A stretch of DNA of 56,891 nt, taken from Bacteroidota bacterium (GTDB lineage: Bacteria > Bacteroidota > Bacteroidia > Flavobacteriales_F > PHOS-HE28). Within the stretch, counting starts at the first letter, position 1; each line of letters starts with the position of its first letter. The notes beneath the pieces are model-generated. The model made no database searches, was not told where the DNA came from, and was given only the letters and a program-made list of their open reading frames with translations. This document shows, in pieces, positions 1 through 56,891 of the stretch. Location of the stretch: positions 1 to 56,891 of the forward strand of contig JAFEAI010000281.1 of assembly GCA_018266475.1 (NCBI GenBank), given 5' to 3'. Position numbers and translations under genes: made by a program.

Positions 1-117
1 ATTGCGAGGCCGCTCTGGGCCGAAGCAATCTTTGATTCCCTCCGGGAATCCCCACGTGCATATCGGGGTTGAATTAGAGATTGCTTCGGACCCGTTAAGC
101 GCACGGGCCCTCGCAAT
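1..117. repeat. Palindromic intergenic repeat at left edge
   Basis: A nested inverted repeat with no coding content. ATTGCGAGG (1-9) pairs with CCTCGCAAT (109-117). CCGAAGCAATCT (20-31) pairs perfectly with AGATTGCTTCGG (78-89). Inside them GATTCCC (34-40) and GGGAATC (44-50) form a small hairpin with a 3-nt loop. The outer arm is probably cut by the window edge. The TCATTGCGAGG/GAAGCAATCT wording resembles a dispersed repeat seen in many bacterial genomes; that is recollection, not a search. It lies just past the stop of the GT25 gene and could also act as a 3' structure for it. Confidence 0.75.
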
Positions 118-133
118 GACGGGGGGCCGCGCG

Positions 134-884
134 CTACAACGACCCCGTGATCTGGCTGGGCGCGCCCGTGGTGGTGAACATGTCCTCGCGCACCGCAAAG
201 GCATTCAGCCTTCCCTCCACGATCAACGTGGCCAAATAGACATCGGGCGGGGCGGTGATGGGCAGGCCGTGCGCATGCAGGAGCGCAGCGCCCTTGCGCG
301 ACACGGCGTAGGCATGCGTACCTTGGTGGTAACCGGCACGGTAGAGGTGTTCGGAAAACGGCCGCAGATAGAGCCGTGCCGCTTCCGTGCGCGTCAACCG
401 GTACTTGTCCGGCCGCAGCAGGCGCAGAAACGGCAGAAGGACATTGACCTTGAACCCGTGGGTGGGCGGTGGCAGCCGGTGCCCGCGCAGGCCCAAGTAC
501 AGCAGGTCCCAGTCGGGCGGCAGCTCCGCCAGGCAGGCCGGCAGCACGCCCAAGCGGCCCTCGATCGGTTGCGCATCATCCTCCAGCACCAGGGCGGAGG
601 GCAGGCCCCTTTTGCTCCACCTCCGCATACAAGCGGCGATGCGACAGGAAACAGCCGATCATTGTAGGGTGCAGGCGCCGTGAAATGGTCTTGTGCGCAA
701 GCGCACCCTGCTCATCGTACACGGCCGCCACCTCCGCCGGGGAAAGGTCCGCGCCCATGGTGGCATCGAACCACTCATGGGCGATGCCCGCGTGCTGCAG
801 GGCCGCATGCACCGCCTGCTTTCGCGCGTGATCGCCGGCCTTGCTGATGACGAACACCGCGCCGAAACCGAGGGATGAAGGCAT
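134..884 (-). pseudogene. Family 25 glycosyltransferase (LPS biosynthesis type), frameshifted
   Basis: The reading frame is split in two. The N-terminal part from ATG at 884 has the GT25 start, with VFVISKAGDHARKQ and then GCFLSHRRLYAEVEQKG. The C-terminal part continues as LPSALVLEDDAQ in another frame and ends at 134. Removing one G from the GGGG run near 610 joins them into a protein of about 250 residues with the expected order: nucleotide-sugar binding start, SH..L motif, then the acidic EDD motif of GT25. GT25 enzymes transfer sugars onto lipooligosaccharide. A TACCTTGC box lies about 33 nt upstream of the start. Either a real phase-variable or decayed gene, or a homopolymer error in the assembly. 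Confidence 0.8.
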
Positions 885-1208
885 GGGATGGAGGGGGAAC
901 AGCGAAACCTGCGGCAAGGTAGGCAACGGCTTTCCCCCGCCAATAAGCCTCGATCCGCACCACGCCTGGCGGCGCATGCACCTATTGAATTGAACCACGG
1001 ATAAACACGGAAGGACACGGATGGGGAATGCGTTGTTGGGCGGGCCATCCGTGTTCCCCCGGCAGGCACCGGGGGTGTCCATCCGTGGGGCTGAACACTG
1101 GCGGACACCGCGCCCCAAGGGCGCGGCAGGGCCGATAGCCCGGGCAAGGGCCCCTTCGGAGAGGCGAGGGGACGACCCCACCAAGTTTCCGCACAGGGCC
1201 GCAGCGGC
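885..1208. other. Intergenic region with CACGGA-type repeat
   Basis: No gene is supported here; antisense frames across it are low-quality. At about 991-1026 the motif CACGGA recurs as CCACGGAT, ACACGGAA and ACACGGAT. Near 1046-1096 the same words return inverted as CATCCGTGTT and CCATCCGTGG, so the stretch can fold back on itself imperfectly. Similar CCACGGAT/ACACGGAT strings are familiar intergenic repeats in several phyla (from memory). Confidence 0.55.
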
Positions 1209-1216
1209 TACTTTTG
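1209..1216 (+). promoter_or_regulatory. -7 promoter element of glyA
   Basis: TACTTTTG is a full match to the Bacteroidota TAnnTTTG box and ends 18 nt before the ATG at 1235. It overlaps the in-frame TTG at 1214, which argues against that TTG as start. Confidence 0.65.
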
Positions 1217-1234
1217 CCGCACAACCGCCACACC

Positions 1235-2539
1235 ATGCAACCGGCCCAAGCCTTGGAATCCACGTTGACGCGCGATGCCGCCATCTTCGACATCATTGAA
1301 CAGGAACGCTGGCGGCAGACCAAGGGGGTGGAACTGATCGCCAGCGAGAACTTCGTAAGCCCGCAGGTACTGGAGGCCATGGGCTCGGTGCTCACGAACA
1401 AGTACGCGGAGGGCCTTCCCGGGAAGCGCTACTACGGCGGCTGCGAATACGTGGACCTGGCGGAGAACCTGGCCATTGAACGGGCGAAGAAGCTCTTCGG
1501 CGCGGCCTGGGCCAACGTGCAGCCCCACAGCGGCGCCCAGGCCAACGCGGCGGTGATGCTGGCCTGCCTGAAACCCGGCGACACCATACTGGGCTTCGAC
1601 CTCAGCCACGGCGGCCACCTCACCCACGGCAGCGCGGTGAACTTCAGCGGCAAGCTCTACCGGCCCACCTTCTACGGGGTGGAGCAAGAGACGGGCCGGG
1701 TAAACATGGACGCCGTGGCGCAAAAGGCGCACGAGGTGAAGCCCAAGCTGATCATCTGCGGGGCCAGCGCCTACAGCCGCGACTGGGACTATGCGCGCTT
1801 CAGGGCCATTGCCGACGAAGTGGGCGCGCTGCTGCTGGCGGACATATCCCACCCCGCCGGCCTCATTGGCGCCAAGCTGCTGAACGACCCCCTGCCCCAC
1901 TGCCATATCGTGACCACCACCACGCACAAGACGCTGCGGGGCCCGCGCGGCGGCATGATCCTGCTGGGGAAGGACTTTGAAAACCCGTGGGGCCTGAAGA
2001 CGCCCAAGGGCAGCTTGCGGATGATGAGCGCGGTGCTGGACAGCGCGGTGTTCCCCGGCACCCAGGGCGGTCCGCTGGAGCACGTGATCGCCGCCAAGGC
2101 CGTGGCCTTCGGCGAGGCGCTGGACCCCTCCTACACCGTGTACGGCAAGCGCGTGATCGCCAATGCGGCGGCCATGGCCGCCACGCTCACCGCCAAGGGC
2201 TACCACGTGGTGAGCGGCGGCACCGACAACCACTGCATGCTGATCGACCTGCGGAACAAGAACATCACCGGCAAGGAGGCCGAGGCCGTGCTGGGGTCGG
2301 TGGACATCACCGTGAACAAGAACATGGTGCCCTTCGACACCGAAAGTCCCTTCGTCACCAGCGGCATCCGCATCGGCGTGCCGGCGGTGACCACGCGCGG
2401 GCTTACCGAGGAAGACTGCATCCAAGTGGCCGAGCTCTTGGACAGCGCCCTGCGTGAAAAAGGCGACCAGGGGCAGTTGGACCGCATCCGCTTCCAGGTG
2501 AACGGCATGATGCGCCTGAGGCCGTTGTTCGCATGGTAA
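1235..2539 (+). CDS. glyA: Serine hydroxymethyltransferase
   Basis: Cytosolic PLP enzyme converting serine and tetrahydrofolate to glycine and 5,10-methylene-THF, the main source of one-carbon units. The 434-residue protein has the family signature [10 protein letters not shown] near the N-terminus, the PSGAQAN-like stretch [17 protein letters not shown], and the Schiff-base lysine in [14 protein letters not shown] (Lys232). Length is normal. ATG 1235 is preferred to an upstream in-frame TTG at 1214 because the promoter box covers the latter. The final ATGGTAA is shared with the next gene's start, so the two are probably translationally coupled. Confidence 0.97.
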
Positions 2540-3411
2540 AAGGGCTGTTCCGGGCCTTGCTGGGCAGGCAAGTGCCAACCGTGCTGGCGGCGGCGGGCAT
2601 GCTGCTATCCGCAGCCCCTGCGTGCGGCCAGGGCGGGCCTTGGCTGAAGCACCGCGTATTCCTGTACTGGGGCTACAACCGGGCGCAATTCACCAACAGC
2701 AACATCCGCTTCAGCGGGGAGGGCTACAACTTCATGCTGAAGAACGTGGTGGCCGTGGACAAGCCGGAAGCCTTCACACTGGGCAACTACTTCGACCCGA
2801 AGTACATCTGGATCCCGCAGTACAACTACCGCGCAGGCTGGTTCCTCAACGAAAAATGGAGCTTCTCCATTGGCCTGGACCACATGAAATACGTGATGGT
2901 GCAGGACCAGCGCGTGGCCGCATCGGGCACCATCAGCCCCGGCCGGTGGGCTGGCGGCCTCAGCGGTGAGGCCGGTGAAGGCCTACAGCTCACCCCGGCC
3001 TTCCTCCGCTTCGAGCACACCGACGGGCTGAACCTGCTCTCCCTGGATGCCGACCACTACAGCAGGCTGTGGCACAGCGTGAACGGCAAGCATGGGCTCT
3101 GGCTTACCCAGGGCCTGCTGGCCGGCCCGGTGATCCCCCGCACGGACGTCCACCTGTTCGGCGAAGGGCTGAACAATCCGTTCCACCTGGCCGGATACGG
3201 CGCCGGTGCGCAAGCGGGCCTGTTCGCCCTGCTGCAGGACCGCATTTTCGTGCGGGCCAACGTGCGCGCGGGCTACATCGACCTGCCGGACATCCTCACC
3301 ACCGGCCGCACCGGAGAACGCGCCGCCCAGCATTTCTGGTTCATACAGGAAAATGTGGTGGTGGGCGTGCTGATCGGCAGCACCCGGCCACGCACCGCAC
3401 CACGGACTTGA
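2533..3411 (+). CDS. Predicted outer-membrane beta-barrel protein, function unknown
   Basis: 292 residues. A signal peptide (hydrophobic core about residues 16-29, then ACGQ) is followed by alternating aromatic/polar segments such as [38 protein letters not shown] and [14 protein letters not shown]. These look like beta strands of an outer-membrane barrel. I do not recognise a named family, though the pattern is common among Bacteroidota proteins placed in the porin-like superfamily. It overlaps glyA by 7 bp (ATGGTAA), suggesting cotranscription, but no functional link to SHMT is evident. Confidence 0.75.
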
Positions 3412-3445
3412 CCGGCGCACGGCCCGCACCGCAGATCCCGCCTCC

Positions 3446-5050
3446 ATGGTCCGTTCACGCTGGCACCACCTCCTCTTCCTCCTGGTCCTCTGGGCGGGCA
3501 TCACCGCGCTGGACCTCAACAAGGCGTTCCACATTGACGACACCTTCCACCTGAAGGCGGCGCAATGGATCGAACAGCATCCCGGCACCCCGATGAGCGG
3601 GCCGGTGAACTGGGGCTACCACCCCGAGCCGCTGCACGCATTCAACCAGCCGCCGGGCTTCTTCTACGCGGTAGCGCTCACCGGGCATTGGTTCGGCTGG
3701 GGCGAGGCGCCCATGCACGCCATGCGCAGCCTGTTCTCCTTGCTGGCCCTGGCCTGCTTCCTGCGCCTGGCGCTGCACCGTGCGGCACCGCACGCACACC
3801 TGCTCACCGGCCTGTTCGCCCTGTGCCCGGCCTTTTTGGTGAACCAGGGCCTGATGACCGATGTGCCCCTGCTGGCCATGGTCCTGCTGTTCGCCTGCCT
3901 GCTGCTGGTGCCGGGCCGCTTGCCCACTGCCTGGCGGTACGCCCTTGCCGCGCTGGCCCTGGGCGGCGCCCTGCTGATCAAGTATTCCGCCCTTCCGCTG
4001 CTGGTGGTGTTCCCGCTGGCCCTGGCGCTGCGGCGCGAATGGCGCCGGATGCCGCTGACGCTGCTGCCCTTGGCGGTGCTGGCCGCATGGTCCGCGTGGA
4101 ACCTGCACGAATACGGCGCCATCCACCTGCTGGACCGCAAGGGCGGCGACCCCTCCCTGCGCGGCATCTACGTGCGCACGCTCGGGTTCCTCACCGCCCT
4201 TGGCGCCGTGGCACCCTTCACGCCCGTTTTTCTGGGCGCCTTCGCGAAAAACGCCAAGGCATGGCTGCTTCCCGCCTGGGCTGCCGCCCTGGCCGTGGCG
4301 GCCGCGTTCATCGCCGCCGTGCATGCCGGCTGGATCACGGAGGCGGCCTCGGACCAGGTGCTGCGCATCGCCTTCACCCTCAACGGCGTGCTGATCGCAT
4401 GCTATGCCGCACGCTACCTGCCGCATGCGCTGGAAAAGTCCGCAGCCGAAACATGGACGCTTGCCGCATGGGCACTGGGCACCGCCCTGTTCATCTGCCT
4501 GTTCTCGCCCTTTGTGGCCACCCGCCACGTGCTGCTGGTGCTGCCGCCCGTGCTGCTGCTGATCGCACCGGCGCTGGAGGGCATCGAAAAACCGATCAAG
4601 GGCCTTGCCGTGGCCAGCACCGCCGCACTGGGCATATTGCTGGCCTTGTCCGACAAGGCCTACGCCGACTTCTACCGCCGGGAGGCGCCGGTGGTGGCCG
4701 CCGCCATGCGGCCGCTGACGCGGGGCACCGTATGGAACCTGGGGCACTGGGGGTGGCAATGGTATGCGGAGCGCGCCGGCATGCCCACCTTGGCACAACC
4801 CGCCGATGCCGTTGCCCTCGGCGACGTGCTGGTGGTGCCGCAGGACTACGACGCACAGGCGATCCCAAGCAACTTGGCGGTGGAAGCCATCGCCAGCTGG
4901 AAGGAACCACCAAGCAGGGCCAACTTCTTCAACGTGGACCGCTATGCCGGCATGTACACCTCCGGCTACGGCGAATTGCCGTGGAGCCTGTGCCGCAGCC
5001 ATTCCAAGGTGATTACCGCGTACCGCGTGGTGGGTTTGGGGAAGAGGTGA
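3446..5050 (+). CDS. GT39/ArnT-like membrane glycosyltransferase
   Basis: A 534-residue integral membrane protein with about ten hydrophobic helices. The first luminal loop has the acidic pair in HIDDTFHLKAAQ (Asp31-Asp32), which marks the dolichyl-phosphate-mannose/ArnT (GT-C) superfamily where this aspartate is catalytic. Such enzymes move sugars from polyprenyl-phosphate donors onto lipids or proteins at the periplasmic face. The substrate cannot be inferred. Its stop codon lies inside the first unit of the 8-mer array that follows. Confidence 0.8.
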   Translation: MVRSRWHHLLFLLVLWAGITALDLNKAFHIDDTFHLKAAQWIEQHPGTPMSGPVNWGYHPEPLHAFNQPPGFFYAVALTGHWFGWGEAPMHAMRSLFSLLALACFLRLALHRAAPHAHLLTGLFALCPAFLVNQGLMTDVPLLAMVLLFACLLLVPGRLPTAWRYALAALALGGALLIKYSALPLLVVFPLALALRREWRRMPLTLLPLAVLAAWSAWNLHEYGAIHLLDRKGGDPSLRGIYVRTLGFLTALGAVAPFTPVFLGAFAKNAKAWLLPAWAAALAVAAAFIAAVHAGWITEAASDQVLRIAFTLNGVLIACYAARYLPHALEKSAAETWTLAAWALGTALFICLFSPFVATRHVLLVLPPVLLLIAPALEGIEKPIKGLAVASTAALGILLALSDKAYADFYRREAPVVAAAMRPLTRGTVWNLGHWGWQWYAERAGMPTLAQPADAVALGDVLVVPQDYDAQAIPSNLAVEAIASWKEPPSRANFFNVDRYAGMYTSGYGELPWSLCRSHSKVITAYRVVGLGKR

Positions 5051-5190
5051 GGAGGTGAGGAGGTGAAGAGGTGATGAGGTGATGAGGTGATGAGGTGAAG
5101 ATGTGAGGAGGTGAGGAGGTGAAGAGGTGAAGAGGTGAAGAGGTGAAGAGGTGAAGAGGGGAAGAGGGGAAGAGGGGAAGAGGGGAAGAG
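5044..5190. repeat. Octameric tandem repeat array GAGGTGAA
   Basis: Roughly 18 head-to-tail 8-mers, GAGGTGAA with variants GAGGTGAG and GAGGTGAT, drifting to GAGGGGAA at the right end. The first unit contains the TGA stop of the preceding glycosyltransferase gene. The array has almost no C on the plus strand. It stays open in several frames, so it creates false N-terminal extensions of fahA and long antisense frames. Confidence 0.95.
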
Positions 5191-5336
5191 ATGATGCGTG
5201 CCCTTCGGGTTTGCCCAGGGGAAGAAGTGCTGGAGCAAGCACCTTCACAGGGAGGTGTGCATCCCTCCTGATGCCGTGCCCGCCGCAGGCCGCGGAAAGA
5301 GCGGACCGGTCCCTGCGGAAAGCCGCCTCCGCGAGC

Positions 5337-5344
5337 GACCTTTG
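5337..5344 (+). promoter_or_regulatory. -7-like element of fahA
   Basis: GACCTTTG differs from TAnnTTTG at the first base only and ends 4 nt before the ATG at 5349. A transcript from here would have almost no leader. Confidence 0.5.
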
Positions 5345-5348
5345 CGGC

Positions 5349-6620
5349 ATGAGCAATCTTGGCAACCCCGGCATGCGGTCGTGGATCGACGCAGCACCGC
5401 AGAGCGACTTCCCCATCCAGAACATCCCGTTCGGCATTTGCAGCACCCCGGGGATGCCGCCGCACCCCTGCACCCGCATCGGCGACCAGGTGATCAGCCT
5501 GCACGCATTGGCCGAAGGCGGCCTGTTGAACGGCATAGGCATGGATGCCGCCGTGTTCGCCGCACCCGTGCTCAACCCCTTGATGCAATACGGCAAGGCG
5601 GGCGTTAGGCGGCTCCGCGAACGGCTGATGGACCTGCTGCGGCATGACAACGGTGAGCTGCGGGACCGCGCCGACCTGGTGCGCAAGGCCGTACTGCCGA
5701 TAGCCTCCGCCACCATGCACCTGCCGGTGGAGGTGGGCGACTACACCGACTTCTACAGCAGCCGCGAGCACGCCACCAACGTGGGCATCATGTTCCGCGG
5801 GCCCGAAAACGCGCTGATGCCCAATTGGCTGCACCTGCCCGTAGGCTACCATGGCCGCTCCTCCTCCATCGTGGTAAGCGGCACACCCATCCGCCGCCCC
5901 ATGGGGCAAATGCGGCCCAAGCCCGACGAGCCGCCGGTCTTCGGCCCTTCCAAACAATTGGACATCGAGGTGGAAACCGGCTTCATCACTTTCGCAGGCA
6001 AGCCGCTCGGTGAGCGCATCACCGCAGGCGAGGCCGAGGACCGCATCTTCGGCATGGTGCTCTTCAACGACTGGAGCGCGCGCGACATCCAGAGCTGGGA
6101 ATACGTGCCGCTGGGCCCCTTCCTCGGCAAAAACTTCGGCAGCAGCATGAGCCCGTGGATCGTTACGCTGGATGCCCTGGAACCCTTCCGCACCGCAGGC
6201 CCCGTGCAGGAGCCCACACCTCTGCCCTACCTGCAAACGCACGGTGCGCACAGCTTCGACATCCGGCTGGAGGCCGCGCTGAAGACCAACACCGGCGTGG
6301 AAACCGTGATCTGCCGCACCAACTTCAAGCACCTGTACTGGTCCATGGCCCAGCAACTGGCCCACCACACGGTGAACGGCTGCAACGTGCGGGCAGGCGA
6401 CCTGATGGCCAGCGGCACCATCAGCGGGCCGGACCCCGGCAGCTACGGCAGCCTGCTGGAGCTCACCTGGCGCGGCACCAAGCCACTGGCCCTGCAGGAC
6501 GGCAGCACGCGCAACTTCCTTGAGGACGGCGACACCGTGGTGATCCGGGGCCACGCCGAAAACGGCGGCCTGCGCATCGGCTTCGGCGAAGTAAGCGGCC
6601 AGGTGCTGCCCGCCGCCTGA
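5349..6620 (+). CDS. fahA: Fumarylacetoacetase
   Basis: Last step of tyrosine/phenylalanine catabolism: hydrolysis of fumarylacetoacetate to fumarate and acetoacetate. The 423-residue protein has the FAH N-terminal domain and a catalytic domain with DYTDFYSSREHATNVG, GYHGRSSSIVVSG, the metal-binding glutamates in LDIEVETGF, and FNDWSARDIQ. Length matches the family. The frame is open back through the 8-mer array, but the residues before Met at 5349 do not fit the family. The next gene starts 47 nt downstream with its own promoter. Confidence 0.96.
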   Translation: MSNLGNPGMRSWIDAAPQSDFPIQNIPFGICSTPGMPPHPCTRIGDQVISLHALAEGGLLNGIGMDAAVFAAPVLNPLMQYGKAGVRRLRERLMDLLRHDNGELRDRADLVRKAVLPIASATMHLPVEVGDYTDFYSSREHATNVGIMFRGPENALMPNWLHLPVGYHGRSSSIVVSGTPIRRPMGQMRPKPDEPPVFGPSKQLDIEVETGFITFAGKPLGERITAGEAEDRIFGMVLFNDWSARDIQSWEYVPLGPFLGKNFGSSMSPWIVTLDALEPFRTAGPVQEPTPLPYLQTHGAHSFDIRLEAALKTNTGVETVICRTNFKHLYWSMAQQLAHHTVNGCNVRAGDLMASGTISGPDPGSYGSLLELTWRGTKPLALQDGSTRNFLEDGDTVVIRGHAENGGLRIGFGEVSGQVLPAA

Positions 6621-6655
6621 ACCGCATCCCCGCCGCAAACGCCCGCAGCACCCAG

Positions 6656-6663
6656 TACATTTG
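6656..6663 (+). promoter_or_regulatory. -7 promoter element of the (p)ppGpp synthetase/hydrolase gene
   Basis: TACATTTG is an exact TAnnTTTG match, ending 4 nt before ATG 6668, so the mRNA should be leaderless or nearly so. Confidence 0.65.
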
Positions 6664-6667
6664 AAGC

Positions 6668-8890
6668 ATGCCAGACAGCGTAGCCACCACGCCCGCCATA
6701 GACCTGGAGGCGGAAAAGGAACAGATCCTGCACCGCTACCGCGGCCTGCTGCGCGCCGTGCCGGGCGACCGCAGCACGGAAAACACACGGCTCATCCGCA
6801 AGGCCTTCAACATTGCCCTGGAGGCCCACAAGGAGCAGCGGCGCAAGAGCGGCGAGCCCTACATCTACCATCCCATCGCGGTGGCGCGCATCTGCGCCGA
6901 GGAGATCGGCCTGGGCGTCACCAGCGTGGTGGCCGCCCTGCTGCACGACACCGTGGAGGACACCGACCTCACCTTGGAGGACGTGCGCGACCTCTTCGGC
7001 GACACCGTGGCCACCATCATCGACGGGCTCACCAAGATCAGCGGCGTCAACTGGCAAACCGACAGCATGCAGGCGGAAAACTTCCGCAAGGTGCTGCTCA
7101 CCCTGGCCCAGGACGTGCGGGTGATCCTGATCAAGCTCGCCGACCGGCTGCACAACATGCGCACGCTGGACAGCATGAGCCGCGAAAAGCAGCTGAAGAT
7201 CGCCAGTGAAACCCTCTTCCTCTATGCCCCGCTGGCCCACCGCCTGGGGCTGTACAACATCAAGAGCGAGCTGGAGGACCTCAGCCTGCGCGCCAAGGAG
7301 CCCGAGGTATACCACGACATCGAGCACCGCCTGAAGAAAGGCGAATCCGTGCGCAAGCGCTTCATCAGCCGCTTCATCCTGCCCATCCGCCAGGCGCTGG
7401 AAAAGGAAGGCTTCGAGTTCGAGATCAAGGGCCGCCCCAAAAGCATCTTCAGCATCTACCAGAAGATGCTCACCAAGCACGTCACCTTCGACGAGGTGTA
7501 CGACCTCTTCGCCATCCGCATCATTGTGGACAGCAAGCCGGAGCTGGAAAAAGCCGACTGCTGGAAAGTCTACTCCATCGTAACCGACTTCTACCAGCCC
7601 AGCCCCGACCGGCTCCGGGATTGGATCAGCATGCCCAAGGCCAACGGCTACGAAAGCCTGCACACCACGGTGATGAGCCCCGGCGGCAAATGGGTGGAGG
7701 TGCAGATCCGCAGCCGCCGGATGGACGAAGTGGCCGAAATGGGCCTGGCCGCCCACTACCGCTACAAGGGCGAGGAAGACCACGTACACGCCATGGAAGG
7801 CATGCTGAACAAGATCCGCAGCATGCTGAAGAACCCGGCGGGCAACGCGCTCGACTTCGTCCATGACTTCAAGCTCAACCTCTTCACGGACGTGATCATG
7901 GCCTTCACCCCCAAGGGTGAAATGCGCACGCTTCCCGTGGGCGCCACCGCCCTGGATTTCGCCTTCGACATCCACAGCCAGATCGGGCGGCGGTGCATCG
8001 GCGCCAAGGTGAACCACAAGCTGGTGCCCATGAGCCAGGCCCTGCGCAACGGCGACCAGGTGGAGATCATCACCAGCCGCAAGCAACAGCCCAAGGAAGA
8101 GTGGCTCAATTTCGTGGTCACCCCCAGCGCACGCCACAAGATCAAGCAGGCCCTGCGCGAGCAGAAGCGCAAGCTGGCCACCGTGGGCAAGGAGGCCGTG
8201 CAGCACAAGCTGCGCGCCTGGGGCGCCAAGGTGAACGAGGAAAACATCACCATCCTGTCCGACCACCTGCTGGCCACCTCCCCGGCCGACCTCTACTGGA
8301 AAGTGGCGCGCGAACAGCACGACCTCAACGCCATGGCCCCGCCTGCGGTGAAAAACGGCAGGCTCATCCTGCCCAAGGGCAAGCGCGCACCCGACGAACG
8401 CCCGCTGGAGGAGATCGTGGCCGAGATCCGCGGCACCAAGGGCAGCACCCTCACCATCGGCGACGAGCTGCAGAGCATGGACTACAAGCTCTCGCCATGC
8501 TGCCACCCCATTCCCGGCGACGACGTGTTCGGCTTCATCACCCCGGAGGGCATCCGCATCCACCGCGTAAACTGCCCAAACGCGGTGCAGCTGATGAGCA
8601 ACTTCGCCATGCGCATCGTTAAGGCGCGGTGGAAAGGCAAGGACAGCGTGGAGTTCCTCGCCGGCATCCAGTTCAGCGGCATCGATGCCGTGGGCATCGT
8701 CAACCGCATCACCACCATCATCAGCCACGAGAACAACGTGAACATGCGCAGCATCAACTTTGAAAGCAGGGACGGCATCTTCGAAGGAAAGGTGATGGCC
8801 TTCGTACACAACGCCGAGCACCTGCATTCCTTGGTGGAGAAGCTCCGCAGCGTGCCCGAAGTGCGCAGCGTGGAACGCATTGACCGCTAA
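6668..8890 (+). CDS. Bifunctional (p)ppGpp synthetase/hydrolase (RelA/SpoT family)
   Basis: Stringent-response enzyme making and degrading the alarmone (p)ppGpp. 740 residues in the long Rel order. An HD hydrolase domain carries YHPIAVARI and the metal pair in LLHDTVED (His93-Asp94). The synthetase domain follows with RPKSIFSIYQKM, RIIVDSK and KANGYESLHTTV. Then come a TGS domain (ATALDFAFDIHSQIG) and a C-terminal ACT domain (VNRITTIISHENNVNMRS). The intact HD residues argue for hydrolase activity. Whether it should be called rel, relA or spoT depends on how many homologues the genome has. Confidence 0.95.
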   Translation: MPDSVATTPAIDLEAEKEQILHRYRGLLRAVPGDRSTENTRLIRKAFNIALEAHKEQRRKSGEPYIYHPIAVARICAEEIGLGVTSVVAALLHDTVEDTDLTLEDVRDLFGDTVATIIDGLTKISGVNWQTDSMQAENFRKVLLTLAQDVRVILIKLADRLHNMRTLDSMSREKQLKIASETLFLYAPLAHRLGLYNIKSELEDLSLRAKEPEVYHDIEHRLKKGESVRKRFISRFILPIRQALEKEGFEFEIKGRPKSIFSIYQKMLTKHVTFDEVYDLFAIRIIVDSKPELEKADCWKVYSIVTDFYQPSPDRLRDWISMPKANGYESLHTTVMSPGGKWVEVQIRSRRMDEVAEMGLAAHYRYKGEEDHVHAMEGMLNKIRSMLKNPAGNALDFVHDFKLNLFTDVIMAFTPKGEMRTLPVGATALDFAFDIHSQIGRRCIGAKVNHKLVPMSQALRNGDQVEIITSRKQQPKEEWLNFVVTPSARHKIKQALREQKRKLATVGKEAVQHKLRAWGAKVNEENITILSDHLLATSPADLYWKVAREQHDLNAMAPPAVKNGRLILPKGKRAPDERPLEEIVAEIRGTKGSTLTIGDELQSMDYKLSPCCHPIPGDDVFGFITPEGIRIHRVNCPNAVQLMSNFAMRIVKARWKGKDSVEFLAGIQFSGIDAVGIVNRITTIISHENNVNMRSINFESRDGIFEGKVMAFVHNAEHLHSLVEKLRSVPEVRSVERIDR

Positions 8891-8968
8891 GCAGGAACCT
8901 TCGCCTCTTCGCCAAGCTCAGGGTGAGTGCGAGGGTGCAAACCCGTAACCCAGCAACCCGAAAACCCG

Positions 8969-9072
8969 CAACGGACAACTAACAACTCGCAACTGCCAAC
9001 TAACAACTGCCAACTAACAACCGGCAACTGCCAACTGCCAACTAACAACTGCCAACTGCCAACCAACAACTA
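8969..9072. repeat. Heptameric tandem repeat array AACTGCC/AACTAAC
   Basis: About 100 nt of 7-mers, mainly AACTGCC and AACTAAC with AACTCGC and AACCGGC variants. The plus strand is very poor in G. The array runs into the stop codon of the minus-strand gene ending at 9070, much as the 8-mer array overlaps the stop at 5048. Segment 8891-8968 before it holds no recognisable gene. Confidence 0.9.
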
Positions 9073-9480
9073 ATCCCTCGGAAACTTATGCGGGTCCTGG
9101 TGATCCTCCTCGATCCGCATCTTCACCGCCCACATCTTCAGGCCCAGCATGGCCAGCTCGCGGTGGCCGCTGCGCAGCAACCACTGGAAGGCCGCATCAT
9201 CGCCGCCGCACTCCGCCATCTTGCGCAACGCAGGCATTCCGTGCGCATCCAGCCATTCCAGGGCCTTCTCCTCGCCCTCTATCCCGCGGATCACCGCCAT
9301 CAGGTGCGGGTGGCCGTTCTCCATGAGCCACTTGCGCGCATCCGCCTTCAGGTGCAGCGCGAACACAAAGATGCCCAGCTCCGGAAATCCGTTGCGGACC
9401 AGCCAATCGCGGATGGCCGCATTGCCCGAAACCGCCTCGCCCCAGGCCACCAGCACCTTTGCAGGATACTCCAAACGCAT
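9070..9480 (-). CDS. Conserved hypothetical protein with four WL-x3-G repeats
   Basis: 136 residues, no signal peptide or membrane segment. The start at 9480 (MRLEYPAKVLVAWGEA) was chosen because residues further upstream are low-complexity and overlap the next promoter region. Four copies of a helical unit follow each other: DWLVRNGFPELG, KWLMENGHPHLM, EWLDAHGMPALR and QWLLRSGHRELA. I recall similar proteins in other Bacteroidota but no assigned function. The repeats suggest a small alpha-solenoid or helical binding module. Confidence 0.8.
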   Translation of the reverse strand: MRLEYPAKVLVAWGEAVSGNAAIRDWLVRNGFPELGIFVFALHLKADARKWLMENGHPHLMAVIRGIEGEEKALEWLDAHGMPALRKMAECGGDDAAFQWLLRSGHRELAMLGLKMWAVKMRIEEDHQDPHKFPRD

Positions 9481-9640
9481 GGCGTGAAGGTACAGCGGAC
9501 CTGCGCCGGCGGATCCCGGCCCCGTGCCGCACGGGCCTCCCGGCAGCAATGCAACCGCGTGCGCACGCCCCAAGCCAGCACCGGCCGGGCACCATGGAGC
9601 CGGCCCTGGCCGGTTGGCATAAGCAGCGGCCATGCACGCC

Positions 9641-9648
9641 TACCTTCG
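9641..9648 (+). promoter_or_regulatory. -7 promoter element of TPR gene
   Basis: TACCTTCG ends 4 nt before ATG 9653. Its position favours ATG 9653 over the in-frame ATG at 9632, which lies upstream of it. Confidence 0.6.
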
Positions 9649-9652
9649 CGCA

Positions 9653-10675
9653 ATGCGCATCGCCATCATCGGGATCACCTTGCTGCTGCCAGCCCTGCTG
9701 CTGGCGCAGGAACAAACCAAGCAGGAGCGCAAGGTGCGCGGCCAATTGGCGCGTGGAAAAGCCTACCCGGCCATCCGCAACGCCACGGCCATGCTCATCA
9801 AGGGCGGCCACCCGGAGTTCTTCGCACTGCGCGCCCAGGCCTACAACAGCATCGGAGAGCACGCCAAGGCCGAAGCCGATGCCCGCAACGGCCTAAAGGC
9901 CCTGCCCGGCAACGCCGAGGGCCTGATGCAGCTGGCCCTGGCGGAAAAGGGCGAAGGCCGCCTGGACAGCAGCGCCGCGCACCTGAAGCAACTGCCCGGC
10001 GCCGCCACCAACGGGGAGGTGCTCTACCAACTGGCGCTGGTGGAGCAGGCACAAAACCGGCTGCATGAGGCCATGGCCACCATCAACAAGGCCATCGCGG
10101 TGGAAGGAGACCCTGCCGCGGCCAACGCCAAGCTGCACCGCGTAAAGGGCGAGATCGCCGCCTTGGCGGGCGACACCGCGTTGGCGCGCGCCGAGCTGGA
10201 CCACGCCGTTCAGCTTGCCCCGGCCGATCCGGTGAACTACAACAGCCGCGGCTACTTCCTGCATGCCCTGCAAGCCGACCACAAGGGCGCCATCGCAGAC
10301 TACGACCGCGCCATCAAGCTGAACCCCAACTACAGCTACGCCTTCAACAACCGGGGCTGGAGCCGCTACATGCTCGGCCAGCGGGACAAAGGCATCAAGG
10401 ACATCCTGCAGGCCAAGCGCCGCAGGCCGGGCAACCCGTACATCTACCGCAACCTGGGCGTGATCGCCCTGCAATCCGGCGATACCGCCAAGGCCTGCAC
10501 GCTCTTCAGGGAAGCCCTTGACAAAGGATTCACCGCGCTGTACGGCGGGGAAGTGGAGCACTACGTGGCGCAAAGCTGCGGAACAACCTCCCCCGGCAAG
10601 CCGCCGGCACCACCCGCGCCGCTGCCCCCCCGCAAAGACCAACCCGCCGCACCGCGCACCAACGCCCCGGAATAA
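9653..10675 (+). CDS. Secreted TPR-repeat protein
   Basis: 340 residues. Signal peptide MRIAIIGITLLLPALLLAQ, then at least six tetratricopeptide repeats, seen as recurring A..Y/N...G pairs such as PEFFALRAQAYNSIGEHAKAE, NYNSRGYFLHALQ, YSYAFNNRGWSRYMLGQ and PYIYRNLGVIALQSGDTAKA. The tail is proline-rich and probably disordered. TPR proteins are scaffolds; the partner is unknown. The next gene begins 1 nt after this stop, so the two are likely cotranscribed, although the pairing with a fatty-acid enzyme looks incidental. Confidence 0.85.
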   Translation: MRIAIIGITLLLPALLLAQEQTKQERKVRGQLARGKAYPAIRNATAMLIKGGHPEFFALRAQAYNSIGEHAKAEADARNGLKALPGNAEGLMQLALAEKGEGRLDSSAAHLKQLPGAATNGEVLYQLALVEQAQNRLHEAMATINKAIAVEGDPAAANAKLHRVKGEIAALAGDTALARAELDHAVQLAPADPVNYNSRGYFLHALQADHKGAIADYDRAIKLNPNYSYAFNNRGWSRYMLGQRDKGIKDILQAKRRRPGNPYIYRNLGVIALQSGDTAKACTLFREALDKGFTALYGGEVEHYVAQSCGTTSPGKPPAPPAPLPPRKDQPAAPRTNAPE

Positions 10676-10676
10676 C

Positions 10677-11555
10677 ATGGAAGCACACACCGGCATGCTG
10701 CGCGAAGGCGCACTGAAGGAAAAAGTGATCGTGGTAACCGGCGGGGGGACCGGGCTGGGGCGCAGCATGGCCGAGGCCTTCCTGCAGTTGGGCGCCAAAG
10801 TGTGCATCACCAGCCGCAAACTGGACGTGCTGCAGGACGCGGCCGCGGAAATGGCAGCAGCCACCGGCGGCGAAGTGCTTGCCTCGGCCTGCGACGTGCG
10901 CAAGTGGCAGGACGTGGACCGCATGCTGGAGGAAGTACTGGCCCGCTTCGGGCAGGTGGACGGCTTGGTGAACAACGCGGCAGGCAACTTCATCAGCCCC
11001 ACCGAGCGGCTGAGCACAAAGGCCTTCGAGACCATCATCGGCATCGTGCTCATGGGCACGGTGAACTGCACCCTGGCATTGGGCAAGCATTGGATCGCCA
11101 AGGGCGAACGCGGAAAAACCGTGCTGAACATCACCACCACATACGCATGGACGGGCAGCGGCTACGTGGTGCCCAGCGCCTGCGCCAAGGCCGGCGTGCT
11201 GGCCCTTACCCGGTCGCTCGCCGTGGAATGGGCCAAATACGGCATCCGCACCAACGCCATCGCTCCCGGCCCCTTCCCCACCAAGGGCGCATGGCAGCGC
11301 CTGCTGCCCGGGGAACTGGTGGAAAAGTTCGACATGGCCAAGCGCGTGCCCCTGGGCCGCACGGGCGAGCACCATGAACTCACCGACCTCGCTTCGTACC
11401 TGATCTCCCCGTACAGCAGCTTCATCAATGGCGAAGTGGTGACCATCGACGGCGGCGAATGGCTGAAGGGCGCAGGCCAGTTCAACATGCTGGAGGCCGT
11501 GGAACCCGCCATGTGGGACACCATTGAGCGCATGGTGCGCAACGTAAAAAGTTGA
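10677..11555 (+). CDS. 2,4-dienoyl-CoA reductase-type SDR
   Basis: NADPH-dependent enzyme for beta-oxidation of unsaturated fatty acids. 292 residues with the Rossmann motif TGGGTGLG (21-28), NNAAGN, and a motif typical of mitochondrial-type dienoyl-CoA reductases instead of the usual YxxxK: the catalytic Tyr is in TTTYAWTGSGYVVPSA and the Lys in CAKAGVLALTRSLA. The stretch IAPGPFPTKGAWQRL also matches this subfamily. It differs from the flavin/FeS FadH of enterobacteria. ATG 10677 follows the TPR gene directly. Confidence 0.88.
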   Translation: MEAHTGMLREGALKEKVIVVTGGGTGLGRSMAEAFLQLGAKVCITSRKLDVLQDAAAEMAAATGGEVLASACDVRKWQDVDRMLEEVLARFGQVDGLVNNAAGNFISPTERLSTKAFETIIGIVLMGTVNCTLALGKHWIAKGERGKTVLNITTTYAWTGSGYVVPSACAKAGVLALTRSLAVEWAKYGIRTNAIAPGPFPTKGAWQRLLPGELVEKFDMAKRVPLGRTGEHHELTDLASYLISPYSSFINGEVVTIDGGEWLKGAGQFNMLEAVEPAMWDTIERMVRNVKS

Positions 11556-11609
11556 CCCTCCGCAGGCGGGCCCATGATTCGGCGCAGCGGAACACCTGCG
11601 CCCGCACCC

Positions 11610-11617
11610 TATCTTCG
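11610..11617 (+). promoter_or_regulatory. -7 promoter element
   Basis: TATCTTCG, 16 nt before ATG 11634. Confidence 0.5.
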
Positions 11618-11633
11618 TACCACAAATCCAAAC

Positions 11634-12080
11634 ATGCCCATGAGGACGATCAAACTGTTTACCGCCGCGCTGCTGATCAGCATGGCCGGCATGGCTGCGG
11701 CCCAATCGGACAAGGATGCCAAGGCATGCGCCGAAATGGCCAAGGCCAGGGGCGAGCTGCTCACCAAGGAGCTTAACCTGAATGATGCCCAGGCGGCCAA
11801 GGTGCATGACCTGCTGGCCAAGAACGAAGAAAGCCTCACGGGTATGCGGGGCCATTGCGAAATGATGGACGCCAAGGCAAAAAAGCAGGATGAGGCCACA
11901 TACGCCTCCATCAACGAACTGCTGGACGCCAAGCAGCAGGCCCGCTTCAAGGAGCTGCGATCATCCGGCAAGCTGGAAGCGTGCGGCAAGGAGGGCGGCA
12001 AGGGCTGCTGCGCCGGAAAAAAGGATGCCAAGGCCGACAAGCCGAACGCGCTGAAGACCAAGGTGGAATCGGCGGATTGA
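11634..12080 (+). CDS. Small secreted helical protein
   Basis: 148 residues. A signal peptide (MRTIKLFTAALLISMAGMAAAQ) is followed by a charged helical body. The motif LNLNDAQAAKVHDLLAKNEE and later SINELLDAKQQARFKELRSS resemble the LTxxQ-type periplasmic proteins (Spy/CpxP-like) that are common in Bacteroidota. The C-terminal part has a Cys/Lys cluster, CGKEGGKGCCAGKKD, which might bind metal. ATG 11634 and 11640 are both possible starts. It ends just before a strong terminator. Confidence 0.75.
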   Translation: MPMRTIKLFTAALLISMAGMAAAQSDKDAKACAEMAKARGELLTKELNLNDAQAAKVHDLLAKNEESLTGMRGHCEMMDAKAKKQDEATYASINELLDAKQQARFKELRSSGKLEACGKEGGKGCCAGKKDAKADKPNALKTKVESAD

Positions 12081-12098
12081 ACCCACCCGTCCGGAAAC

Positions 12099-12128
12099 TG
12101 AAAAGGGCCGCGCTCGCGGCCCTTTTCA
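12099..12128. terminator. Bidirectional rho-independent terminator
   Basis: AAAAGGGCCGCG (12101-12112) and CGCGGCCCTTTT (12115-12126) form a perfect stem with A/T tracts on both sides. It serves the plus gene ending at 12080 and the convergent minus gene ending at 12147. Confidence 0.9.
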
Positions 12129-12146
12129 ATTTCCATCGAGCTGTAC

Positions 12147-12998
12147 TTAGTCCACTTGCACCACCAAGTACTTCGACACGCTCCAGAACGCTGCGGGGTC
12201 CTTGATCGAAAGGCTCTGCACATGGTCCTTGGTGCCCACCAGCTCATAGCTGCCGGCCGGGTGCGTGGAGACCAGCTTGGCCTTCTTGGCATCCAGGGGG
12301 ATCGAGTTCACCTTGGTGATGTCGATCTCCTTGAAATAGGCCTTGTTGAGGTCGGTGGTCTTCAGCTTGTTCACGCTGCCGATGCCGATCACGCCGCCTT
12401 CCTTGCTAAGCACATTGTTGGCACGCAGCTCCTTTTGGGTGCCCACGCAGTACCACGCGCTGTTCAGCTGGGTTTGCTGGGTGTTTGCCTGCTGCTCCTT
12501 GTCCTGGTACATCTGGATCATGCTGGCCAGGGAGGCATTGGTGCTGGCCAACTGCTCCTTCAGCGAGCCGATCTCCGCATCCTTGTCCTTCATGCTCTGC
12601 TCCAGGGTGGCGATGGTCTTTGCCAGCTCGCCGAGCTTGGCATCCTCGGCAATGGAGCTCTTCTTCATGCGTGCGATGATCTTCTTGTTCACCGTGAGCA
12701 GCGAATCAATGGCGCGCAGGTCGCTTACGATGCTTTGCTCCATGGATTCCCCGCCCTCCTTGCCTTTTTGGCCAGGCTTGATCAGGCCCTGCTTTTCGCG
12801 GATGGCCTGGAGGTTCTCGGTGATGCGGTTGAAGGCGCCGAACATCTCGTTGATGGTGGAATCCTTGGCGGTAACCTGGCCGCTCACTTCCGCAGTCTTC
12901 TGTTCCAGCTGCTTGTACTGCTCGCTCTGTGTGGGGTCGTTCTTGCATGCGGCAAGCAGGAGCACGGTGGCTGCGCAGGCTTTCAGGAGGCTCTTCAT
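12147..12998 (-). CDS. Coiled-coil lipoprotein
   Basis: 283 residues. Lipobox LLLAAC puts the lipidated Cys at residue 18. The central part (about 25-175) is rich in Q, K, E and heptad hydrophobics, a long coiled coil broken by GLIKPGQKGKEGGES. The C-terminal globular domain (about 175-283) starts AWYCVGTQKELRANNVL and ends SKYLVVQVD. Similar lipoproteins are widespread in Bacteroidota and often misannotated as SMC-like. An envelope tether or spacer is plausible; function is not known. Confidence 0.8.
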   Translation of the reverse strand: MKSLLKACAATVLLLAACKNDPTQSEQYKQLEQKTAEVSGQVTAKDSTINEMFGAFNRITENLQAIREKQGLIKPGQKGKEGGESMEQSIVSDLRAIDSLLTVNKKIIARMKKSSIAEDAKLGELAKTIATLEQSMKDKDAEIGSLKEQLASTNASLASMIQMYQDKEQQANTQQTQLNSAWYCVGTQKELRANNVLSKEGGVIGIGSVNKLKTTDLNKAYFKEIDITKVNSIPLDAKKAKLVSTHPAGSYELVGTKDHVQSLSIKDPAAFWSVSKYLVVQVD

Positions 12999-13130
12999 TT
13001 ATCGGGGTTGTTGATTGTTTTGTAGTCGGCCCTGTGGCCAACGGGCTGCAAAATTGCAGGTTTGCCACGTAATCTGAACGCATTTGCGCAAATTCTCGTT
13101 GAACATGCACATTCAGCCGTCCATTGTGGC

Positions 13131-13877
13131 ATGAAACCCGTACGAACAACGAACAAACGCATCCCACTTCCGGTTCGCCTGGCGGGCGTGGTGGTGTTGT
13201 GCGGGCTTTCCACCGCTGTGGCGGCGCAAGGGAAAAAAGGCGCATTGGCCAAGGATTTCGACAAGCTGCCGGCCAAGGAGCGTACGCGCATTGCGGCCCA
13301 GGAGACCCGCGAATCCGCCGAGGACACGGCCTACCAGGCGGTGATGCACCAGGGCGACCAGGCCTTTCAGGCAGGGCAATACGAAGCGGCGCTTACGGCT
13401 TTCCAGGAAGCCCGCAGGCTGCGCCCGTACAATGTGTATCCCAAGGTAAAGATCGAGGACTTGCAAGCATTGATCAGTAAGCGGGCTGCGGAGCAGACCG
13501 CCCCTTCCCCACCCGCTTCCGGGCCTGAAGGCACGGGCACCGGGGAGGCCATGAAGCCTGCGCCGCCGCCTGTTCAGCACGCGGCTTCCCCAACGGCTGC
13601 CCCGGGAGCAGCCCCTGCTTCCTGGGCAGCCAAGCCGCCACCTGTTGCCGCGCCGGCCAACCACCCGCCTGCAGGCCGCGTAAGAACCGCGCCATCCGCC
13701 GCCTTGGGCGAGCGGGTTTACAAGGAAGCCGGTGCCGTGGTTACCGAGCGCACCGTGGAAGACGACGGCAAGCCTGTAACCTACAAGAAAGTGGTACACC
13801 CCTGGGGCCAGACCTTCTATTTCAAGGACGGCCTGTCCATTCCGGAAGGGCAGTGGTCCGCGCGGTTCAGCCAATAG
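13131..13877 (+). CDS. Secreted TPR-like, proline/alanine-rich protein
   Basis: 248 residues. The start at 13131 (MKPVRTTNKRIPL) gives a signal peptide ending CGLSTAVAAQ. A TPR-like pair follows (AYQAVMHQGDQAFQAGQYEAALTAFQEARRLRP). Then comes a Pro/Ala-rich linker of about 80 residues, and a small C-terminal domain with ERVYKEAGAVVTERTVEDDG and KKVVHPWGQTFYFKDG. The linker suggests it spans the periplasm. Its last 11 bp overlap the convergent SiaC-like gene. Confidence 0.75.
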   Translation: MKPVRTTNKRIPLPVRLAGVVVLCGLSTAVAAQGKKGALAKDFDKLPAKERTRIAAQETRESAEDTAYQAVMHQGDQAFQAGQYEAALTAFQEARRLRPYNVYPKVKIEDLQALISKRAAEQTAPSPPASGPEGTGTGEAMKPAPPPVQHAASPTAAPGAAPASWAAKPPPVAAPANHPPAGRVRTAPSAALGERVYKEAGAVVTERTVEDDGKPVTYKKVVHPWGQTFYFKDGLSIPEGQWSARFSQ

Positions 13878-14256
13878 TGCCGGGCTCCAAGCGGACGGGC
13901 AGGTCCAGCAGCGCCCTGTAGTCTTCGCCCGCCTCCTCCATGTCCAGGTCGTCCGGCTCATAGTGCCACACCACTTCCACGGTGCCGGGCCTGGCGGCAT
14001 TCAGGTCATCAAACAGCTTCAGCAGGTCCAGCAGGTACTTCGAGCTGCTGGAGTTGAAGTAGGTTAAGCCGATGTGTACGGCAGTGTGCGGGGCCGGGTT
14101 GCGCACATAGGCCTCCACGTTCCGCATCAGCGGCTGGAAAAAGGCTTCGGCATTCTCGTGGATCGAGCATCCCTCCATGCGCAACAGGCCGGCTTGGGTG
14201 TCGAACAGCACTTGCGGCGTCTTGTCGGTAGCGGGAATAGCTAAGGGGGCTGGCAT
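13867..14256 (-). CDS. SiaC-family regulatory phosphoprotein (DUF1987)
   Basis: 129 residues. It matches DUF1987/SiaC by the order PQVLFDTQAGLLRMEGCSIHENAEAFFQP, YFNSSSSKYLLDLLKLFD and WHYEPDDLDMEEAGEDY. In Pseudomonas, SiaC binds the diguanylate cyclase SiaD and is switched by phosphorylation on a Thr in FNTSS; the equivalent here is Ser69 in FNSSSS. No SiaA-like phosphatase or SiaB-like kinase is nearby, so its control must be encoded elsewhere. Divergent from the USP gene. Confidence 0.85.
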   Translation of the reverse strand: MPAPLAIPATDKTPQVLFDTQAGLLRMEGCSIHENAEAFFQPLMRNVEAYVRNPAPHTAVHIGLTYFNSSSSKYLLDLLKLFDDLNAARPGTVEVVWHYEPDDLDMEEAGEDYRALLDLPVRLEPGTIG

Positions 14257-14264
14257 GGCAAGGG

Positions 14265-14272
14265 CGAAGATA
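14265..14272 (-). promoter_or_regulatory. -7 promoter element of SiaC-like gene
   Basis: TATCTTCG on the minus strand, 8 nt before the start at 14256. Confidence 0.55.
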
Positions 14273-14374
14273 GACCGCCCCTTTCCCTGCGCGGAACGCC
14301 CCCACCTGAATTTGCACGGTCAGGATGTTCATTTCCTGTGCTAATTTTCAGGCCGGAAGAAACCCACCTTGCCA

Positions 14375-15175
14375 ATGGCCCTGAACAACATCCTTGTGCC
14401 GTACGATTTCTCCGAATGCGCCACCGATGCCTTGCGCGTGGCCGCCAAGCTGTCCCGGCTTTCCGGGGCCATGCTTCACCTGGTGCATGTGTACGAGGAC
14501 ATGACGGACTTCCACTCCAGCAATCACTGGAAGCGGGACGACATAGAGCAGCGGCTGGACAAGGTGCCCGAGCTGCCCTTCCTGGCGGGCATCCCCATGA
14601 AGCGGTTCATGCTGCGGCAGTTCGGCATCACGGAAATGTTCCGCAACACCCAGTTGCGCAGCATGGACATGATCGTGATGGGCAGCAACGGCGCACGCGG
14701 CCTGGGCGGCATGGTGGGCTCCAACACGCAGCGCGTAGTGCGCGTGGCGCCCATGCCCATCCTGGTGATCAAGCACAACGTGGAGGACTTTGACATGAAG
14801 GACCTGGTGTACGCCTCCACGTTCACGCCTGCGGACATTGACAAGTTCGATGCGTTGCGCCCCGTGGTGGAGCTCTTCAACCCGAAAATCCACCTGCTGA
14901 AGGTGAACACGCCCGCCAACTTTGAGCGCAGTGCGGACAGCTACAAGGCCATCGACCGTTTCCTGCAGCGGTATGAACTGCGCAAGTTCAGCACCAGCAT
15001 CTATAACGACCTCTCCATCGAGGAAGGCATCCTCAACTTTGCGCGCGGCATAGATGCGGACGTGATCGCCATGGCCACGCACGGGCGAAAGGGCTTCTTC
15101 CACGTGGTGAACGGCAGCGTTACCGAAGACATTGTCAACCGCACCACCTTCCCGGTGCTCAGCGTGAAATTGTGA
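14375..15175 (+). CDS. Universal stress protein, tandem USP domains
   Basis: 266 residues with two USP domains. Domain 1 starts NNILVPYDFSECATDALRVA and ends with the nucleotide-binding signature around GSNGARGLGGMVGSNTQRV and PMPILVIK. Domain 2 ends ATHGRKGFFHVVNGSVTEDIV and FPVLSVKL. Both keep the G-x2-G-x9-G(S/T)-like pattern linked to ATP binding, so it is probably an ATP-binding cytoplasmic stress protein. ATG 14375 was preferred to TTG 14369. Confidence 0.92.
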   Translation: MALNNILVPYDFSECATDALRVAAKLSRLSGAMLHLVHVYEDMTDFHSSNHWKRDDIEQRLDKVPELPFLAGIPMKRFMLRQFGITEMFRNTQLRSMDMIVMGSNGARGLGGMVGSNTQRVVRVAPMPILVIKHNVEDFDMKDLVYASTFTPADIDKFDALRPVVELFNPKIHLLKVNTPANFERSADSYKAIDRFLQRYELRKFSTSIYNDLSIEEGILNFARGIDADVIAMATHGRKGFFHVVNGSVTEDIVNRTTFPVLSVKL

Positions 15176-15204
15176 ACGGCGCGCGAACGGGGTTGCGCAA
15201 CTCC

Positions 15205-15212
15205 TAACTTAG
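15205..15212 (+). promoter_or_regulatory. -7-like element of DUF1883 gene
   Basis: TAACTTAG, one base off the TAnnTT(T/C)G consensus, 20 nt before ATG 15233. Confidence 0.4.
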
Positions 15213-15232
15213 CACCTCCAATTTACCACTAC

Positions 15233-15568
15233 ATGAAGTTCCTGTACAGGAAATACACGGGCAAGCGGGGCGGCGCGATCGAGGTGGACCTGAGCGCACC
15301 GGCCATCGTGAAATTCATGACGGCAAAGGAATTCAAGAACTATGGTGCCGGGCGCACCCACACCTACTACAAGGGGCAGGAGGATGGAGAAGCCATCCGT
15401 TTCACCCTGCCATTCGACGGCGTTTGGCATGCCGTGGTGGAGAAAGGCGATGCGGCCATCACCGCCAACAGCAGGCTCAGCGCGCCCGAGCCGGGGCAGC
15501 AGCAGTTGTCAGCGCCCGAAGAAGGTGAGCTTGAGCACCTGAGCGCCGGCAGCCACAGTGAAGGGTAG
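15233..15568 (+). CDS. DUF1883 domain protein
   Basis: 111 residues, no signal peptide. The first 85 residues follow the DUF1883 layout: GGAIEVDLSAPAIVKFMTAKEFKNY, HTYYKG, RFTLPFDGVWHAVVEKG. The C-terminal tail is acidic and Gln/Ser-rich (APEPGQQQLSAPEEGELEH) and probably flexible. In other bacteria DUF1883 proteins sit near stress or TIR-like genes, but no such partner is adjacent here. Function unknown. Confidence 0.8.
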   Translation: MKFLYRKYTGKRGGAIEVDLSAPAIVKFMTAKEFKNYGAGRTHTYYKGQEDGEAIRFTLPFDGVWHAVVEKGDAAITANSRLSAPEPGQQQLSAPEEGELEHLSAGSHSEG

Positions 15569-15573
15569 CGGAA

Positions 15574-15581
15574 TACCATTG
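15574..15581 (+). promoter_or_regulatory. -7-like element
   Basis: TACCATTG, one base off TAnnTTTG, 6 nt before ATG 15588. Confidence 0.4.
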
Positions 15582-15587
15582 CGCACG

Positions 15588-16295
15588 ATGAGGCACACGC
15601 GGGAGGAGGAACTGGCGGAGCTTCTCAGGGGCCAAGCCTCGCTGATGCAGGATGTTTATGCCATCCTGGAACAAGCGGACAAGCAGGATGAGCTGGTGCG
15701 CGCTGCCATCCGATCCACGCTGAAGCGCCGTACGAACCACCTCCCTGTACCGGACCCGTCGCGGATCTTCAGCCTGGAGGACATCCGGGGCACCTGCATC
15801 CGGTACCGCTTGCGCTTCCTGCCTTCCGGCCGGTTCCGCGGCACCATTCCCCACGAGGCCGTGCATGCCGTGCGGCGGCTGGAGGCCAAGGCCGGGCATC
15901 CGGTGCACGGCTTCATGATCATGGCCCCGGCCAAGCGGTTCCAGCTGTGCGATTGCGATGCGGACCCCATGTTGTTCGTGCCCTTGGCCGATGGAAACTT
16001 CCACCTGGTCCACCAATGGGGGCGTGAGATCGGTCCCTGGCGGGCCGCCATGGGCTGGCCGGTGCGCACATGGCGCCACCTGGTGATCACGGTGGTGCTT
16101 GCTGCGGCAATTTTCTCGGCCCTGCTGCCCGCAGCATGGTTGACGAACGATGTGCATGCAGGCTGGTGGGGCGGCTTCCGCTTCGGGGCCTTCTTTTGCA
16201 CCACCATGGTGGCGTGCGCCGCCACGGCCTTCGGATGGATGGCCTTCTTCGGGCAGTTCAGCACCGAGGCTTGGGACAGCGAGACTTTCAACTGA
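15588..16295 (+). CDS. Hypothetical protein with two C-terminal membrane helices
   Basis: 235 residues. The N-terminal 50 residues are charged and helical (REEELAELLRGQASLMQDVYAILEQ). A central soluble domain contains RIFSLEDIRGTCIRYRLRFLPSGRF and GFMIMAPAKRFQLCDCDADPMLFVPL. Two transmembrane helices follow at about 164-186 and 203-223. No family recognised. The frame is open 30 nt further upstream, but ATG 15588 sits right behind the promoter-like TACCATTG. It is convergent with the small gene ending at 16301. Confidence 0.7.
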   Translation: MRHTREEELAELLRGQASLMQDVYAILEQADKQDELVRAAIRSTLKRRTNHLPVPDPSRIFSLEDIRGTCIRYRLRFLPSGRFRGTIPHEAVHAVRRLEAKAGHPVHGFMIMAPAKRFQLCDCDADPMLFVPLADGNFHLVHQWGREIGPWRAAMGWPVRTWRHLVITVVLAAAIFSALLPAAWLTNDVHAGWWGGFRFGAFFCTTMVACAATAFGWMAFFGQFSTEAWDSETFN

Positions 16296-16300
16296 TCTGT

Positions 16301-16507
16301 TCAGGCACGCAGGGGCACCTCGCGCGGTGCAGCCCTGTCCTCTGTTTTGCACACGCAGGAGGAGCGGAACCATTGCTTGAGCACTTGGCGCTCTTCGGGC
16401 ACCAACCGGCGGAAGGCCTTGCGCATTTCCTTGCGGAACACGGCCTGGTCCGCGAAACTGATCTTGGACAAGACCTCCTGGTAGTATTCAAGCAACGGTT
16501 TAGCCAT
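16301..16507 (-). CDS. Small conserved hypothetical protein
   Basis: 68 residues from MAKPLLEYYQEVLSKISF; an in-frame ATG at 16546 would add 13 residues. It is rich in Arg/Lys and aromatic residues (FRKEMRKAFRRLVPEERQVLKQWF) and probably helical. I recall similar very small Bacteroidota proteins with a KPLLEYYQ start but no function. Cys57 and Cys59 form a CxC pair. Confidence 0.65.
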   Translation of the reverse strand: MAKPLLEYYQEVLSKISFADQAVFRKEMRKAFRRLVPEERQVLKQWFRSSCVCKTEDRAAPREVPLRA

Positions 16508-16673
16508 AGTTGAGGCTGTTACGGGCGATTTCGATTTGTGTTGCATCCCGGACTGCGCGGGCAAAACGGAAATTCGGCTTCCAACGTGCGGGAATCCGCC
16601 AACTGCACGGCCCCGGGCCAAAAACCACTTCATGCCTTCATGCGTGGCGATCGGCACCGTTCCTGGCAAGAAC

Positions 16674-16703
16674 AGGGCCGCCCCGTGCCTCCGGGGCGGC
16701 CCT
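16674..16703 (-). terminator. Terminator of hsp20
   Basis: AGGGCCGCCCCG (16674-16685) pairs perfectly with CGGGGCGGCCCT (16692-16703) around a 6-nt loop. It starts 21 nt past the hsp20 stop. The plus side carries a TTT, the minus side only GTTCTT. Confidence 0.75.
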
Positions 16704-16723
16704 TTGCCCTTGCGGGGTGCGGC

Positions 16724-17164
16724 TTAGCCGATAGTGATCTGCTTGGTGGCCGGTTTCACCTCGGCCTTTTTGGGAATGCTTACCGTAAGCACGCCGTTCA
16801 CATGCTCGGCCTTAATGTGCTCGGCATCCACCATTTCGGGCAGGCGGAAGCTGCGGCTGAAGGCATGCTTGCCAAACTCGCAGCGCGTATAGCGCTCGTT
16901 TTCCTTCAACTCCTGCTCTTCCTTTTCCGCGCTGATGGTAAGCACGTCCTGCTCCAGGTTCAGCTTCAGGTCTTCCTTGGCATAGCCGGGTGCTTGCATT
17001 TCCAGCTTAAAGGACTTTTCATCTTCCAGGATGTTCACCCGGGGAAACGACCGCTTCATGGAAACCCCGCCGTGGAACGGGTCCATCTCGCCAAGGAAGC
17101 GGCCCATGGCATCGGAAAACGGGCGGAACGTGGTGGGGAGCGCAAAATCTTTTGTGTAGGTCAT
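16724..17164 (-). CDS. Small heat-shock protein, Hsp20/alpha-crystallin family
   Basis: ATP-independent holdase that binds unfolding proteins. 146 residues. The alpha-crystallin domain runs from about residue 38 (FPRVNILEDEKSFKLEMQAPGYAKEDLKLNLEQDVLTISAEKEEQ) to the conserved VNGVLTVSIPKK. A C-terminal I-x-I motif (ITIG) serves oligomerisation. No CIRCE element is visible upstream. Confidence 0.95.
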   Translation of the reverse strand: MTYTKDFALPTTFRPFSDAMGRFLGEMDPFHGGVSMKRSFPRVNILEDEKSFKLEMQAPGYAKEDLKLNLEQDVLTISAEKEEQELKENERYTRCEFGKHAFSRSFRLPEMVDAEHIKAEHVNGVLTVSIPKKAEVKPATKQITIG

Positions 17165-17223
17165 TGGTCGGTTGTTCTTGGTTGGTTCGGTGTGCCGCCT
17201 ACCAACTTGGTACCGATCTGGAA

Positions 17224-17244
17224 AACCTGCTGGATCAGCAGGTT
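17224..17244 (-). terminator. Terminator of the TonB-like gene
   Basis: Read on the minus strand, AACCTGCT and AGCAGGTT (8-bp perfect stem, 5-nt loop) are followed by TTTTCC, 59 nt past the stop at 17303. It isolates hsp20 from the upstream gene. Confidence 0.7.
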
Positions 17245-17302
17245 GAAACCCACCACTAAGCCATTATGTCACCACCCATCGACAATGGTGTGTCAATTTG
17301 TC

Positions 17303-18058
17303 CTACTGCGCTAAGAAGATATAGGTAATGGTACCGCGCTGGGGTTGCGCGGCATTGGCCGCGCTGGTAAACCGCGCATTGGCTGCGGATTGCAGGGCGT
17401 TTTCGGCCATGCAGCCGGTAACCGTGGAACTTGCGGCGGGATCCAGCTCGGCCTTGGCCACCACGCCGGAGCGGTCCACGGCCACCTGCACCACGATCTT
17501 GCCGCTGCCTTTGCAAAGGTAAGCGGGTACGTCCAGTACAAGATGCGCGCGGCCCTTCAGGTCGTAGGACACGGTGGTGAGGCCCTCCACCTTCTCGGGC
17601 TTTGGCGGCTTCTCCATGTAGTTGCGCTTATCGAACTTACTGGGATCAAGTTCGGGCACGGTGATCTCCTTGCCTTGGGCCTTGCGTTCTTCGGCCAAGC
17701 GCCCGAATTCGGCCTGTTCCAGGTTGTGCAGGTCGCGCTCCACGCTTTCGGACATGCGTTCCTGGGCGGCCCGGGAAAGCGGCTTGTCCGCGCTGGTGGC
17801 GGCGGTACTGTTGCTCGCCTGGTTGGTCACCTGCGCGGCTGCACCCTGGCTCCCGTCGGCTTGCTGCTCCTGGGGTGCAGGCTCCGGCGCGGCCGCCTCC
17901 AGCTCCAGTTCGATCGGCATCTGCCCCTCACCTTGCGAGCGCGGTTCCACGTGGTACACAAAGAGCACGAACAGCAAAAGGGTATGCACCATCAGCGTGC
18001 CGATGATGCCGTACTTGTGGCGGTCGAAGAGGTCGAGCGGTCGATCGATCCAGGCCAT
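17303..18058 (-). CDS. TonB-like protein with TonB C-terminal-type domain
   Basis: 251 residues from MAWIDRPLDLFDRHK; the upstream in-frame extension belongs to antisense sequence. One transmembrane helix (16-37, YGIIGTLMVHTLLLFVLFVYHV) is followed by a Glu/Pro/Gln/Ala/Ser-rich periplasmic linker. The C-terminal domain matches TonB-type proteins (GSGKIVVQVAVDRSGVVAKAELDP, then CMAENALQSAANARF, ending TITYIFLAQ). No exbB/exbD is adjacent. It may energise outer-membrane receptors or be one of the many orphan TonB-domain proteins in this phylum. Confidence 0.8.
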   Translation of the reverse strand: MAWIDRPLDLFDRHKYGIIGTLMVHTLLLFVLFVYHVEPRSQGEGQMPIELELEAAAPEPAPQEQQADGSQGAAAQVTNQASNSTAATSADKPLSRAAQERMSESVERDLHNLEQAEFGRLAEERKAQGKEITVPELDPSKFDKRNYMEKPPKPEKVEGLTTVSYDLKGRAHLVLDVPAYLCKGSGKIVVQVAVDRSGVVAKAELDPAASSTVTGCMAENALQSAANARFTSAANAAQPQRGTITYIFLAQ

Positions 18059-18102
18059 GGCAGGTACAAAGAAAAGGTACTTGGGCAGCGGATCGGGCAG
18101 GT

Positions 18103-19458
18103 TCAGCGCATGCGTATGCGCCATTCGGCGGGCCACAGGTTGTTCCAGCGGTTGCCGGCGCCGTTGGCCCAGCCCAAGCCAAGGCCATTGCACCGCACCA
18201 GTGCCGTCCCGCTTGCACCGGTGGCAGGCATGGCCTCGCCCCTGAGGTACCGCAGCGCCTGCTCCCTGCCCAGGTCCATCGCAGGGAATGCACCGTGGTC
18301 CAGCACCGCATTCAAGGCCAACGCCGGGTGCGGCTGCCAGCCATCGCCCTTGTGCAGCGCCGCGGGAATGCCCGGCGCCAGCACCTGCACCGTACCGGCA
18401 AGCGCGGCGGCCAGCGGGGCCCATGGCCTGCTGATGGCATGCAGCACCGACCTGTGTTCCAACAGGACGGAACCCTCCCTGTCGCGCAGCCATTGCCGCA
18501 CGCTGTCCGCACCGGCGGGCATCGGCCGCCCCAGGGTTGTTGTTCCGCCGGGTCCCATGGCCTCCATCGGCTTTCTGACCAAGGCCATGAAAAATCCTTC
18601 GCCGCGCACGCGGTGCGGATAGCAGCGAATGCCGGCCGCTGATTGCACCACGCCCCATTGGCCTTGCACGGGGATTTGCAGCAGCTCCGCCCCGTTGCGC
18701 ACCAGCCCCTCCACCTGGTCTTCATTCTCGGCGGGTTCCCAGGTACAGGTGCTGTAGACCAGATACCCGCCCGGCTTCAGCAGGTTCCACGCATGGCCCA
18801 GGATGGCGGACTGTCGCTCGGCGCATGTGCGCACCAGGTTGGGCCCCCATTGGTTCCGCGCATGCGGGTCTTTGCGGAACATGCCTTCGCCGCTGCACGG
18901 CGCATCCACCACCAGCAGGTCGCAGAAGGGGCCCAGGGGAAGGAAATCCTGCGGGTCCGCAGCGGTCACCACGCAATCATGGCGGCCCCATTTCCACAGG
19001 TTTTCGGTAAGGGGCGCTTGCCGGGCACGCACCACCTCGTTGCTGATGAGCAGCGCCTGCCGTGGCAGCAGGGCCGCCAAGTGGGTGGACTTTCCCCCGG
19101 GCGCCGCACAGAGATCGAGCACCACGGCATCGGAGGGCAGCGGCCCACACGCCTCCAGGGCCTGCTCCAGCAACATGCTGGCGGCTTCCTGCACATAGTA
19201 TGCGCCGCTGTGGAGCAGCGGGTCCAAGGTGAACACGGGGCGTTCGGGGAGATAGCGTCCCTGGTCGCACCAAGGCACCTGCTCCCCGTCGGCGGCCTTG
19301 TGCTTGGCCGGGTTCCAGCGGATGCTTACGGGCGGTGGCTGGTGCAGCGCGTGCAGCAGGTCCGCAGCTTCCGCACCTAGCAGGCCTGCCACGTGCGGCG
19401 GCAGCTCCAGGGGTGCCTGGCGCGATGCCTTGCTTTTCACGGGCCGCCTTGCCGCCAT
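18103..19458 (-). CDS. RsmF-like rRNA (cytosine-C5)-methyltransferase
   Basis: 451 residues of the NOL1/NOP2/Sun family. Conserved parts are the SAM site LDLCAAPGGKSTHLAALL, the motif IV cysteine in VVDAPCSGEGMFRKDP, and the motif VI catalytic cysteine in YSTCTWEPAENEDQV. The extra C-terminal domain (about residues 300-451) with CNGLGLGWANG is like the PUA-type tail of RsmF/YebU. Likely target: 16S rRNA m5C. It starts 8 nt after the purA stop and is probably the last gene of the fur-STAS-purA operon. Confidence 0.88.
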   Translation of the reverse strand: MAARRPVKSKASRQAPLELPPHVAGLLGAEAADLLHALHQPPPVSIRWNPAKHKAADGEQVPWCDQGRYLPERPVFTLDPLLHSGAYYVQEAASMLLEQALEACGPLPSDAVVLDLCAAPGGKSTHLAALLPRQALLISNEVVRARQAPLTENLWKWGRHDCVVTAADPQDFLPLGPFCDLLVVDAPCSGEGMFRKDPHARNQWGPNLVRTCAERQSAILGHAWNLLKPGGYLVYSTCTWEPAENEDQVEGLVRNGAELLQIPVQGQWGVVQSAAGIRCYPHRVRGEGFFMALVRKPMEAMGPGGTTTLGRPMPAGADSVRQWLRDREGSVLLEHRSVLHAISRPWAPLAAALAGTVQVLAPGIPAALHKGDGWQPHPALALNAVLDHGAFPAMDLGREQALRYLRGEAMPATGASGTALVRCNGLGLGWANGAGNRWNNLWPAEWRIRMR

Positions 19459-19466
19459 GCAGGGGA

Positions 19467-20744
19467 TCAGCGTGGCACGGACGCCACTTCGCGCACCAGC
19501 GTGGCCTCGCGGTCCGGCCCCACCGATACAATGCGGACGGGAACGCCGACGGCCTGCTCGATGAACGTGATGTAGGCCTCTACTTCCGGGGGCAGCGGGC
19601 GGGCGGCATCCAGCGCACCCCAGCCCTTGAGGTCCGCATAGACCGGTTCGGCGCCTTCCGCCAGGTCGAAGGGCAGGCTGTCGCGCACCTGGCCCTTGAT
19701 CTTGTAGGCGGTGCAAACGCGCACGGTGCCCATGCCGCTGAGCACATCGGCCTTCATCATGGCCAGCTCGGTGATGCCGTTGATCAGGGCGGCATAGCGC
19801 AGTGCGGGCAGGTCCAGCCAACCGCAACGGCGGGGCCTGCCGGTGGTGCTTCCGAATTCGTTGCCGGCCTTGCGGATGGCCTCGCCCGCGGCATCATGCA
19901 GCTCAGTGGGAAAGGGCCCGCTGCCCACGCGGGTGCTGTAGGCCTTGAAGATGCCGATGACCTTTCCGATGCTGGAAGGGCCTACGCCAAGGCCGGTGCA
20001 GGCGCCCGCGCTGATGGTGTTGCTGGAGGTAACGAAGGGATAGGTGCCGAAATCGATGTCCAGCAATGTGCCCTGCGCGCCTTCGGCCATCACGGCACTT
20101 CCCTTGCGCAGTTGTTCGTGCAGCCACAGTTCGCTGTCCACGAGGTGGAAATCGCGCAACATCTGGACGGCATCCAGCCATTCCTGCTCCTTGCTGCGCC
20201 ACTCCGGCTTGTTCACGTGGATGCCGAAGAGGCGTTCATGCTTGGCCACCAGGGCGCGGTAGCGGTCCATGAAGTCGGGCCGTTCGATGTCGCCCACGCG
20301 GAGGCCGTTGCGGCCGGTCTTGTCCATGTAGGTGGGCCCGATCCCCTTGAGGGTGCTGCCGATCTTGGCTTCGCCCTTGTCCGCCTCGCTGGCGGCATCC
20401 AGTGCGCGGTGCGTGGGCAGGATCAGGTGTGCGCGTCGGCTGATGAGCAGCTTGCTGCGCACATCCACGCCGGCCTGCTCCAGCCCTTTCACCTCATGGA
20501 GGAAGATCACCGGATCGATCACCACGCCGTTGCCCACCAGGTTCCACACGTTCTTGCGGAACACGCCGCTGGGGATGGTGTGAAGCACGTGCTTTTTCCC
20601 GTCGAAGATCAGGGTATGGCCCGCATTGGGCCCTCCTTGGAAGCGTGCGATCACGGCATAATCCGGGGCCACCACGTCCACCACTTTTCCCTTTCCCTCA
20701 TCACCCCACTGGGCGCCGAGGATCACATCCACTTTGCCGGCCAT
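19467..20744 (-). CDS. purA: Adenylosuccinate synthetase
   Basis: First committed step from IMP to AMP, GTP-dependent. 425 residues with the P-loop-like GDEGKGK (14-20), NAGHTL, the GIGPTYMDK motif, EGAQGTLLDIDFGTYPFVTSSN and the C-terminal TGRPRRCGWLD. Length is normal for the family. It lies 3 nt downstream of the STAS gene and 8 nt upstream of the RsmF-like gene, all on the minus strand. Confidence 0.97.
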   Translation of the reverse strand: MAGKVDVILGAQWGDEGKGKVVDVVAPDYAVIARFQGGPNAGHTLIFDGKKHVLHTIPSGVFRKNVWNLVGNGVVIDPVIFLHEVKGLEQAGVDVRSKLLISRRAHLILPTHRALDAASEADKGEAKIGSTLKGIGPTYMDKTGRNGLRVGDIERPDFMDRYRALVAKHERLFGIHVNKPEWRSKEQEWLDAVQMLRDFHLVDSELWLHEQLRKGSAVMAEGAQGTLLDIDFGTYPFVTSSNTISAGACTGLGVGPSSIGKVIGIFKAYSTRVGSGPFPTELHDAAGEAIRKAGNEFGSTTGRPRRCGWLDLPALRYAALINGITELAMMKADVLSGMGTVRVCTAYKIKGQVRDSLPFDLAEGAEPVYADLKGWGALDAARPLPPEVEAYITFIEQAVGVPVRIVSVGPDREATLVREVASVPR

Positions 20745-20747
20745 GGT

Positions 20748-21122
20748 TCAGGAGCGCAACTTGGCCAAGGCCAGTTCCACGGTATCAAGGATGGGGAACA
20801 CGGTATCCAGCTTGGTGACCACAAAGAGCTGGCGCACGCCGTGCGAAACGGCGGCGAGCATCACTTGCCCACCGGCCTTTCGGGTGCGGGTGAGCACGCT
20901 GATCATGATGTTAAGGCCGGTGCTGTTCATGTATACCAGGCCGCCCATGTCCAGGATGACATGGGTACCCTCATGGCCCTGCAGGTGCTCATCGAGGGCC
21001 TGCATCAGGAGGTCCGCCTGTTGCTGGTCCATCAGGCGCCCTTGCAGGTGGAAGACCTTCACCCCCTGCTGCTCTGAAACGGTGAGGTTGAAGGCGGGCT
21101 TGTCCGTAGTTGTGCCGGTCAT
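20748..21122 (-). CDS. STAS-domain anti-sigma factor antagonist-like protein
   Basis: 124 residues. It has the SpoIIAA/RsbV fold signatures: [24 protein letters not shown], then [33 protein letters not shown]. Ser67 in MNSTGL is at the site phosphorylated by anti-sigma kinases. Its start overlaps the fur stop by 3-4 nt (ATGA type), so it is translationally coupled to fur. No cognate kinase or PP2C phosphatase is in the window. Confidence 0.88.
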
Positions 21123-21583
21123 TTTTTGCTGTTGCGTTCTTTGATGCAATCGGGGCAGAGCCCGTAAATGTGCAGGGCGTGGTGGCTCACTTCAAACCCC
21201 ATCACTTCGGCCACGGTGGTGCGGATGTGCTGGATGCGGGGATCGCAGAACTCCATCACCCTGCCGCAGTTGGTGCAGATCACATGGTCGTGTTGGCGGA
21301 AGGTATGTGCCCGCTCGAACTGCGCTTGTTGCGATCCGAACTGGTGCCTGCGCACGAGCTTGCATTCCAGCAGCAGGTCCATGGTGTTGTAGAGCGTGGC
21401 CCGGCTGACGCGGTATTTCTTCCGCTTCATGCTCACATAGAGCCGTTCGATGTCGAAGTGCCCGGGCTGGGCGTAAATCTCGTTGAGGATGGCAAAGCGC
21501 TCCGGCGTTTTGCGATGCCCCTTCTGCTCGAGGTAGTCGCTGAAGATGTGCTGCACGTCCTGCTGGAGCTCGGGGGCCTTCAT
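21119..21583 (-). CDS. Fur-family transcriptional regulator
   Basis: 154 residues from [14 protein letters not shown]. The winged helix has [26 protein letters not shown] and [18 protein letters not shown]. The metal/dimer domain has the His-rich [15 protein letters not shown] and two CxxC pairs (CTNC, CPDC) for structural zinc. Subtype (Fur, Zur, PerR) is not decidable. A TACCTTCG box lies 7 nt upstream of ATG 21583, which rules against the longer start at 21613. Head of a four-gene operon. Confidence 0.93.
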
Positions 21584-21590
21584 GGCGTTG

Positions 21591-21598
21591 CGAAGGTA
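21591..21598 (-). promoter_or_regulatory. -7 promoter element of fur operon
   Basis: TACCTTCG on the minus strand, ending 7 nt before ATG 21583; it lies inside the alternative longer fur frame. Confidence 0.55.
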
Positions 21599-21637
21599 GC
21601 TCGCCGACGGCATGGAATAAAACGCGGCACCGGCGTA

Positions 21638-22669
21638 CTATTCCACGGCCACCCTGCATGTGCCCCGCTGGCCTTGCCCATCGGAAACGGAGAGCAGGTA
21701 GATGCCTGCCGGAAGCCCCTGCACGTTGAGCATGGCTTGCTGGAGGCCCGTGGCCCCGGTTTGTTCCAGTTGCGTGCGCACCGTGCGACCGGTGGCATCA
21801 ACAAGCTGCAGCTCCACACGGTGCCCTCCGGCAAGGCCGTAGCGCACGTTCATTTGGTTCCGTGCGGGCACCGGCCAGGCCTCCACGCCGATGGCCTGGG
21901 CTTCAGGTCCCGCGATCCCGGCAAATGCCTGTTCGGAGAGGTAGGTCATGCCCATGCCGGTGCCCGTTTGTTCGCCATTGTGGTAGCGGACGATGTTGCG
22001 CGCCATCAGCAGGAAATAGGACAGCCCGGGCCTGTACAGGAACACGGTGTTTTCCACGGTGAGGTAGTCGTCGGGGGCCAACGTTTCGCTGGTGGCCGTC
22101 ACCCCGCGCAGCAGGAGCACGTTGTCCACCTGGCCGTAGGGCAGCACCACGGACCCGAAGGCATCGGCGGTGTAAGTGCGCCTGCCGCCGCCATGCACCA
22201 CGTTCTGCAGGTAGGGGTAGGTGTAGGTGAAGCTGTCCGTGTACGCGGTGTTGAACGCGCAGGGATAGGGCAGCATGAGCTCCTCGTCGCTGTAGGTGAT
22301 CTGCAGCTGCAGGCCGTTGAGCTGCTGGAAATAGCCTGCGCGGTACAGGCCCGAGGCGTCCTTGCGCAGGTAGCTTTCCCCCGTTCCGTCCAGCAGCACG
22401 ATGTTGCTGGAGGGGAACAGGCCCGCATGGCCTGCGGCTGCGGCATCTATGAAGGACACGATCTGGCCCTCCCCCGCCGCCGCCACTGCGGAGAGGTCCC
22501 AGGTGGCATTGGGGCCGCTGGCGGTAAGCGGATCATAGGTGCCGGGGAGGTAGGTGTACTGTTGGCCGTCCTGCGGCGCATCAGCCGCAGTGATCACCGG
22601 CTGGGCCTTGGCGGCCACGGCGGCCAAGCACAGCACGACCGGCAAGGTCCGCAGGCGGTACATGGGCAT
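21638..22669 (-). CDS. Secreted protein with T9SS C-terminal sorting domain (paralog A)
   Basis: 343 residues. Signal peptide ends VAAKAQ. The body (PVITAADAPQDGQQYTYLPG...) is a beta-rich domain of unknown function that resembles its neighbour at 22686. The last 80 residues form a Por-type sorting domain: VEAWPVPARNQMNVRYGLAGGHRVELQLVDATGR and LPAGIYLLSVSDGQG. Such domains direct export through the type IX system and are removed at the surface. Paired with the next gene, likely by duplication. Confidence 0.85.
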   Translation of the reverse strand: MPMYRLRTLPVVLCLAAVAAKAQPVITAADAPQDGQQYTYLPGTYDPLTASGPNATWDLSAVAAAGEGQIVSFIDAAAAGHAGLFPSSNIVLLDGTGESYLRKDASGLYRAGYFQQLNGLQLQITYSDEELMLPYPCAFNTAYTDSFTYTYPYLQNVVHGGGRRTYTADAFGSVVLPYGQVDNVLLLRGVTATSETLAPDDYLTVENTVFLYRPGLSYFLLMARNIVRYHNGEQTGTGMGMTYLSEQAFAGIAGPEAQAIGVEAWPVPARNQMNVRYGLAGGHRVELQLVDATGRTVRTQLEQTGATGLQQAMLNVQGLPAGIYLLSVSDGQGQRGTCRVAVE

Positions 22670-22685
22670 GTGCGGCGAGCTTGGT

Positions 22686-23732
22686 TCAATGCGCCACCAC
22701 TAAGCGGGCGGTGCTCCGCAGGCCCTCCTTGCTGGTGAGCACTACCTGGTAGATGCCCGGTGCCCACTGCTGCACATCGATGTCCACTGCCGGGCCGTTG
22801 GCCTGTTTGCGGAGCACCACGCCGCCGCGCATATCCACCACGGCTACTTCCACCGGGCTGTTGGCGGCGTTGTGGACCAGCACGGTGGCCGCGTTCCCGG
22901 CGGGATTGGGGAACACTTGCATGGCCAATGGCTGCGCCTCCTGGCTGGCGATGCCCATGGCGGTGGCATCAAGCCACTCGGTGTAGGCATAGTTCTGGTT
23001 GATGTTGATGGGCGAGGAGGTAAGGGAATCCGACACCATGCGCAGCACCGGGAACTTGCCCCACAAGGGGTAGAAGGCGCTTGCATTGTGTACGTGGGTG
23101 ATGGTGACCGGAATGCCGCTGACCGTCATGGGGATGGATTCCGTAAGGCGGGTGGCAACGCGGAGCACTTCCACGGGGCTGCCGCCGCCGGGCATGGTCA
23201 GTTGGCCCCAGGCATCGGCCTTGCCCGTAATGGCGCCGTTGCGGGTGGCGTTATTGCCGTCCACGGTGAAGGTGCCGGTGAACAGGTCCGTCCATGGCGC
23301 ATTGCCAAAAGCGAGCGGAATTTGGAGCTCCAGGACACTGTTGGAAAAGGAGGTGGTGAAGTGGTAGCTGTTGCCTGCCGAGATGGTCTGTGTGTCGCCA
23401 ATGCGCTCCAGGCCGGCGGCCGTGGCCTTGTAGAACACGGTGTCGGGCCCGGCATTGGTAAGCGCAAACTGGGCTTCGGGAAACTGTGCGCCGTTGGGCA
23501 GGGAGGCGGGATCCTGCCAGGCGTAGGTGTTCACGCCGGTTCCCGTCAGTGCGGTGTAGTTGAACTGCATGTTGGCACCACCGGCCCCCGGAGCGGTGTA
23601 CGCGCCGCGATGCACGATGTAGGTCCGGCCGTTCACCGGCACATTGCCCGGGCTTACCAAGGTGATCTGCGCCCCGGCGAGGGAGGCCAACGGAAGTGCA
23701 AGTACAAGGGCGGCGTAACGGAAGGAGATCAT
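22686..23732 (-). CDS. Secreted protein with T9SS C-terminal sorting domain (paralog B)
   Basis: 348 residues. Signal peptide ends LASLAGA. The N-terminal QITLVSPGNVPVNGRTYIVHRG parallels the neighbouring paralog's start, and the middle domain has the same layout (FKAT/LRKD-type repeat, SYHFTTSFSNSVLELQIPLAFG, a TYTAD/KADAWGQL block). Ends with a Por sorting domain: MQVFPNPAGNAATVLVHNA and WAPGIYQVVLTSKEGL. Function unknown; 16 nt separate it from the next gene. Confidence 0.85.
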   Translation of the reverse strand: MISFRYAALVLALPLASLAGAQITLVSPGNVPVNGRTYIVHRGAYTAPGAGGANMQFNYTALTGTGVNTYAWQDPASLPNGAQFPEAQFALTNAGPDTVFYKATAAGLERIGDTQTISAGNSYHFTTSFSNSVLELQIPLAFGNAPWTDLFTGTFTVDGNNATRNGAITGKADAWGQLTMPGGGSPVEVLRVATRLTESIPMTVSGIPVTITHVHNASAFYPLWGKFPVLRMVSDSLTSSPININQNYAYTEWLDATAMGIASQEAQPLAMQVFPNPAGNAATVLVHNAANSPVEVAVVDMRGGVVLRKQANGPAVDIDVQQWAPGIYQVVLTSKEGLRSTARLVVAH

Positions 23733-23826
23733 GGAGCGCTGTTTTTTATGGATGCAAACCTAAGACACGTCCAATGCCCGGTATGTTGCCCGGTAAGGAT
23801 GTTTTGCAATGAGGTACCGCCGATGG

Positions 23827-24735
23827 TCACAGCTGGATGAAGCGGGCCACATGCACCCCGGCCTCTCCGCGCAGGACCAGTGCATAGCACCCCGGGGGCA
23901 GCTTCCCGAGCTCTATTTCCACCTGGCCGGGCCGTAGTTCCATTGCGGCCTGCACGTGCCCGGTAGCATCCACCACCGTGGCATCCAGCCCCCCTTGCAG
24001 GGCACCCCCCGCAAGGGTGATGCGGTCCGTGGCCGGGTTGGGAAACACCCCGATGGCCGCAGCCGCTAGTACGGGCACTTCGCCGAGCGTGAAATCGCAA
24101 GCATTTGCTTCCTGGGCGGTGAAGGACAGGGCGAAGTCGCGGTAGCACTGCAATTGCACGTTGCCCGCCAAGGGCAGCGGCAGGGCCGGTTCAAAGGTGT
24201 CCGCGTGCAGCAGTCCGATGCGTTCGTACAAGGTGTCCGCCATCACCGGCCCTTCCCCCGCATGGAAAAGTTCCAGGGCTAAGCGGCGCAGGGGATGCCC
24301 GTCCACGTGTACTGTGTCCACGTGGAGCACGCGGTATTCATAGGTGTTCTGCACACCGGGCAGCAGCCAGTGGTCGCCGGTGGCCGCCCCCATCCAAAGC
24401 AGCGTATCAAATTCCGTCGTTTGGCCCAACCGGACCTTCACCACACCGTTGCCGAACCGCGTGTACACCGTGGGCAGCTCGGTGTGCTCGATGGTGCCCG
24501 CCCCAAGGTCCACATACCGGTCGCGCTTGATGCGTTGCGTGATCAATCCGCCCACGAGCGTGTCGCCGAGAAACCGGGCGTGGATGGTACCGTGCTCAAC
24601 AGGCCCTGCCGGTGAACCCTGGACATTGAACGACTGTATCCATTCCGCCTGCGGTGGGCACCAGATCTGCGCGGGTGCCCCTTGTGCCAGCAGAAGTGCT
24701 GCAGTGGCAAATTGGACCGAACGTTTGCAATTCAT
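23827..24735 (-). CDS. Secreted protein with T9SS C-terminal sorting domain
   Basis: 302 residues from MNCKRSVQFATAALLLAQGAPAQ (signal peptide); the longer frame upstream lacks coding character. The body shares the style of many uncharacterised Bacteroidota proteins (EWIQSFNVQG, DRYVDLGAGTIEHTELPTVYTRFGNGVVKV, YEYRVLHVDTVHVDG). A Cys pair (CYRDF, ACDF) precedes the sorting domain IGVFPNPATDRITLAGG with the final LPPGCYALVLRGEAGVHVARF. Role unknown. Confidence 0.82.
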   Translation of the reverse strand: MNCKRSVQFATAALLLAQGAPAQIWCPPQAEWIQSFNVQGSPAGPVEHGTIHARFLGDTLVGGLITQRIKRDRYVDLGAGTIEHTELPTVYTRFGNGVVKVRLGQTTEFDTLLWMGAATGDHWLLPGVQNTYEYRVLHVDTVHVDGHPLRRLALELFHAGEGPVMADTLYERIGLLHADTFEPALPLPLAGNVQLQCYRDFALSFTAQEANACDFTLGEVPVLAAAAIGVFPNPATDRITLAGGALQGGLDATVVDATGHVQAAMELRPGQVEIELGKLPPGCYALVLRGEAGVHVARFIQL

Positions 24736-24929
24736 TCGTAACCGTAGTTTTTGTGCATGGCCTCCGTTCCACTCGTGCAACAAAGGAGCAAGCGCAAATG
24801 TTCCGCCGCCGTACAGGATCCCGCACGGCCATGCCCGGGGCTGCGCGGCATCACCTGTTTGCGGCCCGCTCATTCTCCGCGTCCATCATCCCGGATTCCT
24901 TCTTCTCTTTGCGCGATCAATCCCTGCAC
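24736..24929. other. Divergent intergenic region
   Basis: Lies between the divergent starts at 24735 (minus) and 24930 (plus). A TCTCTTTG box at 24904-24911, 18 nt before the nitroreductase ATG, resembles the -7 element. No gene is seen. Confidence 0.45.
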
Positions 24930-25517
24930 ATGCGGCACAGCATTAGCGAGCTTACGGCCATCATCCGCGACCGCCGGACCATTCAACCCAAGGATTTCAG
25001 CACGCGCGAGGTGCAGCGCGACCTTATCGACCAGGTGCTGGGCAATGCGGTGTGGGCGCCTACCCATGGCATGACGCAGCCTTGGCGGTTCGTGGTGTAC
25101 ACGGGCGCGGCACGCGAACGGTTGTCGGCGTTCATGGGTGGCGAGTACAGGCGGATCACGCCTCCCGAGCGTTTTCTTCAGCGCAAGTATGACAACCACG
25201 TGCAGCGCCCGTTGCAGAGCAGCGTGGTGGTGGCGCTGGGCGTGGCGCGGGACCCGCACGGCAAGGTACCGCTGCACGAGGAGCAGTATTCGGCGGCCTG
25301 TGCGGTGCAGAACATGTACCTCACCTGCACGGCCCTGGGGCTTGGCGCCCTGTGGAGCACCGGCGCGGTGGTTACCGGGGAGGAGATGGTGAAGTTCATG
25401 GGGCTGGGGCCGGATGACCGCTGCCTGGGCCTGTTCTACATGGGCTATCCGGCAGTGGAATGGCCAAAAGGCTACCGCAAGCCGCTTCCGGACCTGGTGC
25501 GGTACGCTGAACCCTGA
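24930..25517 (+). CDS. Nitroreductase family protein
   Basis: FMN-dependent NAD(P)H oxidoreductase of 195 residues, close to the short YdjA-type. Motifs: IIRDRRTIQPKDF at the N-terminus (FMN phosphate contacts), WAPTHGMTQPWRFVVYTG, the central EEQYSAACAVQNMYLTCTALGLGALWSTG, and C-terminal FYMGYPA. ATG 24930 was chosen by motif spacing; the frame is open 276 nt further up without fitting the family. The physiological substrate is not predictable. Confidence 0.92.
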   Translation: MRHSISELTAIIRDRRTIQPKDFSTREVQRDLIDQVLGNAVWAPTHGMTQPWRFVVYTGAARERLSAFMGGEYRRITPPERFLQRKYDNHVQRPLQSSVVVALGVARDPHGKVPLHEEQYSAACAVQNMYLTCTALGLGALWSTGAVVTGEEMVKFMGLGPDDRCLGLFYMGYPAVEWPKGYRKPLPDLVRYAEP

Positions 25518-25548
25518 TCCGCCCCCAACGGCAGCGTGCGTACCGAAG

Positions 25549-27117
25549 CTATGGCGCCCTATCCGCAGGGGCAGGTTCGGGCACGCGGAAGATATCCTCC
25601 CGGTCCGTCGGCCTTGCTGCGGCGTTCCAGCGGAAGCCCTCCAGCTGCTGCTCCTCAACAGGCGCATTGGCCAAGGGGTACAGCGTGGCCGATGGCTGCG
25701 TGGTGAAGGCCACGGTGCTCACCTTTCCGCTGTCCAGGCCCACGGTGATCCCGCTGCAGTCCACCCTGTTGAGGCCGGTGGTGCGTTCCACGCTGTCCTT
25801 TTTTTCACGGGTGAAATAGACGGTGCGGGCGTTGCCTTCGGTAATGAGCTGCTTGAGCTCGTCGCCGCTGAAGTGGCCGGTCATGGTGGATCCGCTCACC
25901 TGGTTGAACCGGCTGCTGTCCGCTTGGGAAATGAGGAAGGCGTTGCCCAGCACAAGCAGGGTTTGTGCCCTGCCATGGGCCAGTTGGATGCGCATGGTAT
26001 CGCCGCTCAGCTGGTCCTGCATGCTCCAGAGAAAGGGGTGGCCGTTCAAGCGGACCAGGCTGTCCGCGGTGGCGTAGGCCATGGTATCGCACACGCCCTG
26101 CATGTCGGGCTTGAAAAACCGGACGTTGCGCCGCGCCAGGACGCGCCTGCCGCCGGTATGGTCGCGCATGCCGTAAAGCGTGTCCGCATGCAGGAAAAGT
26201 GAATCATTGCCCATGGCCATCACCAGTTCGGCGCGGCCGGTCATCATGGAGCGCCCCGTGGCCTGCGCATGGGTTCCCCGCTGGCCGCGCACCATCAATC
26301 CGTTGGCCGTATCGGTGAGGGTCACATGCCCCCATCCGTCGCCCTGCTCGGCCCCGCGGTCGTAGTGCAGGCTATCGCCGGTGAGGAATTGGCCCTTGCT
26401 TTCGATCCGTCCTGCGCGGGTAAACCGCCCTTTGCCGGTAGGGCTATGGTAGCTGCCGCGCTCGCAGTACATCCGCGTGTCGCCTTGGGTGATCCAGGTG
26501 GGGCCCAGAAACTCGGCCATTCCCGATGCGGTGGCATAGCGCAACGAATCCCCGGTGATCAATCCGTTGGGGCCGGTGATGGACACGCTGTCGCTGAAGG
26601 TGAAGATGCGTTTGGCGGCATCATAGACGCCTTTCCTGCTTGCCAGGATGTTTCCGTCCCTCCTGCTTTCAATGCGCGCCCCTGCGGCATACTTGGCCGT
26701 GTTGGTTTTCACGGAATAATCCAAGGCATCGGTGCTTAGCTCCGTGCCGGGATCGGTAAGCCGCACCTGGCCGGTCATTCGCGCGGTGCGGGTGGCGCCG
26801 TTGTAATCCAGCAGGTCGCCGGTGATGCGCAGGGTATCGTCCTGCACCAGCTCCACGTGGCCGAAGGCCTTCACCCGGTCGTTCTTGTAGAGGTATGCGC
26901 TGTCGCACGCCATGGTGGCGTTCTCCTGGCGGAAGCGCACGTGCCCCAGGAGGCGCTGGGCACCGGTGGCCACATGCTTGTCGAACTCCCAGCGGTCGGC
27001 GTTGAGGATCTCCACGTGGCCTGCGCTTTTTGCACCATCCCGCTGGGCCAAGGCCGCGCCGGTTTGCAGCGCCACCAGCAGCAACAGCAAGCCCTTGTAC
27101 ATGTTGACCCGCCTCAT
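25549..27117 (-). CDS. OstA/LptA-like periplasmic protein
   Basis: 522 residues. Signal peptide MYKGLLLLLVALQTGAALAQ. The body is a run of OstA/LptA-type beta repeats: HVRFRQENATMACDSAYLYKNDRVKAFGHVELVQDDTLRITGDLLDY, LITGDSLRYATASGMAEF and LSGDTMRIQLAHGRA. These build the beta-jellyroll bridge that carries LPS. It is longer than E. coli LptA and lacks the LptD barrel, fitting the OstA-like family of Bacteroidota. The OmpH-like gene lies 51 nt upstream on the same strand, a sensible envelope-assembly pair. Confidence 0.85.
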   Translation of the reverse strand: MRRVNMYKGLLLLLVALQTGAALAQRDGAKSAGHVEILNADRWEFDKHVATGAQRLLGHVRFRQENATMACDSAYLYKNDRVKAFGHVELVQDDTLRITGDLLDYNGATRTARMTGQVRLTDPGTELSTDALDYSVKTNTAKYAAGARIESRRDGNILASRKGVYDAAKRIFTFSDSVSITGPNGLITGDSLRYATASGMAEFLGPTWITQGDTRMYCERGSYHSPTGKGRFTRAGRIESKGQFLTGDSLHYDRGAEQGDGWGHVTLTDTANGLMVRGQRGTHAQATGRSMMTGRAELVMAMGNDSLFLHADTLYGMRDHTGGRRVLARRNVRFFKPDMQGVCDTMAYATADSLVRLNGHPFLWSMQDQLSGDTMRIQLAHGRAQTLLVLGNAFLISQADSSRFNQVSGSTMTGHFSGDELKQLITEGNARTVYFTREKKDSVERTTGLNRVDCSGITVGLDSGKVSTVAFTTQPSATLYPLANAPVEEQQLEGFRWNAAARPTDREDIFRVPEPAPADRAP

Positions 27118-27168
27118 TTCCGGGCCTTTGGCCTGTGTTGAAGTTCAAGCCCGGCCATCACCCATGGC

Positions 27169-27843
27169 CTATTTGGGCGATACGGTCTTCTGTTGGCGGT
27201 GCCGTGCATTCAGGCCGTTCACCACGGCCGGGGTGATGTCCAGCGCCTTGTTGCCCACCCAGATCTGCCCGGCGTCCTGGATGCTGAAGATGTAGTCGTA
27301 GCCGGCCTGTTTGTTGTATTCCTCCAAAAAGCCCTGGAGCTCACCGGCGATCTGCTTGAGCATGTGCGCCTGCATCTCTTCCAGCTTGTCCTGCGATTCG
27401 GCCTGCAGCTGCTGGATCTTCGCGCCCAACTGCTCCACCTCGGCCTGGTCGGCCTTCAGTTCGGCCTGGGTGCTGTAGGCATGGTCCTTGTTCACCAGTT
27501 CGTTGTAGCGGGCCTGGGCCTTTTGTATTTCCTTCTGGATGTTTCCCTCCATGCGCTGGCCCTCGCTGCGCACGCGGGCGGCGCTCTCCTTCACCAGGTC
27601 ATATTTGGCGGTCACGGAATCCATCAGGAAGTACGCGATGCGCGCCACTTTTAGCGCTGCGGTATCCATGGTGGCGGTGGACATTTCGGCGTTTGGCAGG
27701 CTGTCCTTCAGCCCTTGTATTCCGGCGAGCTTTTCCTTGAGGATGCGCTCCGGCACCCGTTGGCGTGAAAGTGCCCAGACAATGGCGCCGGTAAGGAGGA
27801 TGTTCCAGGCCACCAACAACAGCAGAAGGGATCTTTTGGACAT
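27169..27843 (-). CDS. OmpH/Skp-like periplasmic chaperone
   Basis: 224 residues. An N-terminal signal or anchor (residues 5-25, LLLLLVAWNILLTGAIVWAL) precedes a long charged coiled coil (about 70-165, with KYDLVKESAARVRSEGQRMEGNIQKEIQKAQARY and ELKADQAEVEQLGAKIQQLQAESQDKLEEMQ). Then comes the OmpH-type end GFLEEYNKQAGYDYIFSIQDAGQIWVGNKALDIT. Skp-like proteins hold unfolded outer-membrane proteins. The hydrophobic start lacks a clear cleavage site, so it may stay membrane-anchored. Confidence 0.85.
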   Translation of the reverse strand: MSKRSLLLLLVAWNILLTGAIVWALSRQRVPERILKEKLAGIQGLKDSLPNAEMSTATMDTAALKVARIAYFLMDSVTAKYDLVKESAARVRSEGQRMEGNIQKEIQKAQARYNELVNKDHAYSTQAELKADQAEVEQLGAKIQQLQAESQDKLEEMQAHMLKQIAGELQGFLEEYNKQAGYDYIFSIQDAGQIWVGNKALDITPAVVNGLNARHRQQKTVSPK

Positions 27844-27862
27844 GCGTGAAAAAGGAATGGCG

Positions 27863-27870
27863 CGAAGTTA
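27863..27870 (-). promoter_or_regulatory. -7 promoter element of OmpH-like gene
   Basis: TAACTTCG on the minus strand, 19 nt before the start at 27843. Confidence 0.5.
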
Positions 27871-27904
27871 GCCCTCGCGCCATTCTTCAAGCTTCGTGCC
27901 GCGG

Positions 27905-30007
27905 TCAATGCGCCACCATGAAGCGGCCGCTGAACGCTGCCCCAGCAGCGGTGCAGTGCAGTACGTATGGGCCTGCGGGCAGTTGCGCCACATCGATCAT
28001 GGAGCGGCCGCCCGAGGCACGTTGTTCGCCCTGCAGCACCACCGCGCCCCGGGCATCCACCACCCGGAAGGCGAACGGCCCGTCCGGCACGCCGGCCAGG
28101 GCAATGTGGTCGTTGGCCGGTGAAGGCCACAGGGACACCTGCTGCCCGCGCAGCTCACCTACGCCGGCCAGCACATCAATGTTCACGCAGGTGGTGTCGT
28201 TCTGGTGCAGGGTGTCCGCTGCGGCACTGGTCCACACGCACAACGCGCCGCTGGAGGGGTTTACCTGCGGCAGTAGCTGCTGCGTGAAGGCGAAGATGGC
28301 CGCATTGCCCGGCGCGATGGCGCCGCCGGTATAGGATTGGCTCACCACGGGCCCGTTATTGTATCGGTAGTGTACCTGGAAGGCGGAAGCGGGCGTGTTC
28401 CCGAAGTTCTGCACCAGCGCTTGCACGGTGGTGGGCGTGGAGATCTGCTGGCCGTTGTTGATGCCCACGAGGCCGGACACGCCGATATCCAGGAAGGGCG
28501 GCTTGAGCACCTTCATACCGAGGTGGAAATCCGTGGTGGTGCGGTCGCGGTATTCGGCCCATGCACCGCTCAGCACTTCAAAGCAGCGGAGGGAGAACGG
28601 CGCCACCATGTTGCGCGCGATGTTCACATTGGGCCCCAGCATGTACCACACCACATAGTATCCGCCGCTGGTGCATTGCAGGGGGCTGAACAAGGGGTAC
28701 ACGTGGTCGCCGGCCCCGCCATTGGCTACCGAAACCACGGAGCTGTCCAGCAGTGTTCCCGGCCCGCCATTGGGGCCGTCATCATCGTATACCATCATGG
28801 CAAAGCCGCTGCCGCCATTGCTGTTGATGCGCACGGTGGTGGCCGTAACCTGGCAGGGATAGAACGGCGGCATGATGTATACGGCGATGCCGCCATTGCC
28901 GCCGTTCCATGCCAGCCCGATGCCGTCATCGGTAGGGCCCGCCCAGCTCACCAGGTTTTCCGCCGCCGTGGGGGCGTACACCACGATCTTGCGTTCCATG
29001 GTATTGTTGTCGGTGATGGATTCCCCGTTGATCCCTGACAGCACCACCTGGTGCCTGTAGATGCCGGTGGCGGTGGGTGCAAAGGGTTGCGTCAAGGTGA
29101 ATTCCAGGTTGTTCCCCGCCTGCATGGCCGGCACGTTCACGGTTTCGGTCACCAGGGTTTGGCCGGTGGAGCTGATCACCTTGCTGGTGAGGGTGAAGGC
29201 CTCCAGGGGCTGGTTGCCCACGTTCTGCACCTGCGTGGCCAATGTCAGCGAGGCACCGGTGGACATGGTGATGCCGCCCGTGCCGGGTTCGCCCACCCAC
29301 TCCACTGCGGCATCCTTCACCTGCATCAGCGGGTTGGCCGGGTTGTAGAAGCGCACGGCGTAGCCGGCGGCAGGCATCAGGCTTTGGCTGCGGGCCAGGC
29401 CCACGCTGCCGATGACGCTTTCAATGCCGATCACCGGCCCGTTGCTGCCGGTGGTGCCCGAGCAGTTCTGGTACTGCATGGTGATGGTGCTGTCCTGCTT
29501 GTTCAGGATCAGCTGGAAGGTGTTGCTGCCGGTGTACCCGGGGGCGTTCACGCTCCAGAAAGGCGCGTTTATCCAGGAGATGATGAGCCTGGCGGGTTCA
29601 TCCTTCAGGAAGCATTGGCCGGGATTCCCGGCACCGGCGAAGTTGAGGTCGGCCATGAACACGGCGACGTAGTTGTCCGTGCCGCCTGCGGAGGGCAGCA
29701 CGGGGAAATTGGCCGCGATGTTTCCGCCATTGAAGGCCACATAGCCGTTGCTACCGATCCACACCTTCTTCACATCGTACCAATAGTAGGGCATGTTGCC
29801 CGACATGATGTAGGGGCCGAACGTGTTGTCGTCCGCCAATCCGGTCACGGGGATGCCGTCCGACGTGATGTCGATCCAGGAATATACGGGGCCGCCGGGT
29901 TCATTGCTGTCCTTCCAGGTGTAGCCGTACTGATCGGGCCCGCCTTGGGCGGCCATTAGGGAAGATGCACTGAGGAGGGCGGCAAGCAGGGGGTATTTTC
30001 TTTTCAT
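27905..30007 (-). CDS. Large secreted T9SS substrate with CARDB-like repeats
   Basis: 700 residues. Signal peptide MKRKYPLLAALLSASSLMAAQ. The N-terminal domain (DQYGYTWKDSNEPGGPVYSWIDI, VWIGSNGYVAFNGGN, TFQLILNKQDSTITMQYQN) resembles beta-sandwich domains of surface proteins. Two CARDB-like segments follow (VQNVGNQPLEAFTLTSKVISSTGQ and VQNFGNTPASAFQVHYRYNNGP). The end, VSLWPSPANDHIALAGV to LPAGPYVLHCTAAG, is a Por sorting domain. No catalytic motif found; an adhesin-like or matrix role is possible. Confidence 0.85.
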   Translation of the reverse strand: MKRKYPLLAALLSASSLMAAQGGPDQYGYTWKDSNEPGGPVYSWIDITSDGIPVTGLADDNTFGPYIMSGNMPYYWYDVKKVWIGSNGYVAFNGGNIAANFPVLPSAGGTDNYVAVFMADLNFAGAGNPGQCFLKDEPARLIISWINAPFWSVNAPGYTGSNTFQLILNKQDSTITMQYQNCSGTTGSNGPVIGIESVIGSVGLARSQSLMPAAGYAVRFYNPANPLMQVKDAAVEWVGEPGTGGITMSTGASLTLATQVQNVGNQPLEAFTLTSKVISSTGQTLVTETVNVPAMQAGNNLEFTLTQPFAPTATGIYRHQVVLSGINGESITDNNTMERKIVVYAPTAAENLVSWAGPTDDGIGLAWNGGNGGIAVYIMPPFYPCQVTATTVRINSNGGSGFAMMVYDDDGPNGGPGTLLDSSVVSVANGGAGDHVYPLFSPLQCTSGGYYVVWYMLGPNVNIARNMVAPFSLRCFEVLSGAWAEYRDRTTTDFHLGMKVLKPPFLDIGVSGLVGINNGQQISTPTTVQALVQNFGNTPASAFQVHYRYNNGPVVSQSYTGGAIAPGNAAIFAFTQQLLPQVNPSSGALCVWTSAAADTLHQNDTTCVNIDVLAGVGELRGQQVSLWPSPANDHIALAGVPDGPFAFRVVDARGAVVLQGEQRASGGRSMIDVAQLPAGPYVLHCTAAGAAFSGRFMVAH

Positions 30008-30075
30008 GGCAGGGGATTTGCGAACAAGGTACGATGCGGCGGTGCATTTCTCCGCAGCACGTCATCTTGCCGAAC

Positions 30076-30083
30076 CATCTTTG
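30076..30083 (+). promoter_or_regulatory. -7-like element of DUF6702 gene
   Basis: CATCTTTG, one base off TAnnTTTG, 5 nt before ATG 30089. Confidence 0.5.
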
Positions 30084-30088
30084 CACGG

Positions 30089-30574
30089 ATGAAATCACTG
30101 CTTCTCGCCTCCTTCCTGCTGTGCGCCCCGTTAGCCCCGGAGTGCCTGGTGACCATCCACCACGATCCGGACACGCAGAGCCTTTCGGTAGTATGCCTGC
30201 TGAACCTGCACGACCTGAACACGGTGATCATGGACATGAGCGGTGAGGACCCGCAACTTGGCACGGCCACGGAGACCTCGGACGCGGACACGCTGATCAA
30301 GCAGTATTTGCAGCGGCACCTGCACCTTTCCTTCGGCGACAGCGCGCTGCACATGGCCTACCTCGGGCACAAGGAAGATGTAAGCCTGATGATCTGCCGG
30401 CTGCAAGTGGACAGTGTGCCTACCGCCGAGGGGCTTACGGTAAGCAGCGACCTGTTCGGCTCGCTGTACCAGGACCAGGTGATCGACGTGAAGGTGGAGA
30501 CCAAGGAAGGCGTGGAAACCCACCCGCTGTACCAGAACGAGAACTCCTTCACGTTCGGGATGCAGAACAAATAA
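30089..30574 (+). CDS. DUF6702 family secreted protein
   Basis: 161 residues. Hydrophobic signal region MKSLLLASFLLCAPLAP, then VTIHHDPDTQSLSVVCLLNLHDLNTVIMD, LIKQYLQRHLHLSFGDSALHMAYLGHKEDVSLMICRLQ and a C-terminal HPLYQNENSFTFGMQN. This matches the small DUF6702 proteins of Bacteroidota, where the role is unknown. The stop codon TAA shares its last base with the first stem of the repeat array downstream. Confidence 0.75.
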   Translation: MKSLLLASFLLCAPLAPECLVTIHHDPDTQSLSVVCLLNLHDLNTVIMDMSGEDPQLGTATETSDADTLIKQYLQRHLHLSFGDSALHMAYLGHKEDVSLMICRLQVDSVPTAEGLTVSSDLFGSLYQDQVIDVKVETKEGVETHPLYQNENSFTFGMQNK

Positions 30575-30825
30575 TACCAATGTGGCATTCAGATCAGTCC
30601 AAAGGACGATCTGAATGCCTACAGTGGTATATGCCGTGTGTACAAGCAAATGGTCGGATAAGGTGATGCCAATGTGTCTTCCGGCAGCGCCGGAAGGCTA
30701 CAGTGGCACATGCCGTTCGAGCATGCAAATGATCGGAACGGTGTGATGCCAATGTGTCTTCCGGCAGCACCGGAAGGCTACAGCAGCACATGCCTTCGAG
30801 CATGCAAATGATCGGAACGGTGTGA
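30574..30825. repeat. Tandem array of three hairpin (REP-like) units
   Basis: Three head-to-tail units of about 80-92 nt. Unit 1 (30574-30665) has outer stem ATACCA (30574-30579)/TGGTAT (30625-30630) and inner stem GGCATTCAGATC (30584-30595)/GATCTGAATGCC (30608-30619). Unit 2 (30666-30745) has outer TGCCA/TGGCA and inner CTTCCGGC (30678-30685)/GCCGGAAG (30689-30696). Unit 3 (30746-30825) is nearly identical to unit 2, with one inner base changed and a weakened outer stem. Between stems the sequences AATGTG and CTACAG are conserved. Not protein-coding. Confidence 0.88.
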
Positions 30826-30870
30826 TGGCGAAATCGGACCATATTGCTTGTCACAACGGCATGAGTGGGA

Positions 30871-31581
30871 TCACAGCCCCATCAGCTCGCGGAAGCGGAG
30901 GGATTGCCTACGGCTCACCTCCACCACTTCCCCTGTGGAAAGTGTGCAGTTAAGGCCTCCGCTGAACCACGGCTCGATCTTCTGCACCCAGGCCATGTTG
31001 ATCATCTGCTTGCGGTTGGCGCGGAAGAAGGCGTGCGGGTCCAGCCTCTTCTCCAGGCTGTTCAGCGAGCGTAGCACCAGCGGCTTGTTGTCCCCAAAGC
31101 GCACGCGCACATAGTTGCCCTCGCTCTCGAACAGCCGCACCTCCCGCAAGGGGACGAACCAGCACTTCTCGCCATCCCTGATGAAGATGCGGTCCTCGGG
31201 GGTGAGCACGGCGCGCTGGACATCACCTGCTTTGGGCAGCAGGGCCAGCTTGGCAATGGCGGCGGCCAGCCGCTCCGGGTCGATGGGCTTCAGCAGGTAG
31301 TCCAGCGCATTCACCTCAAAGGCCTTCACGGCATGCTCGTCGTATGCGGTCACGAAAACCACATGTGGCGCAGCCTCCAGCGCGGCAAGCAGCTCGAATC
31401 CGTCCCTGCCGGGCATGTTGATGTCCAGGAACAGCAGGTCCGGGCGCAGCTCCGTAAGCAGCTTTTCCGCCTCGTCCGCATTGGCCGCCTCCCCCACCAC
31501 TTCAATGTGGGCATGCGGCTCCAGCAGGCGCATCAACTCCTTGCGCGCAAGGCGTTCATCATCTACGATCAGTGCTTTCAT
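30871..31581 (-). CDS. LytTR-family response regulator
   Basis: 236 residues. The receiver domain starts MKALIVDDERLARKEL, with phosphoacceptor Asp53 in LLFLDINMPGRDGFELL and the switch region FVTAYDEHAVKAFEVNALDYLLKP. The LytTR DNA-binding domain starts about 137 (DRIFIRDGEKCWFVPLREVRLFESEGNYVRV) and ends EVSRRQSLRFRELMGL. Its start overlaps the stop of the sensor kinase gene upstream (ATGA type), so the two form a two-component operon. Targets unknown. Confidence 0.94.
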   Translation of the reverse strand: MKALIVDDERLARKELMRLLEPHAHIEVVGEAANADEAEKLLTELRPDLLFLDINMPGRDGFELLAALEAAPHVVFVTAYDEHAVKAFEVNALDYLLKPIDPERLAAAIAKLALLPKAGDVQRAVLTPEDRIFIRDGEKCWFVPLREVRLFESEGNYVRVRFGDNKPLVLRSLNSLEKRLDPHAFFRANRKQMINMAWVQKIEPWFSGGLNCTLSTGEVVEVSRRQSLRFRELMGL

Positions 31582-32666
31582 GGCTGAAGGTTTTCGGTGG
31601 GTTCATTGGTCAGCTGCGGCGGGTACAGGGGCAAATGCAGCTCGCACACCACCATTCCCGCTTCGTTCCGGACGTGCATGGAGGCCTTTCCCGCATAGAT
31701 GTAGGCGAGCCTTTCACGCGTATTGCGCAGGCCCAGCCCGCCCTCCGTGCCGCCGTCCGCGCTAAAATTCCCGCTATTGGCCACGGCCAGCAGCATGCCG
31801 CCCTCCTCCGGGCGTGCCGAAATGGCCACTTCACCCCCGGCCTTGCTTTTGGCGATCCCGTGGCGTACGGCATTTTCCACCAGCGTCTGCAGCATCATGG
31901 GCGGCACCTGGCTCCGCTCCAGTGCGGGATCCAGGTCAAACTTCACGTTCAGCCGCTCCTCGAAGCGCATGGATTCCAGGTCGAGGTAGGCACGCACGGT
32001 GTCGATCTCCTCGCCCAGCGGAACCGTTCTGCGCCGCACGGTGGACATGGCATTGCGCAGGATGGCGCTCAGCCTGGTGATGGATTCCTTGGCGCGGCGC
32101 GGGTCCTCATCGATCAGTGAGCGGATCCCGTTGAGCGCATTGAACATGAAGTGCGGATTGAGCTGGCTGCGCAAAATGGCGAGCTGCCCTTCGCGGTTGG
32201 CGGCTTCCAGGCGCAGTGCCCGCATCTTCTCCAGCCGGCTGCTGACCGTATAGTGGTATGCCACGTAGGCCACGGACCACACGAAGAGCTGCACCACCCA
32301 GCTAAGGAGCACCTCCGCGAGGCGCCTTCCGCTGCCGCCGATCAGGGGCTCAGCCTCCGGGAAGGCGGCATCATGGGCCGCAGCCTGAGCCAGCCCTGCC
32401 AGCGCGCCCAGCACCAGGGAGCCCAGCACCATGCGCAGCACCAGTGCGCCAAGCGGTTTGTCCAGCCAATGCCATTCCTTGAACCGCGACCGCATCACAT
32501 GGCTGCTTGCGATGCCGATGGCCACCATGCCTGCGGCCACGGGCCCGAAGCGCGCGTTGGGTCCGCCCTCCAGCCAGGCAGGCAGGCCCAACAGCAGGAC
32601 GTACCCGGACCACGCCACCAGTTGCGTGGCCCAGTACAGCAGCGTGGAACGGCGGCTTGCAGCCAT
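31578..32666 (-). CDS. LytS-type sensor histidine kinase
   Basis: 362 residues from MAASRRSTLLYWATQLVAWSGY. Four hydrophobic helices (about 10-32, 40-58, 74-96, 118-138) are followed by the His_kinase domain with the phosphoacceptor in SQLNPHFMFNALNGIRSL (His172). The ATPase has PPMMLQTLVENAVRHGIAKSKAGGEV (N-box) and GGLGLRNTRERLAYIY (G-box). The longer frame to 32984 has no coding support. Overlaps the LytTR gene by 4 nt. Confidence 0.93.
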   Translation of the reverse strand: MAASRRSTLLYWATQLVAWSGYVLLLGLPAWLEGGPNARFGPVAAGMVAIGIASSHVMRSRFKEWHWLDKPLGALVLRMVLGSLVLGALAGLAQAAAHDAAFPEAEPLIGGSGRRLAEVLLSWVVQLFVWSVAYVAYHYTVSSRLEKMRALRLEAANREGQLAILRSQLNPHFMFNALNGIRSLIDEDPRRAKESITRLSAILRNAMSTVRRRTVPLGEEIDTVRAYLDLESMRFEERLNVKFDLDPALERSQVPPMMLQTLVENAVRHGIAKSKAGGEVAISARPEEGGMLLAVANSGNFSADGGTEGGLGLRNTRERLAYIYAGKASMHVRNEAGMVVCELHLPLYPPQLTNEPTENLQP

Positions 32667-32808
32667 GGCCGCCAAATTACCCGGCACGCGGCACCGCACG
32701 CCCTCAGATACATGGGCGGCGGCGTGCGGCCATGTGCGGCGGGCTTCGCGAAAAAGGCCCAAGGCGCCGCCACTGCGCCACGCCAGCCCGTACATTGCCC
32801 ACGGCGCT

Positions 32809-33390
32809 ATGAACTTCCTGGGGCATCTTCTCGTATCGGCCAACGACACCCCTTTGGTGATCACGGGCAACTTCATGGCCGATGCCGTGAAGGGCCGCGA
32901 CCTCTCCGCTTGGGAGCCGGACCTGCAACGGGGCATACGCATGCACAGGCGCATAGACAGCTTCACGGACAACCACCCGCTCACCTTGGTGGGCCGGGAG
33001 CGGCTGCGGGCCCACTGCGGAAAATATGCGGGCGTGGCGCTGGACCTCTTCTATGACCACGCCATCGCAAACCTGTGGGGGGAGCTGGGCATGGAACCGC
33101 TGCCAGCCTTCACAGGCCGCATGTATGCGTTGCTGCAGGCCCACAGCCGCCTGATGCCGATGCGCACGCAGCAGATGCTGCCGTACATGGTGGCCAATGA
33201 CTGGCTCACTTCCTATGCGGAGATCCGCGGCATCGCACGCGCCCTGGGCGGCCTCTCCAAGCGGGTGCCCGGCGGGGAAGCCCTTGCAGGCGCCGAGCAC
33301 GTACTGCAGGCGCATGAAGAAGCGTTCACGGCGGAATGCCGGGAATTTCTCCGGGACTTGTTCAATCACTTGGCCTTGCCGGATGCGTAG
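32809..33390 (+). CDS. Acyl carrier protein phosphodiesterase-like protein
   Basis: 193 residues with the AcpH family start MNFLGHLLVSANDTPLVITGNFMADAVKGRD and later GIRMHRRIDSFTDNHP, LDLFYDHAIANLW and ANDWLTSYAEIRGI. AcpH removes 4'-phosphopantetheine from ACP; in Bacteroidota the family is often present without tests of function. ATG 32809 follows a TACATTGC box by 10 nt. Its last 8 nt overlap the next gene's start. Confidence 0.88.
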   Translation: MNFLGHLLVSANDTPLVITGNFMADAVKGRDLSAWEPDLQRGIRMHRRIDSFTDNHPLTLVGRERLRAHCGKYAGVALDLFYDHAIANLWGELGMEPLPAFTGRMYALLQAHSRLMPMRTQQMLPYMVANDWLTSYAEIRGIARALGGLSKRVPGGEALAGAEHVLQAHEEAFTAECREFLRDLFNHLALPDA

Positions 33391-34783
33391 CGTGGAATAC
33401 CTCGGTTCGGCGGCTTTCGCCCTGCTGCTGGCCCTGCCCTTTGCGGTGGGGCCCGGGGAATTGCTCCTGGAGCGGCACGACAGCTCCTTGGCGCGGCCCC
33501 ATGTGCTGCGCGACCTGGCCCAGATCAAGCACGACACGCTGCGCGTGCTGGTGCTGCCCGACCCCTTGACCTGGGAACAAAGGCCCGGGGCGTCCACGGG
33601 CCTGGAATGGGAACTGCTCCAGCGGTTTGCCAAGCGCTACCGCATGCCGGTGAAGGCCGTGCCCATTGCCAACCGCGACAGCATGCTGCACCTGCTGCAA
33701 GCGGGCAAGGGCGATGTGATCGCAGCCCAGCTCTCCCCGGCGGGATGGGCCTCCCGCTACACGCTGGCCAGCTGGCCCTACCGGCATGTGGCGCAAATGA
33801 CAGGTGCGTGCCGCAGCAGTGCGAAGGCGGCGCAAAAGGCAGGCGGCGACACGGTAATCGTCAGCGCATGGTCCCCCTTTCTGGACAGCCTGGGCCAACT
33901 TCCCTTCACCGATGCCGGGTTTCCCTACCGCGTGGTGGATTCATTGCCGGACGACCTGCTGATGGCCACGGCGCTGGGCCGGCAGGGCCTGCTGTTGGCC
34001 AGCGATGCCACCGCCTCTTTGGAGACGAAACGCCTGCCGCTGGTGCAGTTCGGCCCACGCTTGGGCAACAGCACACCGCTGGTATTCGCCATGCGCACCA
34101 ACTCCATCCACCTGGCCCACGCCCTGGACACCTGGCTGGCCTCCGCCCGTTACCGCGATGAACGCAATGCACTGATCGAGGCCTATGAAAACGGCCTCGA
34201 CCCGCGCAAGGACCTGAAGCCTACCTCCTCCATGGCCTTCGGCACCGACAGCATATCGGACTTCGACAGCCTGTTCCAAGTGCATGCCGACAGCATGGCC
34301 TGGGACTGGAAGCTGCTGGCGGCCGTGGCCTACAAGGAGTCGCGCTTTGACACCACGGCCCGGTCCTACAAGGGCGCCAACGGCCTGATGCAGATGATGC
34401 CGGCCACGGCCGCGCGCATGGGCCTGGCCGATTCGGCCGGTGTGGAAGGGCATGTGCAGGCCGCCACGCGCTACCTGGACCAACTGGACCAGCTTTGGCG
34501 GAGGAGCATCCCCTCCCCTGCCGAACGGCTCCGCTTTGTACTGGCCTCCTACAATGCCGGGCCTGGGCATGTAAAGGATGCGCAACGGCTGGCCGTGGAG
34601 CTGGGCATGTTCCCCGACCGCTGGGAAGGCAACGTGGAACGCGCCATTGTGCTGCTGAACCGCCCGCGCTATTTCACCGGCGAAGCTGCGAAGAACGGCT
34701 ACTGCCGCGGGCAGGACACCTACTGGTACGTGCGTGACGTCACGGGGCTGTACGCCTGGATGAGCGGGAAGCCCAAGCGCTGA
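33383..34783 (+). CDS. MltF-like membrane-bound lytic transglycosylase
   Basis: 466 residues. After a hydrophobic N-terminus (about 5-22) comes a solute-binding-protein-like domain (DTLRVLVLPDPLTWEQ, GLEWELLQRFAKRYRMPVKAV, GKGDVIAAQLSPAGWASR). The C-terminal SLT domain carries the catalytic Glu in AVAYKESRFDTTARSYKGANGLMQMMPATA and later LASYNAGPGHVKDAQRLA. MltF cleaves peptidoglycan glycan strands and is regulated by peptides bound to the N-terminal domain. It overlaps acpH by 8 nt and is followed by a terminator. Confidence 0.92.
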   Translation: MRSVEYLGSAAFALLLALPFAVGPGELLLERHDSSLARPHVLRDLAQIKHDTLRVLVLPDPLTWEQRPGASTGLEWELLQRFAKRYRMPVKAVPIANRDSMLHLLQAGKGDVIAAQLSPAGWASRYTLASWPYRHVAQMTGACRSSAKAAQKAGGDTVIVSAWSPFLDSLGQLPFTDAGFPYRVVDSLPDDLLMATALGRQGLLLASDATASLETKRLPLVQFGPRLGNSTPLVFAMRTNSIHLAHALDTWLASARYRDERNALIEAYENGLDPRKDLKPTSSMAFGTDSISDFDSLFQVHADSMAWDWKLLAAVAYKESRFDTTARSYKGANGLMQMMPATAARMGLADSAGVEGHVQAATRYLDQLDQLWRRSIPSPAERLRFVLASYNAGPGHVKDAQRLAVELGMFPDRWEGNVERAIVLLNRPRYFTGEAAKNGYCRGQDTYWYVRDVTGLYAWMSGKPKR

Positions 34784-34856
34784 ACCCCCAAGTTGCAGGG
34801 GGGCGGCCGATCGGTTCTCTACTGCATCATCCCTGTTGACCGGGGCCGGAAAAGGG

Positions 34857-34887
34857 AAGCCCCGCCGTCCGATGGATGGCGGGGCTT
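34857..34887 (+). terminator. Terminator after the MltF-like gene
   Basis: AAGCCCCGCC (34857-34866) pairs with GGCGGGGCTT (34878-34887), followed by TTCC. It may also stop the convergent lipoprotein operon. Confidence 0.8.
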
Positions 34888-34908
34888 TCCGCATGGGGTG
34901 GCATCATG

Positions 34909-35011
34909 CCACCGTTTCGATCACCCGGGAATGCGCTCCGAGCGTTGCATGGGCGCAGGTGCCTGCCCGTATGGCGTGTGCCACCGTAGCCGTTGGGCAC
35001 GGTGGTGCCAG
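34909..35011. repeat. Diverged relative of the hairpin repeat
   Basis: In the opposite orientation to the 30.6-kb array, CACCGTTTCGATCA (34910-34923) and GGCGTGTGCCACCGTAGCC (34973-34991) match that array's tail and stem words with one and two differences. CCACCGT (34981-34987) and ACGGTGG (34999-35005) form the new inner stem. It sits between the terminator and the lipoprotein gene stop. Confidence 0.6.
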
Positions 35012-35012
35012 T

Positions 35013-35609
35013 TCATTTCCCCATCTTCTGCATCTCCTTGTCGAAGGTCTCCTTGAACTTCTCGTAGTCGTAGTCGATCTTCAGCTTGTCATCCTTGCTG
35101 AGGCGCTCGTTGTAGGCGGCCAGCAGGTCCTGTGCGCTAAGCTCGATGGCCACATAGCACTTGTAGTTGCCGGTGGCGTCCACCTTCATCATTTTCTCGC
35201 AGATGGTGCGCGTGCCGGTGAGCTTTTGGTCCACCACTTCGCGTGCAAGGCTTTCGTAGCGCTCGGCCACTTCCTCCTTGTTGTTCATCTCGCGGCTGTT
35301 CACGTAGTTGTCGATCACGGCCTTCACCTGGGTATTGATGGCGCTGGCCATGTCGGCGCGGGCGTTGGAAAGGGCCTTCTTCTTGGCCGTGGCCTGGTCC
35401 ATGCTCTCGCCAAGGTTGTTGGCGCGGAAGTTCTTTTCGTCGGTGAAGAACTCGGGGCCCGAGCAGAGCACCTTCACCTCGGTTTCGCCGCTGGGCGGCT
35501 TGGCGGCGGCCTCGGCGGCCTTCTTCTTGCTTTTGCAGGCGCTCATTCCGCCCAGCAGCATCACGGCCATAAAGGCGATGGATGCGAATTTGGATGTAGT
35601 GGTCAACAT
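35013..35609 (-). CDS. LPP20-like lipoprotein
   Basis: 198 residues from MLTTTSKFASIAFMAV. Lipobox LGGMSAC makes Cys25 the lipid site. The body carries the LPP20-like signature of a helix following a beta hairpin (LGESMDQATAKKKALSNARADMASAINTQVKAVIDNY), then LTGTRTICEKMMKVDATGNYKCYVAIEL. LPP20 family members are outer-membrane or surface lipoproteins. Last gene of the operon and shares the KKxALxxARxxMAS helix with its 475-residue neighbour, suggesting duplication. Confidence 0.82.
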   Translation of the reverse strand: MLTTTSKFASIAFMAVMLLGGMSACKSKKKAAEAAAKPPSGETEVKVLCSGPEFFTDEKNFRANNLGESMDQATAKKKALSNARADMASAINTQVKAVIDNYVNSREMNNKEEVAERYESLAREVVDQKLTGTRTICEKMMKVDATGNYKCYVAIELSAQDLLAAYNERLSKDDKLKIDYDYEKFKETFDKEMQKMGK

Positions 35610-35687
35610 GGTTTTCTGTGTTTGGTGTTTCGGTGGTGTGGTGATGGTTCTTTCCAATGGCGTGCCAAAGTGCGAAAGGGCGCGCAA

Positions 35688-37115
35688 TTATTGAAGCAAT
35701 GTGTTCATGAGTTCGGGCACTTGCGAGGCGCGCAGTTCCTGGGCGGCCTTCTTGTAGGCGTCCAGCCCGGCCTTGGCATAGCTGAGCTGAATGCCCTTCA
35801 CGCCCTGCTTCCCTGCTTCATGGACGGTTTCGTTGCTGCGCCGTTCGGCCACCTTGATCGATTCGTCCAGCGTGGCGGTGAAAAAACCGTTGCTCTCCCC
35901 TGCTTCGCGGGTATCGGCATTGATGTCCACCAGCAGGTCCGCGTCGGCCGCCTTGTCCACGGCCCTGAAGCCGCGCATGGAAAGTTCCTCCTTCAAGGCC
36001 ATCAGCAGCGGGCCGTCGGCCAGGGGCTGGCCCAGGTTGCGCTCATTGCCTTTGAAAAACACCTTGGGCATGGTGCGGTCGATGGGCACATGCACTTCAG
36101 GTATTGCAAGGCTGCCGAGCAGGGGCTTGGTGAACGCGGGATCCAGGTCCGCGGGCACGAGCGCCCCGGCATCCAAGCGCACCACCACCTCGGGGGCCGG
36201 GGCGGCCAGGTCGGTGCGCTGCACGGTGGTGCGGGCACGCCCGTCGGCATCGGTGTTGCGGCTTTCGGCCACCATGCCCGCCTGACCCGGATAGCTGATG
36301 GTGATAGGCAGTTGGGCAAGGGCCTTTCCGCGGTCGGTGAAGGAGGCGGTGATGAGCAGTTCGCGCCTGAAGCGGTTGGCCCAGTCCAGCATGCAGCGCT
36401 CCGGCAACACCGCCAGGCGCACCCCTGCGGTCATCCGCTGCAGGTTGCTGAAGAGCTCATTGGCCAGTGGCACGGGTTTGCCGTCCAGCATTACCTGGTC
36501 ATTTTCACCCCAGTAGTCCTTGATGGCCACCAAGGCGCGCAGGTCCAGGTCGAACGCAGTGCGCAGGTTGCCCTCCTTGAGGCTGGCCTGTGCGCGGGCG
36601 TAGAGGTCGGTGGCCTGGTTGATGGCCTGTTGCTTGCGCAGTGCCTTGGCCTGGGCGAATTCCGCCTTGTTCAGGCGGTAATACACCCAATAGTTGGCGG
36701 CGTCGGCATAGCTGCCCACCAGTTCAAATCCTTCCAGGCGTTCCTGGGTGCGGGTGCGTATGCTGCTGGTGAACTCCTCGTCGAACTTGTATTTGCGGTC
36801 CAGCGTGTAGAGCAGGCTGTTGCCTTCCACGGTGACGCTGATCTCGCTGGCGAGGTCGTTCAGTGCGTTCTTCTTTGCGGCCTCCTGGTAATCCGCGCGG
36901 CTTTTGGGGGCCGATCCGATGCCGATGTAGTCGGCATTGTCCACGGGCCTTGCGGCCACCCATGCGGGCTTGCCGGCTTCGGTGTTCGCCGGGGATTCGG
37001 CTGCGGCCACGGGCTGCTTGGCCTTGCATGCGTGCATGGCCAGGAGCAGCAAGGCCGCACAGGCGGCCCAAAGGCTGCGGCAACGCAGCAACCGGGGCAG
37101 GGTTCCGGTGGTCAT
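35688..37115 (-). CDS. LPP20-like domain lipoprotein with extended C-terminus
   Basis: 475 residues. Lipobox LLAMHAC (Cys30). The LPP20-like helix occurs early (APKSRADYQEAAKKNALNDLASEISVTVEGNSLLYTL). The C-terminal 250 residues include a beta domain (ELLITASFTDRGKALAQLPITISYPGQAGMVAES...) and ADADLLVDINADTREAGESNGFFTATLDESIKV, like the peptidoglycan-synthesis or curli-type periplasmic folds. Starts within the CsgG gene end (4-nt overlap), so it is translationally coupled. Function unknown. Confidence 0.78.
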   Translation of the reverse strand: MTTGTLPRLLRCRSLWAACAALLLLAMHACKAKQPVAAAESPANTEAGKPAWVAARPVDNADYIGIGSAPKSRADYQEAAKKNALNDLASEISVTVEGNSLLYTLDRKYKFDEEFTSSIRTRTQERLEGFELVGSYADAANYWVYYRLNKAEFAQAKALRKQQAINQATDLYARAQASLKEGNLRTAFDLDLRALVAIKDYWGENDQVMLDGKPVPLANELFSNLQRMTAGVRLAVLPERCMLDWANRFRRELLITASFTDRGKALAQLPITISYPGQAGMVAESRNTDADGRARTTVQRTDLAAPAPEVVVRLDAGALVPADLDPAFTKPLLGSLAIPEVHVPIDRTMPKVFFKGNERNLGQPLADGPLLMALKEELSMRGFRAVDKAADADLLVDINADTREAGESNGFFTATLDESIKVAERRSNETVHEAGKQGVKGIQLSYAKAGLDAYKKAAQELRASQVPELMNTLLQ

Positions 37116-38503
37116 GGCAGCTTGCCGGCGAGGTCTGTTTGAATGCTGGCGGCCACTGCGGAGGAGGTGCTTCGCAAGAGGTCGTTGCCCAGGTCTGCCG
37201 CTGTTTTCACATTGCGGGGCGCGGCCAGCAGGGCAGCCAGGTCCCTTCGGGCCGAGTTGCGCGTGTCCACCCCTCCGTTGAGCTTGGGCAGAAGGGCCTG
37301 CCCGTTGCCGTCGTAGGTGGCATACCAGGCATGGTCCGCGGCATCGCGGTCCACCACCTTGCTCATCAGCACTTGGCCGGTTTCCAGGGACACCAGTTTG
37401 TAGCTGAAGGAGATCACGGCCTTGTTTTCCCTGTAGCTCTCCACGTAGTTCACGGGCTTGTACTTGGTGACGTATTGCTCCTGGCCGGTTTCGGCATTGA
37501 GTTCCTTCACCTGGTAGCCTTCATAGCCTTCCTTGGTGCTTTGGCGCAACCGCCCGTTGTCCTCCTGGTAGCTGATCAGCGACCCCATGAGCACGGCCTG
37601 TGCGCCCAGGAGCTTGCCTGCGCTCACGGCGGAAGATTCGTCCACCACGCCGCTCATGCCCAGCTTCTGCTCGTCCAGGATCTTCTGGATGTTGTCCCGG
37701 TCCACCACGGTGATGAACGGATCATTGAGGTTGGTGAGCGCCGAAGTGAGCAGGGCCTGCATGGTGGCGGCCTGCGCGGACTTGGTGCCCGCAGCAGCAG
37801 CCGTGGTGGTGGTAAAGGGCATTACGGCGATGGGGTAGCGCCCCTTTTCCACGCATTGTTTTTGGAGCGCGGCCGCATCCTTGTACGCGGCATTGCGGGC
37901 GGTCACACGGCCAAGGTCGGTATAGGCCTTGCGGTATTGGCCTGCGGCCATGGCGGCCTTACCCGAGATGTACAGGGGCTCCAGAAAGGCCACATTTTGC
38001 AGGCTGCTTGCGTCCTTGTAGCCAGGCTCCAGCTGGCCGATCTTGGCGAAGGTGGCCTCTGCGCCGGGGTAGTCCTTCTGCCCAAGCTGCTCCTGGCCCT
38101 TATCGTACAATTGGAGCAGGTATTCACCTTTCACCTGCTTGAAATCGGTGGCATAGCTGGCGGGGATCTCCAGTACCACGCCGGCGCGCTGCACCCGCTG
38201 CTGGTACTGCTGCGCGTCCAGGAAGGCGTTCACCGCACTTTCCTTGTCCTCGCCCATGGAGAAGGCCTTGAAGAATGCGCTGAGCTTGTCGTTCAGCAGC
38301 ATTTGGCCGGTTTTCTTCAGGCCGATCTTGGCATCCACGTTATTGGCATTGCGGATGGCGCTCTGCAGGTACATGTCCGCCGCTTCGGCATACATGCCCC
38401 CGGCATCCAGCTTGGCGGCCTTCTTGGCCAGCGGCTTGGAGCCGGTGCAGGAGGCGGCAACCAGCAGCGACAGCACGGCAATGGCGGTGCAAACGGCTTT
38501 CAT
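37112..38503 (-). CDS. CsgG-domain lipoprotein
   Basis: 463 residues. Lipobox LVAASC (Cys19). N-terminal TPR-like repeats (GGMYAEAADMYLQSAIRNANN, QEQLGQKDYPGAEATFAKIGQLEPGY, AAGQYRKAYTDLGRV) precede a CsgG-like domain: YPIAVMPFTTTT, NDPFITVVDRDNIQKILDEQKLGMSGVVDESSAVSAGKLLGAQAVLMGSL. In curli systems CsgG is an outer-membrane export channel, but here it is fused to TPRs and lacks other csg partners. Likely periplasmic-leaflet scaffold. Confidence 0.85.
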   Translation of the reverse strand: MKAVCTAIAVLSLLVAASCTGSKPLAKKAAKLDAGGMYAEAADMYLQSAIRNANNVDAKIGLKKTGQMLLNDKLSAFFKAFSMGEDKESAVNAFLDAQQYQQRVQRAGVVLEIPASYATDFKQVKGEYLLQLYDKGQEQLGQKDYPGAEATFAKIGQLEPGYKDASSLQNVAFLEPLYISGKAAMAAGQYRKAYTDLGRVTARNAAYKDAAALQKQCVEKGRYPIAVMPFTTTTAAAAGTKSAQAATMQALLTSALTNLNDPFITVVDRDNIQKILDEQKLGMSGVVDESSAVSAGKLLGAQAVLMGSLISYQEDNGRLRQSTKEGYEGYQVKELNAETGQEQYVTKYKPVNYVESYRENKAVISFSYKLVSLETGQVLMSKVVDRDAADHAWYATYDGNGQALLPKLNGGVDTRNSARRDLAALLAAPRNVKTAADLGNDLLRSTSSAVAASIQTDLAGKLP

Positions 38504-38535
38504 TCGCCAGGTGCGGATGGCAGGCTTCAGGCGGC

Positions 38536-39507
38536 TCAGCGCCCTTGGATGTAAGTGTTCAGCTCGTCCACGGAGCTGGAGAAGCTAAAGGCATCGTTCA
38601 CCTTGTAGTAGCTGCCCTGGTCGTACACGCGGTCGTAGGCGAACTTGGCGAAATCGAGCTTGTTGGCCTCGAAGCCGAAGAGGCCCATCACGGCCTTCAC
38701 TTGTTCGCTGGTAAGGCAATTGCCCCCGGCGATCTGTTTGGCCAGCGTCAATTTGGTCTCATCGAAGCCCTTGGCCTGGATGCTGCCCTTGGCCTTCTCA
38801 AATTCGGCGGCGGGCATGGCGCTGCGGCACGCCCCGCCAACAGCCGCCTCCGTACGGTCCGCGCCATGCTCATGCACGTGCGGCGATGTGCGGTTCGTGC
38901 CGGTGGTGGTACTGGTGGTGGTGGTTGTGGTTGATGACGTGGTGGTGGTGGTCCCGCCTGTGCCATCGTTCACGTGCATGTTGATCCCCATGCCGTTCAC
39001 CCCGATGCTCATGTTCACATTGCCGGGGCCGCCCTCGGTTACCGTGGTGGTGGTGGTAGTGGTGGTGCCGGTGCCGGAAGGCACATCGGTGGCGATCACT
39101 TCGCCCTTGGTGGCAGGGGCATCATCGGTGAACTGTGCCGGGGCAGGCTTGGCATCGGGTGTACCCGCAGCCGAAAGCGGGGTTTGTCCCTGGGGGCGCA
39201 GCACGCGCTGTCCCTTTTTGTTGGTAGTGATCCGCAGCGTGTATTCCTGGCCCGCTTCCATGTATCCGTTCTGCCGGATGGACGGAATGGAAGCATCGGC
39301 GAAATTCACCACCAGCAAAGGAGTTTCGTTCTTGATCCCCTTGGCCTCCACCCGGGTGGCAGGAGCTTCATTCTTTTGATCGCCATCCACGAGGAAGGTG
39401 AACTTCTCGCCGGCCTCGGAAAACACGATGATGTTGCTTGTTTGCGCCCGCAGGGCGGGCATGAAACAAATGGCTGCAAGTGCCAAGGAGTAACGGATCC
39501 CGTTCAT
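38536..39507 (-). CDS. DUF4476 protein with Thr-rich linker
   Basis: 323 residues from MNGIRYSLALAAICFMPALRAQ (signal peptide). An N-terminal beta domain (NIIVFSEAGEKFTFLVDGDQKN) is followed by two Thr-rich low-complexity blocks (about 145-156 and 186-206). The C-terminal DUF4476 domain has FDETKLTLAKQIAGGNCLTSEQVKAVMGLFGFEANKLDFAKFAYDRVYDQ and SSSVDELNTYI. First gene of the lipoprotein operon. The linker would let the two domains span a distance in the periplasm or at the surface. Confidence 0.85.
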   Translation of the reverse strand: MNGIRYSLALAAICFMPALRAQTSNIIVFSEAGEKFTFLVDGDQKNEAPATRVEAKGIKNETPLLVVNFADASIPSIRQNGYMEAGQEYTLRITTNKKGQRVLRPQGQTPLSAAGTPDAKPAPAQFTDDAPATKGEVIATDVPSGTGTTTTTTTTVTEGGPGNVNMSIGVNGMGINMHVNDGTGGTTTTTSSTTTTTTSTTTGTNRTSPHVHEHGADRTEAAVGGACRSAMPAAEFEKAKGSIQAKGFDETKLTLAKQIAGGNCLTSEQVKAVMGLFGFEANKLDFAKFAYDRVYDQGSYYKVNDAFSFSSSVDELNTYIQGR

Positions 39508-39664
39508 TTGGTGGTTGATTTCGGTTCGCGAATGTAACTGGCCGATGGCAAGGCAAGGGTTGTGCCAAAATAGCAAACAGCGCTCCCCGGCCTTGCGGTT
39601 GCACCCGCCCAAATGGCCCGGCAACCGCCCATGTATGGGCGCAACTGCGCCTGCGGGCCGCAGG

Positions 39665-39672
39665 TACCTTCG
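39665..39672 (+). promoter_or_regulatory. -7 promoter element of the ABC transporter operon
   Basis: TACCTTCG, 16 nt before ATG 39689. Confidence 0.55.
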
Positions 39673-39688
39673 CCGTGAACAATCGCCA

Positions 39689-40396
39689 ATGCTGCAACTG
39701 ACGGGGATCCGGAAGAGCTACCAGATGGGGAGCAACCGGCTGCAGGTGCTCAAGGGCATCGACCTGCACGTGGCCAAGGGCGAGGTGGTGAGCATCATGG
39801 GCTCCTCCGGCTCGGGCAAGAGCACGCTGCTGAACATCATCGGGCTGCTGGACCAGGCGGATGAAGGGGAATACCGGCTGGACGGCCTGCTGATCAAGGA
39901 CCTTACGGAAACGCGCGCGGCGGAACTGCGGGGCAAGTACCTGGGGTTCATCTTCCAGAGCTTCAACTTGATCGCCTTCAAGAACGCGGTGGAGAACGTG
40001 GCCCTGCCGCTGTACTACCAAGGAATTTCCGGCCGGAAGCGGAACGAGCTGGCGCTGGAAATGCTGGCCAACGTGGGCCTGAAGGACTGGGCGCACCACA
40101 TGCCCAACGAGATGAGCGGCGGGCAGAAACAGCGCGTGGCCATTGCCCGGGCACTGATCGCCAACCCGAAGGTGGTGCTGGCCGACGAGCCCACGGGCGC
40201 ATTGGACAGCGTGACCAGCGGGGAAGTGATGGACCTGCTGCTGCGGGTGAACCGCGAACTGGGCATCACCCTGGTGATCGTTACGCACGAACCCAAGGTG
40301 GCCGCGCTCACCCAGCGCATCATCCGCTTGAAGGACGGCGAGATCGAAAGCCATGACGGGGCACCCCTGATCGACCTCTCCCATGTTCGACCGTGA
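39689..40396 (+). CDS. MacB/LolD-type ABC transporter ATPase
   Basis: 235 residues. Walker A GSSGSGKSTL, Q-loop in GFIFQSFNLIAF, signature MSGGQKQRVAIARAL, Walker B VVLADEPTGALDS and the H-loop VTHEP. The layout fits the MacB/LolD/FtsE group that powers type VII (mechanotransmission) exporters. The next gene's ATG lies 14 nt inside its end. It serves two different permease chains encoded downstream. Confidence 0.95.
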   Translation: MLQLTGIRKSYQMGSNRLQVLKGIDLHVAKGEVVSIMGSSGSGKSTLLNIIGLLDQADEGEYRLDGLLIKDLTETRAAELRGKYLGFIFQSFNLIAFKNAVENVALPLYYQGISGRKRNELALEMLANVGLKDWAHHMPNEMSGGQKQRVAIARALIANPKVVLADEPTGALDSVTSGEVMDLLLRVNRELGITLVIVTHEPKVAALTQRIIRLKDGEIESHDGAPLIDLSHVRP

Positions 40397-41627
40397 GCAA
40401 TGGGCGGAGATCTTCGACACCATCGGCAAGAACAAATTGCGGACGGTGCTCACGGGCTTCAGCGTGTTCTGGGGCATCTTCATGCTCATTATCCTGCTGG
40501 GCACGGGGCGCGGGCTGAGCAACGGGTTCCAGTACGGGTTCCGCAACACGGCCAAGAACACCATCAACCTGTGGGGCGGGCAGACAAGCAAGCCGTGGCA
40601 GGGGCTTGCCGCCGAACGGGAGGTGCAGTTGGACATGCGCGATGTGGAGGCCCTGCGCACCTCCATTTCGGGCCTGCTGCACATCACGGGCACCCTGCGG
40701 GTATGGCGCGGCAACAGCCAGCTGAGCCGGGGCAAGCACTACGGCAGCTTCGGCATCAGCGGGGTTACCGCCGAATACACGCAACTGCAGCAGGTACGCA
40801 TCCTGCGCGGGCGGTTCATCAACGAAGTGGACCAACTGCATGCGCGCAAGGTGATCGTATTGGCGGAAGATTCCCGCGATGCGCTCTTCAAGGGCGGGGA
40901 CCCCATCAACCAATGGGTGCAGGTGAACAACATCCCGTTCCAGGTGGTGGGCATCTACCAATTCGAGGCAGGCGGGCGGGGCATGAACCAGAACAGCCAG
41001 GTCTTCATCCCGCTGAGCGTGGTGCAGCGCGTGTTCAACGAACAGCAGAACGTGGACCGGATCAGCTTAAGCTTTGCCGACGGCAGCCTGGCGGGAAGCA
41101 AGCAGGCGGCACAGCGGGCAGTGGCCGTGCTGTCCCAGCGCCACCGCTTCGACCCCACGGACCCCCGCGCGGTATACGTGAACAACAACGTGGAGAACGC
41201 CGAGCTCTTCGGGAACGTGTTCGCCGGCATCAACGGGTTCCTGTGGATCATCGGCATCGGCACCATCGTGGCCGGCATCGTGGGCGTAAGCAACATCATG
41301 CTGATCACCGTGAAGGAACGCACGCGGGAGATCGGCATCCGCAAGGCACTGGGCGCCACCCCTGCGAACGTGGTGGGGCAGGTGATCATGGAGGCGGTCT
41401 TCGTAAGCGCCATGGCCGGATACCTTGGGCTGGTTTGCGGTGTGGGCCTGCTGGAGTTCATCGCCTCCAAGATGCCGGGCACCGACATGTTCCGCGACCC
41501 GTCCATCAACCTGGGCACCGCCCTGTGGGCGCTGGCGGTGCTGGTGGCGGCCGGGGCCCTGGCCGGCCTGATACCGGCGCGGCGCGCCGCCGCGATACGG
41601 CCCATTGAAGCACTGCGGGACGAATGA
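40383..41627 (+). CDS. FtsX/MacB-type permease 1
   Basis: 414 residues. N-terminal helix (about 20-42, [23 protein letters not shown]) is followed by a MacB periplasmic domain (residues 60-270, [28 protein letters not shown] to [13 protein letters not shown]). The three C-terminal helices carry FtsX-type signatures: [39 protein letters not shown] and [17 protein letters not shown]. Overlaps the ATPase gene. The paralogous permease at 42046 has the same order of parts. Confidence 0.94.
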
Positions 41628-41660
41628 GGGGTTACGTGCAAATGCAAAAAGGGGCAGCGT

Positions 41661-42035
41661 GCAGTGGGCAGTTGGCAGACTCCTACCTGCCGACTGCCCA
41701 CTGGCCACTGCACACTGCCCACTGCCCACTGCCCACTGCACGCCGCCCACTGCCCACTGCGCGCCGCCCACTGCCAACTACACGCTGCCCACTGCCAACT
41801 GCACGCTGCCTTCTGCCCACTGCACGCTGCCCACTGCCCACTACACGCCGCCCACTGCCCACTGCACGCTGCCTTCTGCCCACTGCACGCTGCCCACTGC
41901 CCACTGCACGCCGCCCACTGCCAACTACACGCTGCCCACTGCCAACTACACGCTGCCCACTGCCAACTACACGCTGCCCACTGCCCACTGCACGCTGCCC
42001 ACTGCCCACTGCACGCTGCCTCCTGCAATTGCCAA
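41661..42035. repeat. Heptamer tandem array with a leading stem-loop
   Basis: From 41687 to about 42035, near 50 heptamers (CACTGCC, CACTGCA, CGCTGCC, AACTACA, CGCCGCC), often grouped as a 21-nt higher unit such as CGCTGCC-CACTGCC-CACTGCA. The array is preceded by an inverted copy: GCAGTGGGCAGTTGGCAG (41661-41678) pairs with CTGCCGACTGCCCACTGG (41687-41704), 16 of 18 positions, around ACTCCTAC. Because 21 is a multiple of 3, all plus frames stay open, so the real start of the next gene is obscured. No spacers, not a CRISPR. Confidence 0.93.
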
Positions 42036-42045
42036 CCAACCATCC

Positions 42046-43290
42046 ATGTTTGACAAGGAACGCTGGAGCGAGATCTGGGCATCGGTGAGCCGCAACAAAC
42101 TGCGCAGCGGCCTCACCATGTTCGGCGTGTTCTGGGGCATCTTCATGCTGGTGATCATGCTGGGCATGGGCCGGGGCCTCAGCAACGGGGTGATGGGCGG
42201 CTTCGGCGGATGGGCCACCAACAGCTGCTTCGTGTGGACGCAAGCCACCTCCCTGCCCTACGCCGGCTTCAAGCGGGGCCGCCACTTCAACTTCAACAAC
42301 AGCGACATCGCCGCCATACATGCCATCCCGGGCGTAGCCCAAGTGGCGCCGCGCCTGCAGCTGGGCGGCTACCGCGGCGCCAACAACGTAAGCTACGGGA
42401 ACAAGGCCGGCGGGTTCAGCGTGAACGGCGACATGCCCGAGGTGATCCACTTCCAGGCCGCCACCATCAGCAAGGGGCGCTTCCTCAACGAAAAGGACAT
42501 CCGCGATGAACGCAAGGTGTGCGTGATCGGGCCCGACGTGGTGAAGGCGCTCTTCGGGCCCGAAGACCCCATGGGCAAGTACATCAAGGTGCAGGGCGTG
42601 TACTTCCAGGTGGTGGGCCTCTACGCGGCCCAGGCCTCGGCCATGGACGAGGAAGGCAGCGGCAGCACCATCTACATCCCCTTCAGCACGTTCCAAAAGG
42701 CCTTCAACAGCATGAACATGGTGCATTGGTTCAGCATCAGCGCCAAGCCGGGCGTAAAAGTGTCGGAGGTGTTCGACCGCGTAAAACGGGAGATGGCGCG
42801 CCGCCACAAGGTATCCCCGGAAGACCCGCTGGCCTTCGGCGGCTTCAACCTGCAGGAGATGTACGACAAGATGAACATGCTCTTCACCGCCATCGCCGCC
42901 CTAAGCTGGACGGTGGGCATCCTCACCTTGATCGCCGGGGTGATCGGCATCGGCAACATCATGCTGGTGATCGTAAAGGAACGCACCAAGGAGATCGGCA
43001 TCCGCCGCAGCATGGGCGCCAAGCCCTGGAACATTACCGGGCAGGTGATGCTGGAGGCGCTCACGCTCACCTTCATGGCCGGCTACTTGGGGCTGTTGGC
43101 GGGCATCGGCCTGCTGCAGGGGATCGGTGCGGCAGGGCTGCAAGGCAACTTCTTCACCAACCCCGGAGTGGACCTCTCCGCAGCCCTCACCGCACTGGCC
43201 GTGCTGGTGATCAGCGGCCTGGTGGCCGGCTGGATCCCCGCCCGCCGCGCCCTCAGCATAAAACCCGTGGACGCGCTCCGCGCCGAATAG
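42046..43290 (+). CDS. FtsX/MacB-type permease 2
   Basis: 414 residues from [21 protein letters not shown]; the frame is open through the heptamer array, but homology begins here and parallels permease 1 ([21 protein letters not shown]). The N-terminal helix is [20 protein letters not shown]; the MacB-like domain runs to about 270. The C-terminal helices have [37 protein letters not shown] and [17 protein letters not shown]. Paired with permease 1 as a probable heterodimer. Weak spacing: ATG is directly after the array with no ribosome-binding site. Confidence 0.93.
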
Positions 43291-43311
43291 ACCCTCCTTT
43301 TCCGCAACACC

Positions 43312-44421
43312 ATGAAACGCATCCTCAAGTACCTCCTCATAGCCGCCCTGGGCCTGCTCTTCGTGTGGACCCTGTGGTTCCTCTACCAGAAGAACGCCAA
43401 GAAGGAGCCGGAATACAACACCGTGAAGCCGAAGACGGCCACCATCGTGAAAAAGACCGTGGCCAACGGCACCGTGCAGCCGCGGCAGCAGATCGACATC
43501 AAGCCCGTGGTGAGCGGCGTGATCCGCAAGCTGATGGTAGTGGCCGGGCAGCAGGTGAAGGAAGGCGACCAGCTGGCCATCATCCAGATCGTGCCGGACA
43601 TGCTCTCGCTGAGCCAGGCCGAAAGCCGCGTGAGCAGCGCCGCCATCGGCGTAAGCAACGCGCAGATGAACTACGACCGCAACAAGCCGCTGGCCGAAAA
43701 AGGCGTGATCGCCGCCAGTGAAATGCAGACCTACGACATTGCCCTGCGCAATGCCCGCCAGGAGCAGGCAGCCGCGCAGGACGCCCTGCAATTGGTGCGC
43801 GACGGCATCAGCAAAAGCAGCGGCAACGCCACCAACACCATCGTGCGCAGCACCATCACCGGCATGGTGCTGGACGTGCCCGTGAAGGTGGGCAGCAGCG
43901 TGATCGAGCGCAACAACTTCAATGAAGGCACCACCATTGCCACGGTGGCCGACATGAACGACCTGATCTTCAAGGGCAACGTGGATGAAAGCGAAGTGGG
44001 CAAGGTGCGCATCGGCATGCCCGTGGTGATCACCGTGGGCGCCATCGACAGCACCTCGTGGGACGCCCACCTGGAGTACATCGCCCCGAAAGGCGTGGAG
44101 ACCAACGGCGCCATCCAGTTCGAAATCCGTGCCGCCGTGCAGGTGAAGGAAGGCCAGACGCTGCGGGCAGGCTACAGCGCCAACGCCGACATTGTGCTGG
44201 GCCGCAGGGACAGCGTGCCCGCCATCCCCGAAAGCGTGATCACCTTCAACGGCACCGGCGACAGCGCCTTCGTGGACGTGCGCAACGGCAAGGCCTGGAA
44301 GAAGACCTATGTGAAGACCGGCCTCAGCGACGGGGTGAACATCGAAGTGCTGGGCGGCATCAGCGACACCACCACGCTGAAAGGCGCGATGAAACTAACG
44401 GAGGAGGGAACACACCAATAA
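43312..44421 (+). CDS. MacA-like periplasmic adaptor protein (HlyD/RND type)
   Basis: 369 residues. N-terminal helix anchor (MKRILKYLLIAALGLLFVWTLWFLYQKN). The first lipoyl half is GVIRKLMVVAGQQVKEGDQLAIIQ. A coiled-coil hairpin follows (SLSQAESRVSSAAIGVSNAQMNYDRNKPLAEKGVIAASEMQTYDIALRNARQEQAA), then the second lipoyl half (ITGMVLDVPVKVGSSVIERNNFNEGTTIATVADMNDLIFKGNVDESEVGKVRIG) and a beta-barrel/membrane-proximal region. Completes the MacAB-like exporter. No TolC-like gene follows, so the outer-membrane channel must be supplied elsewhere. Confidence 0.93.
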   Translation: MKRILKYLLIAALGLLFVWTLWFLYQKNAKKEPEYNTVKPKTATIVKKTVANGTVQPRQQIDIKPVVSGVIRKLMVVAGQQVKEGDQLAIIQIVPDMLSLSQAESRVSSAAIGVSNAQMNYDRNKPLAEKGVIAASEMQTYDIALRNARQEQAAAQDALQLVRDGISKSSGNATNTIVRSTITGMVLDVPVKVGSSVIERNNFNEGTTIATVADMNDLIFKGNVDESEVGKVRIGMPVVITVGAIDSTSWDAHLEYIAPKGVETNGAIQFEIRAAVQVKEGQTLRAGYSANADIVLGRRDSVPAIPESVITFNGTGDSAFVDVRNGKAWKKTYVKTGLSDGVNIEVLGGISDTTTLKGAMKLTEEGTHQ

Positions 44422-44683
44422 AGCCCCCTTGGGCATTCAGCGACCGGCCATGCCTGTTGGGCGGAGCGGCGCTGCATGCACGCCCGGCAAGCTGCACAAA
44501 GCACCTCAGGGCAAATGCCCCCCACTGGGATGGTCCGTTTTGCGGTGATCACCTCTGCGCCGGTCCCGCCCATTTGCACAGAGGCGGCCTTTGCCGCAGT
44601 AGTCCTGTACCGCCCCCCCCCCCGGCAAGACCAGTGCCCCGCCACTGCAGGCCCTCTTCCGCCCCGAAGGGGCCGGCCCGCCA
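44422..44683. other. Intergenic region with a C11 tract
   Basis: No gene supported between the adaptor stop and the convergent glycosyltransferase. An uninterrupted run of eleven C (44613-44623) is present, a slippage-prone site, but not inside a recognisable frame. Confidence 0.6.
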
Positions 44684-45805
44684 TCAGCAACGCGTTGGGC
44701 CGTCCCCGGCCGATCCGGCCATGTTGCCTGAATCCAGAAGCTGAGCTGTGAACCCAACATGGCCTGCGAACATGCCCATGGGGCTGGCCTCCCCTTGATC
44801 ACCCGGCTGGCCCACCATTTTACAGAAGGCGCTCAACACTTCATCCACCACGCTGCGTGCATTGTCGGGATAGTTGACAGGAATGCGGGGGCCGCTCTTC
44901 AGCCATGCAGTAAGCGCCTCCAGGTTTTCGGGGTGCAGGCGGGGGATCGATGGCACTCCCAGCTTGGCCAGGGCCGCCGCATTGCAGTATTGCTCATATT
45001 GGCCAGCCATGGGGGTGACCAAGAGCCTCTTGCCGAGGTAGAGCGCCTCCGCCGGCGTCTCGAAACCGGCACCGCACAAGACGCCTGAGCTATTGGCCAT
45101 GCTTCGCACGAACTGATCATCCTGCACCGGCGAAACACGGACATTGCCATAAGCATATGCCCTGCGGGCCCGCTTGCTGAACACTTCCCAGCCCGTACCG
45201 CCGATCTTCGAGAGGACCTCGATGACCGCCTTGTCCGAATAGGACGGCAGGTACACCGTAATGTGGCCGTGATCCTGGATGCGGCATTCACGCACGGCCC
45301 GGCGGATCACCGGGGTGAAAATGTTTCGGTCATACCGCGCGAAATGGAAGCCGAACGCCTTCCGCGCAGGGGCAAAATGACGGAGTATTGCCATTCCGGC
45401 ACGATGGGCCACAAGGGGTTGGGGGGCCATGTCATTCAGCACTGCGGCCTGGTGGCTCAGGCTGATGCACGGCACGTTCCGCCATCGGGCAGCCCAGGCG
45501 GAAACCGGCTCAAAATCGTTCACCACCAGGTCATAATCCTCCACCGGAAGCCTCTTGACCTCCCCGATGAAATCACCCTGAAAGGCAGCACGCAAGGTGG
45601 CCCACCGGTCAACGCCGCCCTTGCGGTCCACTACAAGGCCCAAACCCGTGCAGCGGTGCCTTACGGAGAACGGCAATGCCACATCCACCTGGGTGCCGCT
45701 CACGAGCACCTCCACCCTGGCATGGCGCATGAAGTGGGGCAGCACTTCGGCGGCACGGCACATGTGTCCGTTCCCGGTACCTTGGATGGCATACAGGATT
45801 TTCAT
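44684..45805 (-). CDS. Glycosyltransferase of the GT1/GT28-like type
   Basis: 373 residues from MKILYAIQGTGNGHMCRAAEVLPHF. The acceptor domain has the GNGHxxR-like motif after strand 1, and VEDYDLVVNDFEPVSAWAARW. The donor-binding half has VRSMANSSGVLCGAGFETPAEALYLGKRLLVTPMAGQYEQYCNAAAL, the classic GxGFxTxxEAL...P..GQ.EQ signature. Its gene overlaps the LpxH-like phosphatase by 4 nt, suggesting a lipid or LPS-related role. The C-terminal 40 residues (GQPGDQGEASPMGM...) look disordered. Confidence 0.87.
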   Translation of the reverse strand: MKILYAIQGTGNGHMCRAAEVLPHFMRHARVEVLVSGTQVDVALPFSVRHRCTGLGLVVDRKGGVDRWATLRAAFQGDFIGEVKRLPVEDYDLVVNDFEPVSAWAARWRNVPCISLSHQAAVLNDMAPQPLVAHRAGMAILRHFAPARKAFGFHFARYDRNIFTPVIRRAVRECRIQDHGHITVYLPSYSDKAVIEVLSKIGGTGWEVFSKRARRAYAYGNVRVSPVQDDQFVRSMANSSGVLCGAGFETPAEALYLGKRLLVTPMAGQYEQYCNAAALAKLGVPSIPRLHPENLEALTAWLKSGPRIPVNYPDNARSVVDEVLSAFCKMVGQPGDQGEASPMGMFAGHVGFTAQLLDSGNMAGSAGDGPTRC

Positions 45806-46710
45806 GTGCTGGCCTGGAATGGAGCGCGCTCCACCGTACACAGTTCCGCAACCAATGCGGTAAAAAGCTCATGTGGACTGTGCGCGGCCCGGGTCAGTTC
45901 ATGGTCGTCCTCACCGGCGTCCAACCTTCCTTTTGCCACCGGGTCATCCGCATAGCGGTAAATGTTCCATTGCCCGCCGTTGTATTCCAGCGCGGTCAGG
46001 TTCTCCACCCAATCACCGGAGTTCAGGTAGAGCACTGAACGGCCCTGCTCATCCTGCAGATGCCGCATGGCTGGCTGATGGATATGGCCGCAGATCACTT
46101 GGTCGTAGTGGTTGTCCAGCGCAATGAGCGCGGCCGTGCCCTCAAAATCATTGATGTACTTCACCGCGCTCTTCACGCTGTTCTTGATCTTGCGTGACAG
46201 CGAAATGCGCCCGCCGCCAAAGAGCCGGCTTACCCGGTTGAAGAACGTGTTGAGCAGGATCAGCAGGTCGTAGCCATGGCCGCCCAACTTCGCCAGCCAA
46301 CGGCTGTGCCGCATGGTCACATCAAACACATCGCCGTGGAAGAACCAGGCCTTCTGCCCGTCAAGTTCCAACACCACCTTGTTCAGCAAATGCAGGCCGC
46401 CAAGTTCGAAGCCCGAGAATTTCCGGAACAGTTCATCGTGGTTCCCGGTGATGTAGTACACCTGCGTACCCTTGGCAAGCATTGATGTAATGCTTTTGAT
46501 CACCTTGATATGTGCGGGCGGGAAGTAGCGTTTGTTGAACTGCCATATATCAACGATGTCCCCGTTCAGCACCAAGGTGCGCGGACGCACCGTACGCAAG
46601 TAATTGAGCAGTTCTTCCGCCCGGCAACCATAGGTGCCCAGGTGAACGTCACTGATCACAACAAGTTCAACGTCACGCTTACGGTTGTTTTCCTTGTGGG
46701 GCAATTCCAT
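45802..46710 (-). CDS. LpxH-like UDP-2,3-diacylglucosamine diphosphatase/metallophosphoesterase
   Basis: 302 residues with the calcineurin-like order: ISDVHLGT, LNGDIVDIWQF, YITGNHDELF, WFFHGDVFDV and CGHIHQP. It also has the extended region around FNRVSRLFGGGRISLSRKIKNSVKSAVKYINDFE that is shared by LpxH-like family members of Bacteroidota. LpxH yields lipid X in lipid A synthesis. The C-terminal tail is Asp/His-rich. Overlaps the glycosyltransferase gene by 4 nt (ATGA), so the two are coupled. Confidence 0.88.
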   Translation of the reverse strand: MELPHKENNRKRDVELVVISDVHLGTYGCRAEELLNYLRTVRPRTLVLNGDIVDIWQFNKRYFPPAHIKVIKSITSMLAKGTQVYYITGNHDELFRKFSGFELGGLHLLNKVVLELDGQKAWFFHGDVFDVTMRHSRWLAKLGGHGYDLLILLNTFFNRVSRLFGGGRISLSRKIKNSVKSAVKYINDFEGTAALIALDNHYDQVICGHIHQPAMRHLQDEQGRSVLYLNSGDWVENLTALEYNGGQWNIYRYADDPVAKGRLDAGEDDHELTRAAHSPHELFTALVAELCTVERAPFQAST

Positions 46711-46715
46711 GGCCG

Positions 46716-46723
46716 CAAAGCAA
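46716..46723 (-). promoter_or_regulatory. -7-like element of the LpxH-like operon
   Basis: TTGCTTTG on the minus strand, 5 nt before the start at 46710; keeps the TTTG half of the consensus. Confidence 0.35.
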
Positions 46724-47155
46724 AATGCCCGGCATTATGGCCGCATTAAGCGCAATGCAACATTCCGTTTGCAGGGCAATAACCCCTTGTTACCCGGATG
46801 CTCCCGCAGGGGCCCTGTTCCATCCTCAGGACATGCGCCCCCCGCAGCCGTTCGTGCCGTTCGCCCTGGATCATGCAGCAGCGGACGCAGGCAGGTCCGG
46901 GCCCGGCATGCATCGGGGCCGGCCGGCTAAAGGCCCTTGGATCTTCCTCCGGCCCGAGCGGCAGGGAATGCCGGCATGAGATCATTCCCCGCAGGGATGG
47001 CCCATGGGCGGAAACACCGCCCCCCCTGCCGCGAACCGGGGCTTTGAACCGGTGGCAAGTGCGGTCCGGAATGCCCAGGCGCTTGCCATCGCCGCCTTCC
47101 TGTTGATCTTTGCCCCTGGCCTTCCCTCTCGCCCACTTCAACCAAACCGCTCTGG
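46724..47155. other. Intergenic region without a supported gene
   Basis: Divergent region of over 400 nt between the minus LpxH-like gene and the plus rsmE. Open frames exist on both strands only because of high GC and lack family features. A GATCTTTG box at 47104-47111 could be a distal -7 element for rsmE, 44 nt before its ATG. Nothing else recognised. Confidence 0.5.
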
Positions 47156-47857
47156 ATGCACCTCTTCCACTGTGCCGACCTCGGCCCCGCGCTCGTGGAG
47201 GTCCCGGATGAGGAAGCGCATCATGCAATGAACGTACTGCGCCTTTCCCCGGGAGCAGCCATCGGCCTGTTGGACGGGAGGGGCGGATATGCCGAGGCGG
47301 TACTGCAGGAAGCCACGAAGCGAAAATGTGTGGCGCGCATTCTGCGCAGGGAAACCGCCGCACCGGAGCGCAAAGCGCGCATCCACCTTGCCGTGGCGCC
47401 CACCAAGCAGATGGAACGCTTCGAGTGGTTCCTGGAAAAAGCAACGGAGATCGGCGTGGACCGCATTACGCCGCTGATGACACATCGCACGGAGCGGGGC
47501 AAATTGCGGCACGACCGCCTGGAGCGCGTGCTGGTGGGCGCCATGAAGCAGAGCCAACGCCGCTGGCTTCCGCAGTTGGACGGGCTTACCGGCCTTGCCG
47601 ACCTTGTGAAGGTAGCCGCACCCCAGCGCCTGTTCGGTTGGTGTGAAGGCGAACACCGTGCATTGGCCGCCACCTACCGGCCCGATCAGGATGCACTGCT
47701 CCTGATCGGGCCGGAAGGCGACTTTACCGCGGAGGAAGCGGACCTGCTCTTTGCGCACGGCTTTGCGGCCATAAGCCTTGGCAACGCCCGCCTGCGCACG
47801 GAAACCGCCGCCATCGCCGCCTGCACGTGGATGAATTTCGCGCAACTGGCGGAATAA
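47156..47857 (+). CDS. rsmE: 16S rRNA (uracil(1498)-N3)-methyltransferase
   Basis: Methylates U1498 of 16S rRNA using SAM. 233 residues: an N-terminal PUA-like part (EAHHAMNVLRLSPGAAIGLLDGRGG) and a SPOUT knot with QMERFEWFLEKATEIGVDRITPLMTHRTE, the LLIGPEGDFTAEEADLL loop and SLGNARLRTETAAIAA. Length and motif order are typical. No operon partner; the next gene has its own promoter. Confidence 0.95.
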   Translation: MHLFHCADLGPALVEVPDEEAHHAMNVLRLSPGAAIGLLDGRGGYAEAVLQEATKRKCVARILRRETAAPERKARIHLAVAPTKQMERFEWFLEKATEIGVDRITPLMTHRTERGKLRHDRLERVLVGAMKQSQRRWLPQLDGLTGLADLVKVAAPQRLFGWCEGEHRALAATYRPDQDALLLIGPEGDFTAEEADLLFAHGFAAISLGNARLRTETAAIAACTWMNFAQLAE

Positions 47858-47862
47858 CTTTG
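47855..47862 (+). promoter_or_regulatory. -7 promoter element of DUF4159 gene
   Basis: TAACTTTG is an exact TAnnTTTG match, 20 nt before ATG 47883, and overlaps the rsmE stop. Confidence 0.65.
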
Positions 47863-47882
47863 CCCTCCCGCCCACCATCGGG

Positions 47883-48554
47883 ATGAAACACATGCTCCGC
47901 CGCGTCCTTTCCAGCATCCTTGTGGCCTTTGCCCTGCTTCCCGCGCAGGCCCAAGGCACCTATCAACTGGCCGTGCTGAAATACAACGGCGGCGGCGACT
48001 GGTACGCCAACCCCACTGCGGTGCCCAACCTGGTGAAGTACTGCAACCAGCAGTTGGGCATGAACATGGGCACGGACGTGCCGAACGTGGACGTGGGCAG
48101 CCCCGACATCTTCAACTACCCCTGGCTGGACGTCACCGGCCACGGCAACATCACCTTCAGCCCGCAGGAGGCGCAAAACCTGCGCAACTACCTCATCGGC
48201 GGCGGCTTCCTGCACATTAGCGACAACTACGGAATAAATCCGTTCATCCGCCCGGCGCTGAAGCTGGTCTTTCCCGAGCTGGACCTGGTGGAGCTCCCCT
48301 TCGCCCACCCCATCTACCACCAGAAGTACGACTTCCCCAAGGGCCTGCCAAAGATCCATGAGCACAACGGCAAACCCGCCCAAGGCTTCGCCCTGGTTTG
48401 GGAAGGGCGCGTGGTATGCTTCTACGATTACGAATGCGACCTGGGCGACGGATGGGAGGACCCCGAAGTACACAACGATCCGCCCGAACTGCACCGCAAA
48501 GCCCTGGAGATGGGCGCCAACATGGTGCAGTACGTGTTTAGCGGCGCGGAGTGA
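47883..48554 (+). CDS. DUF4159 domain protein, secreted
   Basis: 223 residues. Signal peptide MKHMLRRVLSSILVAFALLPAQAQ. The DUF4159 domain has LKYNGGGDWYANPTAVPNLVKYCNQQLGM, a GGFLHISDNYG segment like the GG(F/L)xxxDD of glutamine-amidotransferase-like folds, LVELPFAHPIYHQKYDFPKGLPKIHEHNG and CFYDYECDLGDGWEDPE. These proteins fold like the class I glutamine amidotransferase superfamily but lack the catalytic triad. In other genomes they lie beside MoxR/von Willebrand clusters; none is here. Confidence 0.88.
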   Translation: MKHMLRRVLSSILVAFALLPAQAQGTYQLAVLKYNGGGDWYANPTAVPNLVKYCNQQLGMNMGTDVPNVDVGSPDIFNYPWLDVTGHGNITFSPQEAQNLRNYLIGGGFLHISDNYGINPFIRPALKLVFPELDLVELPFAHPIYHQKYDFPKGLPKIHEHNGKPAQGFALVWEGRVVCFYDYECDLGDGWEDPEVHNDPPELHRKALEMGANMVQYVFSGAE

Positions 48555-48563
48555 AGCAGCGCG

Positions 48564-49226
48564 CTACAGGGGTTGCGGGGCCACGGCACCGCGCCGCATG
48601 GCCTCCCCCATCGCCCCGGCAACCTCCACCGCCTTGGTAAGCACCATGATGTGCTCCCCGCCTTTCACCACATGGTCCACCGGGAACCGCAGCGGGATCA
48701 CATGGTCGTTATCACCGTGGATGCGATACACCGGCCCTCGCCATGGTGACCCCTTCCAACGCAGCACCGCTTCCAGCCCGCTGCGGATCTTATCGGCACC
48801 TTGGGACCCGGCCATGTCCCACAGCAGCCCGTCGATTTCGCCCGGCCGTGGGCCAAGCATCTGCTTCAATGGCCACGCCATGCGCATGGAGCGCGTGCGC
48901 ACCAGGTTCCACAAGTGCAGCCTGCTGGCCCAGCGCACGTACTGCGGCCATTCGCGCGGCCCCGTCCAGGAGGAGACCAGGACCACCATCTCCGGTTTTG
49001 TGATCACCGCCAGTTCCTGCGCCACCATGCCGCCCATGCTCACGCCGGCGAGCACATGCGGGCGCGAGGCATCCACCTCCCGGCTCATTTCAGCAGCCAA
49101 TTCATGCAGGGTACAACCCTTGGCGAAGTGCGGCCACTCCAGCACCTTCACCTCCATGTCCGGCAGTTGCAGGCGGGAGAACAGCCGATGATCGCAACCC
49201 ACGCCGGGCAACAGGTACAGAACCAT
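48564..49226 (-). CDS. Alpha/beta hydrolase
   Basis: 220 residues. Nucleophile elbow GVSMGGMVAQ (Ser63), acid in IHGDNDHVIPLRF and catalytic His in GGEHIMVLTKA complete the triad. The oxyanion region is near LLPGVGCDHRLFSRL. No signal peptide. The lid is short; substrates cannot be assigned. Convergent with the DUF4159 gene, 9 nt apart, and divergent from the small frame at 49225. Confidence 0.85.
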   Translation of the reverse strand: MVLYLLPGVGCDHRLFSRLQLPDMEVKVLEWPHFAKGCTLHELAAEMSREVDASRPHVLAGVSMGGMVAQELAVITKPEMVVLVSSWTGPREWPQYVRWASRLHLWNLVRTRSMRMAWPLKQMLGPRPGEIDGLLWDMAGSQGADKIRSGLEAVLRWKGSPWRGPVYRIHGDNDHVIPLRFPVDHVVKGGEHIMVLTKAVEVAGAMGEAMRRGAVAPQPL

Positions 49227-49477
49227 GCCGGCAAAGTTGCGGCCCGTGTCACAAATTCGGGGAATCGTTCAAGCTGCACAAGCGCCTCAACGTCGCCAAG
49301 GGCGCCACCCGCCTGTTCAACTTCTTCGAGGTGAGCGTTCACCTGATGCAGGTGATGGCCTGCGCCTGCGGGCACAACCAGCTCAACCTGTTCAACAAGG
49401 AGGATATTTCCAGCTGGCACAAGGAACTGGCGGAACTGGCCGGGATCGAATGGTCCGGGTTTGACCCGGGGCGATAA
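49225..49477 (+). pseudogene. Small conserved-looking protein, probable frameshift
   Basis: The frame ending at 49477 reads KLHKRLNVAKGATRLFNFFE, then VSVHLMQVMACACGHNQLNL and SSWHKELAELAGIEW with strongly G/C third positions, so it looks coding, but it has no start codon in that frame. ATG 49225 starts a different frame (MPAKLRPVSQIR). Skipping one G in the GGGG run at 49258-49261 would join them into a protein of about 83 residues. I do not recognise the family. Either a real frameshift or an assembly error. Confidence 0.5.
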
Positions 49478-49574
49478 GGGGCGCATGAAGCCTGCCTACT
49501 TCACCTTCCAGCATGACCAGGTAGGCGCCCGCGTTGGGCTGGCGCGATTGGCGTAGTCCAAGTCCTTCATGACC

Positions 49575-49582
49575 TATCTTTG
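49575..49582 (+). promoter_or_regulatory. -7 promoter element upstream of the antitoxin
   Basis: TATCTTTG is an exact TAnnTTTG match; a TTGG at 49549 is at a fitting distance for a -33 element. It ends 17 nt before the TTG start. Confidence 0.6.
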
Positions 49583-49599
49583 CATGCCTGTATAAGGCA

Positions 49600-49812
49600 T
49601 TGGACATCAACCGGGAAAAGCTCACCCTCATGGGCGTGCAGTTCCCTGACCTCCGATCGTTGGAACGCACGGCAACCGCAATGGCCAGCAATATGTTCGA
49701 AGGGTTCGAGCCTTCCAGGGAGTTGATCCAGCTCTACCTGGAATGGAAGGATGGCGGCATCACCGATGCAGAACTGGTGGCCGAGCTCCATTCCATCTAC
49801 GATGGAAAATGA
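49600..49812 (+). CDS. VbhA-like Fic antitoxin
   Basis: 70 residues from TTG 49600, or 60 from ATG 49630. The central ASNMFEGFEPSRELIQLYLE matches VbhA-type antitoxins, and SNMFEG (Ser30, Glu34, Gly35) fits the inhibitory (S/T)xxxE(G/N) motif whose Glu blocks ATP in the Fic active site. The C-terminal helix GGITDAELVAELHSIY is also family-like. It silences a Fic AMP-transferase. The toxin ATG at 49802 overlaps its end by 11 nt, the usual order, but the toxin is truncated. Confidence 0.7.
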   Translation: MDINREKLTLMGVQFPDLRSLERTATAMASNMFEGFEPSRELIQLYLEWKDGGITDAELVAELHSIYDGK

Positions 49813-49849
49813 ATACCGGTATATCGATCCCGTGTTTCACTCGGTGTAG
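49802..49849 (+). pseudogene. Truncated Fic toxin start
   Basis: Reads MENEYRYIDPVFHSV and then TAG. YxYIDP is the usual beginning of Fic-family toxins (commonly YIDPDYxYxDPxTGVLRN), so only the first 15 codons survive. What follows is unrelated sequence. It overlaps the antitoxin by 11 nt. Confidence 0.6.
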
Positions 49850-49869
49850 TGCGGTCCACTTCCTGCCGA

Positions 49870-49950
49870 AGCTCACCGGTAGAGGTGTTGCCTCGCGCGC
49901 CGAAGGGGATGCCGATCTCGGGCTTCGCCTTCTCTTCCCGGCTCACCTAA
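49870..49950. repeat. Palindrome-rich flank, left copy
   Basis: Contains CTCACCGG, GTTGCCTCG, a CGAAG...CTTCG hairpin around GATCTCGGG, and CCTTCTC before CCCGGCTCACC. The same skeleton (CTCACCG, GTTGGCCTCGGC, hairpin, CCCTTCTCGGTG) is seen at 51426-51490, in the same orientation. Confidence 0.45.
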
Positions 49951-50140
49951 TGTGGCTCCTGTATCGGTCGTATTCCGTTCCCGGTTATATTCGTTGGCTC
50001 AAAGCCATTCCGCCCAACCACCCCAATGGGAGCTTCACCACGTTACGCCTGTGGGCGCACCACCACCGGTCGCTTTAGGAGTTAGCTGCCATACAATGAC
50101 AACACCAAGAAAAAACAATCATAACTAAAACAAGGAAAAC

Positions 50141-51202
50141 ATGAAACGATTCTTCTTAAAAAGCGCGCTACCTGCTATCATTGCAATAGTGATGCTGACC
50201 ATTTCAACCAAGTCAGAAGCCTGTACCAGAGTTGTATACAAAGGTCCAAACGGTACTGTTATCACTGCACGAAGTATGGATTTTTCAATGGAGATACCCG
50301 CAAATATATGGCAATTTCCACGTGGTATAAAACGAGAGGGACAAACCGGAGCAAACACAGTTAAGTGGACCTCCAAATACGGAAGCATTGTTGTCAGTTC
50401 GTGGGATATTGCTGTTTCTGACGGGATGAACGAGAAAGGACTTAATGCGAATATGTTATGGTTGAACAATTCAAAGTACCCACCATTTGAAAAAGATGGA
50501 AACTCGAAAGGGCTTGCAGTATCGTTATGGGCACAATATGCGTTGGATAATTTCGCCACTGTGAAAGAAGCGGTTGAACAATTCAGAAAAGAAGAATTTG
50601 TTGTGGTTACGGACTTTATACCCGGAACAGATAAATATACGACTATCCACCTTTCATTGTCCGACCCAACAGGAGACAATGCAATCCTTGAATACATCAA
50701 CGGAAAATTGGTGATTCATCACGACCCTTCCTATACGGTAATGACCAATGACCCAATCTTTGAGGAACAATTGGCCATCAATGAATATTGGAAAGAAATA
50801 CCCGGCAAAATTTTCCTTCCAGGCACCAATAGGGCTGCCGATAGGTTTGTACGTGCGTCTTATTATATCGACGCAATTCCACAAACCGACAATACTCGAG
50901 TTGCCGTAGCAAGTGTATTTAGCGTAATAAGAAATTGTTCTGTTCCCTATGGAATTTCCACCGAGGGATTTCCTAATTTATCGACAACCAGATGGAGAAT
51001 AGTCGCCGACCAAAAGAATATGGTTTACTATTTTGAAGATGCGCTAAGTCCCAATGCGGTATGGGTAGATTTTAAAAAATTGGACTTCAGCCAATCAACG
51101 GGAAAGGTAAAAAAACTCTCTTTGGACAAACAACAGATTTATGCCGGTGAAACATCCGATAAATTTGTTGTTACAAAACCATTTGTGTTCCAAGGAATTT
51201 AA
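50141..51202 (+). CDS. Linear amide C-N hydrolase, choloylglycine hydrolase/penicillin V acylase family
   Basis: 353 residues. Signal peptide (about 1-27) ends before CTRVVYKG; maturation would expose Cys28 as the N-terminal nucleophile of the Ntn fold. Family motifs: GTVITARSMDF, VVSSWDIAVSDGMNEKGLNANMLWL, NAILEYINGKLVIHHDPSYTVMTNDP, YIDAIPQT and RWRIVADQKNMVYYFEDAL. Members cleave bile salts, penicillin V or acyl-homoserine lactones. The gene is AT-rich (AAA, ATA, TTA codons) in a GC-rich genome, a clear sign of recent transfer. Periplasmic. Confidence 0.92.
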   Translation: MKRFFLKSALPAIIAIVMLTISTKSEACTRVVYKGPNGTVITARSMDFSMEIPANIWQFPRGIKREGQTGANTVKWTSKYGSIVVSSWDIAVSDGMNEKGLNANMLWLNNSKYPPFEKDGNSKGLAVSLWAQYALDNFATVKEAVEQFRKEEFVVVTDFIPGTDKYTTIHLSLSDPTGDNAILEYINGKLVIHHDPSYTVMTNDPIFEEQLAINEYWKEIPGKIFLPGTNRAADRFVRASYYIDAIPQTDNTRVAVASVFSVIRNCSVPYGISTEGFPNLSTTRWRIVADQKNMVYYFEDALSPNAVWVDFKKLDFSQSTGKVKKLSLDKQQIYAGETSDKFVVTKPFVFQGI

Positions 51203-51224
51203 CAATGGGATTAACTGTACGAGG

Positions 51225-51356
51225 AGCTAACGAGGTATTGCCGAAAACGGAGGTGAACAGCTTCCATTGGACGTTTGTGCAATGCTCGACTTTCGTTCTT
51301 CGATAGAACCCTTGTGCTGAAAATCCCCGCCTTCTGCAATACCTAAACCGTTATCC
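51225..51356 (+). other. attC-like recombination site
   Basis: R''-type core AGCTAAC (51225-51231) and R'-type core GTTATCC (51350-51356) enclose 132 bp. Next to the cores AGGTATTGC (51234-51242) pairs perfectly with GCAATACCT, and TAACG pairs with CGTTA, with a few unpaired bases, as in folded attC sites. The centre holds CAGC...GCTG arms. GTTATCC is not a perfect GTTRRRY match. Confidence 0.5.
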
Positions 51357-51703
51357 GATACCATAATAACCCTGAAAAACCAGGACGGTCCGGAATCGCT
51401 TTGCTGGCAATCGCTTTGCTGGGTTTCTCACCGCCTTTAGCGGTACCGTTGGCCTCGGCACGATAGCTACGGCTATCCCTTCTCGGTGAAACCCTTGCTG
51501 GCTGTGCGCTTCCGACCTTCGCTACGAACCCTACTGCATAATCCGGGTTCAAACCAACAAACAAGGGTAGCGCAAGGGCAGCATCTTCAGCCCTTGTAGG
51601 TCACGATCCTGCCCCATGCATCGTTGGTGCCCCCAGATGCCTTGGCGGGTGCATGCCAGTTGCACCGGTTGGCTGTGGTCCACGAACAGGTTTTTAAGCT
51701 CCC
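51357..51703. other. Palindromic non-coding flank, right copy
   Basis: After a 15-bp direct repeat (AATCGCTTTGCTGG in two copies around 51393-51420), GGGTTTCTCACCG and CGGTGAAACCC enclose a region with hairpin GATAGC-TACG-GCTATC. Related in outline to 49870-49950. The minus frame at 51343-51564 (73 codons) is a by-product of this structure. No gene is supported up to the hutH stop. Confidence 0.5.
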
Positions 51704-53200
51704 CTACGGCAACTCCACCTCCATCCCTTGCATGAAGGCCATGGCGCGGTCCATCAGCTCGTGCATCACCACGTCCTCTTCCACGAAGGGCACCTGCTTA
51801 CGCAATGCGGCATGAAGGCTTTCAATGGCCTTGGAAGACTTCAGCGGCCTGCGGAAATCCAACGCCTGTGCGGCGGTGAAGAGCTCAATGGCGAGGATGC
51901 GCTCCACATCCCCCGCCACGGCCCAGGTCTTCAGCGCGGCGGCGGCGCCCATGCTCACGTGATCTTCCTGGCCGTTGCTGCTGTCGATGGTGTCCACGCT
52001 GTTGGGCATGCAGCGTTGCTTGTTGGCGCTCACCAAGGCCGCCGATGCGTATTGCGGGATCATGAAGCCGCTGTTAAGGCCCGGATGCGCCACCAGGAAC
52101 GCGGGCAGGCCGCGCTGGCCGCTGAGCAGTTTGTAGGTGCGGCGTTCGCTGATGCTGCCGAACTCGGCCAAGGCGATGGCTAAGAAATCCAGTGCCAGGG
52201 CAAGCGGTTGTCCGTGGAAATTGCCTGCGCTTACGATCAGGTCCTCGTCATCAAAGACGGTGGGGTTGTCCGTAACGGATTCCAGTTCGCGCTCCACCAC
52301 GCGCTGCACGTAGGCGATGGCATCCCGGCTGGCGCCATGCACCTGCGGCACGCAACGGAAGGAATAGGGGTCCTGCACGTGCTTCTTGGTGCGCTTGGCG
52401 ATGGCGCTGCCCTTGAGCAGTTCGCGGATATGGCCTGCCACTACGGCCTGCCCGGGATGCGGGCGCACCGCATGCACGGAGGGATGGAAGGGCTCCAGGC
52501 GGCCATCGAAGGCATCGAGCGCAAGCGCCGCCACCACATCCGCCATGTGTGCGATCCGGTTCGCCTTCAGCGTGAGCAGCGCGGCATACGCGCACATGAA
52601 CTGCGTGCCGTTGAGCAGGGCCAGGCCTTCCTTGGGGCCGAGCTCGATCGGCGCCCAGCCCAATTGCTTCAGCGCCTTGGCCGTGGCCATGCGCTTTCCC
52701 TCCAGCACCACTTCGCCCAAGCCGAGCAACGGCAAGGCCAAGTGGGCCAGCGGTGCCAGATCCCCGCTGGCGCCGAGCGATCCGCGCTCGTACACCACGG
52801 GAAGCATGTCCGCATTGTACATGTCCACGTAGCGCTGGGCGGTTTCCAAGGCCACGGCGCTATGCCCGAAGGCCATGTTCTGCACCTTCAGCACCAGCAT
52901 GGCGCGGACGATCTCCGCAGGCACCGGATCGCCGGTGCCGCAGGCGTGGCTCATCACCAAGTTCTTCTGCAATTGTGCGAGCTTGTCCTTGGGGATGCTG
53001 GTATCGGCCAGTGCGCCGAAGCCGGTGTTCACGCCGTAGATCGGTGCATCGCTTTGCTTCAGGCGATCGCGCAGGTAGGCATGGCTGCGCTTGATGGCCG
53101 CCACCGCATCCTTGCCCAACACAATGGGGCTGCGGGTGGAAAGGATGTGGTCGAGCTCGGCGAGTTCGAGGCCGATGGTGCCGATGGGATGGGGTTTCAT
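51704..53200 (-). CDS. hutH: Histidine ammonia-lyase
   Basis: First step of histidine degradation: L-histidine to urocanate and ammonia. 498 residues. The MIO cofactor forms from Ala144-Ser145-Gly146 in SLGASGDLAPLAHLAL. Other family parts: YGVNTGFGALADT, LSGQRGLPAFLV and the end KKHVQDPYSFRCVPQVHGASRDAIAYV. No other hut genes are adjacent. It follows hisS on the same strand, so the two may be cotranscribed although they act in opposite directions of histidine use. Confidence 0.96.
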   Translation of the reverse strand: MKPHPIGTIGLELAELDHILSTRSPIVLGKDAVAAIKRSHAYLRDRLKQSDAPIYGVNTGFGALADTSIPKDKLAQLQKNLVMSHACGTGDPVPAEIVRAMLVLKVQNMAFGHSAVALETAQRYVDMYNADMLPVVYERGSLGASGDLAPLAHLALPLLGLGEVVLEGKRMATAKALKQLGWAPIELGPKEGLALLNGTQFMCAYAALLTLKANRIAHMADVVAALALDAFDGRLEPFHPSVHAVRPHPGQAVVAGHIRELLKGSAIAKRTKKHVQDPYSFRCVPQVHGASRDAIAYVQRVVERELESVTDNPTVFDDEDLIVSAGNFHGQPLALALDFLAIALAEFGSISERRTYKLLSGQRGLPAFLVAHPGLNSGFMIPQYASAALVSANKQRCMPNSVDTIDSSNGQEDHVSMGAAAALKTWAVAGDVERILAIELFTAAQALDFRRPLKSSKAIESLHAALRKQVPFVEEDVVMHELMDRAMAFMQGMEVELP

Positions 53201-53258
53201 GGGATTGGTTTTGTCGACCCCATGGGTCGACGGTACAAATGATCGATGGTACAGGTGT

Positions 53259-54638
53259 TCATACGATCGCGTCGAGCAGCTCCCCCTCCTTCACCGCCCG
53301 CTGCTCCCCGCTCTTCATCTCCTTCACAGTCACGATGCCCTGCTTCATTTCGTTCTCGCCGATGATGGCCACGAAGGGGATGCCCTTGTCGTCGGCATAT
53401 TTGAACTGCTTGGCCATTTTCACGGCGTCAGGATAGAGTTCGGCGGCGATGCCCGCTTCGCGCACTGTGCGCAACAGCTTCAGGCAGTGAAGCGCTTCCG
53501 CGTCGCCGAAGTTGGCGAAGAGCACGCGGGTGCTGCTGCCGAGTTCCGCCGGGAATTTGCCGAGCTCCAGCAGCACGTCGTAGATGCGGTCGGCACCGAA
53601 GCTGATGCCCACGCCGCTCATGTCCTTGAGGCCGAAGATGCCGGTGAGGTCGTCGTAGCGGCCACCGCCGGCGATGCTGCTCTGCAGGCTGCCTTCGTTG
53701 GCCTTCACCTCGAAGATGGCACCGGTGTAGTAGTCTAAGCCGCGGGCCAGGGTTGGATCGAACTCCAGCGTGGCATTTCCCAACTGCCCGGCCGTATCGA
53801 ATACCGTGGAAAGATCCCGGATGCCTTCCTGCGCAAGGGGCACGCTGCCCAGCCAGTCCTGCAGCTGCTGCTTCTGCGCAGGCCATGTGCCATGCAGGCG
53901 GAAGAGCGGGGCAATGGTGGCCAAGGCGGTTTCGGAAATCCCTTTGGCACGCATTTCCTCCTGCACCTTTTCCAGGCCGATCTTGTCCAGCTTGTCGATG
54001 GCGGTTACCATGTCCACCACCTTTTCCGGCTGGCCGCTGATCTCTGCAATGGCGCTGAGCACCTTGCGGTCGTTCACCTTGATGGCCACCTGCAGGCCGA
54101 ACGCGTTGAACACTTCAGCGGTCAGCTCCACCAGCTCCACTTCGTTCAGCAGGCTCTTGCTGCCGATCACGTCGGCATCGCACTGGTAGAACTCGCGGTA
54201 GCGGCCTTTCTGCGGGCGGTCGGCGCGCCACACCGGCTGTATCTGGTAGCGCTTGAAGGGAAAGGCGAGTTCGTTGCGGTGCTGCACCACATAGCGTGCA
54301 AAGGGCACGGTGAGATCGTAGCGCAGGGCTTTTCCCGAAAGAGATGTAGCGAGTTTACCGGGATGCACCTCTTCCCCCTTGGCCAAAGCAGCCTTCAGCT
54401 CCGGTGCCACTTCCTTCCAAACGTCACCATTATTGAGCACTTTGAAGATCAAGCGGTCCCCTTCCTCGCCATACTTGCCAGTAAGCGTTTCCAACTTCTC
54501 CATGGCGGGTGTTTCCAGCGGCAGAAAGCCGTACTTCCGGAACACCGTTTCAATGGTGCCGAAGATGTGCTTGCGGCGGAGCATTTCCACCGGCGAGAAA
54601 TCGCGGGTGCCCTTGGGGATGGAAGGCATATTGGCCAT
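53259..54638 (-). CDS. hisS: Histidyl-tRNA synthetase
   Basis: Charges tRNA-His. 459 residues of class II: motif 1 at ALRYDLTVPFARYV, motif 2 in RYQIQPVWRADRPQKGRYREFYQCDADVIG, the HisA signature ARGLDYYTGAIFEV, motif 3 in GGGRYDDLTGIFG and GVGISFGADRIY. The anticodon-binding domain follows from about residue 365 (TRVLFANFGDAEALHCLKLL). ATG 54638 lies 4 nt behind a TACTTTCG box. 58 nt separate its stop from hutH. Confidence 0.96.
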   Translation of the reverse strand: MANMPSIPKGTRDFSPVEMLRRKHIFGTIETVFRKYGFLPLETPAMEKLETLTGKYGEEGDRLIFKVLNNGDVWKEVAPELKAALAKGEEVHPGKLATSLSGKALRYDLTVPFARYVVQHRNELAFPFKRYQIQPVWRADRPQKGRYREFYQCDADVIGSKSLLNEVELVELTAEVFNAFGLQVAIKVNDRKVLSAIAEISGQPEKVVDMVTAIDKLDKIGLEKVQEEMRAKGISETALATIAPLFRLHGTWPAQKQQLQDWLGSVPLAQEGIRDLSTVFDTAGQLGNATLEFDPTLARGLDYYTGAIFEVKANEGSLQSSIAGGGRYDDLTGIFGLKDMSGVGISFGADRIYDVLLELGKFPAELGSSTRVLFANFGDAEALHCLKLLRTVREAGIAAELYPDAVKMAKQFKYADDKGIPFVAIIGENEMKQGIVTVKEMKSGEQRAVKEGELLDAIV

Positions 54639-54642
54639 GGCG

Positions 54643-54650
54643 CGAAAGTA
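54643..54650 (-). promoter_or_regulatory. -7 promoter element of hisS
   Basis: TACTTTCG on the minus strand, 4 nt before the start codon: a short or absent leader. Confidence 0.6.
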
Positions 54651-54663
54651 CGGTTGGCCGCGC

Positions 54664-55782
54664 TCACCGGGGTTTTGCGGCAGGCCGGTAGCGGTTGCGC
54701 AACTTCAGGATCGGCGCTTCAAAGAACCGGTAGGAGCCCCCCGCCACGGCGATGGTGAGCAGAAAGACAGCGGGATAGGCCCACACATCCCGCAGCACGT
54801 GGAAACGTGCGAGCAGGCTGAGCACCAGCACCACCACGGGCGGATGGTACACATAGAGGCCGTAGGAGATCCTGCCGAGGTACCGCAAGGGCGGTTGCTC
54901 CAACAGGCGCGCCGCGCGCGGGTTGGCGGCCAGGTTCAGCACCAGCAGCGCAAAAAGCACCTCGATCACCTTGGTGCCTACGGCGGCGATCCACTCGTAC
55001 CGCGACAACACGGCCACGGTGATCACGGCCGTGGCGATGAACACGCGCCTGTCCAGCAGGATCCGCAACATGCGGCCCTGGCGCAACAGCAGCATTGCCA
55101 TGCCGGCGCCTGCGGCCATGGCATCTATGTTGAAGTTGCGCCAAAACGCGAACAGCAGCTCCACGGTGCGCGTGCCTGAGGCGGGTCCGTTGGCCAGCAG
55201 CACGTAGATGGCGGACCAGCCGAAGAACACCCCGATGATAAGCAGCGGCCGGATGCGCTTGAACGCGATCAGCGCCAAGGGCCACAGCGCATAGAAATAC
55301 TCCTCCGTGCCGATGGACCACAGATGGGCTGCATCGGGCACGCCATTGGTGATATCGGGCACCAGGGTGGGCAGGAACAAGGCGAAGAGCAGCAGCTTTC
55401 GGGGCCATTCGGAGAGCACTTCCGCCGGGGACATGCCGGGGATGTGCAGCAGCGGAAAAAAGGGGATGACGAACAAGGTGAGCAGGACCATGAGGAAATA
55501 CAGCGGCCAAATGCGCAACATGCGGCGCATGAGGAACGGGCGCACATGGATGCGGCCCAGCCTGCGCTCCTCATCCAGCAGGAGCCAGGTGATCAGGAAT
55601 CCGCTAAGGACGAAGAAAAGCCGCACGCCCAAGCCGCCGAGCAGCTCCCAGTGCAGCAGGGATGCGGCCCGGCCAAGCCCGAGAAGCTGGGGGGTCTTTT
55701 CGGTATGCCAGATGATCACCAGGGCGGCACCGATGAACCTGAGGCCGTCCAGGTTGGGGAAACGTGTGGCGGCCACGGGCAT
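54664..55782 (-). CDS. Membrane acyltransferase, OafA/YrhL type (acyltransferase 3)
   Basis: 372 residues with about ten hydrophobic helices. Conserved start RFPNLDGLRFIGAALVIIWHTEKTP carries the putative catalytic His26; then GGLGVRLFFVLSGFLITWLLLDE and RRMLRIWPLYFLMVLL. These enzymes O-acylate sugars on LPS, capsule or peptidoglycan at the inner membrane. The substrate is unknown. Stands between hisS and the luciferase-like gene, same strand. Confidence 0.92.
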   Translation of the reverse strand: MPVAATRFPNLDGLRFIGAALVIIWHTEKTPQLLGLGRAASLLHWELLGGLGVRLFFVLSGFLITWLLLDEERRLGRIHVRPFLMRRMLRIWPLYFLMVLLTLFVIPFFPLLHIPGMSPAEVLSEWPRKLLLFALFLPTLVPDITNGVPDAAHLWSIGTEEYFYALWPLALIAFKRIRPLLIIGVFFGWSAIYVLLANGPASGTRTVELLFAFWRNFNIDAMAAGAGMAMLLLRQGRMLRILLDRRVFIATAVITVAVLSRYEWIAAVGTKVIEVLFALLVLNLAANPRAARLLEQPPLRYLGRISYGLYVYHPPVVVLVLSLLARFHVLRDVWAYPAVFLLTIAVAGGSYRFFEAPILKLRNRYRPAAKPR

Positions 55783-55816
55783 GCGGCGAAGCTATGGCGG
55801 GCAGCGGTCCCCGTGT

Positions 55817-56851
55817 TCAGGCCAGCAGCTCGCGCACCCGGGGCACCACCTGTGTGGCAAACAGCCGGATGCTGCGCAGCATGGTTTCATGGGGCAGTGT
55901 TCCGGAGCTGTACTTGAGGTCGAAGCGCGAAAGGCCCAGCAGCTTGGCCGTTTGGGCGATCTTCCAGGCCACGGTCTCCGGGGCGCCCACGCACATGGCA
56001 CCATTGGGTCCGGCGAGTTGTTCGAAGCCGGCGCGGGTCAAGGGCGGCCACCCGCGCTCACGCCCGATCTGGGTGTGCATGGCGGCATAGTGCGGATAGA
56101 GCTCCTCCTTGGCCTGCTCATCGGTTTCAGCGATGTGGCCCGGGGAGTGTACACCGATGGGCAGCGTGCCCTTGCCGAACTCGGCCAAGGCCCTCCGGTA
56201 AAGGTCGGCCAGCGGTTTGAAGTTGGCCGGATCGCCGCCAATGATGGCCAGCATGAGCGGCAGCCCGTAATGCGCGGCGCGCATCACGCTTTGCGGCGTG
56301 CCGCCCACGGCCACCCAGGTCTTGATCCGCCCGTGCATGGTAGGCGGGTAAACCCGCTGGTCCTTCAGCGCCGCGCGCGTTTCGCCGCTCCAGGTCACGG
56401 GCTTTTCCTTCAGCAGCTCGGCAAACAAGTCCAGCCGTTCATTGAACAGTTGTTCGTATTGGTCCAGTTGGAAGCCGAAGAGCGGGAACGATTCAGTGAA
56501 GGAGCCGCGGCCCACCACCACTTCCGCGCGCCCGCTGGAGAGCGCGTCCAGCGTGGCGAAGCGTTCATACACCCGCACGGGGTCGTCGGAGCTGAGCACG
56601 GTGACCACCGAGCCCAGGCGGATGCGCTTGGTGCGCGAGGCGATCGCGGCCAACACCACTTCCGGTGCAGAGACCGCGAAATCCGGCCGGTGGTGCTCGC
56701 CCACACCGAAGAAATCGAGCCCGAGCTGGTCGGCCAGTTCCGCCTCGGCCACGATGTTGCGCAGCACCTCATCATGCTTCAGCAGTTTCCCGGCGGTGTC
56801 CACCGTGATGTCGCCAAAGGTGTCCAGCCCAAATTCAAAATTCGTTGCCAT
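55817..56851 (-). CDS. LLM-class flavin-dependent oxidoreductase
   Basis: 344 residues of the bacterial luciferase-like family: FEFGLDTFGD, FFGVGEHHRPDFAVSAPEVVLAAIASRTKRIRLGSVVTVL, PVRVYERFATLDALSSGRAEVVVGRGSFTE and the C-terminal PETVAWKIAQTAKLLGLSRFDLKYSSG. The layout fits FMN-dependent monooxygenases of the YvbT/LuxA-like group. ATG 56851 was chosen; the 2-residue longer start is a TTG. Confidence 0.92.
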   Translation of the reverse strand: MATNFEFGLDTFGDITVDTAGKLLKHDEVLRNIVAEAELADQLGLDFFGVGEHHRPDFAVSAPEVVLAAIASRTKRIRLGSVVTVLSSDDPVRVYERFATLDALSSGRAEVVVGRGSFTESFPLFGFQLDQYEQLFNERLDLFAELLKEKPVTWSGETRAALKDQRVYPPTMHGRIKTWVAVGGTPQSVMRAAHYGLPLMLAIIGGDPANFKPLADLYRRALAEFGKGTLPIGVHSPGHIAETDEQAKEELYPHYAAMHTQIGRERGWPPLTRAGFEQLAGPNGAMCVGAPETVAWKIAQTAKLLGLSRFDLKYSSGTLPHETMLRSIRLFATQVVPRVRELLA

Positions 56852-56873
56852 GGCCAATGCTGAAATGTTGCGG

Positions 56874-56881
56874 TGAAGGTA
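56874..56881 (-). promoter_or_regulatory. -7-like element of the LLM gene
   Basis: TACCTTCA on the minus strand, 22 nt before ATG 56851. Confidence 0.4.
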
Positions 56882-56891
56882 CGGGGGTGCA

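Follow-up and report, generated by a model that had tools for sequence, protein, structure and literature searches.

A tandem array of hairpins lies between two convergent genes in a 56,891-nt stretch of DNA from a member of the Bacteroidota (hereafter the window). The question that it raises is what kind of element builds such an array and why the array begins directly at the end of a gene. An initial annotation, made from the sequence alone, described three units at 30574-30825 that keep a two-stem shape despite differing stems, and took this as the covariation of a selected structure, either an RNA or a REP-like element moved by a RAYT-type transposase. The explanation that best accounts for the evidence is that the array is, with high probability, an expanded copy of a non-autonomous miniature element (MITE) that is mobile in one Flavobacteriales genus and inserts at ANG-TNA sites, mostly in stop codons.

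Three hairpin units are indeed present, starting at 30571, 30663 and 30743. The inner stem of unit 1 is formed by GGCATTCAGATC and GATCTGAATGCC (30584-30595/30608-30619), which are 100% complementary, and units 2 and 3 carry a different inner stem, CTTCCGGC/GCCGGAAG, as had been described. The outer stems had been read correctly for units 1 and 2; in unit 3, the right outer arm is CAGCA rather than TGGCA, with the loss of two of the five outer pairs. The blocks AATGTG and CTACAG had been regarded as unpaired, but TGTG is base-paired with C-ACA, leaving one T bulged out, and this pairing is kept across copies. The array also extends beyond position 30825, where it had been thought to end: the right arm of a second hairpin reaches 30861, giving a true span of 30575-30861. 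The locus has the following features.

30089..30574, + strand: upstream gene encoding 161 aa, called as an ORF; its stop codon is the insertion site.
30572..30574, + strand: left target duplication, TAA, which doubles as the upstream gene's stop codon (from the ORF end and the TNA duplications across copies).
30575..30861, + strand: expanded MITE copy, TACC...GGCA, with three hairpin-1 units and one right end (from the terminal inverted repeats TACCAATGTGGC / TGCCGTTGTGAC and alignment with single-unit copies).
30574..30630, + strand: hairpin 1, unit 1 (type A: long stem, bulged T, A-G mismatch).
30631..30658, + strand: hairpin 2 left arm, unit 1 (ATGCCGTGTGTACAAGCAAATGGTCGGA), complementary to 30834-30861.
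30667..30708, + strand: hairpin 1, unit 2 (type B: short GC-rich stem).
30710..30737, + strand: hairpin 2 left arm, unit 2.
30747..30788, + strand: hairpin 1, unit 3 (type B; outer right arm partly broken).
30790..30816, + strand: hairpin 2 left arm, unit 3.
30834..30861, + strand: hairpin 2 right arm with the right terminal inverted repeat, present once (terminal repeat match 30846-30864).
30862..30864, + strand: right target duplication, TGA, one transition from the left TAA.
30871..31581, - strand: convergent LytTR response-regulator gene, whose stop is 6 nt beyond the right duplication.

In the array, a single copy of the basic unit of the MITE has been expanded internally. Because it holds three units of hairpin 1 plus the left arm of hairpin 2 and a single right arm, it grew by tandem duplication of that combination. 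A nested-insertion origin was considered and is ruled out, since the right end occurs only once. Comparable expansions are found at C86, C101 and C273.

The extent of the basic element was defined by comparing single-copy loci. A complete single copy measures 127-131 nt between its flanking triplets, starts with TACCAATGTGACATTC, ends with the inverted version TTGCTTGTCACAACGGTA, and forms two adjacent hairpins. The conserved tail of the initial annotation proved to be the left arm of hairpin 2, and the right arm of this hairpin, TCCGACCATATTGCTTGTCACAACGGTAT, is the end of the element. The terminal inverted repeats (TIRs) have the form TACC..TGTGACA, with TACCAATGTGACATTC facing TACCGTTGTGACAAGC in complete copies. 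Relative to shuffled sequence, the predicted fold has z = -12.1 for 30572-30864 and z = -8.6 for one complete copy. The element is multicopy, and its short length leaves no room for a transposase gene. It is a MITE, that is, a non-autonomous DDE-type miniature element, and represents a new family of one Flavobacteriales genus. Some copies have a more complex structure. A chimeric copy in a Lys-TGA stop codon (L233 872-999, on C102) keeps both terminal repeats around an intrinsic-terminator-like hairpin, AAAGCCCCGC..GCGGGGCTTTCTTCTTTT, and two copies (L084 3976-4290 on C183; L086 4060-4281 on C136) are apparently interrupted by one common second repeat family of ~170 nt, with a short repeated stretch, GATCCGAGCG, at the break in the C183 copy.

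That further copies exist in the genome, as the initial annotation had expected, is borne out by about 45-50 matches in the window's own assembly (G000): 48 with the array DNA as query and 50 with a covariance model built from 33 units. The covariance model identified carriers in 4 of 35 same-genus genomes (G000, G004, G006 and G032) and in none of 23 genomes from other families. A search for the terminal pattern in 45 congeners added a fifth carrier, G066, bringing the total to 5/45. A scan of a public genome collection gave matches solely in Flavobacteriales/Bacteroidetes metagenome-assembled genomes (MAGs), and plasmid and phage collections gave no match; viral contigs that carry the right TIR were set aside as one unrelated sequence repeated in three contigs. 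As far as these searches reach, the element is confined to one Flavobacteriales genus. The genomes are apparently mostly draft assemblies, and MAGs where named. Copy number differs tenfold between congeners, with only five copies in the near-complete genome of G004 and ~50 in G000.

How the element moves is recorded in its flanks. The TNA triplets to the left and right of the element match in 24 of 35 copies, compared with a mean of 7.7 and a maximum of 18 in 100,000 shufflings; the window copy, with TAA on the left and TGA on the right, is one of the 11/35 with mismatched duplications. Comparison with related species shows what these sites looked like without the element. A gene that is interrupted by one copy in G004 is uninterrupted, with a clean empty site, in G013, G018, G024 and G027, several further copies have orthologous empty sites in related species, and for copies at gene ends the element-free orthologs have the triplet only once. 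For example, ..AGGAAGTGA|TCGCATCC in G004 corresponds to AGGAAG-TGA-[element]-TGA-TCGTGCAT in G000. The window copy has no orthologous empty site: no ortholog of the 161-aa upstream gene was found beside LytTR in 29 congeners. Together, the inverted repeats and the 3-bp TNA target duplication indicate DDE-type double-strand insertion. One complete copy in G066 (L223 1386-1519, on C319), with a TCA/TCA duplication, disrupts a gene whose translation resembles a Fic-domain protein.

The mode of insertion bears directly on the proposal that a RAYT (Y1 tyrosine transposase) moves the array as single-stranded DNA, in the manner of a REP/REPIN element. The initial annotation was right about a mobile element, and the element resembles REPs in being palindromic and in lying mainly at gene 3' ends; REP termini, too, can give flanking genes their stop codons (PMC3733652). 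Terminal inverted repeats with a 3-bp TNA duplication argue against RAYT mobilization. GTAG does appear on the reverse strand beside the type B inner hairpin, but it lies within a stem and not at the end of a repeat, and the element ends in TACC/GGTA. The initial annotation had also suggested looking for a Y1 gene, and RAYT-family genes are present in the genome. However, none of the six whose flanks were read in G000 (on C79, C193, C30, C237, C108 and C19; L012, L011, L013, L051, L009 and L010) has the repeat within ~1-1.5 kb, and each lies beside palindromic repeats of its own. Long arrays of GCATCAGGGTCC..GAGACCCTGATGGAGC-like hairpins flank the C237 gene on both sides. A gene fragment on C15 gave no model match in its 5-kb locus. 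The only such gene close to a copy is in G004, ~320 bp away; it was considered as a mobilizer and rejected, since it is accompanied by different palindromes of its own and the copy interrupts another gene, making the proximity a coincidence. These data make movement by a RAYT very improbable.

If the element is moved by a DDE transposase, the enzyme would be supplied in trans. No autonomous insertion sequence with these ends was found, and TIR matches in the carriers pair only at the length of the element. The 21 PF01609 (DDE_Tnp_1) loci of the five carriers have other ends and none has these TIRs, PF01609 being the only DDE family covered. The partner transposase may have been lost, may be unassembled in the draft genomes, or may belong to a family outside the search. 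A single feature, the TNA duplication, points to a transposase of the IS5/IS1031 type acting in trans; members of the IS1031 group of the IS5 family favour TNA and generate an exclusive 3-bp repeat (PMC12016507). Such an enzyme would cut at the terminal repeats and insert the element at ANG-TNA.

The unusual aspect of this element is its strong concentration in stop codons. In 20/35 copies, among them the one in the window, the left TNA serves as the in-frame stop of a long, intact upstream ORF whose codon composition is normal. Gene calls were based on ORFs and codon composition, and gene names on the translated C-termini. In congeners, the element-free orthologs of infC, an LptF/G-like permease, an acyl-CoA dehydrogenase, a BAX-inhibitor-like gene and others terminate at the identical residue, and the remaining orthologs tested end within a few residues. 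The protein is unchanged because the 3-bp duplication regenerates the stop codon. One further stop site (L100) was entered from the opposite side, and a left-end remnant lies at the stop codon of a response-regulator gene on C198. The stop codon of the acyl-CoA dehydrogenase holds a copy in two species (L075 3979, on C191 of G000; L095, at C3:565722 of G004) with differing downstream flanks; either one ancestral insertion followed by rearrangement or two separate insertions could account for this. The open-access literature yielded no account of a MITE that restores the stop codon into which it inserts, which is not proof of novelty.

The concentration in stop codons is accompanied by a site motif. 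There is an A at position -3 in 17/20 stop copies and 13/14 non-stop copies, and a G at -1 in 15/20 and 8/14, respectively; typical stop sites read AAG-TAA or AAG-TGA. Among the copies of G000, 17/25 are at stop sites, whereas stop sites make up ~6% of A-N-[AG]-TNA sites in non-coding sequence and stop codons combined. This control was sampled from the loci that hold copies, which inflates the expected share and so works against finding an excess at stops. We tentatively propose, as a possibility that still falls short of an even chance, that an integration preference for A-N-G|TNA makes stop codons, and Lys-stop in particular, a natural safe harbour: the duplication would rebuild the stop, and the gene would acquire a double-hairpin 3' untranslated region (UTR) while remaining unharmed. 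Since the motif is asymmetric, hairpin 1 would mostly point toward the gene, and the element would form a structured 3' UTR. Insertions within genes would be removed by selection, and the subfamilies that spread would be those that keep their stems.

The same placement can be read in another way, in which the hairpins serve a selected RNA function as a 3'-UTR stabilizer, a terminator or a processed RNA, the mobile origin is incidental, and copies at stop codons were kept because they benefit the gene. Copies concentrated right at stop codons in one orientation, and their convergent or downstream location, are what such a function would predict. However, the orientation is explained by the asymmetric target motif, which is common to the non-stop copies, and some copies interrupt genes. 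The window copy contains no intrinsic terminator, the T-run being absent, and the element has no Rfam match at the gathering cut-off; microRNA matches were sub-threshold and at chance level only.

Covariation also speaks for an RNA function, and it held up, as the initial annotation had anticipated, when more copies were aligned. Across 33 hairpin-1 units, double-sided changes occur at 12 of 25 pairs and make up 66 cells compared with 24.6 by shuffling, and 22 complete copies yield 38 double-sided cells compared with 13.2; the signal is lost when the partner is slid. While the covariation is real and significant, the step from it to a selected structure is less secure. In the complete copies, ~128 of 1119 cells (about 11%) are broken, outnumbering the 38 double-sided compensations by ~3:1, as in decaying MITE copies. 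This pattern would be expected if a few subfamilies had spread while their stems were intact and had decayed afterwards, and with the orientation and gene-interrupting copies it makes a selected RNA function unlikely. Somewhat less doubtful, although still the weaker prospect, is that selection played no part and the compensatory changes came from strand-switch (quasipalindrome) copying, in which one arm serves as template for the other during replication. The arms sometimes change jointly over neighbouring pairs, as at the tip of the L098 copy and in the type B stems, and template switching would produce this in one step. Interpretation is confounded by the fact that strand-switching is not separable here from evolution of master copies; moreover, double-sided changes also occur at a few outer pairs, where transposase binding or some other constraint could be responsible.

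A MITE that enters stop codons in this way matters for several reasons. A mobile element can spread in a compact genome at almost no cost, since its duplication has the size of a stop codon and TNA restores TAA or TGA. Whether stop-codon placement comes from the integrase, through the site motif, or from selection on the survivors is a testable question. Related species with and without a strong double hairpin behind a given stop codon provide a natural set of genes for the study of 3'-UTR effects in Bacteroidota.

There are parallels with several known systems. GTAG REPs with a RAYT also place hairpins beside gene ends, and their termini often supply the TAG stop of flanking genes (PMC3733652). 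REPs are tagged with GTAG or CGTC at one end (PMC3733652), whereas the element described here is untagged; GTAG REPs have GTAG at the palindrome end and a RAYT gene of their own, neither of which is true here, and the TNA target duplication seen here is not a REP feature. The IS1031 group of the IS5 family, with its PIF/Harbinger relatives, shares the 3-bp TNA target duplication (PMC12016507), although TACC..TGTGACA differs from the one IS1031-type end quoted (GAACCTGTC...). BrickBuilt of Porphyromonas gingivalis is likewise a MITE from the Bacteroidota that contains tandem repeats, forms long stem-loops and has IS5-like ends (PMC4596501); unlike the present element, it has a 23-nt repeat unit and reported 4-bp duplications, and no stop-codon placement is reported for it. 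ERIC / RU-1, RUP and Correia-NEMIS elements are similar in being ~100-160 nt long, palindromic, dispersed and mostly intergenic, in forming a strong stem-loop if transcribed, and in being presumed to be moved in trans by the transposases of insertion sequences (PMC2229807, PMC3049150, PMC10969869). Those elements typically have TA at their ends (RUP being IS630-like), whereas the element described here duplicates TNA, is made of two hairpins side by side, and occupies stop codons preceded by A-N-G.

Follow-up and report, generated by a model that had tools for sequence, protein, structure and literature searches.

The question raised by this locus is how a single gene of low GC content came to lie, framed by two complementary heptamers, in a Bacteroidota genome. 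The window (the whole stretch of DNA analysed, 56,891 nucleotides) has a GC content of 63%, compared with 41% in the segment of ~1.27 kb at 50082–51350 (+), in which a hydrolase gene and a 132-bp 3' element form one unit. The gene (50141–51202, +) encodes a CBAH / linear amide C-N hydrolase of 353 amino acids (PF02275, E=3.9e-45). An N-terminal leader is predicted from its sequence and from knowledge of the family, with Cys28 as the nucleophile at the N-terminus of the mature enzyme. A sequence-only reading had proposed a one-gene, integron-like cassette on account of GTTAGCT at the left junction (50081–50087, +) and AGCTAAC behind the gene (51225–51231, +), and these heptamers, also located by a cassette finder, are confirmed as reverse complements, with a right-hand GTT at 51350. 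Such a 7-bp match is by itself weak evidence; the full architecture, comprising complementarity to the own start, L arms, spacers and CGTT, has a single instance in the window, and none was seen on either strand of 12 dinucleotide shuffles. The answer favoured here, with a probability of about 90%, is that a Bacteroidota integron system placed the segment, as a lone gene cassette of integron type, at a secondary site outside any array.

The limits of this mobile cassette are marked by homology that is shared between hosts and bounded by unrelated flanks. A protein search identified near relatives in Parapedobacter, a Bacteroidetes MAG, two Sphingobacterium and Proteiniphilum; at the DNA level, identity to the window cassette is 92–95% in four hosts and 84% in S. 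wenxiniae. The alignments start at 50081 in four hosts, a few bases earlier in Sphingobacterium T2, and end at 51343–51354 in the five other hosts. The earlier reading held that relatives of the gene with different or no flanks at these points would speak against a cassette. The relatives found keep the end points of the unit, the flanks beyond them are unrelated in every host and homology stops at G|TT on both sides. The heptamer at the right junction (51350–51356, +), GTTATCC, had been taken as the R' box of what would be an unusual, little-described type of attC. In the other cassette hosts it reads GTTAGCG, GTTGGGC, GTTACAA, GTTAGTG or GTTGAGA and, since it varies by host, TTATCC belongs to the target, leaving only the G as cassette-derived; the circular form (TTAGCT ... 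G) should therefore have GTTAGCT as its R' box. In Proteiniphilum, the hydrolase cassette is the first beside a divergent tyrosine recombinase and, in Parapedobacter, it is the second in an array that also adjoins a divergent recombinase. Second copies of the 3' site are present in the Parapedobacter and S. wenxiniae loci. Weeksella possesses the hydrolase gene (86%) with the site absent, indicating that some copies do not travel as a cassette.

The 3' element (51225–51356, +) has the organization of an attC site, with R'' at 51225–51231, L'' from 51233, L' to 51344 and R' at 51350–51356, as assigned from folds, alignment and covariation. On either strand, none of 200 shuffled versions folds as well (z = -3.86), and folding of the bottom strand, recommended in the earlier reading, yielded an attC-like hairpin. 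Across 46 aligned sites, 92.8% of stem cells are paired, versus 35–43% when the partner is slid, and two-sided changes occur in 16 of 17 stem pairs; most of these sites were found partly through outer-stem complementarity, so that outer pairing is partly selected and not independent, while the inner pairs and the model matches in other genomes were not chosen in this way, the inner pairs being freer of bias. A covariance model, whose training set includes the window site, scores it at 81.5 bits. The stem is more stable on the bottom strand in 44 of the 46 sites, and a nearly invariant A.C mismatch of the top strand (44/46) becomes a G.T pair on the bottom strand. Site length is very constant, with 118 nt between the boxes. 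Among 44 consecutive pairs of sites, which were not selected on this feature, R'' is complementary to its own cassette start for 7 nt or more in 28, and to the adjacent R' in three. The inner part of the site (51259–51333 in the window, alignment A1) contains repeats of roughly 19–21 nt of a TTTGTGCTTC-like motif, nearly constant in length.

The element, which lies behind a gene as an inverted repeat and folds on both strands, could also be a terminator or another transcribed repeat that accompanied a horizontally acquired gene and has no part in recombination. However, R'' pairs with the distant cassette start and not with the adjacent R', the breaks in homology fall at G|TT on both sides and the conserved A.C mismatches turn into G.T pairs on the bottom strand only. 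In addition, a search of Rfam at gathering thresholds produced no match to the element, and this explanation is considered extremely improbable. The reading as an integron-like cassette is upheld by the hairpin site, by the shared ends within unrelated flanks and by the presence of the element behind unrelated genes in other genomes (L004–L008, L038, L083 and L086), where a search had been advised.

Such sites are widespread in Bacteroidota. The covariance model has matches in 32 of the 45 genomes from the genus and in 192 of 395 Bacteroidota species (E <= 1e-4), with at most eight candidates scored per genome in the phylum scan. Five genomes from outside the phylum gave no match, and three of these (Alishewanella, Lysobacteraceae and Verrucomicrobia) contain an over-cutoff canonical IntI. 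Five genomes of the same genus carry copies 78–84% identical to the window site and, at G017:C30 and G037:C1, also of this genus, chained cassette arrays directly follow a tyrosine recombinase. Each chained cassette begins with GTTnnnn, complementary to its own R'', and the genes carried are varied, including cation efflux, MerT/HMA, alpha/beta hydrolase, metallo-beta-lactamase fold and SIR2-like proteins. Five sites occur in the genome of the window itself; among them are a small array on contig C170 and, on contig C18, a one-cassette array beside a truncated recombinase. Short GTTnnn...nnnAAC palindromes that contain no ORF occur at or near the ends of arrays (L083 125–164; L038 2810–2844 and 4209–4243; L005 after 1634), and one cassette (L086 13700–15053) encodes a relative of the tyrosine recombinases with a degraded active-site motif.

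Relatives of the G017 recombinase are present in 110 of 395 Bacteroidota genomes (E <= 1e-50). In 31 of the 50 loci that have at least 1 kb downstream of the recombinase, the first cassette, on the same strand, begins 33–180 bp past the stop codon, and the chains run to as many as five cassettes; shuffled sequence gave six stray matches in all. The sequence beside the first cassette, a candidate attI, is conserved in one recombinase subfamily (e.g. TGCGYATATT). The orientation of the recombinase varies by lineage, being divergent from the array (L033/L036) or pointing into it (L083, L086 and others). Many of these enzymes possess an extra N-terminal domain, e.g. residues ~1–62 in L036 (1685–2749, −) and also in L085, with a weak match to DUF5710; a low-confidence predicted model gives it a beta-beta-alpha-beta-beta-alpha order, and shorter recombinases apparently do without the domain. 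The AlphaFold model of the Proteiniphilum recombinase has a pTM of 0.32.

The array recombinases are distinguished from canonical IntI by the absence of the ~42-residue IntI-specific insertion (I2). Their first catalytic Arg is separated from HxLRH by 89–94 residues, compared with 131–132 in canonical IntI and 89–98 in Xer, and an alignment to VchIntIA (2A3V) skips residues 172–248, where the array recombinase has 33. Their best NCBIfam match is NF040815, and none of the 45 genomes of the genus reaches the TIGR02249 cut-off. In a phylogenetic tree, the array recombinases and canonical IntI are split together from Xer with a support of 100/100. Canonical IntI forms one of several branches in this group, the order of which is unresolved, so that a gain of I2 in canonical IntI and a loss of I2 here are indistinguishable.

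These features bear on the possibility that a canonical cassette, belonging to a system with an I2-containing IntI and an attC with extrahelical bases, has strayed into Bacteroidota, e.g. from Gammaproteobacteria. The overall plan is alike. As in class 1 integrons and Vibrio superintegrons, each cassette has one gene and an attC hairpin ordered R''-L''-L'-R', with crossover at G|TT and a bottom strand that folds better, and cassettes are chained beside a tyrosine recombinase and an attI, here a candidate one. Despite this, the genus gives no over-cutoff TIGR02249 match, the model of the Bacteroidota sites finds nothing in the three genomes with canonical IntI, and the near-identical copies of the cassette that were found all belong to Bacteroidota. 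The sites also differ: the L'' arm has no extrahelical bases and the consensus stem of the 46 sites has no bulge. The element thus forms the attC-like hairpin expected in the earlier reading and yet departs from a standard attC, given the missing extrahelical bases and the partner integrase that has no I2. The stem itself is symmetric and the central spacers are asymmetric, measuring about 2 nt next to R'' and 6 nt next to R', whereas in canonical sites the cassette finder put each arm at roughly 8 nt. When class 1 plasmid loci served as its controls, the finder missed part of the canonical attC sites, probably on account of stems that extrahelical bases split. The constant site length and the recombinase often directed toward the array are further differences from canonical integrons, and a stray canonical cassette is largely refuted and very improbable.

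A different proposal is that the cassettes move by hijacking XerCD, as CTX phage does through its single-strand site, with no dedicated integrase. The array recombinases resemble XerA/Xer proteins (NF040815, XerC, XerD) in the length of the catalytic core and in having no I2, and a stem free of extrahelical bases is the type of XerCD substrate used by CTX (PMC4792948). Weeksella (G449, e.g. L281) has 31 attC matches, many of a 190–196 nt class, and a dedicated recombinase was not found in that assembly. However, in many families the distance between the array and a dedicated recombinase is short and fixed, and these enzymes adjoin cassette arrays, group with IntI and not with XerC/D, and in many cases carry the extra N-terminal domain. 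XerCD hijacking is therefore judged improbable, and a dedicated Bacteroidota recombinase remains the preferred agent.

The system would work like an integron, yet I2 and the extrahelical bases, both among the features that define the IntI class, are absent; judged on sequence, it is a variant of that class and not a member. I2 has not been identified outside integron integrases, where it accommodates the extrahelical bases (PMC4792948); their joint absence here is coherent. In canonical sites, the first extrahelical base mainly sets the choice of strand and, when these bases are missing, the central spacer can impose it (PMC2727003). In the Bacteroidota system, strand and direction may likewise be marked by the asymmetric central spacer. 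A broader model, to which we give even odds, is that of a phylum-wide integron class in which the recombinases never gained I2, the attC sites never gained extrahelical bases and spacer asymmetry chooses the strand. Such a class would be a surviving form of the stage before I2 that has been put forward in accounts of how integrons arose.

Integrons have been described as rare in Bacteroidota, with IntegronFinder 2.0 reporting one complete example, in Salinibacter ruber (PMC9024848), and integrases without the additional domain were left out of an early survey (PMC2426708). The sites found here point to an apparently undescribed type of integron in about half of the sampled Bacteroidota species; a search of the open literature, with subscription papers and preprints outside its scope, found no description of it. 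A system that lacks I2 and extrahelical bases opens the origin of single-strand cassette recombination to direct testing. It would also mean that a large route of gene exchange, with one copy carried on a plasmid, is still unmapped in a phylum that is common in guts, soils and wastewater. The plasmid in question, a mobilizable one of Pontibacter kalidii (L169 7656–14208), bears a recombinase of the family and six chained cassettes, whose attC sites are short, with 40–53 nt between the boxes.

How the cassette reached its position in the window can be considered in this light. One attC is present at the locus, fewer than the two or more, with no integrase, by which a CALIN is defined. The locus resembles a CALIN or lone attC in that the contig has no integrase, and differs in having a Bacteroidota-type attC and, elsewhere in the genome, an intact recombinase that matches this type. 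The earlier statement that no integrase is nearby is accurate for the contig, C201, where there is no TIGR02249 match among the matches listed, and does not extend to the genome, as a different contig (G000:C249) encodes an intact recombinase of 370 residues. This protein shares 83% identity with the recombinase of G042:C288, behind which lies an array with attC sites of the same type, and 57–59% with the two beside the hydrolase cassette in other hosts. Acting in trans, it is the likely enzyme of the insertion. The candidate attI at G000:C249 reads ...TGCGCATATTAAGGA|GTT and the left flank in the window ...CGCTTTAGGA|GTT. TTTAGGA before the left junction resembles the attI core TTAAGGA of the genome's own integrase locus; the likeness is short, and suggests that the cassette was inserted in trans into a secondary site similar to attI. 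A search through the hutH flank in relatives did not find the exact empty target, the locus being rearranged there with a different neighbour. At 49274–49468 of the window, a gene that is complete next to hutH in G033 and G022 is reduced to its final ~65 codons, indicating that the window locus has itself been rearranged. Just upstream of the cassette, at 49600–49812 (+), an ORF for which no Fic partner was recognised encodes a VbhA-like antitoxin (PF18495, E=1.3e-7).
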